DNA of 64,000 nucleotides from Chloroflexota bacterium (GTDB lineage: Bacteria; Chloroflexota; Anaerolineae; Anaerolineales; Villigracilaceae): positions 1 through 64,000 of the forward strand of contig VGNE01000007.1 in NCBI GenBank assembly GCA_016866215.1. Direction: 5' to 3'. Numbering within the stretch: position 1 is the first letter of the stretch; each line of letters starts with the position of its first letter. The translations under genes and the position numbers were made by a program. The notes under the pieces are model-generated. The model had not been told where the DNA came from. It saw only the letters and a list, made by a program, of their open reading frames with translations, and did not search any database. Shown one piece after another: positions 1 through 64,000 of this stretch.

Positions 1-47
1 GGTCTTCAACGTTTTCTTCACTTTTGTGTATACTCGGTAGCGATCAG

Positions 48-100
48 TCATAGAGGACACCTCAGTTGGTTTGGTGACCCTGAGTTTACTCTATGACTGA
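48..100 (+). promoter_or_regulatory. leader hairpin over start codon
   Basis: An 11-bp inverted repeat (CAGTCATAGAG at 48-58, CTCTATGACTG at 90-100) encloses a second small stem (CTCAG/CTGAG). The distal arm contains the ATG at 93 of the following membrane protein gene, so in RNA the start codon would be paired. A possible -10 TATACT lies at about 29-34. Regulation is inferred only from the geometry; it could be a dispersed palindrome. Confidence 0.35.
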
Positions 101-833
101 TTTTCCTCGTATTTGTACGGTAGAGAACAATAAGTTTAATTTGCCAAATAAATCCCTCAAGATTCTAGTCATCCTGGTATGTGCCGACCTTTTTTTTATT
201 CTATTACATATTACCCATAAACTGGCCCGAATTTTCAACGTGTTCACAACCATTCAATACAATAATGCTTTCAATGTCTATTACGACCTTACCCTGGCAG
301 AATCCTTTCAATATGTAAAAGAATACTGGATCATCCTCTTTTTTGCATGGTTGATCTTCAGGAAAAAACAATTTTTCTACACAGGCTGGATATTCCTGTT
401 TGTGTATCTGTTATTTGACGACATGCTCAGTTTCCATGAGGGCTTGGGAACATTTGTTATTGAAAAACTCGGCATTCCTCCTTTTCACGTCATATTCGGG
501 GAACTGCGGTATCAGGACTTTGGAGAACTGGGTGCATCCTTGTTTTTCGGGATCTTTTTCCTTTCCATAATCGCCTTTTCCTACTTCCGCAATGGCAAGG
601 AAGTCCGAACCACGTTTCACTACCTGATCGGAGGATTATTTATTATCGTATTCTTCGGAGTCATAAATGATTTTACCAATCGAATTTTCGCAGAAGAAAC
701 CCAGAAACTCCTGTACGAGATCACAAGATTATTAGAGGATGGCGGAGAAATGATAGGGATGTCCCTGATATGCTGGTATGTTTATTCATTGACCGAGCCT
801 GCACAGACATCCGCTCAATCATTTAGTACATAG
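93..833 (+). CDS. hypothetical polytopic membrane protein
   Basis: This 246-residue protein has about six hydrophobic segments, near residues 23-42, 78-90, 95-107, 148-163, 176-193 and 223-235, and few charged residues between them. A motif DDMLSFHEGLG lies just after the third segment. I do not recognise the family. No signal peptide cleavage pattern is apparent, and the N-terminus (about 20 residues) is probably cytoplasmic. It stands alone, convergent with tgt (5-nt gap), so the two genes do not form an operon. Base composition is AT-richer than the neighbouring tgt. The start at 93 is the first in-frame ATG and sits within a hairpin. Confidence 0.6.
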   Translation: MTDFPRICTVENNKFNLPNKSLKILVILVCADLFFILLHITHKLARIFNVFTTIQYNNAFNVYYDLTLAESFQYVKEYWIILFFAWLIFRKKQFFYTGWIFLFVYLLFDDMLSFHEGLGTFVIEKLGIPPFHVIFGELRYQDFGELGASLFFGIFFLSIIAFSYFRNGKEVRTTFHYLIGGLFIIVFFGVINDFTNRIFAEETQKLLYEITRLLEDGGEMIGMSLICWYVYSLTEPAQTSAQSFST

Positions 834-837
834 AGAT

Positions 838-1974
<1,137 letters not shown>

Positions 1975-2018
1975 TCAATTCAAGGTGAGTTATAATTTTG
2001 TCAGAGCAAGGAGTAAAT

Positions 2019-2261
2019 ATGTTAACTACTTTACAAGGCGTGTATCGCAAGGGAAAGATTGTGCTAAAGAACAATCCCTCCGATATTCCCGATGAAACTC
2101 CCGTGATTGTCACCTTTCTTGGCGTGGAAAGTATTGATTTGCGCGCGCGCGGTATCAGCGAAGAACAAGCCAGCGCATTGCGCGCGCAACTTGCCGCTTT
2201 TACAGAAGAGTGGGAAAGTCCTGACATGAGTATCTATGACAACTATGACGCGCACGTTTAA
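2019..2261 (+). CDS. antitoxin of a MazF-type pair
   Basis: This 80-residue protein starts at ATG 2019, chosen because AAGGAG lies at 2009-2014 with good spacing; an upstream in-frame TTG is less likely. The N-terminus (TLQGVYRKGKIVLKNNP) resembles the short beta-rich DNA-binding segment of antitoxins that precede MazF/PemK toxins. The acidic C-terminal tail is the expected toxin-binding part. It overlaps the toxin gene by 26 nt, implying translational coupling. A TATAAT at 1991-1996 is a plausible -10 element. Autoregulation is usual for such pairs but is not shown here. The exact antitoxin family is not certain. Confidence 0.75.
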   Translation: MLTTLQGVYRKGKIVLKNNPSDIPDETPVIVTFLGVESIDLRARGISEEQASALRAQLAAFTEEWESPDMSIYDNYDAHV

Positions 2262-2595
2262 TCGTGGCGATGTCGTTCTGGTGCTTTTCCCTCACTCAGA
2301 TTTACAAACAGCCAAACCCCGCCCTGCATTAATTGTGCAAACAGATAATCTTGAGAGTGGTTTAGCGCAAATCGTTGTAGCAATGATTACCAGCCGCCTA
2401 TTTCGCGCCAATCACCCCAGCCGCGTTTTCATCAAATTGGACTCACAGGCTGGAAAAGAATCGGGATTGCCTACCGATTCAGTAATGATGACCGATAATC
2501 TCGCCACCGTTTCTGAAATTGCTATAGATCAAGTGATTGGAAAAATCCCAATGGAGGATGTAGACAAAGCGCTCAAACATACTTTGGGGTTGTGA
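2236..2595 (+). CDS. MazF/PemK-family mRNA interferase toxin
   Basis: This 119-residue protein carries the MazF/PemK fold signature: NRGDVVLVLFPHSD near the N-terminus, KPRPALIVQ at about residues 28-36, and MITSRL at about 50-55. Conserved residues of the family (the RPALI strand and a downstream Ser/Thr in ITS) are present. MazF toxins cleave single-stranded mRNA at short motifs and are neutralised by the cognate antitoxin, here encoded immediately upstream with overlap. A second in-frame ATG at 2245 could be the start. The protein looks intact. Confidence 0.9.
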   Translation: MTTMTRTFNRGDVVLVLFPHSDLQTAKPRPALIVQTDNLESGLAQIVVAMITSRLFRANHPSRVFIKLDSQAGKESGLPTDSVMMTDNLATVSEIAIDQVIGKIPMEDVDKALKHTLGL

Positions 2596-2607
2596 ACATT
2601 AATGTCC

Positions 2608-2756
2608 CGTCATTGCGAGAAGCGAAGCGATGAAGCAATCCCCGTTGACTGTTTGGAGATTGCTTCGGGCAGGGTTTCGACACCTGCACTTGCGTACGGT
2701 GCAAGTGTACGGGCGAGAAAATCACTCGCCCCACTCAACCGCCTGCCTCGCAATGG
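2608..2756. repeat. dispersed repeat, GTCATTGCGAG family, with inner element
   Basis: Terminal arms CGTCATTGCGAG (2608-2619) and CCTCGCAATG (near 2745) flank GAAGCAATC / GATTGCTTC inner arms. The same family recurs at 15351-15470, 20293-20376, 22220-22307 and 33176-33299. The middle of this copy (about 2668-2735) contains unrelated sequence with its own short palindromes, suggesting nesting. No coding potential. Confidence 0.8.
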
Positions 2757-2759
2757 CAT

Positions 2760-4001
2760 TTAAGCTCTGGCAAACAGGCATTTGAGATAAGCCCCTTCTT
2801 TGAATCCAATTGGATGATCGAGTGCATGACCCGTTCTTTCGATTTCGGTTAACTTGCGTCCCGCTTCTTTAGCAGACTGATGAATGGTTTCAAAAAAGAC
2901 ATCGGCATCTACGCGGCTGGAACAGGAGGCCTGCACCAGCGTGCCGCCTTGTCGCAAGACACCCAAACCCAAGCGAGTCAGACGGCGATAGGCGGATAAG
3001 GCCGACGCGATTTGCTTTTCACTTTGGGCGAACATGGGCGGGTCAAGGATCACCAAGTCGAAGAGAAGTTTTTCCGACGCCATGCGAGCCAAGACTTCAA
3101 AGGCATCTTCGGCTATCGTCTCGTGAGGTATTGTCAACTCGTTGTGCGCCATGTTGCGGAGGGCGGCTTCGAGGGCGGGCGCGCTGATATCCACGCTGAG
3201 GACTTCTCCTGCGCCGCCGCGTGCCGCGTAGACGGAAAATCCGCCCGTGTAGGAAAATACATTTAATACAGATTTACCCTTGGATAATTTTTCAACTCGT
3301 GCGCGATTATCACGCTGGTCGAGGAAGAAGCCAGTCTTCTGCCCGTGAATGGGATCGGACTCAAAGATGAGACCATTTTCTCGAAACAGGATCAGGTTCG
3401 GGGGCCGCGAAGCGAGAAGCGAGAGCGTCATCCCATCGCTTAAGCCGTGCAAAAATTCAGTCTGCTTTTGAAGCGATCGGTTGAGTCGCAAAATCAAATG
3501 GCTGGCCGGGCTGACCTGCGCCAGCGCGTCACAGAAATCCTTTAGATGGGGAATCCAGGCGGGGGTATAAAGTTTTAGAACGAGAATATCGGCATAACGG
3601 TCAAGCACCAATCCGGGCAAGCCGTCGTTCTCGCCGTGAACAAGCCGATAGCCGTTGGTATTTTTTTCTTCCAAAGGTGCGCGCACGCGGGCGGCGCTGG
3701 CAAGTTTATTTTGAAACCAGTCCGCGTTGATGGTGGCGGGTTCGCGGGACTGCAGGATGCGCACGCGGATCGGAGATGTGGGGTCATACAAACCGATCGC
3801 CAGAAAGCGGCGCGCGTGCGCGTCATCGAAGATAACAGCGAGATCGCCGGGCGCGCCAGTGTGGCTTTGCTCGGTGATGGATTGATCGAAAACCCAGGGA
3901 TGCCCCTGCCGCAAAGCACGTTCTGCGGGCGGGCTGATACGCAGCGCAATTCGTTTCGCAGAGGGAGCAGGGAGTTGGGATAGGAATGTGTTGAAGTCCA
4001 T
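2760..4001 (-). CDS. RlmI-like class I SAM-dependent 23S rRNA methyltransferase
   Basis: The protein (413 residues from ATG 4001) has an N-terminal PUA-type domain (GHPWVFDQSI) and a Rossmann methyltransferase domain. The SAM-binding motif is NVFSYTGGFSVYAARGG and the catalytic-region motif is VILDPPMFAQS. This domain order matches RlmI/YccW-type 5-methylcytosine rRNA methyltransferases, including FLDQRDNR ahead of motif I. I chose 4001 over the upstream ATG at 4034 because the family starts close to the PUA domain. A minus-strand TATAAT at 4017-4012 lies just ahead of the ATG with no ribosome binding site, again pointing to a leaderless or near-leaderless mRNA. The exact rRNA position methylated is unknown. 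Confidence 0.88.
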   Translation of the reverse strand: MDFNTFLSQLPAPSAKRIALRISPPAERALRQGHPWVFDQSITEQSHTGAPGDLAVIFDDAHARRFLAIGLYDPTSPIRVRILQSREPATINADWFQNKLASAARVRAPLEEKNTNGYRLVHGENDGLPGLVLDRYADILVLKLYTPAWIPHLKDFCDALAQVSPASHLILRLNRSLQKQTEFLHGLSDGMTLSLLASRPPNLILFRENGLIFESDPIHGQKTGFFLDQRDNRARVEKLSKGKSVLNVFSYTGGFSVYAARGGAGEVLSVDISAPALEAALRNMAHNELTIPHETIAEDAFEVLARMASEKLLFDLVILDPPMFAQSEKQIASALSAYRRLTRLGLGVLRQGGTLVQASCSSRVDADVFFETIHQSAKEAGRKLTEIERTGHALDHPIGFKEGAYLKCLFARA

Positions 4002-4150
4002 TGTTGGAGGGATTATACAGGAACCCCGCTTCACGCGTTGTTTCGACTTCGCTCACCACGAGCCTGGAAGTTGATTCTGTTTGGAATGAAGTACCGCAAT
4101 GCTCAAATTGAGAATGGAGATATGCATCTTTGAATGATAGAATATAGAAT

Positions 4151-5503
4151 ATGATAGTTGCTCCAGATCAATTAAAAATGGGTTTTATCGAATCAGAGGA
4201 AATTCAGGAAACCAAGAAACCTGAACTTTCCAATGGCCGCGCCAATAAGCTGGATCCTCAAGACCGTTCTTTTCATGCGTGGTATCGGTTCGTGTTATCC
4301 TTTCCTCCACATTTGGTACAGGATTACATCCAAAAATTTGGGCTAAATCAAAAAAGCGTGATTCTCGATCCATTTTGCGGGACAGGTACAACTCTGGTTG
4401 AAGCCAAACTAGCTGGGATGAGAGCAATTGGCTTGGAAGGCAATCCATTTCCGCATTTTGCATCATCGGTCAAAACGAATTGGGATTTGGATGGAGATAA
4501 ATTATCCAAGCAAGGGCAGCAAGTCTCAGAAAAAGCGCTTGCGATTCTCAAGTCACAGGGAATTGACGACAATTTCTCATTTAATGACAGCAAAAATTTG
4601 GAACTCAAAACACTAACACCTGAAATTGAAAAACTTATTCTGACAAATTCAATCAGCCCACTTCCATTGCACAAAACCTTGGTTTTATTTGAATGCCTAA
4701 AACAATTCGAGGGCGAGCCGTTTTATCGTCACGCACTATTAGCTTTAGGGAACGCTTTGGTTTTCAAAATCAGCAATCTGCACTTCGGACCAGAAGTGGG
4801 CGTTAAGAATCCAAAAGTAGATGTACCTGTTATCTCCAACTGGCTTTTTGAAATAAAGAAAATAGCAAATGACCTGCGTCAAGTTGAAGGGAAATCCTAT
4901 CCCAACACAAAAGTTCATCTGGCAGATGCACGCAGTTTTGACATTATTGAACCAAATTCTGTGGATGCAGTTATTACGTCACCACCCTATCCCAACGAAA
5001 AAGATTACACTCGAACTACACGCCTTGAGTCTGTTTTGCTTGGATTTATCAACAGCAAGGAAGAATTGAGGGAATTGAAAAAACGACTCGTCCGTTCGAA
5101 CACGCGCGGAATTTACAAAGGCGATGACGATGATCAATGGGTTTCTGCTTTTCCAGAAATCCAACGTATTGCAAAAGAAATTGAAAAACGGCGTATAGAA
5201 CTCGGGAAAGATTCAGGGTTTGAAAAATTATATGCAAGAGCCGCAAAATTATATTTTGGCGGCATGGCAAAACACTTAGCTGACCTTCGCAGAGTTCTTC
5301 GTCCAGGGGCGCAACTCGCCTATGTAGTCGGCGATCAAGCATCCTATTTGCGCGTGATGATAAGGACAGGTCAGATTTTAGGAGATATTGCCAAATCTTT
5401 GGGTTATGAAGTTGTAAATATCGATTTATTCCGTACCCGGTTAGCGACGGCTACAAAAGAACAATTGCGCGAAGAAGTTGTCATTTTGAAATGGAGAGGG
5501 TAA
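4151..5503 (+). CDS. DNA methyltransferase of a type II restriction-modification system
   Basis: This 450-residue protein contains the SAM-binding motif DPFCGTGTTLVEAK at about residues 74-87 and the catalytic motif TSPPYPNEKDY at about 276-286. That identifies an amino-methyltransferase (N4-cytosine or N6-adenine). SPPY is more typical of N4-cytosine enzymes, but base specificity cannot be settled here. It lies 3 nt upstream of a broken endonuclease gene, so it was the modification half of an R-M pair. TAGAAT at 4138-4143 sits 7 nt before the ATG with no Shine-Dalgarno sequence, consistent with a leaderless start. The pair is AT-richer than the flanking housekeeping genes, a sign of transfer. 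Confidence 0.9.
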   Translation: MIVAPDQLKMGFIESEEIQETKKPELSNGRANKLDPQDRSFHAWYRFVLSFPPHLVQDYIQKFGLNQKSVILDPFCGTGTTLVEAKLAGMRAIGLEGNPFPHFASSVKTNWDLDGDKLSKQGQQVSEKALAILKSQGIDDNFSFNDSKNLELKTLTPEIEKLILTNSISPLPLHKTLVLFECLKQFEGEPFYRHALLALGNALVFKISNLHFGPEVGVKNPKVDVPVISNWLFEIKKIANDLRQVEGKSYPNTKVHLADARSFDIIEPNSVDAVITSPPYPNEKDYTRTTRLESVLLGFINSKEELRELKKRLVRSNTRGIYKGDDDDQWVSAFPEIQRIAKEIEKRRIELGKDSGFEKLYARAAKLYFGGMAKHLADLRRVLRPGAQLAYVVGDQASYLRVMIRTGQILGDIAKSLGYEVVNIDLFRTRLATATKEQLREEVVILKWRG

Positions 5504-5506
5504 TTT

Positions 5507-6306
5507 ATGGAAAATAAAGAGCCAAATCGTTATACCAAAATTCTTGAAGCCATCTTTGCCAAATATTTCAAGAAAGGTGTAACCGAAATCGAATTTAAGC
5601 GGACAGAATTCAGCCAAGTTGCCGATGAATTAGGCATAACATTGCCAAAGAATTTAGGTGATGTTCTTTACTCATTCAGATACAGAACTCTTTTACCAAA
5701 GTCCATTACATCAAAAGCTCCGAAAGACTACGAATGGATTATCAGACCATCAGGCAAAGGAAAATATAAACTTGTAATCGCCAAGCAGTCAAACATCGCC
5801 CCTTCAAGTATCCTTGCAGAAACTAAAATACCTGATTCAACGCCTGGTGTGATTGCTAAATATTCAATGAACGATGAACAATCCCTTTGGCAAAACTTCG
5901 CTACAATCGGTTGATTGATATTTTCACTGGCTTAACCTGCTATTCTTTACAAAATCATTTTCGAACAACTCTAAGCAACGGCTCGCAAGTTGAAACCGAT
6001 GAAATCTATATTGGGCTGGACAAACGCGGCGCACATTATGTTTTGCCCGTTCAAGCAAAAGGCGGTAAAGACAAAATCGGTATTGTTCAAATCGAACAGG
6101 ATATTGAATTATGCGCGCGAAAATTTCCGCGTTTGATTTGTCGAGCAATTGCCGCACAATTCATGGAAGATAATCTCATTGCGCTTTTCGAGTTTGAGCA
6201 GACAAAAGATGGAATTAGAGTTTCTTCTGAAAAGCACTACAAACTTGTAAAGCCCGATGAGTTGTCGCCTAATGAATTGGAAAGTTATTCTGTGCGACAA
6301 AGCTAA
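5507..6306 (+). pseudogene. type II restriction endonuclease, frameshifted
   Basis: Two overlapping reading frames (5507-5914 and 5887-6306) together give one ORF of about 265 codons if one base is restored near 5884-5888, in the T run of CCCTTTGGCAAAA. The second part contains VETDEIYIGLD and PVQAKGG, a PD-(D/E)xK-like arrangement with QxK as the last catalytic element, and ends with a conserved-looking IEQDIELCARKFP stretch. It follows the methyltransferase gene by 3 nt. As written the endonuclease is inactive. A single-base error in a short homopolymer is an equally good explanation, so this may be an intact gene in reality. Confidence 0.75.
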
Positions 6307-6310
6307 CAAA

Positions 6311-6337
6311 AAACCGCAGGCTTATCACCTGCGGTTT
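6311..6337. terminator. hairpin terminator after the R-M pair
   Basis: A 10-bp perfect inverted repeat, AAACCGCAGG / CCTGCGGTTT, with a 7-nt loop begins just after the endonuclease stop codon. A and T runs on both sides suit bidirectional termination. Confidence 0.7.
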
Positions 6338-6385
6338 ACTTACAAAAGTGACCTTACGCAAACAGCCACATTTTAGGTATGTCAC

Positions 6386-6442
6386 CCTGAGCGGAGCGAA
6401 GGGTCTCTACGACTATCTCAGAGATCCTTCGCTCCGCTCAGG
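6386..6442. repeat. inverted repeat of CCTGAGCGGAGCGAAGG type
   Basis: 17-bp perfect arms (6386-6402 and 6426-6442) enclose 23 nt. It lies in the gene-free stretch 6307-6670. Apart from the terminator before it and the gntR promoter after it, I see nothing else there (6443-6620 holds no recognisable gene or RNA). A related sequence is found inside the glycosyltransferase gene near 60764-60786. Confidence 0.75.
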
Positions 6443-6620
6443 AAATCATGCTTGGTGCGTAAGGTGAGTTAAACAAAAAAACACAGGCTCATCACAACTG
6501 GCAGGATTAAGCCGCACCGTCATTGCTCGAGGTGATAGTGAGATTGAGCATTCGATAAAAATCTATCTTCCGGAATTCGTCGTTCAGGAACAGGACGATT
6601 ACCCGTCGAAAAAATGACCC

Positions 6621-6648
6621 TTGACAAGTATACAATATTGTATACAAT
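6621..6648 (+). promoter_or_regulatory. gntR promoter overlapped by palindromic operator
   Basis: TTGACA at 6621-6626 and TACAAT at 6643-6648, spaced 16 bp, form a strong sigma-70-type promoter. Between and over them lies an 18-bp perfect palindrome GTATACAAT/ATTGTATAC (6628-6645), typical in size and position for a GntR/FadR-family operator. Binding would occlude RNA polymerase, so negative autoregulation, and probably regulation of the downstream operon, is inferred. Confidence 0.75.
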
Positions 6649-6670
6649 TAAGGTCATACTGGAGCATTTG

Positions 6671-7348
6671 GTGAAAAATCAACCCACCCCCAATCTCAGC
6701 GGCGAGGTCTTTATTTCCCTGAAAGACCGCATCATTCATTGGCACTACCCCCCCAGTTATCGCTTCACTGAGGAGGGCTTGTGCGAAGAATTTGGCGTCA
6801 GTCGAAGCCCTGTGCGCGAGGCCTTGCGGATGTTGGTGGAGAATGGCTTGGTGGACAAAGAACCACACAAGGGCTATACCGTCAAACAGCTGGATATGCG
6901 TGAGATCCATGAGTTGTACGAAGTACGCCTTGCATTGGAATTATTTGTCGTAACTTTGCTGACGAAGACAGGTGTGCCGGATGCAGACTGGCAAAGACTT
7001 CACAAAATCTGGCGTTCCATCCTGGATAAAATCCCTGAAAATGTGAATGATTTTTCTGACAAAGATGAAGAGTTCCATGAGGCATTGGCGGTGTTCACGA
7101 ATAACAAGTCCCTGATCCAGCATCTGCACAGTATCAATGAGCGCCTGCATTTTATCCGCATGATGGATATAACAACTAGTGAACGTCTGCGGACTACCTG
7201 TGAACAACACCTCCGCATTCTGGAATGTATCAAAGCTGGAGATGTAAACTGTGCGCGTGAGGCTCTTGAATTGAATATTCAGGACGGGCGTGAGAATGTT
7301 GAACAAGCGGTAAAGACAGCGCTGGCAAAATCCTTTATGGGGATTTAG
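6671..7348 (+). CDS. GntR-family (FadR/FCD subfamily) transcriptional regulator
   Basis: The start is taken as GTG 6671 (225 residues) because GGAG lies at 6661-6664 and the promoter/operator occupies the sequence upstream; an earlier ATG at 6614 would lie before the promoter. The N-terminal winged helix includes EEFGVSRSPVREALRMLVENGLV, whose core VSRSPVREALRML is the classic GntR recognition helix. The C-terminal all-helical FCD-type ligand domain contains acidic and His residues (DKDEEFHEAL, EQHLRILECI) of the metal-binding pattern. It heads the ureide/oxamate operon and most likely senses a substrate or intermediate of that pathway; the ligand is unknown. Confidence 0.9.
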   Translation: MKNQPTPNLSGEVFISLKDRIIHWHYPPSYRFTEEGLCEEFGVSRSPVREALRMLVENGLVDKEPHKGYTVKQLDMREIHELYEVRLALELFVVTLLTKTGVPDADWQRLHKIWRSILDKIPENVNDFSDKDEEFHEALAVFTNNKSLIQHLHSINERLHFIRMMDITTSERLRTTCEQHLRILECIKAGDVNCAREALELNIQDGRENVEQAVKTALAKSFMGI

Positions 7349-7384
7349 CCAGCGTTTATTTTTAATTCATCTCAAGGAGAAAAC

Positions 7385-8071
7385 ATGCGAAAAGGAAAAT
7401 TTACAGCCGAACCATACGAACTTGAATTTGATCTTGACACCACTGCTCTTGTCATGATTGACATGCAACGCGATTTTGTTGAACCGGGTGGGTTCGGCGA
7501 AATGCTGGGAAACAATGTTTCTTTGCTGCGCAGTTCAATTGAGCCTTGCAAGGAAGTCCTGGAAACCGCACGCAAGGTCGGGCTCTTCGTGATCCACACC
7601 CGCGAAGGTCACCGCCCAGACCTGGCAGATCTTCCGTCAGCCAAAAAAGAGCGTGGTCACCTCACGACAGGCATTGGCGATGTTGGGCCGATGGGACGCA
7701 TCCTCGTGCGCGGTGAAGTCGGTCACGATATCATCCCCGAGTTATATCCCATTGAAGGCGAACCGGTTGTTGATAAACCCGGTAAGGGCGCCTTTTACGA
7801 TACCGACCTGCTCGGCATTTTGAGAAATCGCAATATCAAAACATTGATCGTATGCGGAGTGACAACTGAAGTTTGCGTCCACACCACTGTACGCGAAGCC
7901 AATGACCGTGGTTTCAACGCCCTCGTCCCTGAAGATTGTACCGCCTCCTACTTCCCTGAATTCAAACGCGTCGCATTGGAAATGGTCAAAGCCCAGGGCG
8001 GCATTTTCGGGTGGGTCAGCAATTCAGATCATGTGATCAAAGGATTGGCGGCAGCGGCGAAAGGAAAATAG
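7385..8071 (+). CDS. cysteine hydrolase, biuret-hydrolase-like (isochorismatase superfamily)
   Basis: This 228-residue protein has the catalytic triad pattern of the superfamily: Asp in VMIDMQRDF, Lys in DKPGKGAF, and Cys in GVTTEVCVHTT followed by REANDRG. From memory, HTREGHRPDLADLP and DIIPELYPIEGE closely match biuret amidohydrolase BiuH. BiuH converts biuret to allophanate plus ammonia. Related ureidoacrylate or N-carbamoyl amidohydrolases cannot be excluded. AAGGAG precedes the ATG. It is the first enzyme gene of the operon with permeases, carbamoyltransferase subunits and carbamate kinase, so a ureide-type substrate is likely. Confidence 0.8.
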   Translation: MRKGKFTAEPYELEFDLDTTALVMIDMQRDFVEPGGFGEMLGNNVSLLRSSIEPCKEVLETARKVGLFVIHTREGHRPDLADLPSAKKERGHLTTGIGDVGPMGRILVRGEVGHDIIPELYPIEGEPVVDKPGKGAFYDTDLLGILRNRNIKTLIVCGVTTEVCVHTTVREANDRGFNALVPEDCTASYFPEFKRVALEMVKAQGGIFGWVSNSDHVIKGLAAAAKGK

Positions 8072-8120
8072 ATCAGCCTGTAGGTTTTGGTCAATCCTTT
8101 TGATACAAGGAGGTTTCCTG

Positions 8121-9695
8121 ATGGAAAATAAATCTGTAAAATCGATGCAAGCGCCTTTCTGGGTTCCGGGTGATTGGAATGCCTTCTTCGGCTTGGGGAC
8201 GAATAGTCTTCTGAACATTCTCGTCCTTTCCGGTTTGTTGTTGGGTGTCATTCAAATGCCCGCCGAAATAGTGTTTGGAAAAATCGTTCCGGCAGTGGGC
8301 TTTATGCTCTTCCTCAGCAACATCTACTATGCGCTGATGGCGCGTCGCCTTGCCCTGAAGGAAGGGCGTAATGATGTAACGTCCATGCCCGCGGGTCCCA
8401 GTGTCCCGCACATGTTCATCGTCGTTTTCGTGATCATGCTTCCGGTTAAGATCGCCACCGGCGATCCGATTCTAGCCTGGCAGGTTGGGCTGGCTTGGGC
8501 CTTTATCGAAGGGCTGGTCAATTTGAGTGGCGCATTCATTGCTCCGTTCATCCGCAAGTTGACTCCGCGTGCGGCTCTTCTTGGAACTTTGGCTGGCGTC
8601 TCGATCGCATTTATCGCCATCCGCCCGGGCATGCAAATTCTTGATCCCTACCCTTGGATCGGATTGGTTTGTCTTGCGATCGTTTTAGGCGGCTGGTTTG
8701 CTGGGGTTGTATTCCCGGGCAAAATCCCCGCCGGACTGGTTGCCATCGGCGTTGGCTCGATCATGGCTTGGGGCGCGACTTTGCTCGGCTGGGCGCCTGT
8801 CATGGATGCCGAAGCTTTGCGCGCTTCTTTTGGAGGCTTGGGATTATCCATACCTCTGCCTGAAATCGGCAATCTGGTGGCGGGCTTTAAGAATATTGCG
8901 CCCCTGCTTGTAACAGCCATTCCCTTCGGTGTGTATGACTTCATCGAAGCCATGGATAACGTGGAAAGCGCCTCAGCCGCCGGTGACGAGTATAGCGTGC
9001 GTGAGGTCCTGCTTGTGGATGGCATCAACAGTATCATCGGCACTCTGTTGGGCAGCTGTTTCCCCAATGCGGTTTATATCGGACACCCGGGCTGGAAAGC
9101 AGTCGGAGGTCGAATTGGATATTCTTTGGCAACTGGCGCGTTGGTTATCACCGTTACATGGCTCAATATCGTGCCTGTGTTGTTGAACCTGATTCCGCTC
9201 GTTGCCATTTTGCCCATCCTGCTTTACATCGGAGCATTGATCGGCGCGCAAGCCTTTCAGGCCACGCCGCGCAATCATGCTCCGGCTGTGATCCTTGCGC
9301 TCGTCCCACACTTTGCTGCATGGGGCAAAACGCAGGTGGATGGCGCATTGAATGCGGCCGGCGCGAACGCCTCGGATTTAATCGGCGCGATGGCCGGCAA
9401 TGGCGTGCTATATGAAGGCATGGCAAAACTCGGCGGCGGAGCGATCTTGAGCGGTTTGGTGCTCGGCGCTATCGCGGTCTTCCTATTGGATGGCAAACCA
9501 AAACTCGCCTCAGCCTACGCCTTGGCCGGAGCTGTTCTATCCTACTTTGGCTTTATCCACGCAGAAGCCGTGCAATTCGGTAATCACGGCCTGCCCACCG
9601 ACATCACAGTTGGATATTTACTGGTAGCTGCATTGTGTTATGCCTTCAGTTATTTCCCGCGCGAACAGATGTCTTTCGAATATAGTGAGAAGTAA
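8121..9695 (+). CDS. NCS2-type (xanthine/uracil family) permease 1
   Basis: The start is ATG 8121, with AAGGAGG at 8108-8114. The 524-residue protein has 12-14 hydrophobic segments. A conserved central region, ESASAAGDEYSVREVLLVDG, is typical of the NCS2 substrate-binding helices (acidic residue, then Gly-rich helix). A second signature is TPRAALLGTLAGVS. The protein is probably a proton symporter for a nucleobase or ureide-like compound across the cytoplasmic membrane. It lies 49 nt after the hydrolase and is followed by a paralogue about 50% similar by eye. The substrate is not identifiable from sequence. Confidence 0.85.
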   Translation: MENKSVKSMQAPFWVPGDWNAFFGLGTNSLLNILVLSGLLLGVIQMPAEIVFGKIVPAVGFMLFLSNIYYALMARRLALKEGRNDVTSMPAGPSVPHMFIVVFVIMLPVKIATGDPILAWQVGLAWAFIEGLVNLSGAFIAPFIRKLTPRAALLGTLAGVSIAFIAIRPGMQILDPYPWIGLVCLAIVLGGWFAGVVFPGKIPAGLVAIGVGSIMAWGATLLGWAPVMDAEALRASFGGLGLSIPLPEIGNLVAGFKNIAPLLVTAIPFGVYDFIEAMDNVESASAAGDEYSVREVLLVDGINSIIGTLLGSCFPNAVYIGHPGWKAVGGRIGYSLATGALVITVTWLNIVPVLLNLIPLVAILPILLYIGALIGAQAFQATPRNHAPAVILALVPHFAAWGKTQVDGALNAAGANASDLIGAMAGNGVLYEGMAKLGGGAILSGLVLGAIAVFLLDGKPKLASAYALAGAVLSYFGFIHAEAVQFGNHGLPTDITVGYLLVAALCYAFSYFPREQMSFEYSEK

Positions 9696-9778
9696 GCAGG
9701 ACCCTACTTTGGAATTTCCCCTGCCCTGCAAGGGTTCAGGGTGAGATCAATCTTATATCTTCAAGAGGAGAAAAGAAA

Positions 9779-11365
9779 ATGGCTAAAGATAAAGCAAAAG
9801 CAATGAGTTCGCCCAAACTTTGGGTGCCCGGTGACTTGAATGGCTTCTTCGGCTTATGTACCAACAGTATCACCAATACCCTGGTGGCAGTAGCCCTGAT
9901 GCAATTCGTTATTGGCTTTCCCGCAGAAATCCTGTTCGGAAGGATCGTTCCCGGGCTGGTTTTGTCGCTGGCAGTAGGAAATATTTATTTTGCCTATATG
10001 GCGTATAAACTGGCCAAGAAAGAAGGTCGTGACGATGTGACCGCCGTCCCGTACGGAATTTCCGTCCCGCACTACTTTCTTGTTACCTTCGCCATCATGT
10101 TGCCGCTCAAAATTGCTGGCGAGAGTTTTGAATTGATTTGGAGCGTCGGCGTGGCGTGGTGTTTCGTTCACGCCATCGTTGCAACCATCGGCGCCTTTGT
10201 TGGTCCCACCATGCAGAAGTTGACCCCCCGTGCGGCCATGCTCGGAACGCTGGCAGGCGTGGCTATCACTTACATCGCCATGGGCGCGGCATTCAATGCC
10301 TGGAACGCCGCCTGGCTCAGCATGGTGTCCTTCGGGATCATCTTCGTCGGCTGGCTGGCGAACGTACAGTTCCCTGGCAAGATTCCCGCCGGACTGGTCG
10401 CAGTGATCATTGGCGTTATTGTTGGCTGGCTATCCGGTTACATGAAGTTGGAAGGCCTTCAAACGGCCGTCTCCAACGTGGCAGTCGCAATTCCGTTGCC
10501 CCAAATTCAGGTTCTGCTAGCTGGACTCCCACGTGTTACGCCCTATCTCGTAACAGCCATCCCGCTTGCCATCTACCTGTTCCTTGAATCACTCAACAAC
10601 GTTGAATCCGCTCTCGCTGGCGGCGACACTTACGATACCCGCGAAGCCATGCTTGCCGCGGCCGGCGGCACTGCGGTTGCCTCGCTCTTCGGCTCACCTT
10701 TCCCAACCCTGATCTACATCGGACATCCCGGCTGGAAGTCGGTCGGCTCGCGCATCGGCTATTCCTGGCTGACAGGCGTAACCATGTTCCTGCTGGGAGT
10801 GCTTGGTTTGCTGGGCATCCTCTCCGCGGTCATCCCGCTGGTCGCCATCCTCCCAATCCTCGTCTATATTGGAATGTTGATCACCTCGCAGGCCTTCAAT
10901 GCCAGCCCGCGGCGTCACGCTCCAGCGGTGGCTATCGCCATCATTCCATGGATCGCGGACTACGTAACAACGAAAGTTAACAATGCCCTCGGCGCGGCCG
11001 GCACGAATGCCGGAACACTCGGTGCAGGCACACTTGCCAGCAATGGCGTGGAATATAGCGGCATGGTTGTGCTTGGCGCCGGCTCGATCCTTGTCGGTAT
11101 GATCCTGGCTGCCATCGTGGCTTACGTCATTGACCGCAATTGGAAAGGCGCCATCGGCTATACCCTCTTCGGTGCGGCCTGCGCGTGGGTCGGCTTCATC
11201 CACAGCGCCAAACTGCGCTTCATCCCCGACGGTCCTTTCAACATCAACGATCCGTCCTTCAATGCCACCTGGGGCCCGGTCGTTGGCTATCTGGCAATGG
11301 CAGTGTTATTCGTCATTATGATGAACTACACCAAGAACGACCCGCTGCCCAAATTGGAGGACTAA
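9779..11365 (+). CDS. NCS2-type (xanthine/uracil family) permease 2
   Basis: This 528-residue paralogue of the preceding permease keeps VPGDLNGFFGLCTNS at the N-terminus, TPRAAMLGTLAGVAI, and the central NNVESALAGGDTYDTREAML motif. GAGGAG at 9765-9770 precedes the ATG at 9779. Two consecutive paralogues suggest either two related substrates or a heteromeric or regulated pair. The C-terminal part, with GPFNINDPSFNATWGP between the last segments, is longer than in the first copy. A terminator hairpin follows, so downstream genes may be transcribed partly by readthrough. Confidence 0.85.
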   Translation: MAKDKAKAMSSPKLWVPGDLNGFFGLCTNSITNTLVAVALMQFVIGFPAEILFGRIVPGLVLSLAVGNIYFAYMAYKLAKKEGRDDVTAVPYGISVPHYFLVTFAIMLPLKIAGESFELIWSVGVAWCFVHAIVATIGAFVGPTMQKLTPRAAMLGTLAGVAITYIAMGAAFNAWNAAWLSMVSFGIIFVGWLANVQFPGKIPAGLVAVIIGVIVGWLSGYMKLEGLQTAVSNVAVAIPLPQIQVLLAGLPRVTPYLVTAIPLAIYLFLESLNNVESALAGGDTYDTREAMLAAAGGTAVASLFGSPFPTLIYIGHPGWKSVGSRIGYSWLTGVTMFLLGVLGLLGILSAVIPLVAILPILVYIGMLITSQAFNASPRRHAPAVAIAIIPWIADYVTTKVNNALGAAGTNAGTLGAGTLASNGVEYSGMVVLGAGSILVGMILAAIVAYVIDRNWKGAIGYTLFGAACAWVGFIHSAKLRFIPDGPFNINDPSFNATWGPVVGYLAMAVLFVIMMNYTKNDPLPKLED

Positions 11366-11382
11366 ACTCTTTCAATCTCAAA

Positions 11383-11420
11383 TACAGCCTGGGTATGTAC
11401 CTCAGGCTGTATCTTTATTT
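11383..11420 (+). terminator. Rho-independent terminator after permease 2
   Basis: 9-bp arms TACAGCCTG (11383-11391) and CAGGCTGTA (11403-11411) are followed by the T-rich run TCTTTATTT. It lies between permease 2 and the DUF2877 gene and may attenuate transcription of the second half of the operon. Confidence 0.7.
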
Positions 11421-11421
11421 C

Positions 11422-12345
11422 ATGCAATTCCACGCCGCCTCCCTTGGCTCAGCAATCCCGAAAAATAATTTTGATGCAACGATTCAAAGCCTTTTTGATT
11501 CGTCCCTCAACCTGCGGCTTGAGCATGAGGACAGATTGATAACGATTCTCATTTCGGATCATTACGACCTGCCTCAGGGGATTCGTTTGGATGAAAAGAT
11601 TCCGCTTCATTCTCTGACTGTGGGCCTGCGTGCGGCTTCGAGAGGCGGGATCCTGCGCTTCGACTCCTCTCCCTTAACCATTGACCTGCGCGGCGCACCC
11701 ATCTGGGAGGGAAAAATACCTTCGTTGATTCTGCCCAGCGAACAAGCCTGGTCAATCACATGGCGAGTTCTGAATGAACAGCAAAGACTCAAAAACACCG
11801 AACTTATCGCAGATGATTTATTTCAATCCCGCTCTCTTCATCCCCCCTTTGGGCAGAGAGCGGGACAAGCGGAGCAAGGTTCATTGCTCGCACGCAGACT
11901 CCGTCAGCCCATTCTCCAACTCATCGCCGCCGCCGAACAACTCGACTCACGCTCTGCAAAAGACGCCGCGCAAAATATGATCGGGCTCGGCCCTGGCGTT
12001 ACTCCATCAGGTGATGATGTATTGATCGGTTTTCTGGCCGGCTTGCATAGCACAGCGGGAAATGAAAAGGAAAGACCTGCATTTATTCAAACATTTGGAG
12101 AGTCATTATTATTACTTTCAGAAGAAACAAACGAGATCAGCCGCACGTATCTTTATCACGCTATTCATGGACAATTCTCCAGCAGTATAATTGCACTGCT
12201 TGATGCGATCCACAATGGTGATGAACCCCGACTCGCATTAGTATCAAAGGAAACCATGCGCGTCGGTCATTCTTCGGGAATGGATTCAGTGACTGGCTTG
12301 TTGATCGGGTTATGTGTTTGGAACAAAGAAAATTCTTACGCGTAG
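11422..12345 (+). CDS. allH: AllH/YlbF-like oxamate carbamoyltransferase subunit (DUF2877)
   Basis: The protein is about 307 residues when read from ATG 11422, chosen because an upstream ATG (11395) lies inside the terminator hairpin. The C-terminal half has GLGPGVTPSGDDVLIGFLAG and, near the end, VGHSSGMDSVTGLLIG, the hallmark of DUF2877/YlbF proteins. In Escherichia coli FdrA, YlbE and YlbF (AllF, AllG, AllH) together form the oxamate transcarbamylase of anaerobic allantoin use, and the next two genes here are the FdrA and YlbE homologues. The role is therefore inferred from family and context. There is no convincing ribosome binding site, so the start is uncertain. Confidence 0.8.
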   Translation: MQFHAASLGSAIPKNNFDATIQSLFDSSLNLRLEHEDRLITILISDHYDLPQGIRLDEKIPLHSLTVGLRAASRGGILRFDSSPLTIDLRGAPIWEGKIPSLILPSEQAWSITWRVLNEQQRLKNTELIADDLFQSRSLHPPFGQRAGQAEQGSLLARRLRQPILQLIAAAEQLDSRSAKDAAQNMIGLGPGVTPSGDDVLIGFLAGLHSTAGNEKERPAFIQTFGESLLLLSEETNEISRTYLYHAIHGQFSSSIIALLDAIHNGDEPRLALVSKETMRVGHSSGMDSVTGLLIGLCVWNKENSYA

Positions 12346-12387
12346 CAGGCGCTCTCTGGCGCCGAATTAATGAATCAAGGAAAAATT

Positions 12388-13944
12388 ATGGCAACTGCGC
12401 AACGCATGATCAAAAATCTTTATCGCGACTCCGTCTCACTGATGCAGTTCTCTGAAAAACTGCGCGCCCTGGAGGGGGTCAAACAGGCCTCAGCAGTGAT
12501 GGCAACGGAGAACAATATCAGTTTACTTGTGGAGGCGGGGTTGCTGGCAAGCGCGGTCCCTCCAAGTCCAAACGATTTGATGATCGTCGTCGAGGGCAAA
12601 GACGACTCGTCAACGGGCGCTGCGTTGGACCAGGCTGAGGGGATGCTCAAAGCCAAATCAACAGAAACAGATGAGGGCGGAGTCCGACGCGTACCCCCGC
12701 GCAGTATCGAGATGGGACTCGAGTCTATGTCATCCGCAAATTTTGTTTTGATCTCCACGCCGGGCGAGTACGCGGCGGCCGAAGCGCGCAAGGCTTTGCA
12801 ACTCGGCTTGCATGTAATGATGTTCAGCGACAACGTCAGCATCGAGGAGGAAATCCCGCTCAAGCAATATGCGCGCGAACACGACCTGCTGATGATGGGG
12901 CCGGATTGCGGCACAGCCATCATCAACGGCATCCCGCTCGGGTTTGCAAATCTCGTGCGGCGTGGTGACATCGGAGTGGTGGCCGCATCCGGCACGGGCT
13001 TACAGCAAGTGACTTGCCTGATTGACCGCTTTGGCGGCGGCATCACACAAGCCATTGGCACGGGCGGGCACGATTTGAAATCGGAGGTCGGCGGCATCAC
13101 CATGTTACAAAGCATCGCCGCGCTGACCGCCGACCCGCAGACGAAAGTGATCCTGCTGGTTTCCAAACCACCTTCACCCGATGTGATGAAAAAAGTTTTG
13201 GAAAAAGCCGGGCAAAGCGGCAAGCCCGTTGTGGTGATTTTCATCGGCGCAGACCCAGCCAGCGTGACGCACGGAAAAATTATCGGAGTGAAAACTTTGG
13301 AAGATGCGGCGGTTGCTGCAGTTAATTTTTCGAAGGGAAAGGCGCTTAAGAAATTTTCTAATTCCATGCCCGCCAAATATTCGGCGGTGGAAAAATCATC
13401 AGCGAGAAAATTAAAAAAGACTCAAAAATATGTGCGCGCCCTGTTTAGCGGCGGGACCTTCTGTTACGAGAACCTGCTGTTGATGAGCGAGGCGCTGGGG
13501 CCTGTTTATTCCAATATTCCATTGAAGAAGGAACACAAGCTCAAGGATGTGTGGAAGTCACAGGAGCATACAGCGATTGATCTCGGCGATGACTTGTTCA
13601 CGCAGGGACGCCCGCACCCGATGATTGACTTCCGCCTGCGAAATGAACGTATCATTCAAGAGGCTAAGGACCCATCCACTGCTGTAATCCTTTTGGACGT
13701 GGTGCTTGGCTACGGCTCAAACATGGATCCCGCGGGTGAACTTGTGCCAGCGATCTTGGAAGCGCTAAAAGTTGCCGCGAAGGCGAAGCGCAATCTGTTC
13801 TTCGTCGGTTTTGTGTGCGGCACGGACTCAGACCCGCAGAATCTGACTCGTCAGCAAGACATGTTGCGCGAGGCCGGGGTGATATTAACAGAAAGCAATG
13901 CGCAAGCCGCGCGTTTGGCGGCGGCAATTGTGAGCGGGAGGTAA
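12388..13944 (+). CDS. allF: AllF/FdrA-like carbamoyltransferase subunit
   Basis: The start is ATG 12388 (AAGG at 12377-12380), giving 518 residues. The protein has the succinyl-CoA-ligase-like architecture of FdrA: LMMGPDCGTAIINGIPLGFA, then VVAASGTGLQQVT and TQAIGTGGHDLKSEVGG, which are the nucleotide/phosphate loops of the ligase fold. A second ligase-type domain begins at about residue 350 (VRALFSGGTFCYE). It is proposed to act with AllG and AllH in carbamoyl transfer that releases carbamoyl phosphate. It sits 42 nt after allH and 2 nt before allG, an arrangement like that of E. coli. Confidence 0.88.
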   Translation: MATAQRMIKNLYRDSVSLMQFSEKLRALEGVKQASAVMATENNISLLVEAGLLASAVPPSPNDLMIVVEGKDDSSTGAALDQAEGMLKAKSTETDEGGVRRVPPRSIEMGLESMSSANFVLISTPGEYAAAEARKALQLGLHVMMFSDNVSIEEEIPLKQYAREHDLLMMGPDCGTAIINGIPLGFANLVRRGDIGVVAASGTGLQQVTCLIDRFGGGITQAIGTGGHDLKSEVGGITMLQSIAALTADPQTKVILLVSKPPSPDVMKKVLEKAGQSGKPVVVIFIGADPASVTHGKIIGVKTLEDAAVAAVNFSKGKALKKFSNSMPAKYSAVEKSSARKLKKTQKYVRALFSGGTFCYENLLLMSEALGPVYSNIPLKKEHKLKDVWKSQEHTAIDLGDDLFTQGRPHPMIDFRLRNERIIQEAKDPSTAVILLDVVLGYGSNMDPAGELVPAILEALKVAAKAKRNLFFVGFVCGTDSDPQNLTRQQDMLREAGVILTESNAQAARLAAAIVSGR

Positions 13945-13946
13945 AA

Positions 13947-15350
13947 ATGGTCAACAAACTTTTTGAACAGGATTTGCAGGTCATCAACGTTGGATTGTCC
14001 TCGTTCGCGGACTCGATCCAGCAGGCAGGGGCAAAGTCTCTGCAATTGGACTGGCGTCCGCCTGCCTTGGGAGACAAAGCCACGGGCGAGCATCTCGCCG
14101 CGCTGGTGAATCAGCCCGATGTGGAAGCCGCGAACCGTATTGCGTTCGATCGTTTTATGTTGGCCCAACCTGTTTTGATAGGAGTCGCATCGGCGCGCGA
14201 TGGCGTTCCAGATTTTGGCGAGAGAACGCTACTGCATGCGGGTCCTCCCATTGAATGGAAACGCATGTGCGGACCGATGCAAGGCGCGGTGATTGGCGCT
14301 ATTCTTTTCGAGGGATGGGCAGAGAATCAAATCACTGCGCGCGGACTTCCGGCAAGTGGGGGTATCAATTTCGCACCCTGCCATCACTTCGGCGCAGTCG
14401 GTCCGATGTCGGGCGTGATCAGCCCATCCATGCCAGTCTGGATTGTGAAGAATGAAGATCGCGGCAACCTGTCGTTCAGCAACCTAAATGAAGGACTGGG
14501 CAAAGTTCTGCGCTTTGGTGCCAACGACCCGTCCGTGTTGGAGCGACTTAAATGGATGGCGGCAACCTTGGGTCCTGCGATGGATGCGGCGGTTAAAGTC
14601 CTGGGCGGGATCGAATTACGGCCCATCATTGCGCAGGCATTGCACATGGGCGACGAGTGCCATAACCGCAATGCGGCCGCCTCCTCTCTTTTGTTCAAGA
14701 AATTGACGCCCGCTTTGTTGAAAACAGATTTTCCACAAGGTGATATTGCGAAAGTTCTTGAGTTCATCGCGGGCAACGACCATTTCTTTTTAAACATTTC
14801 GATGGCTTGTTGTAAATCCATGCTGGATGCGGGGCATGGCGTTCCGCACAGCACACTGGTGACTGCCATGGCGCGCAATGGCGTGGACTTCGGCATCCGC
14901 ATGAGCGGCGCAGGTGACGCGTGGTTCACTGTACCCGCTCCGATGGTGGATGGTTTGTTCTTTCCGGGTTATTCACAAGCCGACGCCGCGCCAGATCTGG
15001 GTGATAGTGCAATTACCGAAACGGCAGGCATTGGTGGGTTCGCGATGGGTGCCGCGCCAGCCATCGTCCAATTCGTTGGAGGAACACCTCAGGATGCGAT
15101 CGCTTATACGCGCGAGATGCTGCACATCACAATGGGAGTGCACAGTGGCTTCACGCTTCCGCCGCTCAACTTCAACGGCTCACCCGCAGGCATCGACGCC
15201 CGCAAAGTTGTTGACACCGGCATTCAGCCGGTCATCAACACGGGCATTGCGCACAAGGACGCAGGTGTCGGCCAGGTGGGTGCGGGCATAACGCGCGCAC
15301 CGCTGGAATGCTTCACGCAGGCGGTGAATGCGCTGGCAGTATCATCGTAG
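13947..15350 (+). CDS. allG: AllG/YlbE-like carbamoyltransferase subunit (DUF1116)
   Basis: ATG 13947 follows GGGAGG with good spacing and gives 467 residues, so the longer upstream frame is not used. DUF1116 features include ERTLLHAGPPIEWKRMCGPM, LPASGGINFAPCHHFGAVGPM, and GDECHNRNAAASS. A C-terminal GAGITRAPLECF motif is also visible. In E. coli this subunit forms the oxamate transcarbamylase with AllF and AllH. The gene is immediately downstream of allF (2-nt gap), and carbamate kinase follows after a repeat element. Confidence 0.88.
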   Translation: MVNKLFEQDLQVINVGLSSFADSIQQAGAKSLQLDWRPPALGDKATGEHLAALVNQPDVEAANRIAFDRFMLAQPVLIGVASARDGVPDFGERTLLHAGPPIEWKRMCGPMQGAVIGAILFEGWAENQITARGLPASGGINFAPCHHFGAVGPMSGVISPSMPVWIVKNEDRGNLSFSNLNEGLGKVLRFGANDPSVLERLKWMAATLGPAMDAAVKVLGGIELRPIIAQALHMGDECHNRNAAASSLLFKKLTPALLKTDFPQGDIAKVLEFIAGNDHFFLNISMACCKSMLDAGHGVPHSTLVTAMARNGVDFGIRMSGAGDAWFTVPAPMVDGLFFPGYSQADAAPDLGDSAITETAGIGGFAMGAAPAIVQFVGGTPQDAIAYTREMLHITMGVHSGFTLPPLNFNGSPAGIDARKVVDTGIQPVINTGIAHKDAGVGQVGAGITRAPLECFTQAVNALAVSS

Positions 15351-15470
15351 CGTCATTGCGAGCCGCCGATGCTCTTTCGGTGGTGTGGCAATCTCCAAGC
15401 CGAGCAGGAGATTGTGTCGCCACGGCGCCACGGCGACGCTTCGTCGGGCGAAGCCCTTCTCGCAATGACG
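15351..15470. repeat. dispersed repeat, GTCATTGCGAG family
   Basis: Begins CGTCATTGCGAG next to the allG stop codon and ends CTCGCAATGACG. It has internal arms GGCAATCTCC / GGAGATTGTG. It fills the gap between allG and the carbamate kinase gene without apparent coding capacity. Confidence 0.85.
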
Positions 15471-15516
15471 AATTGATTTCAAAGCAATCATTATTTTTCA
15501 GTGAAGGAGATTTAAA

Positions 15517-16464
15517 ATGACAGAAAAACGGAAACTGGCTGTGGTCGCTGTTGGAGGCAATGCGCTAATTCGCGAGAAGGGGAAAGAGTCATTGCCCGAT
15601 CAATACGCAGCCGTTTGCATAACCATGCCTCATATCGTTGACATGATCCAGAATGGGTGGGATGTTATCATCACACACGGGAATGGCCCGCAAGTAGGGT
15701 TTATCTTAAGACGTTCGGAGTTGGCCGCGAACGAAATTCACACAATTCCGCTGGACTATGGCGGCTCGAACACACAAGGCTCCATCGGCTACATGTTCCA
15801 GACTGCGCTGCAAAACGAATTCAAACGACGCGGCATGTCCAATCAGTCAGCCGCCATAGTTACAGAGACTCTCGTGGATAAGAACGACCCGGCCTTCAAG
15901 AATCCAACCAAGCCGATCGGTTCGTTCATGGATAAAAAAACCGCGCTTCAACATCGCGACTCCGAAGGCTGGTCGGTGATGGAAGACGCGGGCCGCGGCT
16001 GGAGGCGCGTGGTGGCCTCGCCGATCCCGGTGAAGATCCTCCAACAGGACGCGATCATGTCGTTGGTCGGCGCGGGCTTCACCGTCGTTGGGGTGGGAGG
16101 CGGGGGGATTCCGGTCATCGAGAATGATAAAGGTGAGATAGAAGGTGTCGAGGCAGTCATTGACAAAGACCTGGCTTCCGCGTTATTTGCTTCAAGTATC
16201 CAGGCTGATCTATTCCTGATCTCCACAGAGGTGGAGAAGGTCGCCATCAATTTCAACAAGCCCAATGTCCAGTGGCTGGACAAACTGACAGTTGATGATG
16301 CAAAAAAATATCTAACTGCTGGTCAGTTCGGCAAGGGTAGCATGGAGCCGAAGATTAAGGCTGTGCTTTACTTTCTTGAACGCGGTGGGGAAAAAGCGCT
16401 GGTGACAAATCCTGATAATATGTTGCGCGCCCTGCGAGGCGAAACAGGTACACATTTTTCATAA
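15517..16464 (+). CDS. arcC: catabolic carbamate kinase
   Basis: This 315-residue member of the amino-acid kinase family converts carbamoyl phosphate plus ADP to ATP and carbamate. Signature elements are VAVGGNAL at the N-terminus, ITHGNGPQVG at about residues 49-58, GWRRVVASP at about 161-169, and VVGVGGGGIPV at about 191-201. DKDLASALFA near residue 218 is the conserved ADP-binding stretch. GAAGGAG lies upstream of the ATG. As last gene of the operon it is the energy-yielding step after the AllFGH-type transfer, equivalent to E. coli YbcF/AllK. Confidence 0.94.
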   Translation: MTEKRKLAVVAVGGNALIREKGKESLPDQYAAVCITMPHIVDMIQNGWDVIITHGNGPQVGFILRRSELAANEIHTIPLDYGGSNTQGSIGYMFQTALQNEFKRRGMSNQSAAIVTETLVDKNDPAFKNPTKPIGSFMDKKTALQHRDSEGWSVMEDAGRGWRRVVASPIPVKILQQDAIMSLVGAGFTVVGVGGGGIPVIENDKGEIEGVEAVIDKDLASALFASSIQADLFLISTEVEKVAINFNKPNVQWLDKLTVDDAKKYLTAGQFGKGSMEPKIKAVLYFLERGGEKALVTNPDNMLRALRGETGTHFS

Positions 16465-16497
16465 GTTTGATTCCAAAAGGATCCGGGTACTATTTTC

Positions 16498-16587
16498 TGG
16501 ATTAAGATTCTTCGCGGCGTTCAAACCACCTCGTCCATTCTCCGCTACGCCTATGATCTCGAGGTCTGGTTCCAGGCGCAAAACCAT
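16498..16587 (-). pseudogene. fragment of a response-regulator gene
   Basis: Thirty minus-strand codons (16587 down to 16498) correspond position by position to residues 22-51 of the response regulator encoded at 17533-18171. They share MVLRLEP, GVAENGR (GEAENGR in the intact gene), LNAAKNLNP (LEAAKRLNP), and no gaps. Sequence on both sides diverges. This is a remnant of a duplicated or related NarL-type gene stranded between arcC and rpe. Confidence 0.7.
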
Positions 16588-16626
16588 CGCCATCCACAAA
16601 ATCTCCGAAATTTGACAGCGTCACCC

Positions 16627-17292
16627 CTATGCAATCGCACTTTGCAATGCCTTCACATTTTCCCCAACGCTTTTATTTCCACCGAATACGGCGCTGCCCG
16701 CGACGAGGACAGTTGCGCCTGCTTGTACGACTTCAGCGGCGTTGCTGGCGTTGATGCCGCCATCCACTTCGAGCCATGCTTTTGAGTGGATCGAATCCAG
16801 CATGGCGCGCAGGCGTTTGATTTTTTCTGTGCTGGCCGGGATGTAACTTTGCCCGCCGAAGCCGGGGTTGACGGACATGATCAGCGCTAGGTCAACATCG
16901 GGCAAAACTTCTTCGAGCGTAGTAAGAGAAGTAGCGGGGATAAGGGTGACGCCCGCCTTTGCTCCCAATTCTTTGATGCGTTGAACCGTGCGATGCAAAT
17001 GAACGCAGGCTTCCACTTGCACAGTGATAATGTCCGCACCGGCGTTGACGAAATCCCCAAGGAAGCGATCTGGCTCTTCGATCATCAAATGCACGTCGAG
17101 CAATGCGCCAGTCTCTTCGCGCAAGGGACGCAATGCCTCAACGATGAGCGGTCCAATGGTGATGTTGGGGACGAAGTGTCCGTCCATGACGTCAATGTGC
17201 AACCAGTCCGCGCCGGCAGAGATGGCTTCGCGGGCGTGTGATTCGAGGCGGGCAAAATTTGCGGCGAGAATGGACGAGGCGATTTTGATCAT
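16627..17292 (-). CDS. rpe: ribulose-phosphate 3-epimerase
   Basis: This 221-residue TIM-barrel enzyme interconverts ribulose 5-phosphate and xylulose 5-phosphate in the pentose phosphate route. Family motifs present are ASILAANFARL at the N-terminus, WLHIDVMDGHFVPNI (metal-binding His and Asp), VHLMIEEPD, LIMSVNPGFGGQSYIP, and LEVDGGIN. Length is typical. A 240-nt gap (17293-17532), with no recognisable feature besides a short TTAGAGAAC repeat fragment near 17356, separates it from the response regulator. Confidence 0.95.
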   Translation of the reverse strand: MIKIASSILAANFARLESHAREAISAGADWLHIDVMDGHFVPNITIGPLIVEALRPLREETGALLDVHLMIEEPDRFLGDFVNAGADIITVQVEACVHLHRTVQRIKELGAKAGVTLIPATSLTTLEEVLPDVDLALIMSVNPGFGGQSYIPASTEKIKRLRAMLDSIHSKAWLEVDGGINASNAAEVVQAGATVLVAGSAVFGGNKSVGENVKALQSAIA

Positions 17293-17532
17293 GGATATCC
17301 TTATTCAATAGTTCACAAAAACCGTGAGTAGATTGGGCCCTTTGGCGAAAGGCGTTAGAGAACACCAATTACACGCCATCGCTGGTGTAATCAATCTGGC
17401 GGAATTTCATCAGTTTATCGAGACAGTGTATGGCGCGGACGCAGCGAAGTGTGCCGGAGCCTGCGCACGACCAGGCTTTCAGTTGTGACGCCGTCGGGAA
17501 GAGCATGTGCCCTGCTCGCAGAGACATAGGGT

Positions 17533-18171
17533 TCAAAGTTTTATCAAGCCCATTTTAATTGCCATCAGCGCCGCCTGCGCGCGGTTGGGCTGTTTCATTT
17601 TTTCCAAAATATTTTTTGCGTGGCTTCGCACGGTCTCTTCGCTGATACTTAATTGACTTGCAATTTGTTTGTAAGTATTCGGCGTCGCCATCCATTCCAA
17701 AATTTCCATTTCGCGCGGCGTTAATAATACGGCAGGCGCATGTTGCGGCTTCATTCGCTCCACGGCTTTTCTCATTACATCGGGATGAAGGTACGCTTCG
17801 CCATGCGCAACCGCACGAATTGCGCGCACGAGTTCGCCGGGTTCGATGTTTTTCAGTACATATCCTTCAACGCCTGCCGCGACCAAATCAAAGACACGGT
17901 CATCCACTTCAGTTCCTGTCAACATCATAATCTTGATATTTGGATTTGACTTTCGCAGAGCAAGCGCCATCTCCTGCCCGTCCACTTCGGGCATGACGAG
18001 GTCAACGAGGACGATATCTGGATTTAGTCTTTTCGCGGCTTCCAATCCGACGCGACCGTTTTCCGCTTCACCTACGACCTCGAAGCTGGGTTCCAGGCGT
18101 AAAACCATCGCCAACCCTTTGCGGACTACTGCATGGTCGTCCATGATGAGGATCCGGATTGAATCAGACAT
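17533..18171 (-). CDS. NarL/FixJ-type response regulator
   Basis: This 212-residue protein has a receiver domain (residues 5-120) with the acidic pocket MDDHAVV, phospho-acceptor Asp57 in VLVDLVMPEVDG, Thr in MLTGTE and Lys in YVLKNIE. A LuxR-type helix-turn-helix follows (LTPREMEILEWMA, ISEETVRSHAKNIL). It is the partner of the histidine kinase encoded upstream, whose 3' end it overlaps by 8 nt. The stimulus and targets are unknown; the divergent position next to tusA makes control of the sulfur genes possible but unproven. Confidence 0.93.
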   Translation of the reverse strand: MSDSIRILIMDDHAVVRKGLAMVLRLEPSFEVVGEAENGRVGLEAAKRLNPDIVLVDLVMPEVDGQEMALALRKSNPNIKIMMLTGTEVDDRVFDLVAAGVEGYVLKNIEPGELVRAIRAVAHGEAYLHPDVMRKAVERMKPQHAPAVLLTPREMEILEWMATPNTYKQIASQLSISEETVRSHAKNILEKMKQPNRAQAALMAIKMGLIKL

Positions 18172-19879
18172 GGTGATGATTCCCTTTTATGGGAAGATTG
18201 ACCATAATACGCGCGCCTGCGTTGGGTTGGGAAACGATCTCACAGTCGCCGCCCATGGCGCGGGCGCGTTCCTGGATTCCATGCAAGCCGAAATGCTCAC
18301 GGTTTTGACTGCGAGATAGCGCAAGGGATGGGTCGAAGCCTTTGCCTTCATCTGAAACGACGAGATAGACTTCATCCTTTGCAGTGGTCAAACATAATCG
18401 CGCGAATTGCGCCCCCGAATGCCGTGCGGAGTTGGCTAAAGCCTCCTGCGCCATGCGATAGACTGTCCTTCTCATGCCTGATGATAATGAATTGAAATCG
18501 CCGTTATTGCTAAAGATAATGCTGAACGAACGCGGACGACAGCAACTGCTGACATAGTTCGTCAGGTCTGCCATGAACAACTCGATGGTCAATGCGGAGG
18601 GCCACAAGTCAAAGATGGAGCGGCGGACTTCATCATGTGCGCTGTTGGCTAATGACCGCAATTCGATAAGTTCATTTTTCACATTTTCCGCTTGTTGGGG
18701 GAGCATGGTGATGCACGCATCGAGGGAGTAGACAATGCCAAAGAGCGATTGCGCGACGGTGTCGTGAATATCACGGGCTATGCGGTTGCGCTCGGTCTCG
18801 ACGGCCAGGCTGCGGGCGCGGTCAATGCACAGGATCGTTGTACCAAGCGCGAGAGCGGCCTGATTCGCAACCGTCATCAAGGTATTCTCACGTTCACTAG
18901 TAAGACCAGATTCATTGACGAGTAAAATACCAACGGGGTGTTCCCTCAAATAAAGAGGCAGGACGAACCATTTGTTTTGATTAAGCCAGTTGTTGAGGTC
19001 AGTGTTTTGAACAAGAGTTTCGCCATTCGTTATAAAAGTATTGCGTTTGAGCAACGCCTTAAAGACTTCGCCATTTTCGGATTTTAATGGAAGCGCTTGA
19101 ATGTGAGGAAATGATTTTTCGGCGGGATACACAAGCCAGCCGCCCAGTTCTTCGCGAGCCGGGTCAACCAATGCAACAACGGCTTTCGAAAATCCGAGGT
19201 CGGTTGTAACCGCGCCAAGCACGCGTTCCTGCACTGAGATAAGATCGGGTGCGGATTGCAATAGCACGGTCAGGTCATGGATAATTTCCAATTGGCGGTG
19301 AGCGGTTTCAAGATTTTCATGTTTCTGCGCAAGTTCATCACGCGCACTGGTCAATTCTTCGCGCGCGCGATTAATATCTCTGAGCAATGTGGATGGGTAA
19401 GCAAAGAGCATCGGGAATAACCATATTCCCGCCAGTTGCATCATTAATATAATATCGTCTGACGGCTGCGCAGGATGAAAAGTAATACTGAATAAATAAA
19501 GCGGTGTAAAGATGAGAGAGGCAAGCAGGGCGCCGCGTATTTGAAAGAAAAATGCTCCCGCCAATAATGGGCTGAGAGCATAAAGATAATACGGGCTGTG
19601 TGATCCACCGCTGACCGCGAGCATGAATGCAGAAAAGAGCAGGTCAATGCCCATTACATAAGGGCGATCCACGACGAGTTGATTGAGGCGCTGATTGAAA
19701 ATGGAGACGATCGCGTTGGCAAAGAATGCAATGCCCAATACGATCAAGGGAGATAGCAGCCTCTGGCCCTTATCGTAGTTTAACGTTAACAATGCGGGGA
19801 TTAAAGAAGCCCAGCGAAAGATAACAAGGAATAGAAAGATACGATTGGCGCGAAAAATGGATCTGATGCTTCTAATCAT
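18164..19879 (-). CDS. membrane sensor histidine kinase (NarX/DegS type)
   Basis: The start is chosen at ATG 19879 (571 residues) because an upstream extension would run through GC-rich hairpins and a minus-strand TATAAT near 19935. The protein has about five or six membrane segments in the first 180 residues, a coiled-coil linker (DELAQKHENLETAHRQL), a GAF-like domain, and a HisKA_3 dimerisation domain with RNRIARDIHDTVAQ (phospho-His). The HATPase domain has LANSARHSGA and SDEGKGFDP with HFGLHGIQERA. It forms a two-component pair with the overlapping NarL-type regulator. The ligand is unknown. Confidence 0.9.
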   Translation of the reverse strand: MIRSIRSIFRANRIFLFLVIFRWASLIPALLTLNYDKGQRLLSPLIVLGIAFFANAIVSIFNQRLNQLVVDRPYVMGIDLLFSAFMLAVSGGSHSPYYLYALSPLLAGAFFFQIRGALLASLIFTPLYLFSITFHPAQPSDDIILMMQLAGIWLFPMLFAYPSTLLRDINRAREELTSARDELAQKHENLETAHRQLEIIHDLTVLLQSAPDLISVQERVLGAVTTDLGFSKAVVALVDPAREELGGWLVYPAEKSFPHIQALPLKSENGEVFKALLKRNTFITNGETLVQNTDLNNWLNQNKWFVLPLYLREHPVGILLVNESGLTSERENTLMTVANQAALALGTTILCIDRARSLAVETERNRIARDIHDTVAQSLFGIVYSLDACITMLPQQAENVKNELIELRSLANSAHDEVRRSIFDLWPSALTIELFMADLTNYVSSCCRPRSFSIIFSNNGDFNSLSSGMRRTVYRMAQEALANSARHSGAQFARLCLTTAKDEVYLVVSDEGKGFDPSLALSRSQNREHFGLHGIQERARAMGGDCEIVSQPNAGARIMVNLPIKGNHHHV

Positions 19880-20044
19880 GGTGGGTAAAAAACCTAAGTT
19901 TGAAAACTTGCCATTAGGTCGTAAAATAATTATATCCGAATAATTGATCCGCCTCCCCCGCGCGGGGGAGGCAAATCCCCCTTTGAGGGGGATGGTCAAC
20001 CACCCGTCGAATCGGTATCATATTCAAGTTCAAAGGAGACAGTT

Positions 20045-20284
20045 ATGATAGATGTAATTAAAGAAGACCTGGTTTTGGATTGCTCTGGAATGCTTTGTCC
20101 CATGCCTGTAGTGAAGACATCCAAGGCAATGAAGGACCTTCAATCGGGGCAGATCTTAAAGATGATCGCCACCGACCCCGGCGCACCTCCGGATATGGAA
20201 GCGTGGAGTCGCCAAACCGGGAATGAATTGCTGCGCTCCATGACGGAAGATGGAAAGTTTATCTTTTTCTTGAAGAAGAAATAA
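20045..20284 (+). CDS. tusA: TusA-family sulfur carrier protein
   Basis: This 79-residue protein has the defining CPMP motif (Cys18-Pro21), plus Cys13. TusA proteins carry sulfane sulfur as a persulfide on the first CPxP cysteine and pass it between DsrE-type proteins and downstream oxidation enzymes. AAAGGAG precedes the ATG. It is the first gene of a long plus-strand sulfur region, divergent from the two-component system, and is separated from dsrE3 by a dispersed repeat. The C-terminus (FIFFLKKK) is typical for the family. Confidence 0.93.
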   Translation: MIDVIKEDLVLDCSGMLCPMPVVKTSKAMKDLQSGQILKMIATDPGAPPDMEAWSRQTGNELLRSMTEDGKFIFFLKKK

Positions 20285-20292
20285 AACATCAA

Positions 20293-20376
20293 CGTCACTG
20301 CGAGGAACGAAGCAGTTCCCTCACGAAGCGGAGATTGCTTCGCCGCCAAAGTACAAGAGCGGCGGCTCGCAATGAC
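20293..20376. repeat. dispersed repeat, GTCATTGCGAG family
   Basis: Arms CGTCACTGCGAGG and GCTCGCAATGAC with inner GGAGATTGCTTC, located between tusA and dsrE3. Confidence 0.8.
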
Positions 20377-20402
20377 ATCCAACTTTAATACGGAGAAATC
20401 TC

Positions 20403-20927
20403 ATGTCAAAATCTGATCCAACAGCTCCAAAAAGACTGGCTCTCATCGCCAGCAAAGGAACTCTTGACTGGGCCTACCCCCCGTTCATTCTCGCCAGCGC
20501 CGCTGGCGCGATGGGCTGGGAGGTAGGCGTTTTCTTTACCTTTTATGGCTTGACGTTGTTAAAGCCGGAACTAACAGCCGCAGTTTCACCGCTAGGCAAC
20601 CCAGCCATGCCGATGAAAATGCCTTTCGGTCCAGAAGGATTCCAGAACATTAACTGGTCCATGCCAAATTTACTTATGGCGAATGTGCCTGGTTTTGAAA
20701 GCGTGGCAACTACTCTAATGAAGCAGACCTTCAAGAACAAAGGCGTTGCCTCCGTTGAAGAATTGCGCCAGGCCTGCCTGGATATGGACGTGCGCATGAT
20801 CGGCTGCCAAATGACCATGGATGTCTTCGGCTTCAAGCGTGAAGACTTTATTAATGAATGTGAGATCGGCGGCGCGGCCATGTTCCTCGAATACGCAGCG
20901 GATGCGGATGTGCAGTTGTTTATATAG
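20403..20927 (+). CDS. dsrE3: DsrE3-type sulfur transferase
   Basis: This 174-residue DsrE/DsrF-fold protein has ALIASKGTLDWAYPPFIL at the N-terminus and the DsrE3 active-site region RMIGCQMTMDVFG (Cys135). Additional cysteines are Cys125 and Cys153. Proteins of this group exchange sulfane sulfur with TusA and are commonly encoded with sHdr systems. It is in the cytoplasm, though a hydrophobic internal stretch is part of the fold. TACGGAG lies ahead of the ATG. Context (tusA before, dsrE and hdr genes after) supports a role in sulfur delivery. Confidence 0.88.
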   Translation: MSKSDPTAPKRLALIASKGTLDWAYPPFILASAAGAMGWEVGVFFTFYGLTLLKPELTAAVSPLGNPAMPMKMPFGPEGFQNINWSMPNLLMANVPGFESVATTLMKQTFKNKGVASVEELRQACLDMDVRMIGCQMTMDVFGFKREDFINECEIGGAAMFLEYAADADVQLFI

Positions 20928-21029
20928 GTAGATACGTAAACACGTAGACAGGTAAACAGGTAAACTGGGTAACTTCATTTACTTGTGTACTTGTTTACCT
21001 GTGTACTTTATTCACCTCGGAGAGCAGTT

Positions 21030-21428
21030 ATGTTATGGAAGACGGACGACCCTGACACCAAGAAGATTTTATATGTTCAGACTCATGGGGAAAAAGATCC
21101 CGAACGCACCGCGACTCCATTTTTCCTCGCAACTGCGGGCGCGGCAATGGACAACGAAGTTTGTATCTACTTCACCATGAACGGTCCGCAGTGCGTTGCA
21201 AAAGGCAACGGCGATAAAATCATTGTCCCCAAGAAGGGCGGCGGTGGCAAGGAATTAAAGTACTTTATTGACCAGGCACTGGATATAGGCGTGCGTTTGT
21301 TAGTTTGCCAGCCTTCGCTTGATTTGCATGGCTATACCATGGACGACATGATTGAAGGCGTTGAAATGATCGGCGGCGCGGCATTCAACGACATGGCAGT
21401 CCATGCCGACGCGGTGATCTCGTTTTAA
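21030..21428 (+). CDS. DsrE-family sulfur relay protein
   Basis: The start is ATG 21030 (CGGAGAG just upstream), giving 132 residues; an upstream frame through the intergenic repeat is rejected. A single likely active-site cysteine, Cys93, is in RLLVCQPSLDLHG. The N-terminus KILYVQTHGEKDPERTATPF is typical of DsrE-like proteins. It probably forms the second sulfur-transfer protein between TusA/DsrE3 and the LbpA/sHdr machinery. The 20928-21029 leader has low-complexity GTAxACAxGTA repeats that can fold back on themselves. Confidence 0.8.
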   Translation: MLWKTDDPDTKKILYVQTHGEKDPERTATPFFLATAGAAMDNEVCIYFTMNGPQCVAKGNGDKIIVPKKGGGGKELKYFIDQALDIGVRLLVCQPSLDLHGYTMDDMIEGVEMIGGAAFNDMAVHADAVISF

Positions 21429-21439
21429 CCAGAGCTGTG

Positions 21440-21485
21440 CCGCGACATTTATCTCACGCACAAGAGCGACATAAATGTCGCGGTA
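21440..21485. repeat. CGCGACATTTAT inverted repeat
   Basis: GCCGCGACATTTAT and ATAAATGTCGCGG arms flank a short centre. The same family occurs at 27674-27719 and 43628-43679, always just after a stop codon in this sulfur region. Confidence 0.8.
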
Positions 21486-21506
21486 CATTGTTTTTCAGGA
21501 GACACA

Positions 21507-22214
21507 ATGCCTACCACATTAGAAAACTGGAATCCAGGCAAGGCGGAAAACCGCCACCCCGATGTGACCTTCGTGGAAAAGGAACGTCTCTTCCTCGAAG
21601 TCAAAAACGACCTGCGCTATAGTGACTTCCTCTACGGATGTTATGAGTGCGGCATTTGCGTTGCCACTTGTCCCTCCGCGCGCTTCTATGATTTCAGTCC
21701 GCGCGTGATTGCGCAGTCAATGGCACGCGAAGACATCGAGCGCGTGTACGACATCATCTCGGAAGACATCTGGAATTGCGCGCAGTGCTTCTCGTGCCTG
21801 CGCTGTCCGCGCGGGAATAATCCTGGCGGATTGGTAACTCTCCTGCGCGAAGTCGCGGTCAAGAATGGATTGCAAGAAACAAAAGATGTTCTGCAAGGTT
21901 ATAGCCGCGTGATCTACAAGGTCATGCTCAAGGGCAACCAGGTATCGCCCGACATGCTCCAGCCCGACTTCTTCCCCGATTGGGGTCCGTGGGTCGGAGA
22001 GTTCTCCGCGAACATGCCCGTGTGGCGCAAAGCCATCCCCGTGGACACCCTGCGCGGGGTCACAGACGCGGCGTGGAAGACGAATCGCAAGACCCTGCTC
22101 GAACTCTATACCATTTGGTTCGAGACGGGCAACATGGACATTATCAAGGAAATTGACGAAGGTTTGTACGACCTGCTGGCGGATGTCATGCAGGAGGAGT
22201 TGGAAGAAGGATAG
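21507..22214 (+). CDS. hdrC1: sHdrC1: two-[4Fe-4S] subunit of the sulfur-oxidising heterodisulfide reductase-like complex
   Basis: This 235-residue protein has two cysteine clusters. The first is CYECGICVATCP (Cys45, 48, 51, 55), a regular ferredoxin motif. The second is CAQCFSCLRCPRG (Cys91, 94, 97, 100), in which the last spacing is two residues rather than three. HdrC-type subunits relay electrons between HdrB and the flavoprotein HdrA. The gene is followed by hdrB1 after a repeat element. It is soluble, with no membrane segment. Assignment to the sHdr type rather than methanogen-type Hdr rests on the tusA/dsrE/lbpA context. Confidence 0.88.
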   Translation: MPTTLENWNPGKAENRHPDVTFVEKERLFLEVKNDLRYSDFLYGCYECGICVATCPSARFYDFSPRVIAQSMAREDIERVYDIISEDIWNCAQCFSCLRCPRGNNPGGLVTLLREVAVKNGLQETKDVLQGYSRVIYKVMLKGNQVSPDMLQPDFFPDWGPWVGEFSANMPVWRKAIPVDTLRGVTDAAWKTNRKTLLELYTIWFETGNMDIIKEIDEGLYDLLADVMQEELEEG

Positions 22215-22219
22215 GATTT

Positions 22220-22307
22220 CGTCATTGCGAGGGCGATAGCCCGAAGCAATCCCCTGGCACATCGAGGAGATTGCTTCGTCGGGAAAATCGCCCTCCTCGC
22301 AATGACG
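22220..22307. repeat. dispersed repeat, GTCATTGCGAG family
   Basis: CGTCATTGCGAGGGCGA and TCGCCCTCCTCGCAATGACG form long complementary ends, with CCGAAGCAATC / GATTGCTTCG inside. It lies between hdrC1 and hdrB1. Confidence 0.88.
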
Positions 22308-22330
22308 GAACAGTTTACTGGAGATAACCC

Positions 22331-23545
22331 ATGAGTGACCTAACCACCGTCGAACAAATCCTTGAACGCAAATCCCATGCCGTTATCCGTGACGCGGAGA
22401 TCGCGCCGACGCACGACATCCGTGAGGCGTTGTTTGAACTCGAAGCGAAGGGTGAGATTATCGTCCAGCGCGTGCCTGAGAATCACGTGGAAGTGACGAC
22501 GAAGTACGGGCGGACGAAGAAGATTCCCATTGACCACACCTGGCACCACAAATCCTGCGGTCAATGCGGACACATCCCTGGCTACACCTCATCCATCTTT
22601 TGGCTGCACCGCCAATTCAACCTGGATTATCTCGACCCCACCGACCAGACCTCCTGCACGGGCTGGAACTACTACGCCTCGGCGACTTCCAATGCCGCCG
22701 CACAAGCCGCGGTGATGAGCCGCAACTTCGCCGCCGCATACGAGACGGGATACTTCCCGATGATCCACTGCGGCACGTCCTACGGACATTACAAGGAAAT
22801 CCGCGAGCAACTTGTTCATCACAAGGAACTGCGCGATGAAGTCCGCCGCATTCTGGACAAGATGGGCAAACCGCTGGTCATCCCCGAAGAACTTGTCCAT
22901 TACAGCGAGTGGGTTCACATCATGCGGAAAAAGTTCGCGGAAAAACAAACCGTGGACATGAGCATGATCCGCGCCACGGTTCATCCCGCCTGCCATTACT
23001 ACAAGATCGTCGCCGAAGACGCGATTTACGACCCCGAAATCTACGGCGGACAGCGCACAGCGACGGTCACTGCGACGCTCGAAGCGCTGGGAATCAACGT
23101 GGCGGATTACTCGACGTGGTTCGATTGCTGCGGCTTTGGCTTCCGTCACGTGCTGGTGCAGCGCGACTTCACGCGTTCGTTCGCGGTTCTGCGCAAGATT
23201 GAGACGATGAAGAACGAAGCCAACCCCGATCTGACCGTGACTCACGACACAGGCTGTGTGACCACGCTCGATAAGAGCCAATTCGCGGCGAAGGCGCACG
23301 ACCGCAAGGTTGGAATCCCCGTGTTGTCCGACGCACAGGTTGCCGCGCTGGCAATGGGAGCGCATCCCTTCCGCGTGGTGCAGTTCCATTGGCATTCCAC
23401 GGATTGGCGTCCATTCCTGGACAAACTCGGAATCAACTGGCAGAAATACTGGGATGAGTTCCAGGGCGATCTCGACGCCATTCGCGCGGGAACGAAATCT
23501 GGAATCACCTGGGAAGACGCGGACAAGCCTGTGGTGTACGCGTAG
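22331..23545 (+). CDS. hdrB1: sHdrB1: CCG-domain subunit
   Basis: This 404-residue protein has cysteine-rich (CCG) elements: CGQCGHIPG near residue 77, ATVHPACHYYK near 220, FDCCGFGFRH near 262, and THDTGCVTT near 303. In HdrB proteins such motifs bind the noncubane [4Fe-4S] cluster at the disulfide-cleaving site. Here the final CxxC is reduced to a single Cys, as in several sHdrB subunits. It follows hdrC1, but its usual neighbour hdrA is displaced by a five-gene block. The protein is longer than methanogen HdrB (about 300 residues), mainly by an N-terminal extension. Confidence 0.86.
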   Translation: MSDLTTVEQILERKSHAVIRDAEIAPTHDIREALFELEAKGEIIVQRVPENHVEVTTKYGRTKKIPIDHTWHHKSCGQCGHIPGYTSSIFWLHRQFNLDYLDPTDQTSCTGWNYYASATSNAAAQAAVMSRNFAAAYETGYFPMIHCGTSYGHYKEIREQLVHHKELRDEVRRILDKMGKPLVIPEELVHYSEWVHIMRKKFAEKQTVDMSMIRATVHPACHYYKIVAEDAIYDPEIYGGQRTATVTATLEALGINVADYSTWFDCCGFGFRHVLVQRDFTRSFAVLRKIETMKNEANPDLTVTHDTGCVTTLDKSQFAAKAHDRKVGIPVLSDAQVAALAMGAHPFRVVQFHWHSTDWRPFLDKLGINWQKYWDEFQGDLDAIRAGTKSGITWEDADKPVVYA

Positions 23546-23560
23546 TTCCGGAGGATGAAC

Positions 23561-24352
23561 ATGGAAACGATACGTTCCAAAGATGGCACATCCATTGCAT
23601 ACCAACGCAGTGGCGCGGGATCGCCGCTCGTACTAGTACATGGCACTGGCGGCTCTTACACCCGCTGGACTCCCATCCTTCCAGCGCTCGAGAAACACTT
23701 TCGCGTTTTTGCGATTGACAGACGCGGCCGCGGTGAAAGTGGCGACTCCGAACCCTACGCCCACGCGCGCGAATTCGAAGACATCGCCGCTGTTGTAGAC
23801 TCAATCGGTGAGTCGGTCTGTCTGCTCGGTCATTCTTTTGGAGCCATCTGTTCGCTTGAGGCGGCTTTGCTTACATCCAATCTTCACAAGTTGATCTTGT
23901 ACGAACCGCCAATCCCAGTCGGAGGTGTCCAGATTTATCCTGAAGGTATCATTGACCAGCTTCAAGCGCTGTTGGTTGCGGGTGACGGAGGAGGGGTCTT
24001 GACTACCTTCTTTCAGGAAGTCGTCAAAATGCCATCTCACGAATTTGAATTGTTCAAGTCTTCGCCAGCCTGGCCAGCGCGAGTGGCAGCCGCCCATACC
24101 CTGCCGCGCGAGTTGCGTGTGGCTGAACGATATCAATTCGAGGCGGAACGCTTCACGAAACTCCCTGTCCCTGCTTTGTTGCTGCTTGGCGGCGACAGTC
24201 CAGCCTTCTTCAAAGCCGCCATTGAAACTCTCGCCGCGGCTTTGCCGAACAGCCAAGCCGTCGTCCTGCCTGGGCAGCAACACATTGCGATAGACACCGC
24301 GCCTGACCTTTTCGCGCATGAGGTGTTGGCGTTTCTAAACACGCCAGATTGA
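23561..24352 (+). CDS. alpha/beta-fold hydrolase
   Basis: The start is ATG 23561 (GGAGG six nucleotides upstream), giving 263 residues. The nucleophile elbow is GHSFGA (Ser at about residue 94), the oxyanion region is VHGTGGS, and a late PGQQHIAID supplies the catalytic His. DRRGRGESGD is the usual strand-4 turn. The substrate is unknown. It is the first of five genes between hdrB1 and hdrA and overlaps none of them. It could act on a thioester, an ester or an organosulfur compound, but nothing in the sequence decides. Confidence 0.8.
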   Translation: METIRSKDGTSIAYQRSGAGSPLVLVHGTGGSYTRWTPILPALEKHFRVFAIDRRGRGESGDSEPYAHAREFEDIAAVVDSIGESVCLLGHSFGAICSLEAALLTSNLHKLILYEPPIPVGGVQIYPEGIIDQLQALLVAGDGGGVLTTFFQEVVKMPSHEFELFKSSPAWPARVAAAHTLPRELRVAERYQFEAERFTKLPVPALLLLGGDSPAFFKAAIETLAAALPNSQAVVLPGQQHIAIDTAPDLFAHEVLAFLNTPD

Positions 24353-24439
24353 GTCCAATCGGAGGACGCCGCCGCTTCCCAATGGGATGGCGCGATGTCG
24401 CAAACCGTTGGACTTTGTTTACCAAAAAGGAACAATCTT

Positions 24440-24814
24440 GTGTCCGAGCCAATCGTTTTCATCAGCCGTAATCACATCAAGGAAGGCAAAACTGGTGAAT
24501 TTAGGAAACACTATCAGGAGAGCATCCAACCGATCTTTGAAGGCAAGCCTGGCACAGTAGCCCAACTTGCCTACGAAAATGAAGAGACTGGCGAAGTGAC
24601 GGTCGTTCGTGTCTTTCCCAATGCGGACGCGCTTGACCAACAAATACAAGGCGCTGATGAGAGATCAAAGAAAACATACGAATTTATCGAACCCATCGGC
24701 ATTGAGATTTTTGGCGCGCCCAACCCCGCCACGTTGGAGAAAATGAAGAAGATAGCGGGATCGGGAATTACGGTGAGTATCTGCCCAAGTTATTTGGGCG
24801 GCTTTATTCGGTAG
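24440..24814 (+). CDS. dimeric alpha/beta-barrel (ABM-like) protein 1
   Basis: GTG 24440 is chosen (AAAGGA just upstream), giving 124 residues. The N-terminal EPIVFISRNHIKEGKTGEF and the central TVVRVFPNADALDQQ are typical of small ferredoxin-like dimeric barrels related to antibiotic-biosynthesis monooxygenase domains. It is a paralogue of the gene at 25280-25663 (shared IFGAP/VYGTP, a C-terminal GGFIR/GGYIR). Catalytic function is not established. The pair flanks an SRPBCC-family gene. Confidence 0.65.
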   Translation: MSEPIVFISRNHIKEGKTGEFRKHYQESIQPIFEGKPGTVAQLAYENEETGEVTVVRVFPNADALDQQIQGADERSKKTYEFIEPIGIEIFGAPNPATLEKMKKIAGSGITVSICPSYLGGFIR

Positions 24815-24833
24815 AGTAAAAAAGGAGATAACG

Positions 24834-25265
24834 ATGGCTTTGCAATTTGAATCTTCACAAGTGATCGACCGTCCGATTGACAAAGTATTCCACTTTTATG
24901 CAGTGGAACATGTCCGCAATCATCCGCGCTGGGACTCTGACATCGAACTCTGGCTGGATTCGGATGAAACTCTTCATATTGGGACGATCATCCGCAGGCG
25001 CAACAAACGCGGCGGCAAAACGGTCGAAGGGACGATGAAAGTCCTGGAATTCGAAACAAACCGCATGCTTGCAATGGAGATCCAGGACGGTCCTGCTGTC
25101 ATGTATGGCAAGACCACCTTCGAAGCGATCAACGAAAACCAGACCAAACTCACAACCATTATTGATATTCCCTGGATGGATGAAAATGCGGATAAAACGT
25201 TTCTGAACAACCGATTGGAACACGCCGCTCAGATCAGGAAACAATTGATGGAGTCTGAACTTTAG
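24834..25265 (+). CDS. SRPBCC (START/polyketide-cyclase-like) family protein
   Basis: This 143-residue protein has the family N-terminus SSQVIDRPIDKVFHFYA, a central WDSDIELW, and a C-terminal long helix (TFLNNRLEHAAQIRKQL). SRPBCC proteins bind hydrophobic ligands in a deep cavity and may be cyclases, hydratases or carriers. AAAGGAG precedes the ATG. It lies between two ABM-like paralogues within the block that interrupts the sHdr genes. The ligand is unknown. Confidence 0.75.
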   Translation: MALQFESSQVIDRPIDKVFHFYAVEHVRNHPRWDSDIELWLDSDETLHIGTIIRRRNKRGGKTVEGTMKVLEFETNRMLAMEIQDGPAVMYGKTTFEAINENQTKLTTIIDIPWMDENADKTFLNNRLEHAAQIRKQLMESEL

Positions 25266-25279
25266 AAATGAGGATGAAC

Positions 25280-25663
25280 ATGCCCGAGCCGATCATCTTT
25301 ATTGCCCATCAAAAAGTCAAGCAGGGCAAAGCCGAAGAATACAGGAACGTTTACCGCGAAGTTGGAGAGTGGATGGAGGCAAACAAGCCGCAGACCGCCG
25401 CTCACATTGCTTATCTCAGCGAAGATGGAACGGAGGCGAGCGTCGTTCACATCTTCCCCGACATTGAGGCGATGGAGAAACACATGCAAAACCTGGGCGA
25501 CGTTGGAGCAAAGGCGTTCGCGCTCATGGAAATTGTCGGTTTCGATGTGTACGGAACGCCCAGCAAGACGGTTCTGGATTCGATGTTGAAAATGATTCCA
25601 GGCGCAAAAGTTACGATGAAATCCCAACCTGCGGGCGGATACATTCGCCTGAAAGCGGGTTGA
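25280..25663 (+). CDS. dimeric alpha/beta-barrel (ABM-like) protein 2
   Basis: ATG 25280 is preferred among three close Met codons because GAGG ends six nucleotides upstream, the same arrangement as the hydrolase gene. The protein has 127 residues with EPIIFIAHQKVKQGKAEEY and VVHIFPDIEAMEKHM, paralogous to the protein at 24440-24814. Its stop codon overlaps the start of the next gene (TGATG), so translation of the methyltransferase is coupled. Function unknown. Confidence 0.65.
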   Translation: MPEPIIFIAHQKVKQGKAEEYRNVYREVGEWMEANKPQTAAHIAYLSEDGTEASVVHIFPDIEAMEKHMQNLGDVGAKAFALMEIVGFDVYGTPSKTVLDSMLKMIPGAKVTMKSQPAGGYIRLKAG

Positions 25664-26451
25664 TGGAAATGGGAACTGCGAGTGTTCAAGGGCAGATGTG
25701 GGGCGCACGCGCCAGAGATTGGGCGGAGGTGCAGGAAGGGGTTGCCAACCCGCTCTTCAAAGCCGTGTTGGAAGAGACTGCCCTTGGCGCAAACGCATCG
25801 GTCTTGGACGTTGGCTGCGGTTCAGGCATTTTCTGTGAGATGGCTGCCAAACGCGGCGTAAAGGTCAGCGGATTGGACGCGGCGGAAACCCTTTTGGAGA
25901 TCGCCCGCGAACGTGTCAGCGATGGAGATTTTCGCGCAGGTGAAATGGAAGAATTGCCTTATGAAGATAAGGCGTTCGATCTGGTGACGGGTTTCAGTTC
26001 ATTTCAATTCGCGGCAAACCCTGCCAATGCGTTGCGCGAAGCGAGCCGAGTTTCGAAAAGCGGCAAGGTTGTCATCGCGGTGTTTGGCAGGCGCGAAGAA
26101 AATGAATCCGCGGCGTACATTGCGGCAATGGGTTCGTTGTTGCCCCCGCCGCCCGCTGGCGCTCCAGGTCCGTATGCTCTCTCTGCGGATGGCGCGTTGG
26201 AAGCCCTGGCAAAAGACGCTGGCTTGATCCCAGGCGAAGTCAAGAAAGTGGACTGCCCATGGGAATATCCTGATGAAAAAACTGCGCTTCGCGGCTTGCT
26301 TTCGTCGGGTCCAGCCATCCGAGCCATTCAGCACACGGATGAAGCGACCGTTCGCGATGTGGTCTTGAAAACCCTTGAACCCTTCAAGACCGCGGCTGGC
26401 GGATATCGTCTTGAAAATAATTACCGCTACATGATCGCAACGGCGGCATAG
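25663..26451 (+). CDS. class I SAM-dependent methyltransferase
   Basis: The 262-residue protein has motif I VLDVGCGSGIFCEMAA, motif II acidic residue in VSGLDAAE, and a UbiE-like FRAGEMEELPYEDKAFD stretch. These mark a small-molecule methyltransferase of the UbiE/Mtase_11 type. The substrate is unknown. It closes the five-gene block and is translationally coupled to the preceding ABM-like gene. It could be an S- or O-methyltransferase; context next to sulfur genes makes S-methylation worth considering, without direct evidence. Confidence 0.82.
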   Translation: MEMGTASVQGQMWGARARDWAEVQEGVANPLFKAVLEETALGANASVLDVGCGSGIFCEMAAKRGVKVSGLDAAETLLEIARERVSDGDFRAGEMEELPYEDKAFDLVTGFSSFQFAANPANALREASRVSKSGKVVIAVFGRREENESAAYIAAMGSLLPPPPAGAPGPYALSADGALEALAKDAGLIPGEVKKVDCPWEYPDEKTALRGLLSSGPAIRAIQHTDEATVRDVVLKTLEPFKTAAGGYRLENNYRYMIATAA

Positions 26452-26454
26452 TCA

Positions 26455-26603
26455 GGTGGTCGAGTAGCCCTGAGCGTTCGTCCCTGCACCGAACGCAGGA
26501 CTGTGCGCGAAGGGCGTACCGAGACCACAAGTGAAAAGAAAATGTGAAAATGGTGGTCTCGATACGGCGGACGAACACCGCCTACTCGACCAACGCAAAA
26601 CTT
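26455..26603. repeat. two inverted copies of the GGTCGAGTAG...CGTATCGAGACC element
   Basis: The first copy (26455-26529) reads GGTGGTCGAGTAG to CCGAGACCAC; the second (26552-26603) is in reverse orientation, GGTGGTCTCGATACGG to CTACTCGACCA. They separate the five-gene block from hdrA. Further copies are nested at 33192-33228, at 38818-38885, and in frame at 39559-39624. Confidence 0.85.
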
Positions 26604-26617
26604 TCGGAGGAACATCA

Positions 26618-27673
26618 ATGGCATCTAACAAAGTGTTAGTCATCGGCGGCGGACCCGCGGGATTGGAAGCGGCTCGGTCTGCGGCGGAACTCGGCGGGGA
26701 AGTCATTCTCATTGAAAAGCGCGAACGTCTCGGCGGCACGCCTGACCGTGAGAGTTACGCCAAACTCACCCATCACTGGCGCGACGCGTCGGAAGCGATG
26801 GCGGAACTCAGCAATGCCGTCACAAGCAACGCCAATGTGCAAGTGAAGTATCAAGCCGAAGTGAAGGGAATGTCTGGGAGCGCTGGCAACTTTGAAGTCC
26901 AGATTGAAGCGGGCGGCGCACCCGAATCCCTCAACGTGGGCGCGGTCATCATCGCCACGGGCTTCCAGCATTTTGACCCGGGTCGCGCCACGCAATACTA
27001 CAACTACTACTCGTTCCCCGATGTCATCACGTTGACCGATCTCGAAAAAATGTTGAAGGAACACAACGTCGTGCGCCCGTCGAATGGGCAGGCGCCAAAG
27101 AAGATCGCGTTCATCCAATGCGTGGGTTCGCGCGATCGTCAGATCGGAAACGAGTATTGCTCGAAGGTCTGCTGCGGCATTGCGAGCAAGCAGGCGATCG
27201 AGTTGCGCGAGCAGTTGCCCGACTCGAAGGTTTTTATTTTTTACATTGACATGCGCATGTACGGTTATTGGGAAAATGAAATTTATTGGCCAGCGCAAGA
27301 GAAGCACAAAGTAAATTACATCAAGGGCGTCATCAGCGAAGTGTTGAAGAAAGGCGATCAACTTTTGATTCGCGGCGAAGATACAACGATGAGCCGCCCG
27401 ATGGAAGTGACGATGGACATGGTTGTGCTGTCGGTGGGCATGGAGCCGAGCGCAGGCACACGCGCCGTGGCGCAACTGATGGGCGTGGCGCAAAATAAAT
27501 TCGGCTTCATCGAAGCGGGCGGCGCGGGCGGACTCGATACCGTCGCAACGTCTGTGCCTGGAATTTTTGTGGCGGGCGCGGCGGCGGGTCCTGCCGATTT
27601 GAACGATTCGATTTCGATGGCTGGTCTCGCGGCGGCGCGCGCGGTTGCCACTCTGCAAAGAGTCGCGGCGTAG
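26618..27673 (+). CDS. hdrA: sHdrA: FAD-binding subunit
   Basis: The start is ATG 26618, with GGAGG upstream, giving 351 residues; upstream codons belong to a repeat. The protein has the FAD-binding GGGPAGLEAA, a second dinucleotide-type region ending VIIATGFQHFDPG, and a cysteine-rich motif CVGSRDRQ with CSKVCCGIASKQ that binds the additional [4Fe-4S] cluster. The C-terminal GIFVAGAAAGPADL closes the FAD site. It is much shorter than methanogen HdrA, lacking extra ferredoxin domains, as in sHdrA proteins. HdrA is the electron-distributing flavoprotein of the complex and here likely passes electrons onward to ETF. Confidence 0.9.
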   Translation: MASNKVLVIGGGPAGLEAARSAAELGGEVILIEKRERLGGTPDRESYAKLTHHWRDASEAMAELSNAVTSNANVQVKYQAEVKGMSGSAGNFEVQIEAGGAPESLNVGAVIIATGFQHFDPGRATQYYNYYSFPDVITLTDLEKMLKEHNVVRPSNGQAPKKIAFIQCVGSRDRQIGNEYCSKVCCGIASKQAIELREQLPDSKVFIFYIDMRMYGYWENEIYWPAQEKHKVNYIKGVISEVLKKGDQLLIRGEDTTMSRPMEVTMDMVVLSVGMEPSAGTRAVAQLMGVAQNKFGFIEAGGAGGLDTVATSVPGIFVAGAAAGPADLNDSISMAGLAAARAVATLQRVAA

Positions 27674-27719
27674 TACCGCAACATTCATGTTGCGCCGCGC
27701 AAGATAAATCTTGCGGTAC
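27674..27719. repeat. CCGCAACATTCATG / AAGATAAATCTTGCGG repeat
   Basis: Member of the CGCGACATTTAT family, directly after the hdrA stop codon and before hyp; the ends GTACCGCAA and TTGCGGTAC are complementary. Confidence 0.75.
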
Positions 27720-27726
27720 TGAGATT

Positions 27727-28506
27727 ATGTTACCTCAACGACAAAGTCACATCATCAAACAGAAGACGGGGCCCGACGACCCTGAACTGCAAGCGAATTT
27801 GCAGGAAGCGTTGGGACAGGTCGCGCCTGAGGATGTGATCGCGATTGCGGATGAATTGGCGGAACGTCACGCCCGCCTCTTTTCTGGACTTCGAGCGGGC
27901 GCGGCCTCTCCAGCCTCTTCCTTCGCTGACATCGCTTCCGCGGTCGCGCACACCAAAGCGAACGCGCGAACGATTACCAATTACTTTTCGCAAGGTGACT
28001 TCGCCATCTTCACCCAATTACTGGACGGTGACGCGCCGACTCCTGTGCGAGTCGCAACCTTCGTCGAAAAGTTGAACGCGCTCGATACGAGACTCGCCCT
28101 CGAACTCGCGACTGGACTTTTACACAACACCTCCCCCTCCGACCACTGGCTGTGGACACGCTGGCTGTGGGATCCAACCGTCGGCACAGGGATTCTGCCG
28201 TTGCTGGCTGGAAGCGTCCACAACCTTGTGGCGGACAATCTTGCGGATGGATACGTCCGCGTGGGAGCGGTCACGGCGATGAGCGTCAAGTTCGGCGAAG
28301 GGACAGGGTTATTCACGCCCGATTTGATGAACGACCCGAAGCGAGTCCCGTTTGCGAATAGCGCTTTTCTGGCGTGCGCGTATTCTGTGTATTTGTATGG
28401 GACGACGAGTTGGCGGTTGAGCAGGGAGTTCAATGGGTTGTTGCCGACGCTGCCGAATATGGCGCGGAGGTTGTTGGGATTACGTAAACAAGTAGAAAAA
28501 TATTGA
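27727..28506 (+). CDS. sHdr-associated conserved protein (Hyp/H subunit)
   Basis: This 259-residue, mainly helical soluble protein has NLQEALGQVAPEDVIAIADE near the N-terminus and a C-terminal LPNMARRLLGLRKQ. No metal-binding cysteine motif is seen. Its place directly after hdrA matches the conserved hypothetical gene of sHdr clusters (order hdrC1-B1-A-hyp-B3 in the type II arrangement), and I assign it by position and length. No ribosome binding site precedes the ATG. Its biochemical role is unknown even in studied clusters. Confidence 0.65.
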   Translation: MLPQRQSHIIKQKTGPDDPELQANLQEALGQVAPEDVIAIADELAERHARLFSGLRAGAASPASSFADIASAVAHTKANARTITNYFSQGDFAIFTQLLDGDAPTPVRVATFVEKLNALDTRLALELATGLLHNTSPSDHWLWTRWLWDPTVGTGILPLLAGSVHNLVADNLADGYVRVGAVTAMSVKFGEGTGLFTPDLMNDPKRVPFANSAFLACAYSVYLYGTTSWRLSREFNGLLPTLPNMARRLLGLRKQVEKY

Positions 28507-28575
28507 TGTAAGAACAAGGCTTTGTCAGCCTAAAATATTCGCCAAGTTTGAGATGATTTCTAAAGGAGAACAACC

Positions 28576-29517
28576 ATGAGTGACCAAACGCTTAAACTGT
28601 TTGTATCTTTAAAGCAGATTCGCTATTCTGGAAACAACATCGGGGATGATTTGTCGTTTGCATTTGAGACAAACGGAGAAACTGTATTTTTGGATCAAAA
28701 AATTGCGTCGGGAAAAAGCCTGCAAATTGAAAGGGTTTTGTGGAGAAAAGCCACGACAGATGGGGAAGAGGTCACTGTTGATATTAAAACAATGGTAGTC
28801 GAACAAGATTCTATATTTTCAGATGTTGGGGAGGGTCAAAACGCCTTTTCTTACGAAGTATCGCCATTAAGCGCAAAGAGCTATGAGTTTCAAGTGAATG
28901 TCAACGCTAAAGGGGAGGGGAAAAAGACCGCCATATTTTCATTCTTGATTGAAATAAGCGTTAGGGAAGCGGACTATTCGCGCTTTGACAATGTGCTTGA
29001 ATACATGTACCAGGAAATGATTGCAAACGCGCAAAGTCAGGCGGTTAAGGACATCAAGGCAGAACTTGATAAAGGCAAAAATTTATCAGCCTTATTTAAG
29101 TGGCGAAGCCTTGTAAAAGAGAATGCAGTTTGGGATCACAAGCCGAAACTGGCGGAAAAATTCATAAAAGATTCAGATGACTATTACCTTCCGATACGCG
29201 GCGATGGGGAGCACGAATTCTTTTACGATATATGGTCGAACGTTCATTATGGATTTGTTGGTTCGTCCGCTGGCTTTGATTCTGACACATTACATAAGTA
29301 TGCTTCAGCAAGCTGGATTGGAGCTGGCAAAGAAGATAAGGGCGATTATTTGAGTGTACAGATCGGGATTGATTTATGGAACAATTATCAGTTGGGACTT
29401 GCGCCTGCGAATGTGAGCGATGAAATTCTTTCTCGACTTCAGGAATATTTGGAGATTCAGGAAGATTACCCTGGTGTGTTGGTGGTTATTGGTTGGCAGG
29501 ATGGAAACTTGAAATGA
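28576..29517 (+). CDS. predicted polymorphic toxin, type 44 domain
   Basis: This 313-residue protein has an N-terminal beta-rich domain (about 1-135) and a C-terminal region (about 205-300) with the pattern I associate with the polymorphic-toxin type 44 (Ntox44) domain. That pattern is GDGEHEFFYDIWSNVHYGF, GSSAGFDSDTLHKYA, and SVQIGIDLWNNY. That family is predicted to be an RNase in contact-dependent or secreted toxins. No signal peptide, RHS or secretion domain is visible. AAAGGAG precedes the ATG. The gene is clearly AT-richer than the sHdr genes around it. It overlaps the next gene by ATGA, suggesting a toxin-immunity pair inserted in the operon. Confidence 0.65.
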   Translation: MSDQTLKLFVSLKQIRYSGNNIGDDLSFAFETNGETVFLDQKIASGKSLQIERVLWRKATTDGEEVTVDIKTMVVEQDSIFSDVGEGQNAFSYEVSPLSAKSYEFQVNVNAKGEGKKTAIFSFLIEISVREADYSRFDNVLEYMYQEMIANAQSQAVKDIKAELDKGKNLSALFKWRSLVKENAVWDHKPKLAEKFIKDSDDYYLPIRGDGEHEFFYDIWSNVHYGFVGSSAGFDSDTLHKYASASWIGAGKEDKGDYLSVQIGIDLWNNYQLGLAPANVSDEILSRLQEYLEIQEDYPGVLVVIGWQDGNLK

Positions 29518-29897
29518 GAAAATTAAGCAGTATTCTGCCGTATTTTGTGTTTGTTACAGTAGTGACCGCATTCTATATGCACTTCACATTTAACTATATG
29601 AAATATTTTGATATAGGAGTGAATGATGGTACGCGGCTCATGGACGTTTTTCTTACCAGAACCCCAGTAGTACTATTTTTTCAGGTCGCAGCATTATTTT
29701 TCCTTGATAAGTTTATAAGCCGCCGTCTAAACCAATGGAGAATTCGGCTGAACATTATGGGGGCTTTTGCTGTGGTTTGTATTGTCTTTTGGGGTTTCTC
29801 TATTTATAGCCAAGGTATAACGCGGGAAGGCGGTTTTCTCCAATTTCTCGGTTATTACTTTCTAGGATTAGAGCCTGGTCGAATTCCTAGCGGTTGA
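29514..29897 (+). CDS. small membrane protein, candidate immunity protein
   Basis: This 127-residue protein starts at ATG 29514 (ATGA overlap with the toxin stop). It has three clear hydrophobic segments, around residues 6-24, 44-62 and 75-93, and a weaker one near the C-terminus (LQFLGYYFLG). No family is recognised. Being coupled to a predicted toxin it is a candidate immunity protein, although immunity to a cytoplasmic RNase by a membrane protein would be unusual. It shares the low GC of the toxin gene. Confidence 0.5.
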   Translation: MRKLSSILPYFVFVTVVTAFYMHFTFNYMKYFDIGVNDGTRLMDVFLTRTPVVLFFQVAALFFLDKFISRRLNQWRIRLNIMGAFAVVCIVFWGFSIYSQGITREGGFLQFLGYYFLGLEPGRIPSG

Positions 29898-29955
29898 CAA
29901 GACTGCTCTCTAAGTCTCTAATTACCGATCACCAATTACCAACAACAGGAGTCTT

Positions 29956-31239
29956 ATGGCGACCAAATATCAAAAAGCAGTTGCAATCGAAAAAGAACAC
30001 GTCATCGTTGACGGGGTGGACGTTTCAGGTCACTGGAACCGCATGTTCGAACAGCGGGTGATCTTCGAGTACACGCCCGAACTGATCGAGAAGATCGCGG
30101 ACATCCCCAACGCGGAATCATTTGCGAATTGTTATCAGTGCGCCAAGTGCGTCGCGGTCTGCCCTGTGGACGTGGTCGGGAATTACGGTCCGCGCAAGTT
30201 GTATCGCTACGCCCAAACGGGCATGGATTTGACCGAAGCCCCCGAACTGTGGCTTTGCACCACCTGCGCCAACTGTCTGCGCGTGTGCCCCAAAGAAGTG
30301 AACATGGTCAAGATCATGCCCGCCGCGCGCGAGCAGGCTATTTTGGATGGCAAGTTTGTCCCGCCTGAATTACAGCAGGCATTTGAAAACACAGCTAAAT
30401 CAGGAAACCCACTTGGACAACCTCAGCGCAAACGCGACGCTTGGATCCAGTCCGCGGGCGTGCCTGTGCCGATCATCAAGGATGTGGCGCGTCCTGTGGA
30501 TGTGCTTTGGTATGTGGGTTCGTATCCGTCCTACCATCCGCGCGGCATGGACGCGGCGTCCGCGGCGGCGCGAATCTTCACTGCGTTGGGAATTGATTTT
30601 GCGATTTTAGGAAAAGAAGAAAAAGACGACGCCGACTCTCAGCGTTTGGCTGGTGAGAAGGGTCTGTTCGAGATGATGACCGAGTACAACATCGAGACCT
30701 TCAACAAGTACGAATGGAAAGAACTGGTTGTCACGGGTCCGCACGAACTGAACGCCTTCAAGAATGTGTATCCAAAATACGGATTTGAGCGACCTGTGCT
30801 TCATTACACCACTTTCCTTGCGCGCTACCTTGATCAACTCAAGCCGCTGCTCAAACATCCTGTGAATAAAAAGATTACCTATCACGACCCGTGCTATCTC
30901 GGACGTCACAACGGCGAATACGAAGCGCCGCGCAAACTACTCGAAGCAATCCCTGGCGTGGAATTAGTCGAGATGGGACGCAACCGCGAGAACGGATATT
31001 GCTGCGGCGGTGGCGGCGGCGGCATGTGGATGGACTCGTTCACCGCCAAACACACCACCATGCGCCTCTCCGAAAAACGCGCGATGGAAGCCGCTTCCAC
31101 GGGCGCGGATGTGCTGGCAGTGGCTTGTCCGTTTGAGGTCTCGCGCTTCGAAGACGCGGTCAAGTCCACGGGGAATGAGCATGTGGGGGTGTTGGATATT
31201 TTGGAGTTGTTGGATAAGTCCATGAGGGGAGAACAGTGA
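29956..31239 (+). CDS. hdrB3: sHdrB3: fused HdrC-HdrB type subunit
   Basis: In this 427-residue protein a ferredoxin-like HdrC domain with CYQCAKCVAVCP and CTTCANCLRVCP (near residues 55-110) is followed by a CCG-type HdrB domain. The HdrB part has HDPCYLGRHNG, YCCGGGGGGMW and AVACPFEVSRF. The fusion matches the HdrB3 subunit of type II sHdr clusters, replacing separate C2 and B2 subunits. ACAGGAG precedes the ATG at 29956. It directly precedes etfBA, consistent with ETF as the electron acceptor of the complex. Confidence 0.87.
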   Translation: MATKYQKAVAIEKEHVIVDGVDVSGHWNRMFEQRVIFEYTPELIEKIADIPNAESFANCYQCAKCVAVCPVDVVGNYGPRKLYRYAQTGMDLTEAPELWLCTTCANCLRVCPKEVNMVKIMPAAREQAILDGKFVPPELQQAFENTAKSGNPLGQPQRKRDAWIQSAGVPVPIIKDVARPVDVLWYVGSYPSYHPRGMDAASAAARIFTALGIDFAILGKEEKDDADSQRLAGEKGLFEMMTEYNIETFNKYEWKELVVTGPHELNAFKNVYPKYGFERPVLHYTTFLARYLDQLKPLLKHPVNKKITYHDPCYLGRHNGEYEAPRKLLEAIPGVELVEMGRNRENGYCCGGGGGGMWMDSFTAKHTTMRLSEKRAMEAASTGADVLAVACPFEVSRFEDAVKSTGNEHVGVLDILELLDKSMRGEQ

Positions 31240-31353
31240 TCAGTTTTCAGTAATCAGTGATCAGTCGCCGTGTTGCGTGGAGCGTGTTCCGTTTTGACGC
31301 CACGAAACACGCAACACGTAATACGCAACAAATGATACAGGAGAGAGTAATTC

Positions 31354-32124
31354 ATGAATATCGTCGTCGCTATCAAACATATTCCCAGCATTGCCGATGA
31401 CCTGCCTGTCAAAGGCAATAACGTGGACTTCGACTCGGTGGATTTCGTGCTGAACGAATTCGACGAGCAGTCCATCGAGCAGGCGGCGCTGGTGAAGGAA
31501 GCCGTCGGTGGGACGGTGACGGTCGTTGGGGTGGACTTGATTGGGGAACTCGATAACGTGCTTCATCTCGCGCTGGCAAAGGGCGCGGACAAGGCGGTCA
31601 AGGTCACAGCGGATGAGCCAGGCGCGGATTCACATCAGCAAGCCCGATGGTTGTCCGAAGCGATTCGGGGGACGAGTCCCGACATCGTCTTCGCGGGGGT
31701 GCAGGCGTCGAACGATTTGGACGGTCAGATCGGGGCGATGATTGCCGCGTATCTCGACATGCCGTACATCGGCGGCGTCAGTTCGGTGGAAGTCAGCGGG
31801 AACACGGCGACGGTCAACAAGGAGTTTGCGGGCGGGGTCGGCGCGAAGTACGAAGCCGCGCTGCCGATGGTGGTCGGCGTGCAAGCCGCGTCCAAGCCGC
31901 CGCGTTATGCGCCGATCAGCAAGGTGCGACAGATCGCGCAGACCGCGACCATCGAGAAGGTCGCGCCGACGGGTGAAGCCAGCGCGGACGTTAGAGAACG
32001 TCCGCTACGCATATTGAAGATGGCTCCGCCTGTGGTGACGGGTCATGCCGAGATGTTCACGGGTTCGTCGAAGGAAGTTGCGGCGAAGATTGTGGAGTTG
32101 TTGAAGAACAAGGGTCTCGCGTAG
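31354..32124 (+). CDS. etfB: electron transfer flavoprotein beta subunit
   Basis: This 256-residue protein has VVAIKHIPS at the N-terminus, LNEFDEQSIEQA, ALAKGADKAVKV, and AGVQASNDLDGQIGAMIA, all family-typical. ETF takes electrons from dehydrogenases and delivers them to a membrane quinone oxidoreductase. It is paired with etfA downstream and linked to sHdr and an EMO-like gene. Oddity: residues 211-219 (ADVRERPLR) are encoded by a 27-nt palindromic repeat (31984-32010) inserted in frame in the linker before the C-terminal region. Confidence 0.92.
   Translation: MNIVVAIKHIPSIADDLPVKGNNVDFDSVDFVLNEFDEQSIEQAALVKEAVGGTVTVVGVDLIGELDNVLHLALAKGADKAVKVTADEPGADSHQQARWLSEAIRGTSPDIVFAGVQASNDLDGQIGAMIAAYLDMPYIGGVSSVEVSGNTATVNKEFAGGVGAKYEAALPMVVGVQAASKPPRYAPISKVRQIAQTATIEKVAPTGEASADVRERPLRILKMAPPVVTGHAEMFTGSSKEVAAKIVELLKNKGLA
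31984..32010. repeat. 27-nt palindromic element inside etfB
   Basis: The core GCGGACGTT/AACGTCCGC palindrome lies in coding sequence and supplies exactly nine codons. A near-identical copy is intergenic at 32146-32172, about 135 nt downstream, sharing GACGTTAGAGAACGTCC and CTACGC. Confidence 0.85.
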
Positions 32125-32126
32125 TT

Positions 32127-32172
32127 GGCGTTCTCTAACGCCAATGGGACGTTAGAGAACGTCCCCTACGCA
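32127..32172. repeat. tandem TTAGAGAACG palindromes between etfB and etfA
   Basis: GGCGTTCTCTAACGCC (32127-32142) is followed by GGGACGTTAGAGAACGTCCC (32146-32165) and CTACGC. They occupy most of the etfB-etfA gap, leaving GGAGATAAC as the etfA ribosome binding region. Confidence 0.8.
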
Positions 32173-32185
32173 AACAGGAGATAAC

Positions 32186-33124
32186 ATGAGCAATGACGTA
32201 TTCGTAATCACCGAGCACATGGACGGAAAATTTTCGGACGTGTCGTTTGAGATGGTTGGAAAAGCCAAGGAGTTGGCGAATGCCTGGGGCGGGCAATCCG
32301 CTGCGGTCGTGGTCGGAAGCGGGGTTTCATCGAATGTGTTTGCATCTGATTCCACGATCCATGTGGATGATGCGGCGCTGAGTCAGTTCAATCCCGAAGC
32401 ATACGGGAAAGTCATCGAAGCGTTGGTCAAGGAGAAGTCGCCGCGGCTGGTCATGTTCGGTTGGACGGCAACAGGCATGGATTTGGCGGCGTGGCTTTCG
32501 GCGAGACTTGGAGCGCCGTGCGCGGCATACGTGAAAAACATCGGCGCGGATTTGACGATGAGTTGCCAGGCGTACGGCGGCAAGATGAGCGCGGACGTTT
32601 CGCCCGAAGGTGATATGGCGATTGCCGCGTGCCTGGCGGGGTCGTTCCCTGTTGAGGCGGGACAAGGCTCGACTGCCGCTACGCAAATCGCTTTACCTGT
32701 TTCGCTGGATGGACTCAAAACAAAATTTGTCGAAGCCATCAAACCTGCGGGCGGCGACGTGGACATCACCGCGCAGACAAAACTCGTTTCGATTGGGCGC
32801 GGGATTGGAAGTAAAGAAAACGTCGAACTCGCGGAAGAGTTGGCGGGAAAACTTGGCGCGACGGTTTCGTCATCGCGCCCCGTTGTGGATGCGGGCTGGC
32901 TGCCGCGCACGAGACAGGTCGGCAAGTCGGGGTTGAAGGTCAAGCCGAAGTTGTATCTCATGCTCGGAATCTCTGGCGCGCCTGAACATCTCGAAGGCAT
33001 GAAGAGCGCCGAGTTGATCATCGCGGTCAACACCGATAAGAAAGCGCCGATCTTCAACGTGGCGCATTACGGCGCAACGAATGATTTGTTTGAGGTGGCT
33101 GAGGCGATGTTGGAACTTTTGTAA
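32186..33124 (+). CDS. etfA: electron transfer flavoprotein alpha subunit
   Basis: This 312-residue protein's C-terminal FAD domain has VVDAGWLPRTRQVGKSG, LMLGISGAPEHLEGM, and IIAVNTDKKAPIFNVAHYG, the standard EtfA signature. The N-terminal domain has FEMVGKAKELANAWGG. It forms the heterodimer with EtfB. The gene lies between etfB and the EMO-like gene, so electrons from sHdr can reach the membrane. CAGGAG precedes the ATG. Confidence 0.94.
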   Translation: MSNDVFVITEHMDGKFSDVSFEMVGKAKELANAWGGQSAAVVVGSGVSSNVFASDSTIHVDDAALSQFNPEAYGKVIEALVKEKSPRLVMFGWTATGMDLAAWLSARLGAPCAAYVKNIGADLTMSCQAYGGKMSADVSPEGDMAIAACLAGSFPVEAGQGSTAATQIALPVSLDGLKTKFVEAIKPAGGDVDITAQTKLVSIGRGIGSKENVELAEELAGKLGATVSSSRPVVDAGWLPRTRQVGKSGLKVKPKLYLMLGISGAPEHLEGMKSAELIIAVNTDKKAPIFNVAHYGATNDLFEVAEAMLELL

Positions 33125-33175
33125 TTGGTAATTGGTAAATGGTAATTACCATTTCAGTTGCTCACGCGTCGTGTC

Positions 33176-33299
33176 CGTCATTGCGAGCGGAGGTCGAGTA
33201 GGCGGTGTTCTTCCGCCGTATCGAGACCGAAGCGAAGCAATCTCCTCCACTGCGCGGGGATTGCTTCGTCGCTCACTCCGTTCGCTCCTCGCAATGACG
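33176..33299. repeat. nested repeats: GTCGAGTAG element inside GTCATTGCGAG element
   Basis: The outer element runs from CCGTCATTGCGAGCG to CTCGCAATGACG. Within its left half, 33192-33228 is a complete GGTCGAGTAG...CGTATCGAGACC element, after which the outer GAAGCGAAGCAATC resumes. The 33125-33170 and 33300-33385 flanks hold AATTGGTAATTACC-type and AACTACGTAACTACC-type low-complexity repeats. Confidence 0.85.
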
Positions 33300-33395
33300 G
33301 AACAGAAACAATTACCAATCACTAATTACCAATTACCAGATTCAAGAACTATCGAACTACGTAACTACCGAACTACGTAACTGGTGGAGGGCACG

Positions 33396-35501
33396 TTGCT
33401 CACAACGATTGAAAAAATCATCTTCATCCTTCTTGCGCTGGTATCGGCGGGGTTCTTTTTTCACGGCGTCAAGACCATTGTGGATTCCATCCGCAAAGGA
33501 CGACCCGCGCCTGAATTGAAGAACGTCCCCGCGAGTTTGCTCAAAGCAGGCATTGCCGTTTTGTTCCAGCAAACTATTTTCAAAGCGCGCAAATGGATCA
33601 GCGCGATTCATCTTGGGTTGTTCTTCGGTCTCCTCACGTACGCGTTCGTGAATCTGGTGGACGTGCTGGAGGGTTTCGTCCCAGGATTCGAACTCGTCTA
33701 CGGCGGAAAAAATCTTGCATTCCCGTTTTTGGGCGCGCCCATCATCAACGCCTTCAACCTGATCGCGGACTTGATGAGCGGCGCGCTGTTGTTTAGCATC
33801 ACGTTCATGCTCGCGCGGCGCTTCTTCGTCAAAGACAAGGCGCTCACGTATCGCGACAATGTTTTGCTCAACCCCAAAGTGATAAGCGGTCAGGCGCGGG
33901 ACTCGCTCATCGTGGACATCTTCGTCATCATGCACGTCGGCGCGCGCCTGCTGGGTCAAGCCTATCGTCTCGACTCTGGCGCGGATCCGTTCATGCCCAT
34001 CGCGAGTTTTCTCAACGGCATTTTCGGCGTGAGCGAAACAGGCATTCATGCCGCATGGTGGATCAGCATCGGCTGGGTGATGTTCATCGTCCCCTACATC
34101 ACGCGCAGCAAGCACACGCACTTTTCGGTCGCGCCCATCAATCTCGGACTCGCCAAACAGAATCCGCGCGGTCAACTCGACACGCCCGCGAAGGTTGATC
34201 CTGGCGCGAAATTCATCCATGACCTTTCGTGGAAGCGCGTTTTGGATTCCTACGCCTGCGTGCAATGCAATCGCTGTCAGGATGTCTGCCCCGCGAATTT
34301 TGCCGAAGGCGGGCGACCGCTCTCCCCTTCGGCATTGGAAGTAAACAAGCGTTACCTTCTCAAGGAAGCGACCTTCGGCTCTCACCCCGACCGATTGCTG
34401 GTTCCGCTTACTGAGAGCGTTATCTCCCCTGAGGCTGTTTGGTCTTGCACAACGTGTTACGCTTGTGTCCGCGTGTGTCCTGTCGGCAACGAACCGATGG
34501 CAGACATCGTGGACATCCGCCGCCGCATGTTGATTGACGGCTACGAAATTGACAGTGGCATGCAGAATGCGCTTCAATCTCTCGCCACCAATGGCAATTG
34601 GATGAGCAAAGGCAAACGGCTGCGTGGCAAATGGGCGAAGGAGATGGAATTCCCCGTCAAGAATGCAACCGAAGAACCCGTGGAACATTTGTGGTTCGTC
34701 GGTGATACCGCTTCCTTCGATGAACGCGTCATCCCGAACACCAAAATGGTGGCGCGGCTCTTCAATCAAGGCGGCTTGGACTTCGGCATTATGTACCAAA
34801 ACGAATCCAACTCTGGCAACGACGTGCGCCGCGTGGGCGAAGAAGGTCTGTTCGAGCAACTCGTCGAACAGAACATGGCGGCGTTCGGCAAAGCGCAATT
34901 CAAGCAGATCGTCACCACCGACCCGCACTCGTTCAACACGCTCAAGAACGAATATCCGCAATTCGGCGGGACGTTTGAGGTCAAGCATTACACCGTGACC
35001 TTGTTGAAGTTGTTTGAAGAAGGCAAGTTGACCGTCAAGAACAAACTCACGCATTACAAAGTGACCTTCCACGACCCATGCTATCTCGGTCGCTACAACG
35101 GCGGATTCACCGCTCCGCGCAAGTTGCTTGAACTGCTCGGCGTGGAATTTGTCGAAATGCCGCGCAACTGCGAGAACTCCTTCTGCTGCGGCGCAGGCGG
35201 CGGTCAGATTTGGATGGGCAAGGTCGCGCCAGGTGAACGTCCCGCCGAGAACCGAATCAAGGAAGCGCTGTCCACGTTCGAGAAATCCGTAGGTCGGATT
35301 GGCAATCCGACCTACCAACAAAAGCAACTCTTCATCGTCACTTGTCCGAAAGATATGATTATGTACTCCGACGCGGTCAAGACCACAGGCAACGAAGGCA
35401 AGATTGAAGTCCGCGATTTGATTCAGTTAATCGCGGAAGCGGTAGGACTCGAAGCGCCGACAATGCCTCTCGAAGCGGAAGCAGTTCCCAGCGCGGCGTG
35501 A
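33396..35501 (+). CDS. membrane HdrCB-type oxidoreductase, EMO-like (ETF:menaquinone oxidoreductase)
   Basis: TTG 33396 is the likely start (GGAGG five nucleotides before), giving 701 residues; an in-frame GTG at 33384 overlaps that site. The first 235 residues have about five or six membrane segments of the NarI-like cytochrome type with several His residues. Then come two [4Fe-4S] motifs, CVQCNRCQDVCP and CTTCYACVRVCP, and CCG elements FHDPCYLGRYNG, FCCGAGGGQIW and VTCPKDM. This architecture matches ETF:(methyl)menaquinone oxidoreductases. It follows etfBA and likely delivers sHdr-derived electrons to the quinone pool. A 27-nt repeat is inserted in frame at 35289-35315. Confidence 0.85.
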   Translation: MLTTIEKIIFILLALVSAGFFFHGVKTIVDSIRKGRPAPELKNVPASLLKAGIAVLFQQTIFKARKWISAIHLGLFFGLLTYAFVNLVDVLEGFVPGFELVYGGKNLAFPFLGAPIINAFNLIADLMSGALLFSITFMLARRFFVKDKALTYRDNVLLNPKVISGQARDSLIVDIFVIMHVGARLLGQAYRLDSGADPFMPIASFLNGIFGVSETGIHAAWWISIGWVMFIVPYITRSKHTHFSVAPINLGLAKQNPRGQLDTPAKVDPGAKFIHDLSWKRVLDSYACVQCNRCQDVCPANFAEGGRPLSPSALEVNKRYLLKEATFGSHPDRLLVPLTESVISPEAVWSCTTCYACVRVCPVGNEPMADIVDIRRRMLIDGYEIDSGMQNALQSLATNGNWMSKGKRLRGKWAKEMEFPVKNATEEPVEHLWFVGDTASFDERVIPNTKMVARLFNQGGLDFGIMYQNESNSGNDVRRVGEEGLFEQLVEQNMAAFGKAQFKQIVTTDPHSFNTLKNEYPQFGGTFEVKHYTVTLLKLFEEGKLTVKNKLTHYKVTFHDPCYLGRYNGGFTAPRKLLELLGVEFVEMPRNCENSFCCGAGGGQIWMGKVAPGERPAENRIKEALSTFEKSVGRIGNPTYQQKQLFIVTCPKDMIMYSDAVKTTGNEGKIEVRDLIQLIAEAVGLEAPTMPLEAEAVPSAA
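35289..35315. repeat. 27-nt palindrome inside the EMO-like gene
   Basis: 12-bp arms GTAGGTCGGATT and AATCCGACCTAC around GGC encode VGRIGNPTY, nine codons with no frame change, between the FCCGAGGG and VTCPKDM cluster motifs. Confidence 0.85.
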
Positions 35502-35520
35502 AGCGATGAATGGAGCAAGA

Positions 35521-35547
35521 TGACAGTCACTTTTAAAGTGACTGTCA
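35521..35547. repeat. TGACAGTCACTTT palindrome
   Basis: 13-bp perfect arms with a 1-nt spacer. The same palindrome flanks the RAYT gene at 45725-46321 (copies at 45676, 46331 and 46457). Confidence 0.9.
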
Positions 35548-35560
35548 CCTGAGTGAGCAA

Positions 35561-35842
35561 ATGTTCAAGTGTCCCTATTGTGAGTTCAGCGGTAAACGTT
35601 CGGAAGTCCACAATCATCTGGCGGAGAATCATCCAGATACGTTGGGCACGAGAGTAGATGAATTTACGGGTCACACGTTTTTCATTGTGACATGTCCCGT
35701 GTGTGGCGCGAGTTATGAACAGGTTACAAAGAAGGCTCGCCGTGACCCAGGTTTTGTGCAAGAATATGAGTACGAGATTCGGTTAGTCATTTTTGATTTG
35801 CTCCTGTATCACCTGCAGGGTGAACATGGAGAAGGAGAATAA
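35561..35842 (+). CDS. small zinc-finger-like protein
   Basis: This 93-residue protein has MFKCPYCEFSGKRSEVHNHL, a CxxC...H...H pattern like a C2H2 finger, and a second CPVC pair near residue 46. No other domain is recognised. It sits between the EMO-like gene and lbpA1, 1 nt before the latter's start, so the two are probably co-translated. Its 3' end supplies the ribosome binding site of lbpA1. It may be a metal-binding accessory factor; function unknown. Confidence 0.65.
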   Translation: MFKCPYCEFSGKRSEVHNHLAENHPDTLGTRVDEFTGHTFFIVTCPVCGASYEQVTKKARRDPGFVQEYEYEIRLVIFDLLLYHLQGEHGEGE

Positions 35843-35843
35843 C

Positions 35844-36281
35844 ATGGCAACAGTTCGTGGATGTAATATTCCTGAAGACCGCTTCTACTGGGTGGAAAAA
35901 CACGCCTGGGCGCGGCTCGAGGCAGACGGCACGGTGACGGTCGGGATCACCGATGTAGCACAACATTTGGCGAGAGGCATTCTGACTGCCACACCGAAAG
36001 ATGTTGGGCGTACTGTGCAAAAAGGCAAAGGCGCGGGGACGTTGGAAAGCGGCAAGTGGGTAGGACCTGTCACGTCGCCGATCACGGGTGAGATCGTTGA
36101 AGTGAATGAGGCTGTGAAAGCGAAACCCGCATTGCTCAATGAAGACCCGTATGGCGCAGGCTGGTTTGTGCGCGTCAAGCCGACTGATTGGGCTGGTGAA
36201 AGCGCGTCACTGGTGACGGGCGAGGCTGGGGTCGCGGCGTATCAGAAGTTTTTGGAAGAGCAGGGGATAAGTTTTGAGTGA
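35844..36281 (+). CDS. lbpA1: lipoate-binding protein LbpA (GcvH-like) 1
   Basis: ATG 35844 follows AAGGAGAATAAC. The 145-residue GcvH-like fold has lipoylation Lys71 in LESGKWVGPV. The N-terminal IPEDRFYWVEKHAWA is typical. In sHdr organisms LbpA proteins carry sulfur as lipoate adducts and are essential for sulfur oxidation, distinct from glycine-cleavage GcvH; no gcvTP genes are present here. The adjacent lipoate ligase probably modifies it. Confidence 0.9.
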   Translation: MATVRGCNIPEDRFYWVEKHAWARLEADGTVTVGITDVAQHLARGILTATPKDVGRTVQKGKGAGTLESGKWVGPVTSPITGEIVEVNEAVKAKPALLNEDPYGAGWFVRVKPTDWAGESASLVTGEAGVAAYQKFLEEQGISFE

Positions 36282-36373
36282 TGGTTGTGTGAGATTCGTG
36301 TAGCGTGTAGCGAGTTGCGTGAAAAAAAACGGAACACGCTACACGGTACAAGTTGACTGATAACTGAACCACT

Positions 36374-36820
36374 GTGATTTTCTACGCCTGTGAAATCCCC
36401 GAGGACCTGTACTACGACATCGAGCACGATGTGTGGATTCGATTCGAGGGTGATATCGCGATTCTCGGCTTGACCGATGTCGCGCAGACCCGCTGCGGAA
36501 AATTCGCGGCAGTCAGTTTTCGCGATGTCGGTAAAAAAGTGGCGCAAGGCAAGACGTTGGCGACGATTGAAAGCGCCAAGTGGGTTGGTCCGTTCCCCGC
36601 TCCGTTTTCATGCGAGATCGCGGAAGTGAATGAAGCAGGTTTTGCGCGTGATATTCTGCTTGCAAACAAAGATCCGTATGGAATTGGCTGGCTCGTGAAG
36701 GTGCGACCGATGAATCTTGAAGCCGAGCGCGGTCATCTGGTGACGGGTCAGGAAGCAGCTGAGAAGTATAAGGAACGAATTAAGGAATTGAAGATAAATT
36801 GTTTGAGGTGTATTGATTGA
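36374..36820 (+). CDS. lbpA2: lipoate-binding protein LbpA (GcvH-like) 2
   Basis: This 148-residue protein is a second GcvH-like fold with Lys69 in IESAKWVGPF. It is about 40-50% identical to LbpA1 by eye, with shared IPEDL/IPEDR and DPYGIGWLVKV/DPYGAGWFVRV. It starts at GTG 36374, with no clear Shine-Dalgarno sequence. The 92-nt gap from lbpA1 contains CGTGTAGCGTGTAG-type low-complexity repeats. Two LbpA copies could serve different steps or partners of the sHdr pathway. Confidence 0.87.
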   Translation: MIFYACEIPEDLYYDIEHDVWIRFEGDIAILGLTDVAQTRCGKFAAVSFRDVGKKVAQGKTLATIESAKWVGPFPAPFSCEIAEVNEAGFARDILLANKDPYGIGWLVKVRPMNLEAERGHLVTGQEAAEKYKERIKELKINCLRCID

Positions 36821-36863
36821 TGACAATAGCGGCTTCGATCGAATGAAATTATTGATGATCGTG

Positions 36864-36972
36864 GTTGAGCGGGGCTAAAGCCGCCTGTTCAGTTCGTGGA
36901 AGCCCTGCGGGCTGGCGCGCCGAGTCGGTTTTAACCGACTTTCACGAGTTGAGGCAGGAATTTATTCCGCCG
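36864..36972. repeat. RAYT-associated repeat, left copy
   Basis: Contains TTGAGCGGGGCTAAAGCCGC, GAGTCGGTTTTAACCGACT and TTTCACGAGTTGAGGC, and ends with ATTTATTCCGCCGAATCAC. A matching block (TTGAGCGGGGCTGAAGCCGC onward) follows the transposase at 37451. Palindromic subparts alternate with unique loops, as in REP/BIME structures. Confidence 0.8.
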
Positions 36973-37012
36973 AATCACAAATCAAAACCTGTGTTTTGAA
37001 AGGAATTCTGAC

Positions 37013-37425
37013 ATGACCTACTGGCGACTTCACTACCATCTCATCTGGGCAACCTTCGAACGCGAGCCGAACCTCACGCCTGAACGCGAAAAGATGTTTT
37101 ATGGGGTCCTTTACAACAAGGCGAAGGAATTGGGAGTGAAAATCCACGCGGCGGGTAATGTAGAAGATCATGCCCACGTTGTCGCGTCCATTCCGCCGAA
37201 ACTTGCTGTGGCTGATTGTGTTCGTCATCTCAAAGGAGCGAGTATGCAATCAATCACATGCTAGGCAGCGACGGTAACTTCAAATGGCAGAAAGGCTACG
37301 GCGCGTTGAGTGTTGGAGAACGCTCGCTGGAAACAGTCAAGGAATATGTCGCAAAACAGAAGGAACATCATCGAGAAAATAGGATTATTGATGTGTACGA
37401 GAGAATGGAAGAGGATGACGCATGA
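37013..37425 (+). pseudogene. REP-associated tyrosine transposase (IS200/Y1 type), frameshifted
   Basis: The first frame (37013-37264) has YWRLHYHLIWAT and the HUH motif in VEDHAHVVASIPP. It runs out at CVRHLKGAS, and a second frame (to 37425) resumes with AINHMLGSDGNFKWQKGYG and the candidate catalytic Tyr in VKEYVAKQKEHH. One frameshift near 37243-37250 separates them. RAYTs mobilise or maintain REP palindromes; this one is bracketed by related repeats on both sides. It interrupts the lbpA2-ligase gene order. Confidence 0.8.
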
Positions 37426-37450
37426 AACGCAATGGATTCGCGGAACGATG

Positions 37451-37676
37451 ATTGAGCGGGGCTGAAGCCGCCTGCTCAGTACCTGGAAACCCTTCGGGTT
37501 GAGGGACGAGTCCATTTCAATGGACTTTCACGTACTGAGGCGGGGATTCATCCCCCGCCGAGTCACGAGGCGCCGCGAATGCCTATTGAAGCAGAACCAC
37601 GCGCGAAGACAGAGTCGGATTTATCCGACTTTCACGTACTGAGGCGGAGATTTATCTCCCGCCGAGTCACGGAAAG
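37451..37676. repeat. RAYT-associated repeats, right copies
   Basis: One full copy (37451-37562) and one partial copy (about 37606-37676) share GACTTTCACGTACTGAGGC and CCCGCCGAGTCAC. Together with the short flanks they fill the 300-nt gap between the broken transposase and the ligase gene. A further partial copy lies at 43680-43740. Confidence 0.8.
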
Positions 37677-37725
37677 ACAGAACATTATTTATTGAAAATC
37701 AACTCACTCACCACAGGAGAAAACC

Positions 37726-38811
37726 ATGTCCAAAAAAATCCGTTTGCTTTATATGGAAGGCGTATCCCCGCTTCGTTCGCAGACCGTCTACCACGCGGTC
37801 GCGTACGCGATGAAGGAAGACACGCCCAATACGATCATCATGGTCTCGCCGAATGGACCGTATGTGTCCATCGGCTATCATCAGGATATACAAAAAGAAG
37901 TTGACCTGGACTACTGTACAAAACACAACCTGCCCGTCTATCGCCGTGAGGTCGGCGGCGGCGCGGTGTATTTGGACAACGGTCAATTGTTCACGCAGTG
38001 GATTTTCCACAAGAATGATTTGCCCGCCACATTGGAAGAGCGCTTCAAACTGTATATTGATCCCATCGTGCAAACCTATCAGTCATTGGGAATCAACGCC
38101 AATCACCGCCCGATCAATGATATTCATGTAAGTGGAAAGAAAATCGGCGGCACGGGCGCGGCGCAGATGGGAATCGCCGAAGTTCTCGTCGGCAGTTTGA
38201 TGTACACCTTTGACAAGAAGACCATGTCGCAAGTATTGAAAGTCCCTTCGGAAAAAATGCGCGACAAGATTTTCGAATCGCTCGAAGCCTATATGACCAC
38301 GATGTCTGAGCAACTCGGCTCCACGCCTGACCGCGCGCAAGTGAAAGACTTGTATATGAAGCTGGTCTCCGAAGCGTTGGGCGCGGAGGTCTACGAAGGC
38401 GAGTGGACAGCCGAAGAGGAAGCGATGGCGCAGGAGATTGACGCGCGCTTCACATCCGATGAGTGGCTGTATCAAAAGGGACGACTGCAGCAGCAGGGCG
38501 TGAAAATTCATCAGGATGTACACATCGTCGAAGCGGCATTCAAGGCACAGGGCGGTTTGATCCGAGTCATCGCCCGTTTGCGCGAAGGTCGCATTGATGA
38601 CGTCTCCATTTCGGGTGACTTCACCCTGCTCCCCGTTTTCGCAGTGGGCGCGTTGGAACAATCCCTGCGTGGAGTTGCTGCTACCCCCGAAACACTCAAA
38701 TCGAAAATCGAAGAGGCATATTATCGCCTGAGCATTCAATCGCCAGGCGTCACGCCCGCAGATTTCACAACCGCCATCATGAACGCGGTCACTCCTCCGC
38801 AGCCTGCGTAA
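37726..38811 (+). CDS. lipoate-protein ligase, sLpl(AB)-like
   Basis: This 361-residue protein has a catalytic domain of the LplA/BPL type with YVSIGYHQD, PVYRREVGGGAVYLD and ISGKKIGGTG-like VSGKKIGGTGAAQ (lipoyl-AMP loop). About 100 extra C-terminal residues (from IHQDVHIVEA) resemble the small accessory LplB/LplA C-domain. This AB fusion is characteristic of the ligase dedicated to LbpA in sHdr organisms. It likely loads octanoate or lipoate on the two LbpA proteins upstream. LipS1/S2 sulfur-insertion genes are not in the window. CAGGAG precedes the ATG. Confidence 0.87.
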   Translation: MSKKIRLLYMEGVSPLRSQTVYHAVAYAMKEDTPNTIIMVSPNGPYVSIGYHQDIQKEVDLDYCTKHNLPVYRREVGGGAVYLDNGQLFTQWIFHKNDLPATLEERFKLYIDPIVQTYQSLGINANHRPINDIHVSGKKIGGTGAAQMGIAEVLVGSLMYTFDKKTMSQVLKVPSEKMRDKIFESLEAYMTTMSEQLGSTPDRAQVKDLYMKLVSEALGAEVYEGEWTAEEEAMAQEIDARFTSDEWLYQKGRLQQQGVKIHQDVHIVEAAFKAQGGLIRVIARLREGRIDDVSISGDFTLLPVFAVGALEQSLRGVAATPETLKSKIEEAYYRLSIQSPGVTPADFTTAIMNAVTPPQPA

Positions 38812-38817
38812 AACTGG

Positions 38818-38885
38818 TGGTCTCGATACGGCGGCGATGGTCGAGTAGTGCGAAGCACGTATCGAGACCCGCCGCCTACTCGAGC
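38818..38885. repeat. GGTCTCGATACGG / GGTCGAGTAG repeats, two copies
   Basis: GGTGGTCTCGATACGGCGG, GGTCGAGTAGTGCG and CGTATCGAGACCCGCCGCC form overlapping inverted copies. They fill the gap before the FeS-membrane gene. Confidence 0.8.
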
Positions 38886-38907
38886 GCCGAACAAGGTCTT
38901 TTGCCTA

Positions 38908-40620
38908 ATGACAAATTATGGATTTCTGATTGACCAAAGCAAGTGTATCGGATGTCATGCGTGCAGTACCGCATGCAAATCTGAGAATCAAGTTCCGCTC
39001 GGCGTGTATCGAACGTGGGTCAAGTACGTCGAGACGGGCGCGTATCCCGACGTGCGCCGCCGCTTTCAGGTGACACGTTGTAATCATTGCGCCAATCCTC
39101 CATGCGTGCGGATCTGTCCCGTCACTGCGATGTACCAACGCGACGATGGCATTGTCGAGTTCGACCCGAGCGTATGCATTGGATGTAAATCCTGTATGCA
39201 AGCCTGCCCATACGATTCGATTTATCTCGATCCCGAGTCGAACACCGCGGCGAAATGTCATTTCTGCGCGCATCGTTTGGATGTGGGACTCGAACCCGCC
39301 TGCGTCGTCGTCTGCCCCGAACACGCGATTCTCGCTGGAGATTTGGACGACCCCGCTTCGGAACTAAGCCGAAAGTTGGCTACCGCGCAAGTGACCGTTC
39401 GCAAGCCCGAGCAGGGGACTGCCCCAAAACTCTTCTACATCAACGGCAACGACTGGTCGCTTCATCCCTCCGCCGCGCAGACTCACGACTCGTTCTTATG
39501 GGCGGACAAAGTCACTGAGCAAAACGTCGCGGCGTACGCGTTGCCTGTTCTTGACGACGGTGGTCGAGTAGGGCTGGGCGCTCTTCCCAGCCCGTATCGA
39601 GACCCCGCTGCCGTATCGAGACCAGCAGGGACTACGAAGGTCTCCAAATCTGGTACGCCCATTCGTACACCGAAGGAACAGGGACGCCCGATGAACGGTC
39701 CCATCCAAATCGGCGGGCGCGTCGCCGAACACATGGTTCAGACCGCCTACAACGCCCAACATAAAATCCAATGGCATTGGGAATTACCGTCCTATCTTGT
39801 CACGAAAAGCATCGCAGGCGGCATCTACATGCTCCTCAGCCTCGGCGCAGGGCTTGGCATGTTTGCCTTTGACTCGCTCACCTTCCTCGCCGCAGGTTTC
39901 ACCGCGATGGTATTCATGCTGATTACGACCATCCTGCTCATCAAAGACTTGTCACAACCAAAGCGCTTTTTGAATATCCTGCTTCGTCCACAATGGAAAT
40001 CCTGGGTGGCGCGCGGCGCATACATCATGGTCACATTCACGGCAGTGGCGGGACTTTGGTGGTTGCTCGAAGGCGCCGCTTATCTCGGCTGGCTGCCCGC
40101 TGAATTCATTATAAGCATCCGTCCTTTCGCCGCGTGGATTGTCTTCCCGTTTGCATTGGGCGTTGTCATCTACACCGCCTTCCTGCTCGGTCAAGCCGAA
40201 GGACGTGACATGTGGCAAAGCAACCTGCTTCCGTTCCAATTGTTCGCACAATCCATGATGGTAGCAAGCGGGGTCTTCCTCGCCTTGAGCGCTTTCGTTA
40301 CCTTCCCCGCTGATTTGCACACGCTTCTCATTGGACTCTTCCCAGCCAGCATCGCAATCAATTTACTGCTCACACTGGCTCCCAAATTTACATCCTTTGC
40401 CTCAGATGTTGCCATGCTCGCACACCGCGAAATGACCCACGGACGCTTCCGCAATCACTACTGGTGGGGCGGCATCACACTGGGACATGTCATCCCGTTG
40501 GTGCTGTTCTTCGCATTCAGCGCCTTCGCATTGCCAGCCGCTGTTGCATGTGCCGTCGTTGGTTTGTTCTTCTATGAATACGCCTTCGTGATGGCGCCGC
40601 AGCATATTCCGAATTCGTAG
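38908..40620 (+). CDS. fused FeS (SoeB/PsrB-type) and membrane (DmsC/NrfD-type) subunit
   Basis: ATG 38908 is taken because upstream codons lie in a repeat; length is 570 residues. Residues 1-170 have four [4Fe-4S] cysteine motifs, beginning CIGCHACSTACKSEN and including CNHCANPPCVRICP, CIGCKSCMQACP and CHFCAHRL. After a linker that contains an in-frame repeat, the C-terminal 280 residues have eight or nine membrane segments starting KSIAGGIYMLLSLGAG. Normally these are separate B and C subunits of CISM molybdoenzymes. The neighbour is the catalytic subunit. Electron transfer to menaquinone is inferred. Confidence 0.85.
   Translation: MTNYGFLIDQSKCIGCHACSTACKSENQVPLGVYRTWVKYVETGAYPDVRRRFQVTRCNHCANPPCVRICPVTAMYQRDDGIVEFDPSVCIGCKSCMQACPYDSIYLDPESNTAAKCHFCAHRLDVGLEPACVVVCPEHAILAGDLDDPASELSRKLATAQVTVRKPEQGTAPKLFYINGNDWSLHPSAAQTHDSFLWADKVTEQNVAAYALPVLDDGGRVGLGALPSPYRDPAAVSRPAGTTKVSKSGTPIRTPKEQGRPMNGPIQIGGRVAEHMVQTAYNAQHKIQWHWELPSYLVTKSIAGGIYMLLSLGAGLGMFAFDSLTFLAAGFTAMVFMLITTILLIKDLSQPKRFLNILLRPQWKSWVARGAYIMVTFTAVAGLWWLLEGAAYLGWLPAEFIISIRPFAAWIVFPFALGVVIYTAFLLGQAEGRDMWQSNLLPFQLFAQSMMVASGVFLALSAFVTFPADLHTLLIGLFPASIAINLLLTLAPKFTSFASDVAMLAHREMTHGRFRNHYWWGGITLGHVIPLVLFFAFSAFALPAAVACAVVGLFFYEYAFVMAPQHIPNS
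39559..39624. repeat. GTCGAGTAG...CGTATCGAGACC repeat inside the FeS-membrane gene
   Basis: Coding sequence between the FeS and membrane domains contains a complete element (GGTGGTCGAGTAG to CGTATCGAGACC) plus a second partial CCGTATCGAGACC. It is read in frame as part of the linker, around residues 218-240. Confidence 0.85.
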
Positions 40621-40705
40621 AAGTAAAAACGTAGACACGGAAACACGTAGACAGGTAGGCACGTAAAAACGGAACACGAAACACGCATTACGAAATCGAG
40701 AAACC

Positions 40706-43624
40706 ATGACCCAACCTAAAACAAACGCACCCAAAACATCCGCAGGCACTGCCGTTCCTCAGTTCACCGCCTCTGATCGCAAACCCATCAAACTAACCGA
40801 AGTCGTCCACCCCGATGGACGCATCAGCCAATACCCGCCTCCCGATGTTTGGGATGACTGGGTTGAATGGGACGGTAAAGAATGGCCCAAACGAGTCGCG
40901 CGAAGGTACACCCTTGTGCCGACTGTCTGCTTCAACTGCGAAGCCGCCTGCGGACTGCTCGCTTACGTGGACAAAGACACCTATGAGATTCGCAAACTCG
41001 AAGGCAATCCTGTCCACCCTGGCAGCCGCGGACGAAACTGCGCCAAAGGTCCCGCCACGCATAATCAAGTTTATGATCCCGAGCGGATTCTGTATCCACT
41101 TAAAAGAGTCGGCAAACGCGGCGAAGGCAAATGGGAGCGTATCACCTGGGAGCAAGCCTTATCTGAAATCGCGGAGAAAATGCGCGCCAGTCGTGAAAAG
41201 CGCCGCGATGGGATTGTCTATCACGTTGGCCGCCCTGGCGAAGATGGATACACCAACCGCGTCGTCCAAGCCTGGGGCGTGGATGGGCACAACAGTCACA
41301 CCAACATCTGTTCATCGTCCGCGCGCGCAGGCTACAACTTCTGGCTCGGACAGGACCGTCCCAGCCCTGATTTCGCCAATGCGCGTACCATCCTTTTGAT
41401 CTCGAGTCATCTCGAAACGGGTCACTACTTCAACCCGCACGCGCAGCGCATCATCGAAGCTAAGACGGATGGCGCGAAACTCATCACATTCGATCCGCGT
41501 CTTTCGAACACTGCCAGCATGAGCGATGTCTGGCTTCCGACATGGCCGGGCAGTGAGAATACGATTCTTCTGGCAATTGCAAATCATCTTATCCAAACAA
41601 ACAAATACGACAAAGAATTTGTCCGCAAATGGACAAATTGGAAAGAGTTCCTTCAACATGTTCAACAATCAACTTCCGCCGAATGGGATTCAATCCGCCC
41701 TCTAATCTCCAATTCTCCAATTCTCTTTGAAACCTTTGACGCCGTCCTCAAACAACTTTATTCCGAATACACCTTCGAACGCGCCGCCGAAGAATCGCAG
41801 GTTCCCATTGAGCGAATTCAGGAAGCCGCGAAGTACATCGCCAATTGTGACGGTAAACTCGCCGCGCATGTCTGGCGCAGCGCAAGCGTGGGCAATCTCG
41901 GCGGATGGCAGGTGGCGCGCTGCATCTTCTTCCTCAACGTACTCACAGGAAGTGTTGGAACGGAAGGCGGCACGTCTCTCACCAACTGGAATAAATTTGT
42001 TCCAAAGCCATTTAAGTCACCGCCCGCATTCAATGCGTGGAATGAATTGCATTATCCAAACGAATGGCCGCTCGCGCATTATGAAATGTCCTTCCTGCTC
42101 CCGCACATGCTCGAAGAGGGCCGCGGCGACATTGACGTTTATTTCACCCGCGTCTACAACCCGATGTGGACAAACCCCGATGGTTTCATGTGGCTCAAGG
42201 CGCTCAAGGACGAATCGAAAATAAAATGTTATGTCGCGCTCACGCCCACGTGGAATGAAACTGCATGGTTTGCCGATTATGTATTGCCAACGGGTCACGG
42301 TCCCGAACGTCACGACTTGATGAGTCAGGAAACACATTCGGGACAGTGGATTGCCTTCCGCCAACCTGTCCGCCGCGTGGCGATGGAACGTGCGGGCATC
42401 AAAGTTGATTTCACCTACCAAGCCAACCCTGGTGAAGTCTGGGAGGAAAATGAATTCTGGATTCAACTTTCCGCCCGCTTCGACCCCGATGGATCACTCG
42501 GCATTCGACAATATTTTGAGAGCCCCTATCGCCCCAAAGAGATCATTACCGTTGACGAATACTATCAATGGATTTTTGAAAACTCCGTGCCTGGTCTGCC
42601 CGAAGCCGCCGCGAAAGAAGGACTCGCTCCGCTGGCATACATGCGGAAGTATGGAGTATTTGAAGTTAAGCATGAAAACTACGCGCCCTACGACAAACCG
42701 CTTCATGCAACGCCCGAAGCTGGTCTCGCCTCCGATGAGCAGGATCGCGTCCGAGACTCCGCTGGGGCGGTGGTCGGCCTCAAGGTGGACGACCAGTTCA
42801 AGGTCGGGTTTGATACGCCCAGTCGCAAACTTGAATTCTTCAGCGATACATTGTCCAATTGGGGCTGGCCTGAAAAAGAAAACGTCATCCCGTGGGTGTT
42901 GAAGAGTCATGTAGACCCTGATAATATTGATCTCGAAAAAGGCGAGATGATTCTGCTGCCGAATTTCAGATTGCCAACGTTGATTCACACGCGATCTGCC
43001 AACGCAAAATGGCTATATGAGATCAGTCATAAGAATCCGATCTGGATGAACCCCGATGACGCAAAACGCATCGGCGTGGATACTGGCGATCTTGCGCGCG
43101 TGGACACGGAGATCGGCTATTTCATTGATAGCGTCTGGGTCACCGAAGGAATCAAACCTGGCGTGATTGCCATCAGCCACCATTTGGGGCGCTGGCGTTT
43201 ACAGGAAGACTCAGGCGTTAATCGCGGCGCGTCGAATCTTGTGGATCTCAGCGACGATGGCAAAGGCGGATTCCTCCTGCGCGTCGTTCACGGCGCGAAA
43301 GCCTGGAAATCCAGCGACCCCGATACGAGCCGCATCTGGTGGAGCGAGGTTGGCGTGACGCAAAATCTCACGCATGCGGTTCACCCTGACCCTGTCAGCG
43401 GCGTGCATTGCTGGCTGCAAAAAGCAACCAGTGTTCGCAAAGCGAATGCCGATGAGAAAGCAGGCGATGTTTTTGTGGATACAAACAAGTCCATGGAAAA
43501 ATATCGCGAGTGGCTAAAACTTGCGCGCCCCGCCGATCAAGTCAGCCCTGATGGCAACCGCCGACCCTTCTGGCTGACGCGTCCTCTCAAGCCAACGAAA
43601 GAGGCGTACAAACTGAAGAAGTAA
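40706..43624 (+). CDS. molybdopterin oxidoreductase catalytic subunit, SoeA/PsrA-like
   Basis: This 972-residue protein has an N-terminal [4Fe-4S] motif CFNCEAACGLL with a later RNCAKG, and a candidate Mo-ligand Cys in TNICSSSARAG. The C-terminal dinucleotide-binding domain has MILLPNFRLPTLIHTRSANAKW. No twin-arginine signal is present, so the enzyme should face the cytoplasm. That fits a SoeA-type sulfite dehydrogenase better than a periplasmic polysulfide or thiosulfate reductase, though PsrA/PhsA relatives cannot be excluded. In the sHdr context oxidation of the released sulfite to sulfate is the natural role. Confidence 0.82.
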   Translation: MTQPKTNAPKTSAGTAVPQFTASDRKPIKLTEVVHPDGRISQYPPPDVWDDWVEWDGKEWPKRVARRYTLVPTVCFNCEAACGLLAYVDKDTYEIRKLEGNPVHPGSRGRNCAKGPATHNQVYDPERILYPLKRVGKRGEGKWERITWEQALSEIAEKMRASREKRRDGIVYHVGRPGEDGYTNRVVQAWGVDGHNSHTNICSSSARAGYNFWLGQDRPSPDFANARTILLISSHLETGHYFNPHAQRIIEAKTDGAKLITFDPRLSNTASMSDVWLPTWPGSENTILLAIANHLIQTNKYDKEFVRKWTNWKEFLQHVQQSTSAEWDSIRPLISNSPILFETFDAVLKQLYSEYTFERAAEESQVPIERIQEAAKYIANCDGKLAAHVWRSASVGNLGGWQVARCIFFLNVLTGSVGTEGGTSLTNWNKFVPKPFKSPPAFNAWNELHYPNEWPLAHYEMSFLLPHMLEEGRGDIDVYFTRVYNPMWTNPDGFMWLKALKDESKIKCYVALTPTWNETAWFADYVLPTGHGPERHDLMSQETHSGQWIAFRQPVRRVAMERAGIKVDFTYQANPGEVWEENEFWIQLSARFDPDGSLGIRQYFESPYRPKEIITVDEYYQWIFENSVPGLPEAAAKEGLAPLAYMRKYGVFEVKHENYAPYDKPLHATPEAGLASDEQDRVRDSAGAVVGLKVDDQFKVGFDTPSRKLEFFSDTLSNWGWPEKENVIPWVLKSHVDPDNIDLEKGEMILLPNFRLPTLIHTRSANAKWLYEISHKNPIWMNPDDAKRIGVDTGDLARVDTEIGYFIDSVWVTEGIKPGVIAISHHLGRWRLQEDSGVNRGASNLVDLSDDGKGGFLLRVVHGAKAWKSSDPDTSRIWWSEVGVTQNLTHAVHPDPVSGVHCWLQKATSVRKANADEKAGDVFVDTNKSMEKYREWLKLARPADQVSPDGNRRPFWLTRPLKPTKEAYKLKK

Positions 43625-43627
43625 AAT

Positions 43628-43740
43628 GTACCGCGACATTTATGTCGCCCTGCCCCAAGCGAGATAAATCTCGCGGTACGAGTCCATTTCAATGGACTTC
43701 CACGAACTGAGGCAGGGATTCATCCCGCCGAATCTCAAAG
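43628..43740. repeat. two repeat families in tandem
   Basis: 43628-43679 is a GTACCGCGACATTTATGTCG / CGAGATAAATCTCGCGGTAC element. 43680-43740 is a partial RAYT-1 repeat (GAGTCCATTTCAATGGACTT, ACTGAGGCAGGGATTCATCC). Confidence 0.8.
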
Positions 43741-43814
43741 CGCCGCGAATGCCTCTCGAAACAGAACCAACTCAAAGTGAGCCTGAGGCGTCATTAATCG
43801 AAAGAGAATCTAAT

Positions 43815-44879
43815 ATGCCAGTCAAATCTACGAAACCCAAAAGAAATCCCAAACAAGAAGTGCCCGAAGAACCGGTCTGGACTTATCGCGGTTATAGGCT
43901 TCAAACCAGCGAGTTCGTCACAGCGATGGTTCATCTCTTCCGCGCAGAAATCCAGCGCGCGAATGTCTGGCGGCAACGTCTCGATACCACCACAAACTGG
44001 GCAGTGGTAGCAACAGGCGCGACGCTCTCCATATCGTTCGGCCAGCAAAATGTTCACCATGCCATCATCCTCCTGAATACAGTTTTGGTGATGTGGTTTT
44101 TATTCATCGAAGCGCGGCGTTATCGTTATTATGAACTGTGGAGTTATCGCGTGCGATTAATGGAAACGGATTTCTTCGCGGCCATGCTCGTGCCTCCTTT
44201 TCATCCGTCCCCGGATTGGGCGGAGAACCTGGCAGAAAATTTGCTCACGCCAAGTTTTCCGATTTCCATGTGGGAGGCCTTTGGCCGCCGTCTGCGTCGC
44301 AATTACTATTGGATATTTCTGATCCTCGGCGCCTCGTGGTCTGCCAAGATCTGGCTTTTCCCGGCCGCGCCCGCCGACCTCGCAGAGTTTGTCAGCCGCA
44401 GTGCGGTGGGACCCATCTCGGGTCAAATCATGATCGCGCTCGGCTTTGGCTTCTATATCTGCCTGACCCTGATTGCACTCGCCACCGTCACCATGATGCG
44501 CGCCACAGGCGAGGTGCTTCCCCGCTTTGGCGATGAATCTGCAACCGCCGCGCCATCCGGGCAGGGCAAAACAAAAGGGTTGCGCGCCCTGCTCGCGCCG
44601 CGTCAACGCCGCAGACAATTGCTCGCGCTGGTTATCACTGATAAGACTGAGGCCGTATCCAACCGCATCCTGACCGACCTCAAACGCGGTGTCACCGCCA
44701 TCTCCGGCAAGGGGATGTACACTGGCAAAAACCGTTCGATCCTGATGTGTGCGCTGACCGTCACCGAAGCGCATAACCTGAAATCTGCTGTTGCGAAAGA
44801 AGATCCAAAGGCTGTGGTGATCGTCTCACCTGCGCAGGAAATTCTTGGCGGCGGCTTCGCTCCGCTTGAGGAAAAGTAA
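43815..44879 (+). CDS. conserved membrane protein, DUF2270-like, with DUF2179-like tail
   Basis: The start is taken at ATG 43815; earlier in-frame codons run through a repeat. The 354-residue protein has membrane segments around residues 60-100 and 160-240 and conserved FLFIEARRYRYYELWSYRVRLME, which I associate with DUF2270. The last 90 residues (VSNRILTDLKRGVTAISGKG, VSPAQEILGGGF) resemble the soluble DUF2179 domain of YitT-type proteins. The combination is uncommon. Its role is unknown; it lies outside the sulfur operon by a repeat-filled gap. Confidence 0.7.
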   Translation: MPVKSTKPKRNPKQEVPEEPVWTYRGYRLQTSEFVTAMVHLFRAEIQRANVWRQRLDTTTNWAVVATGATLSISFGQQNVHHAIILLNTVLVMWFLFIEARRYRYYELWSYRVRLMETDFFAAMLVPPFHPSPDWAENLAENLLTPSFPISMWEAFGRRLRRNYYWIFLILGASWSAKIWLFPAAPADLAEFVSRSAVGPISGQIMIALGFGFYICLTLIALATVTMMRATGEVLPRFGDESATAAPSGQGKTKGLRALLAPRQRRRQLLALVITDKTEAVSNRILTDLKRGVTAISGKGMYTGKNRSILMCALTVTEAHNLKSAVAKEDPKAVVIVSPAQEILGGGFAPLEEK

Positions 44880-44987
44880 TATTCAATGATCTTCTGCGTG
44901 AGAATTCGTTACATCTACAACGATGTCCTGAATGGACGAATCTTTTTCGCCAACTTCCAACACTCAATATAAAAAGGAGAAAATCAA

Positions 44988-45491
44988 ATGGGACTCTTTG
45001 GCTTTGGCAAGAAATCGGATAAAAATACACCAGTGCTTTCTGCGGATGAAGTCCGCCAGCGTTTGCTCACGCTGAACCGTGAAACCGCCCCCTACCAGAT
45101 CATTGACGGCGCGTCTCAAAATGTGGACTTGATCGCCGAGTGGAAGATCGTGGATGCGAAATGGTACGAACTTTTTGCAAAAGCGAATCTAAAGAAGGTC
45201 TTCCGCATCTATATGAAATTTGATGCGGCAAAGCATCAAGTGCGCGGCAAGGATGAGGAATTCACAGTTGAATGGCGCGCGGGAGTACCGTCACTGTCAA
45301 TCGCGGTTTCAAAATTCCAGGGGCAAATGACCTCGGTCGAGTTTGGCACGGCGTATGCCTTTACCGAAGAGCTGAAGCCTGGCGTGGTCTACAATTATCG
45401 CTTCAGCACCAGTGAGATCAAGAAGCCAATTCAGGAGGCGGTGACCGCCTGCGGATGGGATTATAAAGGCGTGGCCTTTGGAAAACTCTAA
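44988..45491 (+). CDS. hypothetical protein
   Basis: This 167-residue soluble protein starts at an ATG after AAAAGGAG. It has a short basic N-terminus (LFGFGKKSDK), then a mixed alpha/beta region containing APYQIIDGASQNVDLIAEWKI and a C-terminal SEIKKPIQEAVTACGWDYKG. I do not recognise the family; homologues of this form are annotated as uncharacterised. It is probably co-transcribed with the DUF2270-like gene 108 nt upstream. The intervening 44880-44987 has no other feature. Confidence 0.65.
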   Translation: MGLFGFGKKSDKNTPVLSADEVRQRLLTLNRETAPYQIIDGASQNVDLIAEWKIVDAKWYELFAKANLKKVFRIYMKFDAAKHQVRGKDEEFTVEWRAGVPSLSIAVSKFQGQMTSVEFGTAYAFTEELKPGVVYNYRFSTSEIKKPIQEAVTACGWDYKGVAFGKL

Positions 45492-45501
45492 ACCCCTCCT
45501 G

Positions 45502-45568
45502 CCTCCCCCAAATACGACAGGTTTCATTTGGTTGTTATTAAAAGTTTTTATGTCGTATTTGGGGGAGG
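45502..45568. repeat. 18-bp inverted repeat with 31-nt loop
   Basis: CCTCCCCCAAATACGACA (45502-45519) and its complement (45551-45568) flank an AT-rich loop. It resembles a small MITE or a transcription terminator after the hypothetical gene. Confidence 0.75.
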
Positions 45569-45592
45569 TGTCCGAAGGACGGAGGGGGTTCC

Positions 45593-45679
45593 GCGTATGG
45601 CTGGAAGAATGATTTGTCCGATGAGGAGATTTTGGAAAAGTTGCTGGCGTTGAATTTGGAGATGAGTAAGTCCAAGTGA
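45593..45679 (+). pseudogene. C-terminal remnant of a DNA methyltransferase
   Basis: An in-frame run reads AYGWKNDLSDEEILEKLLAL and continues NLEMSK to the stop at 45677. This pattern is typical of the extreme C-terminus of class I SAM-dependent DNA methyltransferases of defence systems. Upstream coding sequence is missing, cut at the inverted repeat. The stop codon itself is supplied by the first bases of the GTGACAG palindrome. It points to a lost restriction-modification locus next to the Argonaute operon. Confidence 0.55.
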
Positions 45680-45704
45680 CAGTCACTTTAAAAGTGACTG
45701 TCAC
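45676..45704. repeat. GTGACAGTCACTTT palindrome, 5' of RAYT
   Basis: 14-bp perfect arms with a 1-nt spacer, 20 nt upstream of the RAYT start codon. Confidence 0.92.
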
Positions 45705-45724
45705 CTTACACACTGGAGAAACCT

Positions 45725-46321
45725 ATGCCTTACGCCCGAAAAGACCTGCTCACTTGGCAAAAAGGAATGTACTATCACATCTATAATCGCGGCGTAAGCA
45801 AGGTCACAATTTTTCGCGAAGAAACCAATTTTCTTTTTACGATTGGAAAAATCAAGGAATATAGCCAGGCATACAATATCAGCATGATCGCCTATTGCCT
45901 CGAGCTGAATCATTATCATTTCCTTGTGCGGCAGGACGGCGAAGAACCAGCAGGGAATTTACCGCAATCGGTTTTCAACAGTTACACCAAAGCCTACAAT
46001 AAAAAATACGATACCAGCGGCACATTATTCGAAGGGCGCTTTCGCGCAAAAGTCATTCAAACAAAAAGCCATTTATTGCATTTGTGCCGTTACATTCACG
46101 GGAACCCCGTTAAAGATGGTTTGGTTGCTAACCCTGCCGATTGGCCTTATTCCAATTATCTCGAATGGATCGGCGAGCGGAATGGCAAACTTGTTGATCG
46201 AGAATTTATCGAAAATCAATTTGGGAGTGCAGAGGAATATAAAAAATTCGTCTTTGAATATTTAAAATCCCGCCAGCTGCCTGATGATGTGAAGAAGTTT
46301 TTGGATGACTTGGAAAAATAG
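45725..46321 (+). CDS. REP-associated tyrosine transposase (RAYT)
   Basis: This intact 198-residue Y1_Tnp-type protein has KGMYYHIYNRGVSK at the N-terminus and the HUH motif in LELNHYHFLVRQ. The catalytic-Tyr helix is SYTKAYNKKY and a conserved GTLFEGRFRAKVI and HLCRYIHGNPVKDG follow. RAYTs are single-copy IS200-like enzymes that act on REP palindromes. Here identical-type palindromes (arms GTGACAGTCAC) stand immediately on both sides, with further copies at 46457-46489 and 35521-35547. It is probably the source of that repeat family. Confidence 0.9.
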   Translation: MPYARKDLLTWQKGMYYHIYNRGVSKVTIFREETNFLFTIGKIKEYSQAYNISMIAYCLELNHYHFLVRQDGEEPAGNLPQSVFNSYTKAYNKKYDTSGTLFEGRFRAKVIQTKSHLLHLCRYIHGNPVKDGLVANPADWPYSNYLEWIGERNGKLVDREFIENQFGSAEEYKKFVFEYLKSRQLPDDVKKFLDDLEK

Positions 46322-46330
46322 GGTAGACCC

Positions 46331-46363
46331 AGGTGACAGTCACTTTGAAAGTGACTGTCACCT
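46331..46363. repeat. GTGACAGTCACTTT palindrome, 3' of RAYT
   Basis: 16-bp perfect arms (AGGTGACAGTCACTTT and its complement) around a single G, 9 nt after the RAYT stop codon. Confidence 0.92.
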
Positions 46364-46456
46364 TTCGCCTCACAGAACATTGACGTTGATTTAAAAAATG
46401 AAATAAGATGAAGTCAAATGATAATCATCTCCCACCCCGCAAACGCGCATAACCCC

Positions 46457-46489
46457 AAGTGACAGTCACCTTAAAGGTGACTGTCACTT
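46457..46489. repeat. GTGACAGTCACCTT palindrome, distal copy
   Basis: 16-bp perfect arms around a single A. It carries a compensated change (ACCTT / AAGGT instead of ACTTT / AAAGT), which argues that pairing is selected. Located between the RAYT and the 3' end of the Argonaute operon. Confidence 0.9.
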
Positions 46490-46529
46490 CGCTTGGTGGG
46501 CCGCACGTCATCACCCCGCATGGACAAAT

Positions 46530-47606
46530 CTATAATTTATTGAATTTTTCGATATCAAAGCCCCATTTTTTATACAACTTCAATTTATGTTTTTCCAATA
46601 TCTGCAAAAAAATCTCTTTTGGATTTATTTCTTTTTGGGTAAATGCTACATAAATATATCCTGCCAACACACTTATAACTGGCAAAAAGATATCCAACCT
46701 ATCTTGAAGCTTTACAGGCAACTGTTCTCTTGCCAAGAAATACGCAACATTAATAACTACAATAACTAAAGACCCAAATAGCAAAGACAGTCTTGCATTT
46801 CTAAGAGCAGCCATGTCTATTCTTTTTTTTACATCCACCAACATCGAAATAGCAGTATCTGTTTTTGGAAACAAAAACTTACTATTTTGCTCAATCAACA
46901 AATCTAATGCCTTAAGCCAAATTATTACTTCTTCTACTTGACTTGTTTTTGGATTCGCATGCTTCATTAGGCGACCAAGCAAATCCTGAAAAAAATCTAG
47001 AGTTAGAAAATCACTATTCGGTTGATATTCATGCCAAGTATCCTTCAAAACAATTTCAAGTGAAGCGGCGTTAAGATCAATCCAATCTGGCAAACTATAT
47101 AATCTTCCTTTTCCATCAAGCAAATCACCTGCTAAATCTCTCAATCGGGACGTCCATATTTTGCGTTTTGGCTCAAGGTTTATCAAATCAAGTAGCCACT
47201 GTTGTAAATCATCCACCTCAAGAGTATGGTTTGCTTTTTTAGCCGCTAACAAGCCTTCAGCAAAGCCCAACAAAGCAACATCATCTAAAGATAACGCGCC
47301 TAAGGCCTCTAAAGACCTACTTCTTTGCCGTCTTACTCCATCTAAAAATGTATCCAACAATTTATTGTTATCATTACTATTTATTGCAATTTTATATCCC
47401 AACCCCGCCACTTCTGGGTATCCCCCATAAACCGCATCTCCCGTCATCTGGTTTAAGACATCTTCTAAACCAGTTTCTTGTATAAGGCGTGTATCGCAAA
47501 TTCTTAACGCAAAAGCCAGTGAGTGTACCTGGCTTTCAGAAACAGTTTTCTTTACTGCATCAACTAAGAATTGTCTTGTTGGAGATACAAATCGATTATC
47601 AATCAT
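46530..47606 (-). CDS. membrane-anchored protein, candidate effector of a long-B pAgo system
   Basis: ATG 47606 overlaps the pAgo stop as ATGA and has AAGGA upstream; 358 residues (an ATG three codons earlier is possible). The first 270 residues are soluble and helical, without a recognised enzymatic motif. Two membrane segments follow, SLLFGSLVIVVINVAYFLA and FLPVISVLAGYIYVAF, and then a basic tail. Long-B Argonautes are often encoded with an effector (nuclease, SIR2 or membrane protein); by position and topology this fits the membrane-effector class. I infer that it damages or depolarises the membrane on pAgo activation. AT-rich like its partner. Confidence 0.7.
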   Translation of the reverse strand: MIDNRFVSPTRQFLVDAVKKTVSESQVHSLAFALRICDTRLIQETGLEDVLNQMTGDAVYGGYPEVAGLGYKIAINSNDNNKLLDTFLDGVRRQRSRSLEALGALSLDDVALLGFAEGLLAAKKANHTLEVDDLQQWLLDLINLEPKRKIWTSRLRDLAGDLLDGKGRLYSLPDWIDLNAASLEIVLKDTWHEYQPNSDFLTLDFFQDLLGRLMKHANPKTSQVEEVIIWLKALDLLIEQNSKFLFPKTDTAISMLVDVKKRIDMAALRNARLSLLFGSLVIVVINVAYFLAREQLPVKLQDRLDIFLPVISVLAGYIYVAFTQKEINPKEIFLQILEKHKLKLYKKWGFDIEKFNKL

Positions 47607-49918
47607 AGAAACCATTTCCTTGCACGCATTGTCCCGACGGTTATTATGTTGCTATTCCAATTTTCCACAGTCTTTAGGTTTCCTAATAAACGCGCTATTA
47701 GCCTTGAATAGCCAATTGTAATAGGCACTGTAGCAGGGAAGAAACTGCGCCAAGACATATAGGTAAAATGATATATTTGCCTAAGCAAATAGGTCATATC
47801 ACGAAAATCAGAATCTGAGTGCAATTCAACTAACAAAGGTCTCGGAATACCTTGGAATGAAGTTTTTATATCTGTTGGGCCTGTAAGATGCAACAAACCT
47901 CTAGATTCATCTAATTGTAAAGCTAAACCTCGCTGAGGTACTCCGATACCTCTAATACTCCAACTTTTCGTTTCGGGATTCCAATATTTATTTCCTTGTT
48001 GCGAAGGGTCAAAAATATAATATGGATGTATTTGAGAAATATCAAGAAACGCAAACTCAACCGTGAAATTATTTTCGGCTAACTCACCAACTACCGTTTT
48101 TATAGCAGAAATCTCAATGTCCTTGAGTCGTTTGTAAACATGACAAACTATCCTCACCTTATCGCCAATTTGCCAGGCATTTTGCTGTCGCACAAATTCA
48201 ACAGCACCTCTGAGGCTTTCAATTAGTGCCTCTAAATATTTTTGATACTCAACTTCACGAGTTGCGCCCCAAATTAAATAGCGTCCATCACCCTGAAATA
48301 AACTGGTTATTCCAACATACTTTGTCTTAGAGCTAAGCCTGCTTGTTCCAGCATCAGCAGAACCTAAACCTACGACAATTTCGTGAGTTGTGGGTTTGAT
48401 AGTTGAAATAACCCAAGGCATCCCATCAAGCTTTGCATAAATAGCTAAAGATATAGTATTAAGTAGATAAGCGACATCTTCACCAGGAGATTGTATTTTC
48501 TCTATTTGTATTGACTGAGTAGGCACACCTGCCATCATAAAAGTTGACTTACTTACAAAATATGGATTCGTATCGCCATACAAATGAATAAAATCTTCTT
48601 TGATCTGCACAATTGCTAAATCAGGCGACGAAGGCAATCTGTTTAATAGTTTTTCGGTTGCTTCTATATATGCTCGTGGAGATGAATCTGAACAAACTTC
48701 ATACTCAAAACGAATGTTTGAAAGCCGATATTTTCCAATCAATCCATTTGGAAATGGATTTGATCGCTTGTTATTGGTCCACATTTCAGCAGGGTAGCCA
48801 CTCCTAAGTAGGTTTAAGAACTGCTCCACTCTGCCCTTATATTGCGCTTCACAAACAACAGCAATAACTGGGGAATTTCTTTCGTTATGCAAATACATAT
48901 ATGGCCCAAAATTAGTAATACCTAAATCAGGCACTGAACCATTATTTCTTCCTTGCGCCCCAAAAAGCAAATTCGGTCTCTCCGCTGTAATTCTGTTTGG
49001 AAATCTTTTATCAGTAGACTCAATCACATTTCCAAATGATAACCCCAACTCACCTAAAACAATGGGTTTGTTTTTTAATAGATCAACAGTTTTTTTAATC
49101 AGCGCCAGCTTTTCTTTTGCTGTATTTATTGGCCGCCTAAGGTGATTTAGTTGATCTATTACTTGAGCAGCCTTATTGCCATAATACAAATTTATTACAT
49201 CATGGAAATTTTCAAGCCGAGGTTCTAAATAGGCGTGGCTTGACTCAATTTCCGTAGCCCCCTCAGTATCAATAAGTTTTAAACTATTACCGTCAATACT
49301 GCTAACTTGTCCAACAGTTTCAAGTTTTCCTTGCGAATTTTCTTGATCACTCTCCAGCCTCTTACAGACATATTTACCAATTACATCGTAACCTTTATCT
49401 TGAAGGTCAGAGATCGGGATATCAATGATATTAGAAGTAGCCAAATCCACAACTAATCCAAGAAAAGATTTATTATCATCATAGCGGAAAATTCTACAAT
49501 CAACTTCATATTTCAAGAGTACTTCGAGATTTGGTATCGTTGGAAGTCCTAGTTTTTTAGCAGATTGCGTTAACAGCAGCGCAGAATCTTGTTTACCCCA
49601 AAAGATAATCTTTTTGCCTCTTCGATTAATACGCAAATTATTTGATAACCATTCGAAAATACTACCCTGAATCGCCCGCGCCAAAAGAGGCAGGTTTTCC
49701 AAGATTAATACCTCAAACTCATCCCCTAGCGGTTTTATACTTGATTTAATGGGAATGTTTTGAACAAAATCAGATTCGGCATCATATCGAAAAGCATGAG
49801 TCTCAGAATTCTTACGAGTGAACTCGTCGTAAGATTCTTTATCCATACGCAACTTGCCTATTGTCGCTTTTTCAGAATTAAACTCAATAGGAATAATGTT
49901 TAGTACAAGACCAGCCAT
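47603..49918 (-). CDS. long-B prokaryotic Argonaute (RsAgo-like, catalytically inactive)
   Basis: At 771 residues it is close to Rhodobacter sphaeroides Argonaute (about 777). The MID pocket is conserved: NPYFVSKS (Tyr453, Lys457), GVPTQS (Gln468), and YAKLDG (Lys496), for 5'-phosphate guide binding, plus the C-terminal RKWFL. The PIWI domain has EIVVGLGSADAG, where the first catalytic Asp position is Gly, and HVYKRLKD and ELHSDSDFRDM in place of the other catalytic segments, so slicing is not expected. An N/PAZ-region pattern (GLVVDLATSNIIDIPIS) is also visible. It likely uses guides to sense invading DNA and to activate the overlapping downstream gene product. Confidence 0.95.
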   Translation of the reverse strand: MAGLVLNIIPIEFNSEKATIGKLRMDKESYDEFTRKNSETHAFRYDAESDFVQNIPIKSSIKPLGDEFEVLILENLPLLARAIQGSIFEWLSNNLRINRRGKKIIFWGKQDSALLLTQSAKKLGLPTIPNLEVLLKYEVDCRIFRYDDNKSFLGLVVDLATSNIIDIPISDLQDKGYDVIGKYVCKRLESDQENSQGKLETVGQVSSIDGNSLKLIDTEGATEIESSHAYLEPRLENFHDVINLYYGNKAAQVIDQLNHLRRPINTAKEKLALIKKTVDLLKNKPIVLGELGLSFGNVIESTDKRFPNRITAERPNLLFGAQGRNNGSVPDLGITNFGPYMYLHNERNSPVIAVVCEAQYKGRVEQFLNLLRSGYPAEMWTNNKRSNPFPNGLIGKYRLSNIRFEYEVCSDSSPRAYIEATEKLLNRLPSSPDLAIVQIKEDFIHLYGDTNPYFVSKSTFMMAGVPTQSIQIEKIQSPGEDVAYLLNTISLAIYAKLDGMPWVISTIKPTTHEIVVGLGSADAGTSRLSSKTKYVGITSLFQGDGRYLIWGATREVEYQKYLEALIESLRGAVEFVRQQNAWQIGDKVRIVCHVYKRLKDIEISAIKTVVGELAENNFTVEFAFLDISQIHPYYIFDPSQQGNKYWNPETKSWSIRGIGVPQRGLALQLDESRGLLHLTGPTDIKTSFQGIPRPLLVELHSDSDFRDMTYLLRQIYHFTYMSWRSFFPATVPITIGYSRLIARLLGNLKTVENWNSNIITVGTMRARKWFL

Positions 49919-49984
49919 GTGTCCACCTTTTCCTTTTTATCAAAATTTTTTCGAGACTGAAATCATTTTAATAATTGTTACAAA

Positions 49985-50018
49985 AGGGCGTTGGAGTTTA
50001 TATAAACTCCAACGCCCT
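49985..50018 (-). terminator. palindromic terminator upstream of pAgo
   Basis: 16-bp perfect arms (AGGGCGTTGGAGTTTA and complement) with a 2-nt centre. On the minus strand it is followed by TTTTGTAACAA. It insulates the pAgo operon from the antitoxin and nrdJ side. Confidence 0.7.
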
Positions 50019-50031
50019 AAATTAACCGTTC

Positions 50032-50125
50032 CTAGCACTCACTAAACCCACAAGCATAACACTCGGGCGCACGTTGCCCGTGCAGCCTTCTTCATTGATC
50101 ACCGCCGCCTCACCGCATTCATTAG
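50032..50125 (-). pseudogene. degenerate copy of the nrdJ 3' end
   Basis: On the minus strand this reads ECGEAAVINEEGC, a 14-nt net insertion that shifts the frame, then CYACGFSEC and a TAG stop. The intact nrdJ C-terminus at 50415-50480 ends CGEAAVVNEEGC ... CYACGFSEC. The extra bases include a small CGGGC/GCCCG palindrome. This is a duplicated zinc-ribbon tail left beside the antitoxin gene. Confidence 0.8.
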
Positions 50126-50127
50126 AT

Positions 50128-50343
50128 TTAGTCAACATTTCGCTCACTCCGAATTTCTGCGGCAAGTTGATCAAGGGTAATCCACGCCTTGCCTGTATCT
50201 TTTATCTTGGTGCGTTCTGGCGAGACAAGTAATGCAACGACAGTACCCTGGTCTGTAATTTGGATTTCCTCGCCCATTCTAACCACCGAACGAACAAGCT
50301 CGCTAGCTTTTGCTTTGAGTTCAAGAACAGTAACTGTTTTCAT
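50128..50343 (-). CDS. Phd/YefM-family antitoxin, no adjacent toxin
   Basis: This 71-residue protein has the Phd/YefM N-terminal dimerisation and DNA-binding part: VTVLELKAKASELVRSVVRMG followed in sequence by EEIQITDQGTVVALLVSPE is split here as two motifs of that domain. The C-terminal tail normally binds and blocks a Doc, VapC or RelE-type toxin. No toxin ORF is next to it, so it is an orphan or acts on a distant toxin. It lies between the nrdJ remnant and intact nrdJ. Confidence 0.8.
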   Translation of the reverse strand: MKTVTVLELKAKASELVRSVVRMGEEIQITDQGTVVALLVSPERTKIKDTGKAWITLDQLAAEIRSERNVD

Positions 50344-50361
50344 TTTGTTACTCCGTTCTGC

Positions 50362-50387
50362 AAGCGGGCGAGTTTCCTCGCCCGCTT
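50362..50387 (-). terminator. terminator after nrdJ
   Basis: 11-bp arms AAGCGGGCGAG / CTCGCCCGCTT with a 4-nt loop lie 28 nt beyond the nrdJ stop codon, ahead of the antitoxin gene. Confidence 0.7.
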
Positions 50388-50414
50388 CATCCTTCAGCCT
50401 TTATCCTTCTCTTA

Positions 50415-53400
50415 TCAACACTCACTAAACCCACATGCATAGCACTTGCGGCAGCCTTCTTCGTTCACCACCGCCGCTTCGCCGCAATCGGGACACAGGT
50501 CACCGATCTTCATGGCTCGCGCGGCTTCGTTCTCGATGGTATGTCCACTGCCGTTTCCACCATTGGATTTCTCCTCGACTGCGGCTGCCATACCGGATTT
50601 CTCGCGCAGATATTGATCCAACACCTGTCCAATTCCGTCCGGAAGGGATCGTACGCGGTTGATGCCAAAGCCCAGCGAACGTCCTCCGCCAATGCCGATG
50701 AGTTGAACGACAATTTCGCGCATGCGGTCCACTGGCACGATGGGCGAAGCCATCCGCAAAATATAGGAGATCAGCCGTCCGATCGCTTCCGAGACAGCGG
50801 CGGTCTCGGAGCCGGCTTTGGCCGTATTCACAAAGGCCTCAAATGGTTGAGTCCCGCCGTTCTCGTTGATGGTAATGAAGGCTTTTCCGGCGGGAGTCTC
50901 GATGTTGAACGTGCGACCGGTCAACGCTTTGGGGCGCGGCTTCTTCGTCCCGTGCCAGATGTCTGCTTGAGCAGGAGCAACTTCGGGCGCAGCTTGAGGC
51001 GCTTTCTTATCCGCAGTGGCTTTTGTTTCCAGCACAACGATATCGCGCGAGCCAGTCACGTACACCGTGATGCCCTTGCAACCGAGTTCCCACGCCATCA
51101 TGTAAGCCTTGGCAACATCCTCTTCGGTGGCATTCTCATGGAAGTTGACGGTCTTCGAAAGCGAGTTATCCACAAAAGCCTGGAGCGCGCCCTGCATGAG
51201 CACATGCTCCTCGGCAGAAATATCAGCAGAGACCACAAAGGTATCGCGTACGGCTTGCGGAATTTCAGTGATGTTCTGGCAGGTGCCATCGTGCATCACC
51301 CGCTCGACAATTTCCTGCCGCTTCTCTTCACCGAGTCCAAGTTTCTTCAAGGCTTCATCGAAACGCGGACTTGCGTAAGTTAATTTCAGATCCTTGCCAT
51401 TGTCATTGACGTGACGAATATATGCGAGCGCGAAGACGGGTTCACAGCCATAGCCTTCACAACCTGCGACGGTTGCGATGGTGCCAGTGGGCGCGACAGT
51501 GGTCTGCGCGGCGTTGCGAATTCCATGACTCTTAATCCCGTTGATAATCGCATCCCACTTAACCTCGGGCATGCCCCAGTTATTCTGATAGTCCATCAGC
51601 GATTTGGGCGCCTGCCATTTGATATCGTCCATATCGTAGATCGAGCCTTCGATGGCAGGGAAAGGTCCGCGTTCTTCGGCGAGTTCAATACTGGTCTTCA
51701 TCGAGTGATAGCGGATGAATTCCATGATCTGCGCGCCAAACTCCTGACCTTCCTTCGAACCATAACGCACGCCCACGTGATACATCAAATCGGCGAGTCC
51801 CATGATGCCGAGTCCAATACGGCGCGCGCGAAGTGCGGCTTCCTTCAATTGAGGAACAGCAGGCACATACGCATTGGCTTCCACCACATCATCGAGGAAG
51901 CGCGTGGAGGTGACAACACTCTGGCGCAAAGTTTCCCAATCTACCGTATTATTTGGTCCGCAATGCTCATTGAGATTCACAGAACCGAGACAGCAGTTTT
52001 CGTATGGTCCAAGCCATTGTTCTCCGCACGGATTTGTCGCCTCCAACGGATACAAATGCGGAACAGGATTTCCGCGATTAGCCGCATCCAAAAATAACAT
52101 GCCGGGCTCGCCATTATGATGCGCCTGTTTCACAATTTTATTGAACAACTCACGCGCATTTACTTTTCGATAAGTATTGATCGTAATTCCAGCGGCTTCG
52201 ACTTGTTCGAGTGTGCCGCTGAATCCTTTTTGCTTCATTTCTATCATATCGGGGAACCGCAACGCCCACTCTTTATCATCCTTTACGGCTTGCATGAATG
52301 CATCGGTAACTCCAACGGAAATATTAAAGTTGGTAATTTGATTCTCGTTGATCTTGCAAGTGATAAAATCTTCCACATCTGGATGATCCACCCGCAGCAC
52401 GGCCATATTGGCTCCGCGGCGTGTGTTGTGTGTGACCATACCATAAGCAAGATAAGTGTGATTTTCGGCAACTTCCAAATCCAGTGTGAGAGATTTTCCT
52501 GCTTCTTCCACTCCGCGAACTTCCACAAACCAGTATCCTTCCATAGAGGGCGCATTCTCGAAGGATTCAGGATAATCCTGTTTTAATAGATCATAACCTG
52601 AACGAGTCAAATTACGCTCATCGCGTAAATAACGCAACACTTTACGGCGTAGATTTGGTTCAGTTGCGCGGAAATTAATATTTCTACCACGTCCCTTCTT
52701 ATCCATTTGCCCAAGGGTTATCTCTTCTAAAATCGGTTGAAGCCAATACTTTGCATTTGGCAAAATATAGGATGTCTCACGGCGTAAATCGCTTTCCCAT
52801 GAATAAGCGGATACGAATCGCGAACGCTGGTCACATCCGATCTTCTCGCGCCACGCCTGCAAACCAACCGTGGATGTGATCTTTACATAGTATGTATCCG
52901 AATCACCCCAACGATCCAGCCCTGCGGAAACAGTCCGCATTTGCACAGGGCAGCCCAATCCAATCAATAAAGTGGAAACTTCACGCGCCAAACGCACAGA
53001 GGATGTTCCGAGGTTGGGATAGCCATATGTTAAGGTACCATCCGCTTCAAATAGACCGCGCAGGTATGCACCCACAATATTTTGCGGAGACTGACGGATC
53101 AATCGCGGAACGGACACATCGTGGCTTCCTTGTTTCTCCAAACCGTTCAACAACAAAAATTCCTTGATCGCGCGATTATCCATAACGAACGTCACAGAAT
53201 GATCATTCGGCTTTTGCATTTTATGAACATTTACATTGAAGAGGCGTTCGAGCAAAAGGGGTATTTCTTCCATAAGATAGGAAGAGTGAGCCACGCTGAC
53301 TCCCACACGATGGTCATCATCACCCTTTGCCATAAATCCATCGCCAGCAAGATAGCCCAGGAAGAAGGCAAATTCTTCGTCCAAAATAGAGGGAAGTTCA

Positions 53401-54329
53401 GGCATGACCTGATTTCCATGCTTCTGCGTCGGCTTCTTCAATATTTGTAATTTACCCGCATGTTCACCCAAACGGACAAGAATCCAGTCACCTTGCGCCA
53501 GATCCTGTATCTCGCGCCACTGCGGACCGTTGTCGGTCATCACTTTAACTTTATGATTCGGCGTGCCTGTAATGCTTAATCCCTCGCGGGTATGCACGCG
53601 CAAAACATCGGCAACACCGTTGTTATATCCACGCGGAGAATCCTTCACACCTTCATCAGTAGGAACAGAAAGTTGATGTTCCTGCCAGCCAGAGATTTCT
53701 GAATTCACAATTTCATCAAGGCGCAAGAGACCCTTGTTTGTAAACACCAATGTATCGGGCAAAAGACAACCGCCCTGCGCGATCTCCCCAAACGCGTGAT
53801 CATATACTTTCAAGAATCCAACCGGTCCGGTGGCCTGCCCTGCGGAGGTGAGCACCATCGAACCACGTGGTCTTAATCTTGAAAATGAAAAACCATTTCC
53901 GCCGCCTGTCTGCTGGATCAATGCGGCGTCGCGTAAAGTTTGGAAGATGCCCGCGCTATCGCGTCCCATGTCATCGGTGATCGGGAGAACAAAACACGCA
54001 GCAAGCTGACCTAAAGGAGTCCCCGCACCTGTAAAGGTTGGAGAGTTCGGGAAAAACTTTTTGCTGGATAGTAAATGGTAATACTCAACCGTGCGCTTCT
54101 GAACGTCCGCGCCCCATTGTTCTTCGACCTTCGCAACGTGATACGCCACGCGCCAGAACATCTCTTCCACATTTTCGGCAGGCTTGCCATCGTCACCGCG
54201 GCGAACGTAACGCTTCATCAACACCTGACGCGCGTTATCTGTGAGAGATGCCCTTGGCAGTCCCTTCGCCATGGCCGGCGTGGACAGCAAACCGTTTTTT
54301 ACTTTGGGTTCAGCAGATTTCGCAATCAT
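50415..54329 (-). CDS. nrdJ: adenosylcobalamin-dependent ribonucleotide reductase (class II) with intein
   Basis: ATG 54329 has AGGAG upstream and is preferred to an ATG 15 codons earlier. After removal of a 448-residue intein the enzyme has about 856 residues. Extein motifs include RVAYHVAKVEEQWG, CFVLPITDDMGRDS, TGGGNGFSFSRLRPRGS, NPCGEQWLGPYENCCLGSVN and VAPTGTIATVAGCEGYGCEP. The C-terminal zinc ribbon has CPDCGEAAV and CRKCYACGFSEC. It makes deoxynucleotides using a cobalamin-derived radical, with or without oxygen. It is downstream of nrdR in one operon, with a hairpin between. Confidence 0.96.
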   Translation of the reverse strand: MIAKSAEPKVKNGLLSTPAMAKGLPRASLTDNARQVLMKRYVRRGDDGKPAENVEEMFWRVAYHVAKVEEQWGADVQKRTVEYYHLLSSKKFFPNSPTFTGAGTPLGQLAACFVLPITDDMGRDSAGIFQTLRDAALIQQTGGGNGFSFSRLRPRGSMVLTSAGQATGPVGFLKVYDHAFGEIAQGGCLLPDTLVFTNKGLLRLDEIVNSEISGWQEHQLSVPTDEGVKDSPRGYNNGVADVLRVHTREGLSITGTPNHKVKVMTDNGPQWREIQDLAQGDWILVRLGEHAGKLQILKKPTQKHGNQVMPELPSILDEEFAFFLGYLAGDGFMAKGDDDHRVGVSVAHSSYLMEEIPLLLERLFNVNVHKMQKPNDHSVTFVMDNRAIKEFLLLNGLEKQGSHDVSVPRLIRQSPQNIVGAYLRGLFEADGTLTYGYPNLGTSSVRLAREVSTLLIGLGCPVQMRTVSAGLDRWGDSDTYYVKITSTVGLQAWREKIGCDQRSRFVSAYSWESDLRRETSYILPNAKYWLQPILEEITLGQMDKKGRGRNINFRATEPNLRRKVLRYLRDERNLTRSGYDLLKQDYPESFENAPSMEGYWFVEVRGVEEAGKSLTLDLEVAENHTYLAYGMVTHNTRRGANMAVLRVDHPDVEDFITCKINENQITNFNISVGVTDAFMQAVKDDKEWALRFPDMIEMKQKGFSGTLEQVEAAGITINTYRKVNARELFNKIVKQAHHNGEPGMLFLDAANRGNPVPHLYPLEATNPCGEQWLGPYENCCLGSVNLNEHCGPNNTVDWETLRQSVVTSTRFLDDVVEANAYVPAVPQLKEAALRARRIGLGIMGLADLMYHVGVRYGSKEGQEFGAQIMEFIRYHSMKTSIELAEERGPFPAIEGSIYDMDDIKWQAPKSLMDYQNNWGMPEVKWDAIINGIKSHGIRNAAQTTVAPTGTIATVAGCEGYGCEPVFALAYIRHVNDNGKDLKLTYASPRFDEALKKLGLGEEKRQEIVERVMHDGTCQNITEIPQAVRDTFVVSADISAEEHVLMQGALQAFVDNSLSKTVNFHENATEEDVAKAYMMAWELGCKGITVYVTGSRDIVVLETKATADKKAPQAAPEVAPAQADIWHGTKKPRPKALTGRTFNIETPAGKAFITINENGGTQPFEAFVNTAKAGSETAAVSEAIGRLISYILRMASPIVPVDRMREIVVQLIGIGGGRSLGFGINRVRSLPDGIGQVLDQYLREKSGMAAAVEEKSNGGNGSGHTIENEAARAMKIGDLCPDCGEAAVVNEEGCRKCYACGFSEC
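52425..53768 (-). mobile_element. intein with LAGLIDADG homing endonuclease in nrdJ
   Basis: The junctions are Cys after GEIAQGG and Asn before TRRGAN; a splicing Thr is the +1 residue. Block A is CLLPDTLVFTNKG, block B contains GTPNHKVKV (TxxH), and the C-terminal block is ENHTYLAYGMVTHN. Two dodecapeptides, FFLGYLAGDGF and YLRGLFEADGTL, indicate a full-length two-motif homing endonuclease of 448 residues. All splicing residues look intact, so it should splice. The insertion point lies in a highly conserved NrdJ segment, as expected for homing. Confidence 0.95.
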
Positions 54330-54367
54330 TTGGTACTCTCCTGTAAAATTTGGTGTATTGAACAAAA

Positions 54368-54412
54368 CAGGCAAAGATGGGTCTCCGCCAGCAACGGAGA
54401 CATCCTTGCCTG
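54368..54412 (-). promoter_or_regulatory. hairpin between nrdR and nrdJ (possible attenuator)
   Basis: Arms CAGGCAAAGATGGGTCTCCG and CGGAGACATCCTTGCCTG pair with one internal mismatch; on the minus strand TTTTGTT follows. It begins 4 nt after the nrdR stop codon, so it may reduce readthrough into nrdJ. Confidence 0.6.
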
Positions 54413-54416
54413 AAAA

Positions 54417-54866
54417 TTAATCCTCGAGTAACTTATCTATTTCGGTGCGGATAGACTTTAGATCATCGAATCCCAAATACACGATCGCATAACGGACATA
54501 AGCGATCAGGTCAACTTCCTTCAAGGTAGCTATGACAAGATCCCCCACAACTCGTGAGGAAACTTCGGCTTTGCCCAGCCTGGTCAGTTGAGTCTCCACT
54601 TGTCCGATCATACGCTCGATATCCGCGGCAGAGACTGGACGCTTGGCACACGAAATGCGGATGCCGCGTGCCAGTTTCTCACGGTCAAACTCCTCCCGCG
54701 CGCCATCTTGTTTGATGATGAGCGGCGTAGCCAGGATGGGACGTTCATAACTGCTAAAGCGCTGCCTGCACTTCAAGCATTCGCGGCGGCGGCGAATACC
54801 CCCGTGGCTGTCGTGGGAAGTATCCAAAACCTTGGAATCATGGTGTTTGCAATACGGACAACGCAT
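54417..54866 (-). CDS. nrdR: NrdR transcriptional repressor
   Basis: This 149-residue protein has an N-terminal zinc ribbon, CPYCKHHDSKVLD and RRRECLKCRQRFSSYERP, and an ATP-cone domain with REEFDREKLARGI. NrdR senses dATP/ATP and represses ribonucleotide reductase genes. It is the first gene of the nrdR-nrdJ operon. Palindromic ATATAT boxes just upstream (54903-54912 and 54932-54943) suggest autoregulation. Confidence 0.95.
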   Translation of the reverse strand: MRCPYCKHHDSKVLDTSHDSHGGIRRRRECLKCRQRFSSYERPILATPLIIKQDGAREEFDREKLARGIRISCAKRPVSAADIERMIGQVETQLTRLGKAEVSSRVVGDLVIATLKEVDLIAYVRYAIVYLGFDDLKSIRTEIDKLLED

Positions 54867-54902
54867 CCGAAAAGTGCTCCAATTTTAGAACGAATGTCCT
54901 AG

Positions 54903-54943
54903 CCATATATGGGCAGTATCATCTCATATCCCCGTATATATGG
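54903..54943 (-). promoter_or_regulatory. tandem NrdR-box-like palindromes
   Basis: CCATATATGG (54903-54912) and CCGTATATATGG (54932-54943) have centres 30 bp apart, three helical turns, and lie 37-77 nt before the nrdR start codon. NrdR boxes of other bacteria also contain an ATATAT core and come in pairs spaced by integral turns. Confidence 0.6.
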
Positions 54944-55236
54944 TTAAAGTGTTTGGCATTTTAGCATCAACCCAAAGTATTGGCAAGGGATGAAAGGTAT
55001 GAGCGAATCTTAAAATATTGCAGACATTTCCCCCGCTTCATTCTTAACTGAAAATTGACTCTGTTTCAACAGGCTTTTTGAAATCAGTATGCATCGTGAG
55101 GTCGTGCTCTTCACGCATAAGGATCTCCCTTGATGACGCGCCAGGGAGCGCAGTGCGGCACAATATCACTGCCAGGAAACAAGTCGTGGCACAATAAAAA
55201 AAAGGGCGCATAGTCCGCTTGTAAGCAAAGTCCGCT

Positions 55237-55265
55237 TTGACAAATCCCCCCTACCCTGCTATACT
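55237..55265 (+). promoter_or_regulatory. strong promoter TTGACA-N17-TATACT
   Basis: TTGACA at 55237-55242 and TATACT at 55260-55265, spaced exactly 17 bp. It lies in the 618-nt stretch 54867-55484 that has no protein-coding gene. Predicted start about 55272. Confidence 0.75.
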
Positions 55266-55271
55266 CGCATC

Positions 55272-55382
55272 AGTTTGAGTTGACTATTACTGCCACAGGG
55301 TTGGCAGTTTGTTTGGTAAGGCGTTTGTGTTTGAAACCTGCACAGGGACCTCGCGCGAGCAAGTCAGCGGAGGTCTTTTTTT
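55272..55382 (+). ncRNA. candidate small RNA upstream of rnj
   Basis: About 110 nt between a consensus promoter and a Rho-independent terminator. It has an internal hairpin CTGCCA/TGGCAG (near 55290-55307) and ends with a 9-bp stem GACCTC-CGC/GCG-GAGGTC followed by seven T. No ORF or match to a known RNA class (6S, SRP RNA, tmRNA, RNase P, common riboswitches) was recognised. It ends about 100 nt before the separate rnj promoter. The rest of the gap, 54955-55236, has no feature I can support. Confidence 0.55.
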
Positions 55383-55484
55383 ATTCGAAGTTGGCGTAAG
55401 AAAACAACTACCACCAAAATATTGACCTTATCCGCCGCAGGCGGTTTAAATAAATCCATTAATCAAAGAGGTATATAATATTAT

Positions 55485-57128
55485 ATGAGTAAGAAAAACA
55501 AGTTAAGAATTATCCCGCTCGGGGGGCTCGGCGAAGTGGGAAAGAACATGATGGCCTATGAGTTCGGAGGCGACATCATTGTAGTTGACGCTGGCATTAT
55601 GTTCCCCGAGAACGACATGCTCGGCGTGGATTACATCATCCCAGATTACGAGTATTTAAAGAAAAGAGCCAACCGAGTGCTGGGGATTTTTATCACGCAT
55701 GGGCACGAAGACCATATCGGCGCAATCCAACATGTGATCGCGGATATTCCTGCACCCATCTATGCCACGCCGCTCACGCGCGGGTTGATCGAAGGCAAGT
55801 TATTACGAAATAATTCACAGCTCAAAGTCCAGATCAAAACCATACAGGCGGGCGAATCGAACAAGATCGGTCCTTTCACGATTGAATATTTCCATGTGAG
55901 CCATTCGATCCCCGATGCAGTCGGGCTTGCCATTACCGCGCCTGCGGGACTGGTCATTCATATGAGCGATTTCAAATTCGACCACACTCCTGTGGATGGC
56001 TGGCCTACAGATTTTGCAAAACTGGCAGAGTTCTCCACCCGCGGGGTGGACCTGCTTCTTTCTGATTCAACGAATGCAGAACGTCCCGGCTGGACTCCTT
56101 CCGAGTCTTTGATCGGGCCTGCCTTTGACAAGGTATTTGCGGAAGCAAAAGGCCGTGTCATCGTGGCGACATTCGCTTCATTAATTTCACGTGTTCAACA
56201 AATGGCAGATGCCGCCGCCAAACACGGACGCAAAATGGCGTTCGCAGGCCCCAGCATGGTGGATAACGTCAAGATTGCCCGCAAAATGAAATATCTGAAC
56301 ATTCCAGATGAAATGATCGTGCCAATTGACCAGGCTCTGCAAATGCAAGACCATAAAGTTGCCATCATGTGCACAGGTTCGCAGGGCGAGCCTTCATCCA
56401 TTGTTGGGCGTTTATCGGCTGGCACGAACCGTCAGTTCGACCTGAAACCAAACGATACAATTGTGCTTTCCTCACACCCCATCCCCGGCAATGAAGAGAC
56501 CATCAGCAAAACCATCAATCGTCTCCTGCGCCGCGGCGTAAAAGTTATAGATGACAGCGTTGCGCCCATTCATGTCTCCGGTCACGCCGCGCAGGAAGAG
56601 CAAAAACTGCTCATCAGCCTTGTGCGCCCGAAACATTTCATGCCGATTCACGGTGAGTTGCGTATGTTAAAACGCCATGCCGAGCTTGCAAAACAAATGG
56701 GCATAGACGAAAAAAACACCATCGTTGTTGAAAATGGACAAGTTGTCGAGCTCGTCGGCAATAAAATCCAACTTGGAGAACGCATCCCGGGCGATTATGT
56801 ATTTGTCACTGGCGAATCCATCGGCGATATAGACCACGATGTGATGCGCGAACGCAGCCAGCTTGCGCGCAATGGTATTCTGATAATTGACATCAGCGTG
56901 GATAAATTAACAGGCCGCCTGCTGCATGACCCCGAAATTATCACGCGCGGTTTCGTCTCGCCGGAAGATGCTGAAGAACTTCTCCCCGAGGTTCAAAAAC
57001 GCGTAATGAATGTCGTCCATGACGGAAAACTGGATGATGAAAAAGACATCGTCAATGCGGTAAAAAGTTACCTGCACCAGGAAACAAAACGCAGGCCGAT
57101 GGTCTTCGTTACATTGAGCAAATCATAG
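55485..57128 (+). CDS. rnj: ribonuclease J
   Basis: The 547-residue enzyme has the metallo-beta-lactamase/beta-CASP RNase J fold. Motifs are GGLGEVGKNMM at the N-terminus, THGHEDHIGAI (metal site), LLSDSTNAERPGWTPSE, TGSQGEPSSI, and HVSGHAAQEE with MPIHGEL late in the protein. RNase J carries out endo- and 5'-exonucleolytic mRNA decay and RNA maturation. TATAAT at 55474-55479 lies 5 nt before the ATG with no room for a ribosome binding site, so the mRNA is probably leaderless. Length is typical. Confidence 0.96.
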   Translation: MSKKNKLRIIPLGGLGEVGKNMMAYEFGGDIIVVDAGIMFPENDMLGVDYIIPDYEYLKKRANRVLGIFITHGHEDHIGAIQHVIADIPAPIYATPLTRGLIEGKLLRNNSQLKVQIKTIQAGESNKIGPFTIEYFHVSHSIPDAVGLAITAPAGLVIHMSDFKFDHTPVDGWPTDFAKLAEFSTRGVDLLLSDSTNAERPGWTPSESLIGPAFDKVFAEAKGRVIVATFASLISRVQQMADAAAKHGRKMAFAGPSMVDNVKIARKMKYLNIPDEMIVPIDQALQMQDHKVAIMCTGSQGEPSSIVGRLSAGTNRQFDLKPNDTIVLSSHPIPGNEETISKTINRLLRRGVKVIDDSVAPIHVSGHAAQEEQKLLISLVRPKHFMPIHGELRMLKRHAELAKQMGIDEKNTIVVENGQVVELVGNKIQLGERIPGDYVFVTGESIGDIDHDVMRERSQLARNGILIIDISVDKLTGRLLHDPEIITRGFVSPEDAEELLPEVQKRVMNVVHDGKLDDEKDIVNAVKSYLHQETKRRPMVFVTLSKS

Positions 57129-57167
57129 GTCTCGATACGGGCTAAAGAATACAACCGATTTATAAAA

Positions 57168-57785
57168 CTAATGACGGGAAGCATCCCAGCCATGTTTCCC
57201 CCGCAAAGGCACAAAGGCTACTTCGATCACTTCATCGCAGTCAAAGCTATCTCCATGCCGCGTCCAAACTTCCAGCACTTGATAACCTCTTGCGCCAACA
57301 GGTATCACTAACCGCCCGCCATCCTTCAATTGATCCAACAAATCCTGCGGCGTTTTAGGCGCGGCGGCAGTGACGATGATCCCATCATACGGCGCGGCTT
57401 CCTGCCAGCCGAGCGAGCCATCACTAAGGTGGCAAAAAACATTCGAATAATCGGACAATAATCGCTCCGCCCGCGCAGCTAACTCTGGTACAAATTCAAT
57501 CGTATGCACTTCCTTCGCCATATACGCTAATATCGCCGCCTGATAGCCCGAACCCGTCCCCACTTCCAGCACGCGCTCAGTTCCTTTCAATTGCAGCAAG
57601 TTCGTCATTAACGCAACAATATAGGGTTGTGAAATCGTCTGCTCAAAACCAATAGGTATGGGGCCATCCGCATAAGCGAGATGACGATCCTGCTCCAGTA
57701 CGAACAAATGCCGCGGCACAATTCCAAATGCGGCTAACAAACGCGGGTCATGTAATCCCCTTCCAACGATCTGCGTTTCAACCAT
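57168..57785 (-). CDS. pcm: protein-L-isoaspartate O-methyltransferase
   Basis: This 205-residue protein has ISQPYIVALMTNLL and the SAM motif VLEVGTGSGYQAAILA, with HTIEFVPELAARA and DGIIVTAAAPKTPQDLLDQL following. It repairs isoaspartyl residues in damaged proteins. It is slightly shorter than E. coli Pcm (208). Convergent with rnj and 36 nt downstream of mutY on the same strand, so possibly co-transcribed with mutY. Confidence 0.94.
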   Translation of the reverse strand: MVETQIVGRGLHDPRLLAAFGIVPRHLFVLEQDRHLAYADGPIPIGFEQTISQPYIVALMTNLLQLKGTERVLEVGTGSGYQAAILAYMAKEVHTIEFVPELAARAERLLSDYSNVFCHLSDGSLGWQEAAPYDGIIVTAAAPKTPQDLLDQLKDGGRLVIPVGARGYQVLEVWTRHGDSFDCDEVIEVAFVPLRGKHGWDASRH

Positions 57786-57821
57786 ATGGTGGCGGTCTAA
57801 TTCAAATTGATCTCTGATAGT

Positions 57822-58862
57822 TCACCTCAACCTCAAAATTTTGCGTGCAATCTGTCTGTCCACCTTCCCCATCGGGTGATCATCGAGTTCAGCCAGTCGC
57901 ACCCATTTCAGGTTTTTGTTTTTGGGGATTGGAGCACAGTCACAGCGAAAGGCATGGACAGTCACTTTGAAATGAGTATACGCGTGTTGGATGGTACCCA
58001 GCGCCTCTTTTCTTTTAACTTTTAGCCTGTAAACTGCGTTAAGGACATTGGTCAGCTCTTTGGCAGGATCGGCTGCGACTCTCCCATTTGGGAATTCCCA
58101 CATTCGAGCGAGCAATCCATCAGGAGGTCGTTGTGCCAACAGTGCACGTCCTCTATATATTATCACTCCCGCCGCATGGACATAATGCCGCGTTTTCTTA
58201 TGCGGTTTCATGACAGGGCGTAATTGCTGAGTCCCATTTTCATGCGCCTTGCACATCGCCATTAATGGACACCCCAAGCAGATCGGATTTTTCGGCAAAC
58301 AGACGGTCGCGCCTAAATCCATGAGCGCCTGGTTGTAGTCACTGGCTTTTCCTTTGGGCAAATTTTGCGCGGCATAAGCCCATAATATTTTTTCACCCGC
58401 TGGTGAATCCGCGAATTCTGTGACATCGTACAAACGGGAGAACACACGCCGCAGGTTACCATCGAGAGTCGGTTCGTCCATTTTGAAAGCAATGGATGCA
58501 ATGGATCCAACAGTGTAGCGGCCAATCCCTGGCAGGTTTCGCAGGTCATCCAGGTTACGAGGCAACTCGCCATTGAATTTTTCCACGACTACTTTGGCGG
58601 CTTTATGTAAATTCCGCGCGCGGCTGTAATAGCCAAGCCCTTCCCAGGCGTTTAGCACATCCTGTTCAGATGATTTTGCCAATACCTTCACATCCGGAAA
58701 TAACTTCATCCATTTTTCAAAATAGGGAATGACCATGTCCACCCGCGTCTGCTGAAGCATGATCTCAGAAATCCACACCGCATACGGATCAGGATTGTCG
58801 CGCCAGGGCATCGTCCGCCCATGCTTGCGGTACCAGTGGAGGAGTTTGCGGAAGAGTTTCAA
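57822..58862 (-). CDS. mutY: A/G-specific adenine glycosylase
   Basis: The start is TTG 58862 (346 residues), because the conserved LLHWYRKHGRTMPWR lies directly after it and no ATG is available upstream. MutY removes adenine mispaired with 8-oxoguanine. Motifs: EIMLQQTRVDMV, helix-hairpin-helix NLPGIGRYTVGSIA, catalytic Asp in DEPTLDGNLRRVF, and the [4Fe-4S] cluster CLPKNPICLGCPLMAMC. The C-terminal NUDIX-like domain (VIIYRGRALLAQRP) recognises 8-oxoG. Confidence 0.95.
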   Translation of the reverse strand: MKLFRKLLHWYRKHGRTMPWRDNPDPYAVWISEIMLQQTRVDMVIPYFEKWMKLFPDVKVLAKSSEQDVLNAWEGLGYYSRARNLHKAAKVVVEKFNGELPRNLDDLRNLPGIGRYTVGSIASIAFKMDEPTLDGNLRRVFSRLYDVTEFADSPAGEKILWAYAAQNLPKGKASDYNQALMDLGATVCLPKNPICLGCPLMAMCKAHENGTQQLRPVMKPHKKTRHYVHAAGVIIYRGRALLAQRPPDGLLARMWEFPNGRVAADPAKELTNVLNAVYRLKVKRKEALGTIQHAYTHFKVTVHAFRCDCAPIPKNKNLKWVRLAELDDHPMGKVDRQIARKILRLR

Positions 58863-58919
58863 TGGAAATTAGTAAATTGGTGATTGGTAAATTGGTTATT
58901 GGTTCTAGGTAAATTGGTG

Positions 58920-61469
58920 TTACTTACACAATTGTGAAAGAGGTGCGCTTTGAAAGGACTTGTCCCCAAAGTCAATCACTCGGACCTCAAGAACGCCATC
59001 AATTTCGCAGGCAAGCAGGATTGCATCCGCGCCTTGGGGAAAATCCAGCACGGTTTTTGTAGGGAAGATGAGATGATAGGGGCTGTCATTGATCAGGATA
59101 AACCCGATGCGCGCAAAATCCCTTTCCGCATAGGCGGGCCAGGGATTCGCCGAAGAAAACCCTTCGTTGCGGCGATACATACGCGGGTATAACAGACGTC
59201 CTTCCAAAATAGCGCTATTTGGCTGTGAAAGAAAAGATTGAATTTCTTCGCGGTCCAATCCATTTAATTCCAATTTTGCAATCAAGTCATTCCTGGTAGA
59301 TATGTAGCGAGGCTGGGCAAGTCCCTTCGCAAGCCAGGGAAGTACACCAATAAAAATGAATGTAAGAAGAATGGGGACATATTTGAAACTAAATTTATAT
59401 TTTTTGTCAGACAGTGAGCTGTCTGACTTCAGAATGGCTGACTCCAGAGTGGTTGACTCTAAAATCGCGGGTTTCGCGCCAAGCAAAAGCGCGAGTCCGC
59501 CTAATATTTCAATTATGCCAATTGCAAAATAAAAATAGATCACCCAATCCACTGGCAGGTTGTAACGCCAACTGGAAAAGCGGGCAATGCCATTCGCAAA
59601 AGCATATCCCAAATTGAAAGCCAGCGGCACAAATGCGATCCACTTCAGACGATGCCATGCCGCGCCAAATCCGACAGCCAGAACTCCAAGATAAATAATG
59701 ACCAGCGCAAGGTTATACCATTCCAGCGAACCATCCCAACTTACCCAATACAGGTTGACAGGGGCAAGCAAACCGCCAAACTCCTTTATGAGGGGAAGCG
59801 CAAGCAGTCCGCCAATTTCCGTATTCAAAAAATGAGTGGTAATAAATTTGGCAACATAAGCGGGATTCTCAAGGGTAAACGAGAGGATGCGCTGTCCCGC
59901 GCTTTCCGTTTCAGGGTCAAACTGACTTAGGTCTAAATTCCCTGCAAAAGAATATTGACTGTAGATGACCGCCACCTGTTTCGGATCGTCAAATGAAAAT
60001 TGACCTGCGATTGTGTAATTGTGAATCAGCCACGGCAATACAGTGAGCGCCATCATCACGGTAAAGGCCGCACCCGCCATGATCCATTCTTTGGTTTTGC
60101 GTTGATAGGCAAACCATGCCAAAATAAACAGGACGGGCAATATCAGCAGGGATTGGGTGCGGAAGAGCAACAACAGTCCAAATGCTCCGCCTGCCGCAAG
60201 CGTGGACTTGAAATCTCGTTTCTCCAGCCACCAGACCGTAACCAGACACATAAATGCGATAGCCATTGCAGTAGGGAAATCTGTGGTGAACATTTTTGAA
60301 TTTGCCACGCGTGTGTTGGATGAGATCCACAGCGCCACCAACTCACGAAAAATGGCGAACAAGGCAACGGTTACACCGGCAGCGGGGGTGTGCAGCTTTT
60401 TCGCAAGAAAATATAAGGCAACCGGAAATAATGCCAGAACGAAGGTCTGTGCGGCGATGATGGCGGGATAATTCTGACCGAAGATGAAATGCAATAGTGC
60501 CAGAAAAACGACATAGAGCGGGCGGGGTGGAATACCGCCGAAATAACCAGTGCCTATCAATAAACTTTGGGAAAGGTAATCATAAAAACCCGCATCCGAA
60601 TATGGAAAAGGCACGTTTACAGGCAGGGAAATTGGCGCGTAGAAACTATTTTGCAATACATCCATTGGGACGCCAAGCCAGAAAATGAGGGCACTGATGT
60701 AGAGTGCGAGAGGGATTATGAAATTCGTAATGCGTGATGCGTGATACGTGATACGTGATGCGTCCCTTCGACTTCGCTCAGGGCAGGGTTGCGTCCCTTC
60801 GACTTCGCCCAGGGCAGGGTTGCGTGTTACGTAATAAATGAGAGTAAAGAATCCTGCAAGAATGGAAAGAATAAATTGCCAGCCTTGTATGGCGACGCCA
60901 GGTTCACCCCAATAACCAGTGTCTGGTGTTAAGCCGATTTTCGTTATGGCAACAAAGAGAAGAATGGCAAGCAGCAGGCAAAAAGCCGTTAGCGCCCAGA
61001 GATAAACTGATTTGCGTTTGGAAATTTCCTGGATATGGAATCCATTTTTGACGAGCAGAAGAAAAATAACAGATTGAAATCCAATAGCAATAAAATACCA
61101 TAACAAGGGACTCAAGCGTTCGTAATATGGCTGGAGTCGCTCAAAATTGAGATAACGCAAAAGAAACAGGAACAGGCTTGAAGTCAGAAAAAGAAGCGCG
61201 CAGGAAAAAATTATCGGTGTACGCGCAACCTTATCGAAGCGGGTCAAATTGCGGTGGGCAAGGATGCCCCAATAAATCCCAATTAAAAAAAAGGATAATG
61301 GAATGGCGAGCAGGGCCATGCGCGCAAGAGACAGTCCCCCTTCAGACGGGATCAGCAAAAGCCCGAGAGCGGCAGCGAGGGACTCAAAAGCCGCGGCAAA
61401 GAAAAACCACGGCCAGAGTTTCGAGAATTTATTTGAAGTTGGTTTAGAACTGGAAGCCGCCACGGACAA
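58920..61469 (-). CDS. large polytopic membrane protein, GT39/ArnT-like glycosyltransferase
   Basis: This 849-residue protein has a dozen or more membrane segments. The first extracytoplasmic loop region has PFPYSDAGFYDYLSQSL, with an acidic pair typical of GT-C lipid-linked-sugar transferases, and LRPLYVVFLALLHFIFG-like arrangement follows (here PPRPLYVVFLALLHFIFG). Function: transfer of a sugar from a polyprenyl carrier, acceptor unknown. A TTG start (AAGG upstream) overlaps the preceding gene by 26 nt. Codons for TQPCPERSRRDASRITYHAS derive from two tandem 31-nt repeats and GTGATACGTGAT-type repeats at about 60726-60836, inserted in frame between membrane segments. Confidence 0.75.
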   Translation of the reverse strand: MSVAASSSKPTSNKFSKLWPWFFFAAAFESLAAALGLLLIPSEGGLSLARMALLAIPLSFFLIGIYWGILAHRNLTRFDKVARTPIIFSCALLFLTSSLFLFLLRYLNFERLQPYYERLSPLLWYFIAIGFQSVIFLLLVKNGFHIQEISKRKSVYLWALTAFCLLLAILLFVAITKIGLTPDTGYWGEPGVAIQGWQFILSILAGFFTLIYYVTRNPALGEVEGTQPCPERSRRDASRITYHASRITNFIIPLALYISALIFWLGVPMDVLQNSFYAPISLPVNVPFPYSDAGFYDYLSQSLLIGTGYFGGIPPRPLYVVFLALLHFIFGQNYPAIIAAQTFVLALFPVALYFLAKKLHTPAAGVTVALFAIFRELVALWISSNTRVANSKMFTTDFPTAMAIAFMCLVTVWWLEKRDFKSTLAAGGAFGLLLLFRTQSLLILPVLFILAWFAYQRKTKEWIMAGAAFTVMMALTVLPWLIHNYTIAGQFSFDDPKQVAVIYSQYSFAGNLDLSQFDPETESAGQRILSFTLENPAYVAKFITTHFLNTEIGGLLALPLIKEFGGLLAPVNLYWVSWDGSLEWYNLALVIIYLGVLAVGFGAAWHRLKWIAFVPLAFNLGYAFANGIARFSSWRYNLPVDWVIYFYFAIGIIEILGGLALLLGAKPAILESTTLESAILKSDSSLSDKKYKFSFKYVPILLTFIFIGVLPWLAKGLAQPRYISTRNDLIAKLELNGLDREEIQSFLSQPNSAILEGRLLYPRMYRRNEGFSSANPWPAYAERDFARIGFILINDSPYHLIFPTKTVLDFPQGADAILLACEIDGVLEVRVIDFGDKSFQSAPLSQLCK
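60726..60836. repeat. in-frame repeat cluster inside the glycosyltransferase gene
   Basis: Two tandem 31-nt units (60759-60789 and 60790-60820), each containing CGTCCCTTCGACTTCGC and CAGGGCAGGGTT, differ at one base. They are preceded by GCGTGATGCGTGATACGTGA-like repeats. The reading frame stays open. Confidence 0.8.
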
Positions 61470-61746
61470 GCACTACCTTGTGTGAATAATTTTTTACATA
61501 ACTGAAAAGGCGTTCCTGCAGGATCGCCCAATCGGCGGAGGCCAGGATGCGCCGCGCTTGGGGGCCATCGGTGGCAAGCAGACCAACTTGAATTTGCGGG
61601 TAGGAACCGTAAATGGTCGCCCACGCTTCGGCGGGCCGTAAGCCAAGCCTTTGCACACCGGGCACAAATTCGCCGATGATGAATTCAAAATATTCCTGAT
61701 CGCGTTCCGCGGCGATATCCCAGGTCATGATAACTTTGACTGGCAT
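61444..61746 (-). CDS. conserved hypothetical protein
   Basis: The start is ATG 61746, just past the stop of the metallo-hydrolase gene (61748-61750, overlapping region), giving 100 residues. The sequence VIMTWDIAAERDQEYFEFIIG and YSHKVVLVRGGFQF suggest a small ferredoxin-like alpha/beta fold. I do not recognise a named family. Overlaps on both sides indicate an operon with the hydrolase and the glycosyltransferase. Confidence 0.65.
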   Translation of the reverse strand: MPVKVIMTWDIAAERDQEYFEFIIGEFVPGVQRLGLRPAEAWATIYGSYPQIQVGLLATDGPQARRILASADWAILQERLFSYVKNYSHKVVLVRGGFQF

Positions 61747-61747
61747 G

Positions 61748-62401
61748 TTAATCTTTTTGATAATCCAATACAACAACTTTTGTTTCGTCAGGCAAACCTG
61801 AGCGGGTTACTTTCAAGGAAGGCTGGGATTCGATCCTGCCAAGACCCATTTCCTTTAGGAACTTGTTTAGCGACTCGAGATTTACCTTTGCATCGGGCGT
61901 GGAATAGTGCATGGGGATGACGATATTCGGCTCCAGCAGGCTGACAACCTCGGCGGCTTTAGCGGCATTAAGTCCGCTTCCGCCTCCCACTGGGATCAGT
62001 AGCACGTTGACCGTTCCGAGAGCCTCCACCTCGCTTTGAGTGGGTATATCTTGCATATCGCCGAGATGAGCTACGGTAATGCCGTCATAATCATAGACAA
62101 AAAGCGTGTTGCGGGCCTTGTCCTTTGCTTTCGCGGAGCGGCCGCCGCTTGCGGTTTGAATGGCTGTGATAAACACACCGCCAATTTCAAATTCACCCGC
62201 GCCCGTGAGTACGTGAGTGGTGCCTTTGACCGCCTCGCTGTAGCTATGACCAGGCGCATCGTGGCTGATGGTGACGATTTCAGCCTTGAGTTTAAGCGCA
62301 TCATATCCAACTGTCTTGTGATCAAATGGATCCGTCACTACAGTGGCAAAATTGCGCTCCGTGAGACGAAAACAGGAATGTCCATACCAGGTAATTTCCA
62401 T
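61748..62401 (-). CDS. metallo-beta-lactamase-fold hydrolase (UPF0173-like)
   Basis: This 217-residue protein begins ITWYGHSCFRL, the hallmark of the UlaG/UPF0173 metal-dependent hydrolase group. Other metal-site motifs are SHDAPGHSY, VAHLGDM and VIPMHYSTPDAK. Substrate unknown. A minus-strand TATAAT near 62430-62425 and CGGAGG before the ATG give a complete start region. It heads a three-gene operon. Confidence 0.85.
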   Translation of the reverse strand: MEITWYGHSCFRLTERNFATVVTDPFDHKTVGYDALKLKAEIVTISHDAPGHSYSEAVKGTTHVLTGAGEFEIGGVFITAIQTASGGRSAKAKDKARNTLFVYDYDGITVAHLGDMQDIPTQSEVEALGTVNVLLIPVGGGSGLNAAKAAEVVSLLEPNIVIPMHYSTPDAKVNLESLNKFLKEMGLGRIESQPSLKVTRSGLPDETKVVVLDYQKD

Positions 62402-62771
62402 AAAGGTGGTGCCTCCGAGCCGTAATTATACACGTAATAAAAGCCGCTCTTGTACAGAATTTATACATGCGGCTTGTTTTGAAAAATTTGATTTTTTTGT
62501 GGATAGTATGGCGCGAGTTTGTTTGCCTCGTTTCTTGTTTATGGAATGGTTCTTTGTTAATTAATAATCGCCACCATTTCCATTTCCATCCACGCAAAGG
62601 GGACGGCCTGTTTCATCGCGGAGGAGTAGGTTTGAGCGGTTTAACCAAATCCATCAAAACATCCAATTTTATTTCTTACAAGATCTTCACAGATCGCGAA
62701 ACATAGTTAATCGGTCAGCAGACTGAGGTCTGAAATGAAGCGGGTTATTTTATCGCCTGCCTGCGCGGCTG

Positions 62772-63062
62772 GTGATTCATAACCTGCCGGGAAGAGTGCA
62801 GCACCTGATTCGTCTGGTGGAAGACCTTTCACTTTGTTCTGTGGAAGCGTGCCTCCGCAGCGTGCCAGATATGGTCAACCGCGCTTTGCGTAAACTTGCG
62901 GAAAAGGGAATGATCCGTGTGGAACTTTATCAAATCAAAATTTTGGACAAAGAGGGATTGAAGACTGTCGCACAAACGATTGAGAAGCTCGCGCTTGTGA
63001 GGTCCTCGCAGGTGGGAAGCGTAACATCTGGATTTGTGATATCCGTTATAATATTTTTATGA
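62772..63062 (+). pseudogene. remnant of a Crp/Fnr-type regulator
   Basis: The frame reads NLPGRVQHLIRLVEDLSLCS, which resembles the end of the effector domain and dimer helix. It then jumps to SVPDMVNRALRKLAEKGMI, the winged-helix recognition region, and IKILDKEGL at the end. The effector-binding N-terminus and the first part of the HTH are missing, and the last residues after about 63020 are not family-like. Upstream 62402-62771 (370 nt) has no other feature I can support. Likely a decayed oxygen- or redox-responsive regulator ahead of cydA. Confidence 0.5.
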
Positions 63063-63368
63063 CAAATTGTACTATTTCTTTAGACTTTAATATTTATCAT
63101 TAGAGTCAGAATTTACCGATTAATTCAAGATTTCGATGATCCGTTTTAACCATTAGATTGACTATGCCATTCGCGTCTCGCTTGCCCTCTCCATGCGCGA
63201 ATTGGAAAAAATCACCTTCGATCAGTTGGCAGAAGCGTCCGGGGCGTTGAATGTATATTTTCGAAAGGCAGGTCAACCCCCAACCCGATTTGAAGCGAGG
63301 AGAATGTTCAATAAGAGCATCGATCTTATTTGCGTATTACACGCTCAAATCTTTCAAGGAGAACATTT

Positions 63369-64000
63369 ATGGATCTAATCACACTTTCTCGATTGCAATT
63401 TGGGTTAACGACCGTCTATCACTGGCTGTTCGTCCCGCTAACATTGGGACTGGGTTGGTTTGTGGCATATTTTCAAACCCGTTATTACCAAACAAAAGAT
63501 GAAACCTGGCGTAAGATGGCCAAGTTCTGGGGCAAACTGTTCCTGATCAACTTTGCCATTGGCGTCGTCACAGGCATCGTGCAGGAATTCCAGTTCGGTA
63601 TGAACTGGTCTGAGTATTCCCGCTACGTTGGCGATATCTTTGGCGCCCCACTCGCGATTGAAGCCTTAATGGCATTCTTCCTTGAATCCACCTTCCTGGG
63701 TGTGTGGATATTCGGTGAAGGCAAAATCCCTGAGAAAGCGCATCTGGCCTCCATCTGGATGGTGGCAATCGGTTCAAACCTGTCTGCAATCTGGATCTTG
63801 CTGGCAAATGGCTGGATGCAAAACCCGGTCGGATACGTTATCAACGAATCCGCTGGCCGCGCCGAAATGGTGGACTTTTTTGCAATTGTTTCAAACCCCA
63901 AAGCATGGATTTTTGTCTGGCACACACTCGCAGACGGGCTGGCGATGGCAGCCTTCCTGATCTTGGCAGTCAGCGCATATCACCTTGTCAGAAAACAAAA
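63369..64000 (+). CDS. cydA: cytochrome bd oxidase subunit I (partial, runs off the window)
   Basis: ATG 63369 follows AAGGAGAACATTT; 210 codons are visible with no stop. The sequence LSRLQFGLTTVYHWLFVPL has the conserved heme-ligand His region, followed by GIVQEFQFGMNWSEYSRYVG (quinol/heme region with Glu), APLAIEALMAFFLEST and FVWHTLADGLAMAAF. CydA with CydB oxidises quinol with oxygen at high affinity, so the host can respire oxygen. The 63063-63368 leader (306 nt) contains only short open frames and no RNA gene I recognise. Confidence 0.95.
   Translation, partial: MDLITLSRLQFGLTTVYHWLFVPLTLGLGWFVAYFQTRYYQTKDETWRKMAKFWGKLFLINFAIGVVTGIVQEFQFGMNWSEYSRYVGDIFGAPLAIEALMAFFLESTFLGVWIFGEGKIPEKAHLASIWMVAIGSNLSAIWILLANGWMQNPVGYVINESAGRAEMVDFFAIVSNPKAWIFVWHTLADGLAMAAFLILAVSAYHLVRKQ

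Follow-up and report, generated by a model that had tools for sequence, protein, structure and literature searches.

A probable GTAG-type REP family with associated RAYT transposases in one Anaerolineales genus, including an in-frame copy in etfB

The etfB-etfA locus and its hairpins

The window (the whole stretch of DNA analyzed, 64,000 nucleotides of a Chloroflexota genome) contains a gene run in which the two subunits of the electron transfer flavoprotein are followed by an Fe-S oxidoreductase. Three short hairpins of one type, described here as repetitive extragenic palindromes (REPs) for the reasons given below, lie at etfB:

31354..32124, + strand: etfB, electron transfer flavoprotein beta subunit, 256 aa, Pfam ETF PF01012 (E 2.9e-23), with orthologues
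31985..32008, - strand: intragenic REP in etfB, 41.7 bits, E 1.7e-7 (covariance model)
32121..32144, + strand: gap REP A, stem TTGGCGTT/AACGCCAA, loop CTCT, 45.3 bits, E 1.9e-8
32146..32169, - strand: gap REP B, inverted partner of gap REP A, GTAG, stem GGGACGTT/AACGTCCC, loop CTCT, 41.7 bits, E 1.7e-7
32186..33124, + strand: etfA, electron transfer flavoprotein alpha subunit, PF00766 and PF01012
33384..35501, + strand: Fe-S oxidoreductase (CCG and Fer4 domains, PF02754 and PF13183), same gene run as etfBA

Read on their own strand, all three copies have the same anatomy: GC-GTAG, an 8-nt stem, CTCT, and the complementary 8 nt. The intragenic copy has its GTAG at 32005-32008, the stem at 31997-32004 and 31985-31992, and the loop CTCT at 31993-31996; the + strand is read in frame as ..DVRERPLR.., and the GC before GTAG takes the element to 32010. 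The two gap REPs form an inverted pair (32121-32169) between etfB and etfA. Gap REP A is the top covariance-model match of the whole genome, and its tag (GTAG, 32121-32124) contains the etfB stop codon TAG. A previous sequence-only reading had described two 27-nt palindromes, at 31984-32010 and 32146-32172, the first of them in frame in etfB. Both are real and the frame is as described, but the copies number three, given the opposite one at 32121-32144 (+) that pairs with 32146-32169. The near-identity that it saw between the coding and the gap copy also holds, the sole difference from gap REP B being the outermost stem pair (C-G versus G-C). This likeness is no proof of copying across 160 nt, however, because the genome has about 50 such hairpins.

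The core CGTTCTCTAACG, allowing up to one mismatch, has 4 matches in the window versus 0.22 expected, a number reached in none of 100 shuffles. Chance palindromes or an assembly artefact, which the draft state of the source genome (128 contigs, estimated completeness 97.01%) might suggest, are refuted by these counts and by the recurrence of the etfB insert in another assembly, and their probability is negligible.

A dispersed family in the source genome and the genus

The covariance model was built from 26 own-genome copies, kept by eye from 38 candidate rows (a few plausible members are among the 12 dropped). It gave at least 58 hits at E <= 5 and at least 50 at E <= 0.01 in the source genome, at 33 sites, a lower bound with 150 of 645 candidates scored. 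An opposite-strand neighbour lies within 60 nt of 42 of the 58 hits, and the other 16 have none. Compared with ORFs of at least 80 aa, 47 hits are intergenic, a stop codon falls within the tag of 4, another 4 lie at an ORF edge, and 3 fall inside an ORF. Among these last, the etfB copy is the clear case; the others are a hairpin (C90) in a 170-aa ORF, seemingly spurious by eye, and a match at E 1.65. The tags of the 26 model rows are GTAG (16), GTAA (6), ATAG (2), and GCAA (2). Two more copies were found in the window:

12338..12367, + strand: further REP of the GTAG-CTCT family, 29.9 bits, E 3.0e-4, its GTAG holding the stop codon of an upstream ORF
17347..17376, - strand: further, degenerate REP of the GTAG-CTCT family, intergenic, 30.1 bits, E 2.8e-4

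The features by which GTAG-type REPs are recognized are thus found here, with GTAG or a near variant directly 5' of the hairpin and many dispersed singles and inverted dimers, mainly intergenic. The proposal that the element is dispersed and mobile agrees with these results: the genome search that the sequence-only reading had called for recovered about 50 hairpins bearing the marks of a mobile element, with a clear in-frame gene insertion for etfB only. A variant whose loop is lengthened by a nested hairpin of type CCCTGGCACTGCCCGCCAGGGCAGG was noticed at L156 (1545-1601), L157 (3354-3410), L193 (~3140-3190), and L243 (~1440-1580).

Searching 61 genomes with the own-genome model (120 candidates scored per genome, with stricter filters, so that more diverged relatives may escape), we detected the family (E <= 0.001) in 16 of 37 genomes of the genus (own included), with 1 to 80 hits per genome, and in none of the 24 genomes outside it. 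Copy number across the genus therefore spreads from 0 to 80. At the etfB-etfA gap, family hairpins with other stems were present in 3 of 25 congener rows; the other 22 had no family hairpin within 110 nt after the etfB stop, several of them carrying quite different repeats. By eye, the gap has unlike repeat types from species to species in congeners L073-L097 (GATTGCTTCG palindromes, ATTACCAATTACC runs, and REP pairs), as if it were a repeat hot spot among them. The etfB stop codon lies inside a hairpin tag in 3 of 26 rows (window, L072, and L074), always as TAG, and the stops in the remaining 23 rows are 5 TAG, 16 TAA, and 2 TGA. A pre-existing GTAG at the etfB stop as target was also considered; on the stop codon counts over these 26 rows it is suggestive only.

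The stems vary in a compensated manner. Over 14 exact core matches, the four outer stem pairs were Watson-Crick in 38 of 56 cells versus 24.6 in shuffled data (p 3e-4); outer pairs had played no part in the selection of these matches, 3 of which are the etfB-locus copies. An earlier count of pair covariation is not independent evidence because its rows had been picked for pairing, a bias of which the outer-pair test is free. Compensated changes (even with one of the two counts biased by row selection) would fit hairpins acting in cis as RNA structures of the etfBA transcript, as mRNA stabilizer, terminator, or in translational coupling, and kept by selection with mobility secondary. The three congener rows with other stems in the same gap, the predominance of intergenic copies (47 of 58), and the stop codons within tags (4 of 58) point the same way. 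However, stem covariation can also arise from palindrome correction or transposase acceptance. The 22 congener rows lacking such a hairpin after etfB, the 0 to 80 copies across the genus, the copy within a coding sequence, and the lack of Rfam matches in the window at gathering thresholds all speak against a role in cis, which we regard as improbable.

RAYT genes flanked by the hairpins in four congeners

Eight hairpin-bearing congeners were searched for REP-associated tyrosine transposases (RAYTs). Y1 transposase genes amid family hairpins were found in G015 (C45), G018 (C94), G021 (C26), and G033 (C117). Their proteins, of 178-179 aa, all score 116.6-127.9 bits against NCBIfam NF047646 (REP-associated tyrosine transposase, cut-off 80), and for P0002, the one compared with solved structures, TnpArep 4er8 is the best relative (E 6.4e-9). 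All four genes have family hairpins on both sides, within 130 nt upstream and downstream, some of them with a changed loop base. Therefore, the hairpins are GTAG-type REPs, a class characterized by a cognate RAYT flanked by the same REPs, an arrangement seen in these four congeners. In G015 and G033, the RAYT-REP unit directly follows the Fe-S gene in the etf run, and the corresponding place in the window is as follows:

35502..35560, no strand: place of the RAYT-REP unit in congeners L193 and L194; no RAYT in the window, another palindrome (35520-35549, GTGACAGTCAC type)

We consider it highly probable that the 27-nt palindrome is a copy of a GTAG-tagged REP family, known so far from one Anaerolineales genus and spread as single-stranded hairpins by a RAYT. 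In this explanation, the RAYT would disperse the GTAG-CTCT hairpins in single-stranded form within the genus, and the cognate enzyme would have moved the copies seen today. Against it stands that no match to the cognate RAYT was found in the source genome at E <= 1e-10 and no close one in G004 (46 hairpins) or G034 (35 hairpins). The RAYT matches in G031 (21 hairpins) and G032 (24 hairpins) reach just 29-32% identity. CTCT hairpins flank none of the six own-genome Y1 loci scanned, a scan requiring exact GTAG, so that degenerate copies could escape. The source-genome hairpins are either orphans or have their RAYT in the unassembled part; the lineage may have lost the transposase or obtained its copies otherwise. 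REPtrons may be absent from REP-bearing species, according to the accessible part of a survey of GTAG REPs (PMC3733652).

Neither of the window's two Y1 transposase genes is supported as the source of the hairpins, with no CTCT hairpins alongside and no cognate-RAYT match at E <= 1e-10. One of them (45676-46490, match 45764-46102) has GTGACAGTCAC/GTGACAGTCACTTTNAAAGTGACTGTCAC-type palindromes on both sides, and one more such palindrome is that at 35520-35549. The stretch 37019-37359 holds a Y1 transposase gene broken by TAG that is the top PF01797 match of the genome.

The insert in EtfB

EtfB was compared over 32 rows, the window and 31 of 52 loci (the 21 distant ones being omitted). As the sequence-only reading had anticipated for an alignment with relatives, the insert is absent from 30 of the 32 rows, the gene being otherwise intact, and present in two, the window and L072 (JACRBI010000008, genome G015). 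The protein has 256 residues in the window, 254 in L072, and 251-252 in 24 close relatives without the insert, a net gain of +5 and +3 residues, respectively. The claim that the palindrome adds exactly nine codons fails on these lengths: the gain in the window (256 versus 251-252 aa) is smaller because about 13 nt were replaced. Relative to L097, the nearest row (90% protein identity), 13 nt have become 28 nt after a shared GGTGAAGCCAGCGCGG (split by eye); the insert replaced about 13 nt of variable linker. REP inserts can thus replace host codons, and the length of an insert then overstates what the protein has gained.

The Pfam ETF match spans residues 28-205 and does not include the insert. 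In the predicted model of EtfB (mean pLDDT 82.0, 38 sequences), residues 208-229, which hold it, are the only stretch of three or more residues with pLDDT below 50. Most likely, the copy persists because it kept the reading frame and landed in a linker with predicted disorder, and it probably serves no separate function in the protein. One observation runs counter to the REP-RAYT explanation, in that the insertion is not clean and a segment of the host was replaced. At the etfB site, no CTAC is visible in the relatives, and a simple insertion beside GTAG predicts neither this nor the loss of the host segment.

The same insert in two lineages

The coding copies of the window and L072 share 34 identical nt, a stretch with no match at up to three mismatches in the other 55 of 57 genus genomes, some of them far from complete. 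In an EtfB tree of 26 rows, made with the insert columns removed and having many weak inner branches, L072 groups with L078, L079, and L081, and the window is nearest L097 and L080. Forcing the two carriers together was rejected (113.5 log-likelihood units worse, p-AU 4e-11). The gap copies of both genomes carry different stems. Since the coding copy matches that of another, tree-distant species, its derivation from the nearby gap copy is not shown; the 34-nt identity is with a species whose gap copies differ, and a copy made from that neighbour is therefore not supported.

For this shared insert only, a hot spot in etfB might be invoked, with the same REP inserted independently at the same codon in both lineages. 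The rejection of a joint clade and the unequal left junctions (net +5 versus +3) are in its favour, and so are the REPs at about the same recB site in two Xanthomonas species, reported in the accessible text of PMC3733652. However, the identity runs past the end of the element, with TATTG common to both carriers and missing from the rows without the insert; the backgrounds differ there, and two hits are unlikely to leave the same flank. We therefore think two independent hits unlikely. The shared TATTG suggests a single origin and transfer by recombination, and a join over a handful of shared bases would be consistent with left junctions that are not equal. Judging from the identity of this short stretch, inter-species recombination is the most likely route by which the second lineage received the insert, ahead of a repeated hit on that codon. 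With an intragenic REP present in two lineages, and not by simple descent of the gene, insertion hot spots and recombination become testable.

In-frame palindromes in other genes

Further in-frame copies were found in G033, where a census (36 distinct hairpins in 30 loci, from 86 hits) placed 25 hairpins in intergenic positions and 6 inside ORFs; of the remainder, 4 have a tag that includes a stop codon and 1 sits at an edge. Two of the six inside ORFs are probably ahead of the true start, and the other four lie in three genes, for a P-type ATPase, an NmrA-like protein, and an ABC ATPase. For all three, the alignment with the best solved homologue (one each) continues on either side of the insert, and the homologue has few or none of the residues that the REP encodes.

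The sequence-only reading had likened the element to Rickettsia palindromic elements, which insert preferentially in frame into genes. The likeness extends to in-frame reading of the palindrome in proteins that are otherwise intact, now including the three genes of G033; it does not extend to the anatomy and the transposase, which are those of a GTAG REP. A system of that kind, specialized for gene insertion, would account for these copies and that in etfB. Preferential insertion was not observed, though, with 1 clear case among the 58 own hits and 6 of 36 (2 of them probably pre-start) in G033, and the GTAG tag and the RAYT indicate the REP class. Most copies are intergenic and the family has an associated RAYT, a difference from the Rickettsia elements, and we give such a specialized system very little credence. 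In the accessible part of PMC3733652, RPE-4 and RPE-6 are classed as CGTC repeats.

A second palindrome, unrelated to the GTAG-CTCT family, was found in the same gene run:

35289..35315, + strand: second palindrome GTAGGTCGGATTGGCAATCCGACCTAC, in frame in the Fe-S oxidoreductase gene (VGRIGNPTY)

It occurs at the same place in 2 of 23 Fe-S orthologue rows, the window and L085 (genome G032). Unlike for etfB, the tree of the Fe-S gene does not reject a joint clade of both carriers (p 0.43), and the parallel with the etfB insert is thereby weakened; common descent or the transfer of a longer piece is possible. The source genome has six GTAGGTCGGATTGGCAATCCGACCTAC sites at up to three mismatches, five inside ORFs of at least 100 aa and three well inside; among them, the orthologue comparison covers the Fe-S gene site. 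G032 carries 102 copies of the core of this palindrome, and a sample of 19 stretches held 22 copies, of which 3 fell within ORFs, one at 4 residues from the ORF start. In-frame copies of this second family were noticed in G032 in an 899-aa ORF (L274, 1518) and in a 268-aa transposase-like ORF with SNHVHVVF (L286, 1753). The palindrome also flanks one Y1 transposase gene (L292, G018:C145:42400-45400) and adjoins another (G004:C244:1941-2295), and the family may have its own RAYT.

Inserts of two unrelated families, one in each of two genes of the run, would each have replaced a few codons of a variable linker instead of merely adding to it, and each is common to two congeners at one and the same place. 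We offer, as a speculation that is more doubtful than not, that the REP-like palindromes of this genus serve as portable protein linkers, with coding REPs exchanged between species by short-patch recombination in which one junction would be homologous and the other formed at a few bases. If true, mobile hairpins could spread as coding sequence without a transposase.

Comparison with known systems

The TnpA-REP/RAYT systems of E. coli, Stenotrophomonas, and Marinomonas belong, we presume, to the same NCBIfam equivalog (NF047646) as the present RAYTs. The present family differs from them in the GTAA tag of 6 of the 26 model rows. In REPINs, the inverted REP doublet is the unit of spread. Inverted doublets are found here as well, but for 16 of the 58 own hits the nearest 60 nt hold no partner on the opposite strand, a difference from REPINs (PMC3116915). 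The REP of S. maltophilia is, in the accessible part of PMC8266576, a perfect 8-bp palindrome with a 3-nt loop; the present family shares the 8-bp palindrome and has a 4-nt CTCT loop instead. The same text reports that single-stranded REPs are cleaved by RAYTs in vitro.

Our literature search, with weak coverage of subscription papers, found no description of the GTAG-CTCT family; for REPs and Anaerolinea, the accessible text retrieved names an Anaerolinea genome in a table only. The closest likeness is to the GTAG REPs and REPtrons of Di Nocera et al. (2013, PMC3733652). The accessible part of that work describes a tag beside a short-looped hairpin (stem of 6-13 bp), stems that vary with compensation, the occurrence of dimers, GTAG supplying stop codons, RAYTs flanked by REPs, and some intragenic copies. 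It counts Chloroflexi among the hosts, naming T. roseum (GTAG-23) and not the present genus. The present family is alike in tag, stem, dimers, stop codons, flanked RAYT, and ORF copies; with its 8-bp stem and CTCT loop, its likeness to the 24 GTAG families of that paper is one of general build, apart from their consensus sequences. The kind of element, a GTAG REP with a RAYT and intragenic copies, is thus already known, and the family itself is apparently new. What is added to the known systems is a REP/RAYT family for which gains inside genes are documented and which has so far been seen in a single genus of uncultured Chloroflexota.
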